A stretch of DNA of 8,539 bases, taken from assembly GCA_024644775.1 (NCBI GenBank), contig JAHEHB010000229.1:1-8539 (forward strand), written 5' to 3'. The notes under the pieces were generated by a model. That model saw only the letters and a list, made by a program, of their open reading frames with translations. It made no database searches and was not told the origin of the DNA. Of the stretch, positions 1 to 8,539 are shown piece after piece. Made by a program: the position numbers and the translations under genes. Positions within the stretch are counted from its first letter, which is position 1. Every line of letters starts with the position of its first letter. Origin of the DNA: Deltaproteobacteria bacterium. GTDB taxonomy: Bacteria; Desulfobacterota; Desulfobacteria; Desulfobacterales; SURF-15.

Positions 1-476
1 CGAAGGATGAGCGAATATTTGCCGTGGGGGATGCCGTTACAATTACAAAAGAAAATACGCACACCCCTTGGACATGGCCCCAGGCCGTATCCCAGGGTAA
101 ATTGGCCGCAGCCAATCTGTATCGCCCGGTTCCTGCCCCGGTAAAGGTGCTTAGCCGGGTAAACGCCATGAATCTATTTGGCCTTTCGCTAACGATTTTG
201 GGGGCACCCGTACCGGGAGCAGAGGTTATTTCTTATGCGAAACCGGAAAACCGTGTTTATCGCGAACTATTCATTGTAAATGATCAGATCGTGGGGGGAG
301 CGCTCGTGGGAGATGTTTCCGGCGCCGGAATTTTTCACGCGTCGATGATATCTGGGATTTTCGACAGTCGTGCGAAAAATAAGGATCCGGATTTTGTGAA
401 ACCACACGGCAGAGCGTTTTCGCAGCGGGCATGGTACGATCTTAACCAATATCGACGGGCATGTATCATATCTTAA
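1..476 (+). CDS. FAD/NAD(P)H-dependent oxidoreductase, C-terminal part (5' end outside window)
   Basis: The reading frame is open from base 3 and continues off the left edge, so this is the C-terminal 158 or so residues of a longer protein; the GTG at 24 is internal. The first visible residues, KDERIFAVGDAV, match the second FAD-contacting motif (hydrophobic strand then G-D) near the end of the FAD domain in pyridine-nucleotide-disulfide-type oxidoreductases. About 110 residues follow that resemble the C-terminal domain of rubredoxin reductase and NirB-type flavoproteins, including a YRELFIVNDQIVGGALVGD strand pattern. No signal peptide or membrane segment is visible in this part. The stop lies 15 bases before the next gene, a ferredoxin-like protein, so co-transcription is likely. 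A role as the NAD(P)H-to-ferredoxin electron entry point of the downstream cluster is inference. The N-terminal half, and any fused domains, cannot be seen. Confidence 0.85.
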   Translation, partial: KDERIFAVGDAVTITKENTHTPWTWPQAVSQGKLAAANLYRPVPAPVKVLSRVNAMNLFGLSLTILGAPVPGAEVISYAKPENRVYRELFIVNDQIVGGALVGDVSGAGIFHASMISGIFDSRAKNKDPDFVKPHGRAFSQRAWYDLNQYRRACIIS

Positions 477-491
477 AGAGGATAAAAAAAT

Positions 492-1217
492 ATGATAATC
501 TATAAACCTATTTGTGTCGGATGCGGGCGGTGCCATCCCTATTGCCCAACGGGAGCAATATATTTTGAAGATATGAAAAGTGCTGTGGACCAGGATGTTT
601 GCTATGAGTGTGGAAACTGCCTTAGAGTTGAAATCTGCCCTGTGGATGCTATCGCAGAATCCCCTCATGTGTATGAATATCCCAGGGCTCTAAGGAAATA
701 TTTTAGCGATCCCAATGCCACACATGCCGTAACCGGTATTCAGGGCCGCGGGACAGAAGAGTCGAAAACAAACGATGTTACCCATCGTTGCGGTCCCGGC
801 GAGGTGGGTATCGGTATTGAAGTCGGCCGACCGACATTGGGCATGGGCCTTGAAGACATTCAAAAAATCACGCGAGCCCTGGCCAGAAACGGTATTACCG
901 AGATTGAAGCAAATAACCCGATCCATTCGATGATCAACGATCCTGCCACGGGTGATCTAAAATCAGAATTGCTGAATGAAAAGGTTCTCAGTGCCATCAT
1001 TGAAATTCAGGTAAAACGAGATCGTCTTCGGGATGTTTTAAAGACAATAAAGGAGGTTGCCAGGGAAGTGGACAGTGTTTTTACGCTCGACGTTTACACC
1101 TTACTTGAACCGGAACTTACAGTACCACGGGAAGTTCTGGATATCGTCGAATCCGAAGGATTTTCCTGGAGACCCAATGCAAAGATAAATATGGGGCTGG
1201 GACGGGTTTCGGGGTAG
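492..1217 (+). CDS. Ferredoxin-like protein F1 with two [4Fe-4S] motifs and a GRGTEE-type C-terminal module
   Basis: 241 residues, cytoplasmic by sequence. Residues 8-18 give a classical C-x2-C-x2-C-x3-C-P cluster motif (C8, C11, C14, C18). A second motif, C37, C40, C43, C49-P, has five rather than three residues before the last cysteine. After the ferredoxin domain comes a distinctive GRGTEESKTNDV segment (about residues 85-96), then a GEVGIGIEVGRP stretch. Next is a region with the alternating strand-helix-strand look of an ACT or ferredoxin-like fold, about 165-205, ending in NMGLGRVSG. The same layout recurs in the protein at 2174-2902, so the two are paralogues. The start ATG is preceded at 9-base spacing by GAGGA (478-482). 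The likely role is an electron-transfer subunit of a larger oxidoreductase with the neighbouring M proteins. From memory only, similar GRGTEE modules occur in proteins labelled 6-hydroxynicotinate reductase; I could not verify this and do not assign that function. Confidence 0.85.
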   Translation: MIIYKPICVGCGRCHPYCPTGAIYFEDMKSAVDQDVCYECGNCLRVEICPVDAIAESPHVYEYPRALRKYFSDPNATHAVTGIQGRGTEESKTNDVTHRCGPGEVGIGIEVGRPTLGMGLEDIQKITRALARNGITEIEANNPIHSMINDPATGDLKSELLNEKVLSAIIEIQVKRDRLRDVLKTIKEVAREVDSVFTLDVYTLLEPELTVPREVLDIVESEGFSWRPNAKINMGLGRVSG

Positions 1218-1224
1218 GCCCTTG

Positions 1225-1280
1225 GACAGATGACAGATGGCAGAAGACAGATGACAGAGGAAAGAAGGCGGAGGACAGAG
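1225..1280 (+). repeat. Heptanucleotide tandem repeat, 8 units
   Basis: Eight consecutive 7-base units starting 8 bases after the F1 stop codon: GACAGAT, GACAGAT, GGCAGAA, GACAGAT, GACAGAG, GAAAGAA, GGCGGAG, GACAGAG. The consensus is GACAGAD, and no bases are gained or lost between units. The strand is purely purine apart from C and T at fixed positions. Such heptamer arrays resemble the short tandemly repeated repetitive sequences known from cyanobacteria, but relationship is not implied. The array is non-coding in the operon direction. Confidence 0.9.
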
Positions 1281-1300
1281 GGCTTCCCTCCCCGGGGGGG

Positions 1301-1348
1301 ATTGGGGAATTGAGGAATTTGGGGATTGAAGGACTATAGAATTGATAG
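1301..1348 (+). repeat. Degenerate octanucleotide tandem repeat (consensus ATTGRGGA)
   Basis: Six consecutive 8-base units can be read: ATTGGGGA, ATTGAGGA, ATTTGGGG, ATTGAAGG, ACTATAGA, ATTGATAG, with the last two units strongly decayed. The best segment, AATTGAGGAATT at 1308-1319, recurs in exact inverted orientation at 1462-1473. The array follows the heptamer array after a C4G7 run (1290-1300). Confidence 0.7.
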
Positions 1349-1358
1349 AATACATTAA

Positions 1359-1375
1359 TCCCGCTTGTAGCGGGA
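1359..1375 (+). other. Short perfect stem-loop in the F1-M1 gap
   Basis: TCCCGCT (1359-1365), loop TGT, AGCGGGA (1369-1375): a perfect 7-bp GC-rich stem with a 3-base loop. A run of six T residues starts only at 1391, 15 bases after the stem, so this is not a canonical intrinsic terminator. It lies roughly midway between the inverted octamer arrays. It could be an mRNA processing or stability element, or the core of a dispersed intergenic repeat. Confidence 0.6.
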
Positions 1376-1461
1376 CTCACTTTAGTTCACTTTTTTAGGG
1401 AGATCGGTGGGGAATTTAGAGATTTGGAAATGTTGCAACTAAAAATTTGTTTTAAAATTTG

Positions 1462-1495
1462 AATTCCTCAATTTCTAAATTCACAATTCCTCAAT
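1462..1495 (-). repeat. Inverted copy of the ATTGRGGA octamer array
   Basis: Read on the minus strand, this stretch gives ATTGAGGA, ATTGTGAA, TTTAGAA, ATTGAGGA, the same octamer family as 1301-1348 but reversed. AATTCCTCAATT at 1462-1473 is the exact reverse complement of 1308-1319, and an 11-base copy recurs at 1485-1495. The array ends about 11 bases before the M1 start codon, so an RNA hairpin joining the two arrays would bring M1's ribosome binding site AGGA (1496-1499) to its base. Confidence 0.7.
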
Positions 1496-1506
1496 AGGAT
1501 TTTGAT

Positions 1507-2154
1507 ATGACACACAGTTTGCACAGAGAGGGACAATTAGATTCATTGGTTAAAGACTATGCTGTCTTTATCTATCCGGCGCGGGGTTTCAATTATAAAG
1601 GCTGTGTCCCAAAAGTTCGACGGCTGGTGGAAATTGTATATCAGACCGGGCCTGCCAATATGATTGCAACCACGCTTCGGCAGAATCTCTACAGCGGGGT
1701 ACGCCCGGAAGCGGTACTCGACAGCATTAAGGAAGGGTGCCGTGTTTTCAGCGTTTTCAGCAGCAGAGAAAAACTGAAACGGTTGCTCGAAAGATTTAAA
1801 GCCGAGGATCAAGGTATTTCCGTTGTCGTAAGCGGTTTGATCGATAAAGTTCGAGATATTGCGACAGAAGCAGGATTGAATCCGCATACCATCAATCTGT
1901 CATTGGGGGTACATGGTAATGTCGATACACTACCGCCGGCGGATATCCGGCAGTTTACGACCATGTGCGGTCACGGGATGGTGTCACCGATTCTCGTTCG
2001 GGATGTTATCCGTAAGGTTAAAACGCAAAAAACAAATACTTGGGAATGCAGCCTGGCGTTGGCGAAACCATGCAGTTGCGGCATTTACAATCCCAATCGT
2101 TCCCAGGAATTACTCAATGAAATGACGCCACTCTATACAGTAGATAGATGGTGA
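1507..2154 (+). CDS. MTHSLHR-family protein M1, function unknown
   Basis: 215 residues, no signal peptide or membrane segment. I do not recognise the family. It begins MTHSLHREG and is collinear without gaps with the protein at 3559-4206; by hand count 134 of 215 residues are identical (62%). Conserved landmarks shared by all three M proteins are PHTINLSLG (126-134; AHTVNYSLG in M2), TTMCGHGMVSP (151-161), and a C-x-C-G-I-x-N segment (189-195). C154, H156, C189 and C191 are the obvious candidates for metal or Fe-S ligands. M1 and M3 additionally share an ARGFNY and a PKVRRL segment near the N-terminus. The start ATG has AGGA (1496-1499) at 7-base spacing. Placement between two ferredoxin-like genes suggests a partner subunit of a redox complex; whether it is catalytic is inference. 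Confidence 0.85.
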   Translation: MTHSLHREGQLDSLVKDYAVFIYPARGFNYKGCVPKVRRLVEIVYQTGPANMIATTLRQNLYSGVRPEAVLDSIKEGCRVFSVFSSREKLKRLLERFKAEDQGISVVVSGLIDKVRDIATEAGLNPHTINLSLGVHGNVDTLPPADIRQFTTMCGHGMVSPILVRDVIRKVKTQKTNTWECSLALAKPCSCGIYNPNRSQELLNEMTPLYTVDRW

Positions 2155-2160
2155 TATTAG

Positions 2161-2166
2161 AGAGGA
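2161..2166 (+). promoter_or_regulatory. Ribosome binding site deciding the F2 start
   Basis: AGAGGA sits 7 bases before ATG 2174, which favours that start over the in-frame TTG at 2168 that lies only one base after the motif. Confidence 0.6.
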
Positions 2167-2173
2167 ATTGAAC

Positions 2174-2902
2174 ATGCCCGTTATCGATCCGGAAAAATGC
2201 ACAGGGTGCCGAACGTGCCAAACCTACTGTTCTGTTGATGCGATTCTTTTCGAAGACAAAAAGTGCCATATCGATCCCGAGCTTTGCACGGAATGTTATG
2301 TCTGTTTGAGAATGACTGTTTGTCCGGAGGGAGCCATCATCGAAGAGGATTTAGAGGGTTTCTATAAGCAGCTTCAACATGTACTTAGCGATCCTGTTGA
2401 AACCCACCAGGTCACTGGGGTTACCGGCAGGGGCACCGAAGAAGTCAAAACAAATGATGTGTCCGGCCGGTATCGAAAGGGGGAGGTCGGGCTCTCTATC
2501 GATATGGGGCGGCCCGGCACAGGAGTGTATCTTCGAGATGCCGAGAAAGTCGCCATGGCAGCCACCAAGGCCGGGTTTGAGCTTGCTCCCCCGGAAGATA
2601 CCCCGCTTGCAGCCGTGATGACGAATTTGTCCACAGGAAAGCTACAAGATGATTGCTTAGACTGTCGTCTTCTTTCCGTCATTATTGAAGGAAAATGTAA
2701 AGAGGAAAAGGTGAAGAATGTACTTAAGGCGCTGCAGGAAGTTGAAGATAAAATCGATACGGTTTTTTCGTTGGGGTTAATCAGCAGGGTTGATGAAAAC
2801 GGATATTGCAGCGCTCTCGATCATCTTGATGAACTCGGCATTCCTCAGCCACATCGGGGAAAAGTAAACGTGGGACTGGGGCGACCGTTAGCAGAGGAAT
2901 AA
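2174..2902 (+). CDS. Ferredoxin-like protein F2 with two [4Fe-4S] motifs, paralogue of F1
   Basis: 242 residues from ATG 2174. First cluster motif: C9, C12, C15, C19 (C-x2-C-x2-C-x3-C). Second: C38, C41, C44, C50-P, again with the five-residue gap seen in F1; an extra C31 is absent from F1. The segment THQVTGVTGRGTEEVKTNDV follows, then a GEVGLSIDMGRP stretch. Further on is an RLLSVIIEGKCKEEKVKNVL region that reads like strand-helix of an ACT or ferredoxin-like fold, and the C-terminal NVGLGRP echoes F1's NMGLGRV. It starts 19 bases after the M1 stop and ends 16 bases before M2, so the five genes are probably one transcript. The likely role is electron transfer within the same cytoplasmic complex. 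Retention of all eight cluster cysteines in both copies argues that both are functional, perhaps in different heteromers. Confidence 0.87.
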   Translation: MPVIDPEKCTGCRTCQTYCSVDAILFEDKKCHIDPELCTECYVCLRMTVCPEGAIIEEDLEGFYKQLQHVLSDPVETHQVTGVTGRGTEEVKTNDVSGRYRKGEVGLSIDMGRPGTGVYLRDAEKVAMAATKAGFELAPPEDTPLAAVMTNLSTGKLQDDCLDCRLLSVIIEGKCKEEKVKNVLKALQEVEDKIDTVFSLGLISRVDENGYCSALDHLDELGIPQPHRGKVNVGLGRPLAEE

Positions 2903-2918
2903 TGGAAGGAGTATTCAA

Positions 2919-3557
2919 ATGACGCATTCCTTACACCGTTCGGGTGATATTGAATCTCAAAAGAAGGACTTTGTTTGGTTTATGTATCAGACAAAGGGTG
3001 TCAATGACAAAAATATTAAACCCAATGCGCTTGAGTTCATTGCGGCAGCCGAAGCCGTGGGATCTGAAAATTGGGGTGATGTAAAAACCGGTCCGAAAAT
3101 TTTCTATTCCGTAGAGGAAATAAAAGACAAAATCACAGACAAATCAAGACTGCGAGGTGTCTTTACAAGAAGAGATCAGGTAGTAGATTTTCTAAAACGT
3201 ATCAAAGAAAAAGACACGGGCATGTCTGTCGTAATTGCGGGTGTGTTATCCGAGGTGATCCCTGCCTGTAAAGAAGCGGGTGTGAGAGCACACACCGTTA
3301 ACTATTCTCTGGGGGTCTGGGGAAAAAAAGATAAACTGCCGGATGACACCACGTTGTCGATTACAACCATGTGCGGTCACCACATGATTTCACCCAAGTT
3401 TGTAAAGCATGTTATGAAGCGGGTGGAACGCGGCAAATTAACATCGGAAGAAGGCGCATTGGAACTGGCGAAATTTTGCTACTGCGGAATTTTCAATCAG
3501 GTCCGATGCACCGATATTCTGAAAGCAAATATCGCATCCTCTGAGCAAAAGACATAA
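2919..3557 (+). CDS. MTHSLHR-family protein M2, divergent member, function unknown
   Basis: 212 residues. It opens MTHSLHRSGD and keeps the family landmarks AHTVNYSLG (124-132), TTMCGHHMISP (149-159) and CYCGIFN (187-193). Residues C152, H154, C187 and C189 have exactly the spacing of C154, H156, C189 and C191 in M1 and M3. Outside these blocks it differs strongly: the ARGFNY and PKVRRL segments are replaced, and the C-terminal TPLYTV(D/N)RW tail is missing. The fixed ligand-like residues with a changed surround suggest a heteromer partner of M1 or M3 rather than a redundant copy. AAGGAG (2906-2911) lies 7 bases before the ATG. Unrecognised family; function not assigned. Confidence 0.85.
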   Translation: MTHSLHRSGDIESQKKDFVWFMYQTKGVNDKNIKPNALEFIAAAEAVGSENWGDVKTGPKIFYSVEEIKDKITDKSRLRGVFTRRDQVVDFLKRIKEKDTGMSVVIAGVLSEVIPACKEAGVRAHTVNYSLGVWGKKDKLPDDTTLSITTMCGHHMISPKFVKHVMKRVERGKLTSEEGALELAKFCYCGIFNQVRCTDILKANIASSEQKT

Positions 3558-3558
3558 A

Positions 3559-4206
3559 ATGACACACAGTCTCCATCGAGAAGGAACCCTCGATTCGCTC
3601 GAAACTGATTATGTGTTGTTCATCTTTCCAGCACGAGGGTTTAACTATGCCGGCAGCGCACCGAAAGTGCGCCGTCTAATGGAATTTGTATACCAGACAG
3701 GCCCTTGTAATACCCTCGTCAGTACATTGCGTCGCAACCTTTATAGTGGGGTTACCCCTGATGAAATTTTAGACAATATTCAGGACGGTTCCCGTGCTTA
3801 TGCAGTTTTTAACAACAAAGCAAAGATAAAGGAAATCCTTCTGCGTATTCAGGAGGCAAATGAGGGGATTTCTATCATCGTCAGCGGGCTCATAGAGCGC
3901 ATCCGGGATTTTACTACCGAAATGGGGATGGATCCCCATACCATCAATCTTTCCCTCGGCATTCTGGGTGAGACGGATCGCCTGCCGCCTCCGGATATTC
4001 GGCAGTACACGACCATGTGCGGGCACGGAATGGTTTCGCCGAATCTGGTACGTGACCTTATCCGTCGGGTGAAAAAACGGAAACTGAGTCCCTGGAAGGC
4101 GAGTGTGTTGCTGGCGTCTCCTTGCATTTGTGGCATTGTGAATCCTCACCGATCCGAGACGCTCCTCCAAAAAACAACCCCTCTCTATACGGTGAATCGC
4201 TGGTGA
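3559..4206 (+). CDS. MTHSLHR-family protein M3, close paralogue of M1, function unknown
   Basis: 215 residues, aligning to M1 end to end without a gap at about 62% identity, including C154, H156, C189, C191 and the terminal TPLYTVNRW. Its ATG begins one base after the M2 stop codon, and no strong Shine-Dalgarno sequence precedes it, so translation is probably coupled to M2. This ties M2 and M3 production together and supports an M2-M3 heteromer. It is the last gene of the redox cluster, as a 347-bp gap follows. The family is not one I can name; a metal- or Fe-S-binding redox subunit is inference from the Cys/His pattern and neighbours. Confidence 0.86.
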   Translation: MTHSLHREGTLDSLETDYVLFIFPARGFNYAGSAPKVRRLMEFVYQTGPCNTLVSTLRRNLYSGVTPDEILDNIQDGSRAYAVFNNKAKIKEILLRIQEANEGISIIVSGLIERIRDFTTEMGMDPHTINLSLGILGETDRLPPPDIRQYTTMCGHGMVSPNLVRDLIRRVKKRKLSPWKASVLLASPCICGIVNPHRSETLLQKTTPLYTVNRW

Positions 4207-4335
4207 GGATATTTCAGATTCACGTGGCGGTTAACGAAATCTCTTACAAGTGACAAAAAGCGATATTCTGAACCAGTCTTTACCTTTTTTATGATATATG
4301 ATTTTACCCTATATTTTTAGTCCTAATTCCCCCCG

Positions 4336-4364
4336 ACCGATAAATATCAAAGACATTTATTGGT
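4336..4364 (+). repeat. Inverted repeat, possible operator or stem-loop
   Basis: ACCGATAAAT (4336-4345) and ATTTATTGGT (4355-4364) form 10-base arms with a 9-base loop and a single G-T wobble. No T-run follows, so it is not an intrinsic terminator. It lies upstream of the aldolase promoter candidate and could be a regulator binding site. Confidence 0.45.
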
Positions 4365-4435
4365 GATTCTTGGTTTGAGCCTCACATTGAAAGCCTTTTA
4401 CGGGCAAAGATCATTCTAAAGAACTTGGAAAAAGC

Positions 4436-4463
4436 TTGCAAAACCATGTCTGTGTGATATTTT
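4436..4463 (+). promoter_or_regulatory. Candidate sigma70-type promoter for the aldolase-gdhA unit
   Basis: TTGCAA (4436-4441), a 16-base spacer, and TATTTT (4458-4463) preceded by TGA, which would act as an extended -10. It leaves about 95 bases of leader before the aldolase start. Matches are moderate and the surrounding DNA is AT-rich, so chance occurrence is possible. Confidence 0.3.
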
Positions 4464-4555
4464 CAACATTTCAAGAATCCTTGAACGATTAAAAAGACGC
4501 TGGTTTTTCGCAAAGAGATTGCAACCATTCATATCGCTGTCATAAATCCAATAAT

Positions 4556-4563
4556 GGAGGGAG
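4556..4563 (+). promoter_or_regulatory. Ribosome binding site deciding the aldolase start
   Basis: GGAGGGAG is a strong Shine-Dalgarno sequence whose GGAGG core ends 5 bases before ATG 4566. The upstream in-frame ATG at 4554 overlaps this motif and has no ribosome binding site of its own, so 4566 is the better start. Confidence 0.75.
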
Positions 4564-4565
4564 AA

Positions 4566-5354
4566 ATGAGACAGAATGTAGTGAAAAAAAGACTAAAAAA
4601 TGGTGAATTTGTGTTTGGAACGATGATCAAGGAAATGCTGACAAGTCCAATTGTTGACCTTTTAGAACTTGCAGGCTTCGATTATTTTGTTCTCGACATG
4701 GAACATGCCCGATATAATATGCCAATCATTACGGGTATCCTTCAGTATGCTAGGAAAAGTTCGATAACCGGCGTTGTAAGAATTCCGGAGTTAAACTATG
4801 CCAATGTTGCGAAAGCGCTCGACATGGGAGCCGAAGGGATTTGGGTTCCTCACATTGACACAGAAGATGAAGCCAGCCAACTGGTTCAATATGCAAAATA
4901 TCCCCCCGAAGGAAAGCGGGGAGCAGCGGTGCCACCTTTCCGAGTAAAAGAACTTCAAATGGCGGACGGTCATGCGAACTATTTTAAAGGATGCAACGAT
5001 GAAACACTCTTAATCGCTCAGATTGAAAGCCGTCAAGCCATCGGAAACATGGACAAGATTGCCGGTGTCGATGGTATCGACGTCTGCATGATGGGCACAA
5101 TGGATCTTTCCCTGGATATGGGATTTCCCGGACAGGGAGGACACCCTGAGGTAAAAAACGCCATTCAAAAAGTAGTGGATGCCTGTAAAAAGGCCAATAT
5201 CGCCTCTGGTACGCACATTGCCGGTATCGATACGATCCGTTACTGGATGGAGCAGGGCATGCGCATGATCACCTGTTCTTATGAGAGCAATTTTATTATC
5301 GACCGCGGCACGGAAGTGTTAAACCTGCTGAAAGACGGATTTATTGAAAGATAG
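4566..5354 (+). CDS. HpcH/HpaI-family class II aldolase
   Basis: 262 residues, the usual length of this family of divalent-metal-dependent pyruvate or 2-oxoacid aldolases (HpaI, GarL, RhmA types). Family landmarks are all visible: DMEHARYN (44-51, with the catalytic-region H47), VVRIPELN (70-77, with R72 equivalent to the substrate-binding Arg), IES with metal ligand E154, and GTMDLSLDMG with metal ligand D180. The segment KYPPEGKRGA corresponds to the substrate-side loop. The expected reaction is reversible cleavage of a 4-hydroxy-2-oxoacid to pyruvate plus an aldehyde in the cytoplasm. The exact substrate cannot be read from sequence, and DMEHARYN differs from the DGEHAPNN of hydroxyheptanedioate aldolase. 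gdhA follows after 32 bases, so the two are probably co-transcribed; both act on 2-oxoacids, hinting at carbon-nitrogen metabolism of a shared substrate. Confidence 0.9.
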   Translation: MRQNVVKKRLKNGEFVFGTMIKEMLTSPIVDLLELAGFDYFVLDMEHARYNMPIITGILQYARKSSITGVVRIPELNYANVAKALDMGAEGIWVPHIDTEDEASQLVQYAKYPPEGKRGAAVPPFRVKELQMADGHANYFKGCNDETLLIAQIESRQAIGNMDKIAGVDGIDVCMMGTMDLSLDMGFPGQGGHPEVKNAIQKVVDACKKANIASGTHIAGIDTIRYWMEQGMRMITCSYESNFIIDRGTEVLNLLKDGFIER

Positions 5355-5386
5355 AGTTACTTGCGCCGCTTGCTAAGAGGTGGTTG

Positions 5387-6736
5387 ATGTCGGGTATTTT
5401 AGAATCGATCCAGGAAAAAGACCCAGGTGAAGAGGAATTTCATCAAGCGGTAAAAGAAGTCATAGATACGGTACAACCCGTATTGGATCGAAATCCTGAA
5501 TACGTTCACGCCGGTATACTTGAGCGGCTTATAGAACCGGATCGAGTCATCACATTCCGTGTACCTTGGACCGACGATCAGGGTCGCGTTTGCGTAAACC
5601 GGGGGTTTCGTATCCAAATGAACAGTGCGATCGGTCCGTACAAAGGCGGTCTGCGGTTTCACCCTTCGGTAAATCTGAGCATCATGAAATTTTTGGCCTT
5701 TGAACAGGTGTTAAAAAACGCACTTACCACACTCGCCTTGGGAGGTGCTAAAGGTGGATCGGACTTTGAACCGAAAGGAAAATCTGATAATGAAGTGATG
5801 CGGTTTTGCCAAAGTTTTATGACGGAACTATTTCGCCATATCGGTCCCGATACGGATGTTCCAGAGGGCGATATGGGTGTCGGAGCCAGAGAAATCGGTT
5901 ATCTTTTTGGAATGTATCGGAAGTTGCAGAATGAATTTACCGGTATGATCACAGGAAAAAGCCTAGGATGGGGAGGCAGCCTCATCCGGGCACAGGCGCC
6001 AGGATACGGTCTTGTTTATTTTGCTGCTGAAATGCTGGCCACTCGAAACGATAGTCTGGAAGGGAAGACCTGTCTGATATCCGGTTCGGGAAACGTTGCA
6101 CAAAACACTGCAGAAAAGATTATAGAACTTGGTGGCAAGGTAATCACGTTTTCCGATTCTTCGGGCTATATCTATGATGAGGAAGGTATTGATAGAAAAA
6201 AACTGACGTATGTTAAACGTTTAAAGAACATCCAAAGGGGAAGGATTGAAGAATACTTAGGCAAATATCCCCAAGCCGTTTACACTCAAGCAGATCTTTC
6301 TTTAGATTGCAACCCGCTTTGGGACCATTGGGCAGACTGTGCGTTTCCCTGCGCCACCCAGAACGAGATTCGAGAAAAAGATGCTTATAACCTGATCAAC
6401 CACGGCATCAAATTGGTTTGCGAAGGTGCCGATATGTCCTGTACGCCAAGGGCGACTGACATTTTTGTCGATAAGAAAATGCTGTATGCGCCCAGCAAAG
6501 CTTCAAATGCCGGCGGGGTAGCGGTATCCGGACTAGAGATGGCTCAAAACAGTATGCGGATAAGCTGGATGGCAGAAGAAATCGACGATCGTTTAAAGCT
6601 CATCATGAAGGGTATTCATCGGGCGTGCCTCGATGCAGCAAACGAATACGGTAATCCAGGTAACTACCGGACAGGCGCAAACATCGTCGGATTTGTTAGA
6701 GTTGTAAATGCTATGTTAGATCAGGGCGTTATATGA
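5387..6736 (+). CDS. gdhA: NADP-type glutamate dehydrogenase
   Basis: 449 residues, the standard length of hexameric small-subunit GdhA, and similar throughout to the E. coli enzyme. It interconverts 2-oxoglutarate plus ammonia and L-glutamate. Substrate and catalytic residues are present: K86 (GPYKGG), K110 (EQVLKN), K122 (GGAKGG), D162 (PEGDMGVGARE) and S381 (AVSGLEMAQN). The dinucleotide fold shows SGSGNVAQ (232-239) followed by SDSSG (256-260), the same as E. coli's NADP enzyme, so NADP(H) is favoured. Odd point: the usual RPEATGYG reads RAQAPGYG (201-208), changing E to Q and T to P beside the cofactor site, and PMGG reads ALGG at 117-120. AAGAGG (5375-5380) is placed for ATG 5387 rather than the TTG three bases earlier. 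It is probably co-transcribed with the upstream aldolase. Confidence 0.95.
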   Translation: MSGILESIQEKDPGEEEFHQAVKEVIDTVQPVLDRNPEYVHAGILERLIEPDRVITFRVPWTDDQGRVCVNRGFRIQMNSAIGPYKGGLRFHPSVNLSIMKFLAFEQVLKNALTTLALGGAKGGSDFEPKGKSDNEVMRFCQSFMTELFRHIGPDTDVPEGDMGVGAREIGYLFGMYRKLQNEFTGMITGKSLGWGGSLIRAQAPGYGLVYFAAEMLATRNDSLEGKTCLISGSGNVAQNTAEKIIELGGKVITFSDSSGYIYDEEGIDRKKLTYVKRLKNIQRGRIEEYLGKYPQAVYTQADLSLDCNPLWDHWADCAFPCATQNEIREKDAYNLINHGIKLVCEGADMSCTPRATDIFVDKKMLYAPSKASNAGGVAVSGLEMAQNSMRISWMAEEIDDRLKLIMKGIHRACLDAANEYGNPGNYRTGANIVGFVRVVNAMLDQGVI

Positions 6737-6747
6737 CAATTGTTATA
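6732..6747 (+). repeat. Imperfect palindrome overlapping the gdhA stop codon
   Basis: TATGACAATTGTTATA is symmetrical about a perfect ACAATTGT core, with one mismatched pair. It lies about 75 bases upstream of the LuxR-type regulator gene and could be an operator for it. The 85-base gap otherwise holds only weak -35/-10-like matches and no terminator. Confidence 0.35.
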
Positions 6748-6821
6748 CCATTACATAAATATAGGATTCAAACACAGCGTCCGGTGGCGGCGTTAGGAGA
6801 CGATAGCTTCAAAGGTTAAAC

Positions 6822-7496
6822 ATGCCTTCAGAAGACGACCGTAGGGATATACTGACCGACCGAGAGATTTGCATCATTGGCCCTCACAAATTGCAGAATC
6901 ATCTTCTTGTTCATTTTCTTGGAAATAAAACAGGTGCAACTTTACAAGAAGGCGAAAATTTTCACGAATTTTTGACACCGACCAATCGAAGTGATTCATT
7001 TCCAATACTTTTTTTGTGTGATTGCCTGGGGAAGCAACTTGACTCGTTTTTGGACGATTTTGGATCGTTTGATGCCAGAACACTGGCAGCCCATTACATT
7101 GCGCTGTTTAATGTAAACCTCGATTCCGACAGCGCACAAAAGGCACTCGATATCGGGATTCGAGGGTTTTTCTATGAACAAGATACCCTTGAACAGTTGC
7201 TAAAAGGAATCCGTGCGATTTTTTCCAACGAACTGTGGATATCTCGGGACATTCTCACCAAACGGATATTAGAAAAAAGGGGGCCAAACGGAAAAACTAG
7301 AGATTCCGGCGTCTTTCTGACGACTCGAGAAATTGAAATACTAAGCCTCATGGCGGCTGGAATCACAAACGATGAGATTGCGGACAAACTTTGTATCAGC
7401 CGTCATACGGTAAGGACTCACGCGTATAATACATTCAAAAAAATAAACGTGCCAAACCGACTTCAAGCCGCGCTTTGGGCGGTTAAAAATCTCTAG
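6822..7496 (+). CDS. CsgD/VpsT-like LuxR-family transcriptional regulator
   Basis: 224 residues. The C-terminus (about 166-224) is a LuxR-type helix-turn-helix: LTTREIEILSLMAAG, NDEIADKLCISRHTVRTH, then YNTFKKINVPNRLQAALWA, which closely echoes the YNLFKKIAVKNRTQAVSWA end of CsgD. The N-terminal 150 residues look like a degenerate receiver. D67 (FLCDCLG) stands near the phospho-acceptor position, but the acidic pair of strand 1 and the conserved Lys are missing, as in CsgD. WISR at 139-142 nearly matches the W[F/L/M][T/S]R motif by which VpsT binds c-di-GMP. The probable role is DNA-binding control of surface or biofilm functions in response to c-di-GMP rather than phosphorylation. AAAGG (6811-6815) precedes the ATG by 6 bases. 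A PilZ protein gene follows on the same strand after 173 bases. Confidence 0.88.
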   Translation: MPSEDDRRDILTDREICIIGPHKLQNHLLVHFLGNKTGATLQEGENFHEFLTPTNRSDSFPILFLCDCLGKQLDSFLDDFGSFDARTLAAHYIALFNVNLDSDSAQKALDIGIRGFFYEQDTLEQLLKGIRAIFSNELWISRDILTKRILEKRGPNGKTRDSGVFLTTREIEILSLMAAGITNDEIADKLCISRHTVRTHAYNTFKKINVPNRLQAALWAVKNL

Positions 7497-7519
7497 TACG
7501 ATTTACGTAGAACGCTTAG

Positions 7520-7535
7520 TTTTTTTAAAAAAAAA
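7520..7535 (+). other. T7A9 tract
   Basis: Seven T residues followed directly by nine A residues, between the LuxR-type gene and the PilZ promoter candidate. The T-run follows only a 4-bp weak stem (TACG/CGTA, 7497-7509) with a 10-base gap, so it is a poor terminator. The A-run lies 35 bases upstream of the -35 element and might act as an upstream AT-rich element. Confidence 0.5.
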
Positions 7536-7547
7536 TACGACAAAAAA

Positions 7548-7593
7548 TAGTAAATTTGACGTATTGTCATTTGACATTGAGCGTAGTAAATTT
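7548..7593 (+). repeat. Pair of 10-base direct repeats flanking the PilZ -35 element
   Basis: TAGTAAATTT occurs at 7548-7557 and again at 7584-7593, 36 bases start to start. The spacing is close to whole helical turns (about 3.4), so a regulator could bind both copies on nearly the same face. The second copy ends at the first base of the -10 candidate. Confidence 0.5.
7565..7576 (+). promoter_or_regulatory. Palindromic operator candidate on the -35 element
   Basis: TGTCATTTGACA is a perfect 5-bp inverted repeat with a 2-base centre. Its right arm is part of the TTGACA -35 hexamer. A further TGAC half-site at 7557-7560 faces it. A protein bound here would compete with RNA polymerase, suggesting repression. 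Confidence 0.4.
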
Positions 7594-7598
7594 CTAAA
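7571..7598 (+). promoter_or_regulatory. Candidate sigma70 promoter for the PilZ gene
   Basis: A consensus -35 hexamer TTGACA (7571-7576), a 16-base spacer and TCTAAA (7593-7598; 4 of 6 consensus bases). Transcription would start near 7605, leaving a leader of about 65 bases that contains the tandem duplication and hairpin. Confidence 0.45.
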
Positions 7599-7606
7599 GG
7601 GAAAAA

Positions 7607-7634
7607 GGAAATTGTTCTTAGGAAATCGTTCTTA
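7607..7634 (+). repeat. 14-bp tandem duplication in the PilZ leader
   Basis: GGAAATTGTTCTTA (7607-7620) is followed at once by GGAAATCGTTCTTA (7621-7634), differing by one T/C change. It begins where the predicted transcript would start and abuts the hairpin at 7635. Confidence 0.85.
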
Positions 7635-7653
7635 AAGAAACCGCAGGTTTCTT
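7635..7653 (+). other. Perfect 8-bp hairpin in the PilZ leader
   Basis: AAGAAACC, loop GCA, GGTTTCTT: a perfect 8-bp stem with a 3-base loop. It ends 4 bases before the ribosome binding site, and no T-run follows, so it is not a terminator. It may affect leader stability or ribosome access. GAAATC at 7622-7627 is also complementary to GATTTC at 7664-7669, which would enclose the Shine-Dalgarno region in an alternative longer fold. Confidence 0.7.
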
Positions 7654-7657
7654 GAGC

Positions 7658-7665
7658 GGTGGTGA
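7658..7665 (+). promoter_or_regulatory. Ribosome binding site deciding the PilZ start
   Basis: GGTGGTGA differs by one base from GGAGGTGA, and its GGTGG core ends 7 bases before ATG 7670. The in-frame TTG at 7652 lies inside the 3' arm of the hairpin and has no ribosome binding site, so ATG 7670 is preferred. Confidence 0.6.
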
Positions 7666-7669
7666 TTTC

Positions 7670-7993
7670 ATGCAATCGTTAGAGAGAAGAAAACTTGAGC
7701 GTTTTGATCTGAGTATTCCTGCAAAAATCCGATTTGCCGTTACCGGAAGGAAGCAGGAAGAAATAGGCCTGACAACCATCAATATCTGCTCTGGCGGTGC
7801 GTTCTTTAAGACAACTCAACCGCTTCCCGTGGGAACCAAAGTCGATGTCGATCTCACGCTTCCACTCGATACGTTAAAAAATATTAAAGATATTAAAAAA
7901 AAACTGTCGATCAATGTGTCTGGGAAGGTACTTCATATTGAACCCACCGGTATGGGTGTCGGCTTTGATGCGAAATATCAACTCTTTTCTTAG
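7670..7993 (+). CDS. Small single-domain PilZ protein (putative c-di-GMP receptor)
   Basis: 107 residues from ATG 7670, the size of a stand-alone PilZ domain. PilZ domains bind cyclic di-GMP through an N-terminal RxxxR and a D/N-x-S-x-x-G motif. Here RRKLER (6-11) supplies R7 and R11, and NICSGG (38-43) occupies the second motif with Cys40 where Ser is usual. The rest fits the beta-barrel pattern: GGAFFKT, LPVGTKVDVDLTLP, SGKVLHIEPTGMGVGF. No other domain is attached, so it probably acts by binding a partner protein. The gene lies downstream of the VpsT-like regulator, so both may read c-di-GMP. Its stop codon overlaps the stop of the opposite-strand gene. Ser-to-Cys may be tolerated, but c-di-GMP binding is not assured. 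Confidence 0.85.
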   Translation: MQSLERRKLERFDLSIPAKIRFAVTGRKQEEIGLTTINICSGGAFFKTTQPLPVGTKVDVDLTLPLDTLKNIKDIKKKLSINVSGKVLHIEPTGMGVGFDAKYQLFS

Positions 7994-8539
7994 GACGAAG
8001 ACACCGTAATTTTTTTAACAACAACCCGTCCCGCTTCCCGTTCCGCACGCAGGACAAAATCGTACATGTCTCGCTGAAGACATAAAACCGGATCTTCCGG
8101 CGGAAAGTAAGGTTTTCCGGTACGCATGAATTTTTGAGCCTGTTTATGAAAGATTATTTCCCGAAGTGCCTGAACATGGTCGTAGCTTCCGGCGCCTAAA
8201 AGATGTGCGATGTACGTCGCGCACCATTCATCTTCGGGAGCCGGTTCTCTGAGATCCCACCCCATGGCTACCAGGCTTACCTGTTGGATCTTTTTTGAAA
8301 GAATGTAGTTTGCCGATGCCCGCGCCAAAGCAAAGCTTCCGATAAGGACCTCATCGGAATGGTTTAACGCGGCCAACGCGCCTTGAACACCGGAGGAGGT
8401 TCGCTGAACAACGGTTTTACCTTCAAAGTATGACGTATCCTGTTGTAAGATTTCACTCGGAGAATTTCCAAAATCAAATCCCTGAATCGGGGCGCCGCCA
8501 ACTTCTCCAACCAAAATCAGTTCATGATCCTCTCTTTTC
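7990..8539 (-). CDS. comB: ComB-like 2-phosphosulfolactate phosphatase, C-terminal part (5' end outside window)
   Basis: The minus-strand frame is open to the right edge, reading KREDHELILVGEVGG at the boundary, so the TTG at 8514 is internal and the N-terminus is missing. About 183 residues are visible; the family is usually about 230-250. The ComB signatures are G-E-x-G-G-x-x-I-x-G-F-D-x-G-N-S-P close to the visible start, GKTVVQRTSSGVQGAL, an FALARA segment in place of the usual N-A-x-A, and a Met-Gly-Trp and Glu-Asp-Glu stretch near the middle. ComB hydrolyses 2-phosphosulfolactate to sulfolactate, a step toward coenzyme M in methanogens. In bacteria the homologues serve sulfolactate or other sulfonate metabolism, or an unknown phosphatase role. 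It is convergent with the PilZ gene, overlapping by 4 bases with no terminator between them. Which role applies here cannot be told. Confidence 0.85.
   Translation of the reverse strand, partial: KREDHELILVGEVGGAPIQGFDFGNSPSEILQQDTSYFEGKTVVQRTSSGVQGALAALNHSDEVLIGSFALARASANYILSKKIQQVSLVAMGWDLREPAPEDEWCATYIAHLLGAGSYDHVQALREIIFHKQAQKFMRTGKPYFPPEDPVLCLQRDMYDFVLRAEREAGRVVVKKITVSSS

What the first reader, a model, noticed from the sequence alone, without database searches (positions are those of the whole stretch)
1..4206. Possible undescribed multi-subunit redox system: flavoprotein, two ferredoxin-like and three MTHSLHR proteins
Seen: a flavoprotein C-terminus followed by genes in the order F1-M1-F2-M2-M3, with F and M each being paralogous sets and gaps of 1-19 bases except for the F1-M1 gap. 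Known: flavoprotein plus double-[4Fe-4S] subunits typically pass electrons from NAD(P)H to a terminal subunit. Inference: an F-M pair duplicated and diverged into a heteromeric oxidoreductase whose M subunits hold the reactive site. I recognise no characterised complex with this composition.
Basis: partly seen in the sequence, partly recalled or inferred. Interest (0 to 1): 0.75.

Follow-up and report, generated by a model that had tools for sequence, protein, structure and literature searches.

The report
Unnamed paired iron-sulfur enzyme family
The window carries an array of two paired proteins, one a ferredoxin and one of unknown type, that nearly always stand side by side in scattered bacteria and archaea, often beside a transporter for organic acids, and that look like the core of an enzyme whose reaction is not known.

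Summary
In detail: flavoprotein end, then F1-M1-F2-M2-M3, gaps of 1-19 nt except F1-M1 (289 nt). M has no Pfam, NCBIfam or PDB relative by sequence. F is a 2x[4Fe-4S] ferredoxin plus an unannotated domain. Over 1000 relatives of each exist. Of 779 sampled genomes 43 have both; the two others with M and three others with F show only short or weak matches. 128 of 133 M genes follow an F, and F and M co-diverge pairwise (r 0.88; 0 of 999 within-locus swaps reach it). The window shows only the operon's tail: in relatives it begins with a tripartite tricarboxylate transporter, a CooF-like ferredoxin, a Ni-CO-dehydrogenase-derived protein without most catalytic C-cluster ligands, and the flavoprotein. 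F is fused to an NADPH-type flavoprotein in 14 listed proteins and to M in 4. Best reading: F-M is the constant core of an iron-sulfur oxidoreductase for imported carboxylates with exchangeable electron modules. Reaction, direction and M's cofactor are inferred, not shown. Relatedness to 6-hydroxynicotinate reductase could not be tested. The window also holds a fossil of a fourth M.

The parts
3..476 (+). C-terminal 157 aa of the NAD(P)H/FAD oxidoreductase (FNOR-like; N-terminus beyond the window)
   Evidence: PF18267 Rubredoxin_C E 1e-7; aligned to the C-terminus of L001 5575-6846, which has Pyr_redox_2
492..1217 (+). F1: 2x[4Fe-4S] ferredoxin plus unannotated C-terminal domain
1218..1506 (+). 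Stretch without a long + strand reading frame, with short imperfect repeats, between F1 and M1; absent from L001, where F1 and M1 are 2 nt apart
1507..2154 (+). M1: MTHSLHR-family protein
2174..2902 (+). F2: paralogue of F1, partner of M2 (TTG start at 2168 also possible)
2919..3557 (+). M2: divergent M paralogue, co-diverging with F2
3559..4206 (+). M3: third M, closer to M1, without an F of its own
4408..4497 (+). Fossil of a fourth M (C-terminal CxC region); a better preserved copy stands at the same place in L001
   Evidence: M profile i-Evalue 4.5e-6 in the six-frame gap; L001 remnant
4554..5354 (+). HpcH/HpaI-type aldolase, next gene; also near F-M in L001, L031, L039
   Evidence: PF03328 E 1.9e-37
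5384..6736 (+). NADP-type glutamate dehydrogenase, next gene in the window and in L001; link to the system uncertain
   Evidence: NF006929 above its cutoff

Best explanation
F and M are the two subunits of an uncharacterised family of iron-sulfur oxidoreductases used in carboxylate (probably hydroxy- or sugar-acid) catabolism, mostly of anaerobes. Shown: F is a 2x[4Fe-4S] ferredoxin joined to a conserved domain; M is a separate conserved family; they co-occur, are adjacent, co-diverge and are sometimes fused; more than half of the loci seen carry a TTT or TRAP transporter gene nearby. Inferred: a carboxylate enters through the transporter and binds in M or at the F-M interface, where the invariant H3, H6, H127, C154, H156, C189 and C191 hold a metal or Fe-S site; F's clusters carry electrons between that site and an exchangeable module, in the window's lineage NAD(P)H - flavoprotein - CooF-like ferredoxin - CODH-like hub. 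I lean (about 60:40) to M as a terminal reductase, because the partner modules descend from electron-donating enzymes. Several F-M pairs per genome would serve different substrates; in the window M1, M2 and M3 would differ in substrate or form a heteromer.
For: Co-occurrence: the same 25 of 247 genomes; 16 of 249 with both; 1 of 146; 1 of 137. Adjacency 128 of 133, median gap 18 nt; Mantel r 0.876 against at most 0.094 in 999 shuffles; within-locus swaps 0 of 999. Fusions: M and F in one chain in 4, and GltD-like flavoprotein plus F in 14, of the 120 proteins listed of 326 found (P0275 checked). Transporters: TctA in 58, TctC in 52, DctP in 9 of 105 loci, against 257 TctA matches in about 101 Mb of 23 F-M genomes (sums), i.e. 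roughly 0.05 expected per 17-kb stretch. Modules: FNOR 33, CODH-like 32, CooF-like 31, AOR 8 of 105 (two AOR checked). Invariant residues. Confident models of both proteins (mean pLDDT 90.8 and 86.8).
Against: No activity, cofactor or substrate is known. 47 of 105 loci show no TctA within 8 kb, though many contigs are short. Neighbours are so varied (PdxA, DUF1932 dehydrogenase, LarA, aldolases, CoA-transferase, TPP enzymes) that a single reaction is hard to name. Both proteins' ferredoxin-like folds give weak hits to PII-like regulators, so a regulatory role is not excluded. The best NCBIfam match of the flavoprotein is PadH, which as I recall works in the oxidative direction.
Confidence: 0.55

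Rival explanations
1. F-M is the 6-hydroxynicotinate reductase (Hnr) type of enzyme: it reduces N-heteroaromatic carboxylates after hydroxylation by a molybdenum hydroxylase, so the family is already known under that name.
For: L035: TRAP transporter - F - M - DUF6282 protein - [2Fe-2S] subunit - Mo subunit split in two - FAD subunit. An XDH-type Mo subunit piece lies on the same strand near F-M in L130; such genes also lie further off on the other strand in L002 and L003. From memory only: Hnr of Eubacterium barkeri holds two [4Fe-4S], one [2Fe-2S] and a flavin, and its pathway has a four-subunit Mo hydroxylase and an amidohydrolase; F (8 Cys) plus M (C154, H156, C189, C191) could supply two [4Fe-4S] and one 3Cys-1His [2Fe-2S] cluster.
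Against: Only 5 of 105 loci carry XDH-type genes, two of them the same place. No source name shown in the lists (best 120 each, most entries unnamed) says so. The Hnr sequence and paper were not available. Most annotated neighbours point to sugar or hydroxy acids.
Confidence: 0.2
2. F-M works in the oxidative direction: a flavin-free hydroxy-acid dehydrogenase that passes electrons through F and the CooF-like ferredoxin to the flavoprotein and NAD(P)+.
For: LarA, Ldh_2, beta-hydroxyacid and alcohol dehydrogenases, GntP permease and aldolases nearby; flavoprotein closest to PadH.
Against: GltD-like fusions and CODH- or AOR-derived partners look like electron donors; NAD(P)-dependent dehydrogenases in some of the same loci could do the oxidation already.
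Confidence: 0.25
3. F-M is a redox-sensing regulator or coupling factor of the TTT/TRAP transporter, as PII-like proteins are for SbtA.
For: M 15-112 and F 101-213 have ferredoxin-like folds whose better hits include PII-like proteins; transporter genes are the commonest neighbours.
Confidence: 0.08

Closest known systems
Ni-CODH/CooF/FNOR gene unit (PMC6344411, passages read)
   Same: CooF-like ferredoxin, CODH-family protein and FAD/NAD(P) oxidoreductase side by side, as in the window's relatives
   Different: The CODH-family protein has lost C-cluster ligands, F and M follow it, and a TTT operon often precedes it; the passages read do not mention these, and the word tricarboxylate does not occur in the main text
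Tripartite tricarboxylate transporter (TctCBA) operons
   Same: TctC, TctB, TctA found by Pfam at the head of the operon in L001
   Different: No described TTT operon known to me carries F-M; the titles and abstract starts listed show none
6-hydroxynicotinate reductase, Eubacterium barkeri (recalled, sequence not seen)
   Same: Possibly the cofactor count, and the gene neighbourhood of L035
   Different: Homology untested; 100 of 105 F-M loci show no XDH-type Mo hydroxylase genes within 8 kb
Dihydropyrimidine dehydrogenase / GltD-type NADPH flavoproteins
   Same: F is fused to such a flavoprotein in 14 listed proteins
   Different: P0275 shows no dihydroorotate-type domain; the acceptor part is F's own domain and presumably M
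Phenylglyoxylate dehydrogenase PadH/PadI
   Same: PadH is the best NCBIfam match of the flavoprotein (149.6 bits) and PadI matches the CooF-like protein (67.3 bits)
   Different: Far below the curated cutoffs (475 and 700 bits); no other Pad subunits were seen among the L001 genes scanned

Membership tests
Ni-CO dehydrogenase (upstream CODH-like protein of relatives) | Homology to the CODH fold | tested here: met
   L126 protein against 6elq E 3.1e-60 over 5-544; the L001 protein matches only in its N-terminal part, best stretch 10-91
Ni-CO dehydrogenase (upstream CODH-like protein of relatives) | C-cluster ligands (H and five C, PMC6344411 Table 2) | tested here: not met
   In the L126 alignment the HGH stretch reads LGY and the last four C columns read W, S, E, G (assignment of columns by me); 16 short homologues (of 18 in the cluster, two under 450 aa left out) keep four N-terminal Cys in 16 of 16; L119 keeps several of the C, read by eye
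Ni-CODH/CooF/FNOR unit | CooF-like ferredoxin and FAD/NAD(P) oxidoreductase adjacent | tested here: met
   in the window only the flavoprotein end is visible
Known Pfam or NCBIfam family (for M) | A match above the curated cutoff | tested here: not met
   58 M proteins against Pfam, best E 0.001; M1-M3 against NCBIfam, best E 0.0049
Solved structures (for M) | Sequence relative in the PDB at E<=1e-3 | tested here: not met
   best E 0.053, a short CGH stretch
PII-like proteins (for M and the F C-terminus) | PII-like fold covering most of the domain, well above background | tested here: inconclusive
2x[4Fe-4S] ferredoxin (for F) | Two [4Fe-4S] Cys motifs and the fold | tested here: met
   eight Cys invariant in 47 sequences
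6-hydroxynicotinate reductase | Sequence homology to E. barkeri Hnr | not testable with these tools
   Sequence not at hand; paper not held
6-hydroxynicotinate reductase | Encoded with a Mo hydroxylase and an amidohydrolase | tested here: inconclusive
   Clear in L035 only; XDH-type genes in 5 of 105 loci

The most novel reading that the evidence does not exclude
F-M is a new class of low-potential iron-sulfur enzyme in which M, with a new Cys/His metal site, reduces (for example reductively dehydroxylates or dearomatises) transporter-delivered carboxylates without radical SAM, ATP or CoA activation, and a CO dehydrogenase that lost its active site has been recruited as its electron hub.
Probability: 0.22. 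Interest if true: 0.86.

Novelty: new variant of a known kind. Interest (0 to 1): 0.66.

Why it matters
A catalytic-looking protein family with over a thousand relatives, spread over several bacterial groups and some archaea and with up to nine matches in one genome, has no family model in the libraries searched and no known reaction. Its constant pairing, its repeated link with carboxylate transporters and its exchangeable electron modules make the substrate searchable through the adjacent binding protein TctC. The CODH-derived partner would be a case of a famous enzyme kept after loss of its active site.

Tried and rejected
Tried without result: viral contigs with M (four pattern matches, none confirmed); plasmids with F and M (no match); profile comparison of M with the F C-terminal domain (probability 9%, so I do not claim that they are related); PDB by sequence for M. 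Literature: searches listed papers, of which I saw titles and abstract starts, and none of these describes F-M; two searches found no paper (100 was a search for the M motif). PMC10838667, PMC12366334, PMC12934955 and PMC13040137 were opened at passages and did not bear on F-M. Foldseek and VIA gave no clear fold match for M; absence of a hit is not taken as a new fold. A search of 391 genomes of the class of G008 with the M-F protein P0268 gave strong matches to both halves in five genomes (G008, G521, G626, G734, G877), as separate frames; its 365 genomes with a match mostly reflect ferredoxins and are not used for co-occurrence.

Rejected: apparent F-M fusions L029:7786 and L026:9215 (an out-of-frame stretch lies between or before the parts, by eye); P0259 (probable chimera); cluster c8, which lies on the other strand over F genes, as a gene; weak archaeal F hits G976, G994, G1000 (E about 3e-4, 56 aa), the M fragment G407 (35 aa) and G1123 (E 9.6e-4) as evidence for one protein without the other. 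Taken as they stand, the 779 genomes hold 45 with an M match and 46 with an F match, 43 shared. G329 is counted as having both although its F match is an 84-nt fragment beside M.

Dropped rows: one search left out L125 (same place as L035), L050, L041, all M under 480 nt and F under 550 nt. One search counts L035 and L125 both, and its label M2 is M29 shortened by my script. One search left out two of the 25 genomes (G039, G049).
Full report
What is there. The window holds the end of a flavoprotein (3-476), F1 (492-1217), M1 (1507-2154), F2 (2174-2902), M2 (2919-3557) and M3 (3559-4206), all on the + strand, then an HpaI-type aldolase, a glutamate dehydrogenase, a LuxR-type regulator, a PilZ protein and, on the other strand, a PF04029 protein. 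Gaps are 15, 289, 13 or 19, 16 and 1 nt. F1 and F2 are 38% identical; M1 and M3 62%, M1 and M2 36%.

What the proteins are. F begins with two ferredoxin motifs and continues with a domain that has no Pfam hit but very conserved stretches (GRGTEE.KTND, GRP, K231, G235, G237). M has no Pfam or NCBIfam match above a cutoff and no PDB relative by sequence. In 58 M proteins the invariant residues are H3, H6, R7, G9, N51, G103, G110, H127, G134, G137, C154, G155, H156, C189, C191, G192 and N195: a set that suggests a metal or Fe-S site, which is inference. Predicted models are confident (mean pLDDT 90.8 for M, 86.8 for F). The M model matched only ferredoxin-like and PII-like folds, weakly; F matched ferredoxins in residues 1-60 and PII-like folds weakly in 101-213.

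How widespread. M3 has 1064 and F1 1267 relatives at E<=1e-3. A scan of one genome for each of 84,980 species with two peptide patterns gave 50 loci, by record title in deltaproteobacterial lineages, Rhodospirillales/Acetobacteraceae, Bacillota and other Clostridia-type lineages, Chloroflexi, Synergistales and Desulfurococcales/Sulfolobales archaea. In samples of four groups, M and F occurred in the same genomes: 25 and 25 of 247; 17 and 16 of 249, the odd one a 35-residue fragment; 1 and 4 of 146, three of the four weak F hits; 2 and 1 of 137, one M hit a weak fragment. That is 43 of 779 with both. Four of the 43 were the centres of the samples, chosen through M, and 11 in all hold a locus that had been found through M before; 32 do not, as far as coordinates tell. 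One Bacillota genome (G275, one 2.9-Mb contig) has nine M matches.

F and M belong together. Of 133 M genes examined, 128 have F within 400 nt upstream, median gap 18 nt. The five exceptions are M3 of the window and of L001, one near a contig end (L043), and two whose F fell under my length filter: L039, where F is cut by the contig end, and L101, where F is found in two pieces. Over the 128 pairs the F and M distance matrices correlate with r 0.876 (999 shuffles: at most 0.094). When partners are swapped inside the 24 loci with several pairs, 0 of 999 swaps reach it (best 0.813). F1-M1 and F2-M2 of the window each have their nearest relative in the matching pair of L001. Among the 120 proteins listed of 326 found with a joined F-M query, M and F are one chain in P0257, P0268, P0279 and P0282, and F is the C-terminus of a GltD-like FAD/NADPH oxidoreductase in 14 proteins of 706-718 residues (P0275).

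The rest of the operon. The closest relative, L001, shows what the window cuts off: TctC, TctB, TctA (Pfam), a CooF/HydN-like ferredoxin, a 483-aa CODH-like protein, the flavoprotein (Pyr_redox_2 plus Rubredoxin_C; best NCBIfam PadH), then F-M-F-M-M. Over 105 loci with both F and M (of 107 sources, the window included), TctA lies within 8 kb in 58, TctC in 52, a GntR regulator in 34, FNOR in 33, CODH-like in 32, CooF-like in 31, a DUF1932 dehydrogenase in 13, DctP in 9, PdxA in 8, AOR in 8. These rest on similarity to a few labelled proteins; many contigs are short, so they are lower bounds, and L035 and L125 are the same place. In 23 of the F-M genomes of the first sample there are 257 TctA matches in about 101 Mb, so chance would put roughly 0.05 TctA into such a stretch.

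The CODH-like protein. The 572-aa form of L126 aligns over its length with a Ni-CODH (6elq, E 3.1e-60), but the HGH stretch and the last four C-cluster Cys are replaced (ligand pattern from Table 2 of PMC6344411, passages read; columns assigned by me). Sixteen short forms (of 18; two under 450 aa left out) keep the four Cys of the B-cluster motif in 16 of 16; that of L001 matches CODH mainly in its N-terminal 90 residues. L119 has a 423-aa form that still has several of the C-cluster Cys (by eye). PMC6344411 kept only sequences without deletions in the clusters, so such proteins would probably not be in its set; PMC8776680 mentions small mini-CooS proteins in clade G. The passages read do not mention F-M or TTT beside them.

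Other electron modules. AFOR-domain proteins near F-M were checked by Pfam in L032 and L108; eight loci have AOR, in L107 and L108 directly after a CooF-like ferredoxin. With the GltD-like fusions this gives three alternatives around a constant F-M core. All derive from enzymes that usually donate electrons, which is why I lean towards M as a reductase; this is inference.

Substrate. Transporters are TTT, TRAP or, in L112, a GntP-type permease. Neighbours include PdxA, DUF1932 and beta-hydroxyacid dehydrogenases, Zn- and Fe-alcohol dehydrogenases, LarA, Ldh_2, aldolases, FAA hydrolase, CoA-transferase III, aconitase-like proteins, amidase and PrpD. They point to carboxylic, often hydroxylated acids, differing between loci. 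L035 differs: TRAP, F, M, DUF6282, then a four-part molybdenum hydroxylase, a layout that recalls, from memory, the nicotinate pathway of E. barkeri with 6-hydroxynicotinate reductase.

History of the array. Between M3 and the aldolase the window holds a fossil of a fourth M at about 4408-4497 (profile i-Evalue 4.5e-6 in the gap's six frames), better preserved at the same place in L001. The 289-nt F1-M1 gap is an insertion relative to L001, where the two genes are 2 nt apart; it holds short tandem repeats.

Verdict. This is a widespread two-subunit family with unknown reaction that I could not find described: searches listed nothing on it by title or abstract start, and searches found no paper, within a library that lacks most subscription papers.

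Noticed in passing
window 1218-1506: The F1-M1 gap is an insertion with imperfect 7-21-nt repeats (GACAGAT...), absent from L001.
   Followed up: partly
window 4408-4497 and L001 about 10716-10811: Remnant of a fourth M gene after M3; similar short C-terminal M pieces (about 34-35 residues) were found in G065, G340 and G407.
   Followed up: partly
L131 3878-4726: F protein with an N-terminal twin-arginine-like signal and lipoprotein-like Cys (read by eye), suggesting an exported F-M variant.
   Followed up: no
L035 9273-15375: F-M beside DUF6282 and a molybdenum hydroxylase whose Mo subunit is split into two genes.
   Followed up: partly
L126 4215-5936, L132 10865-12586, L119 11244-12515: CODH-family proteins at different stages of C-cluster loss, a possible series from enzyme to scaffold.
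   Followed up: partly
G275 (L107-L113): One Bacillota genome with nine M and eleven F matches, with AOR, TRAP, TTT and GntP neighbours: a good genome for finding substrates.
   Followed up: partly
G976, G994, G1000: Weak matches (E about 3e-4) to positions 51-106 of the F C-terminal profile inside 424-551-aa archaeal reading frames, all at the same place.
   Followed up: no
window 7990-8538 (-): PF04029 (2-phosphosulpholactate phosphatase family) protein downstream; a relative stands in L001.
   Followed up: no
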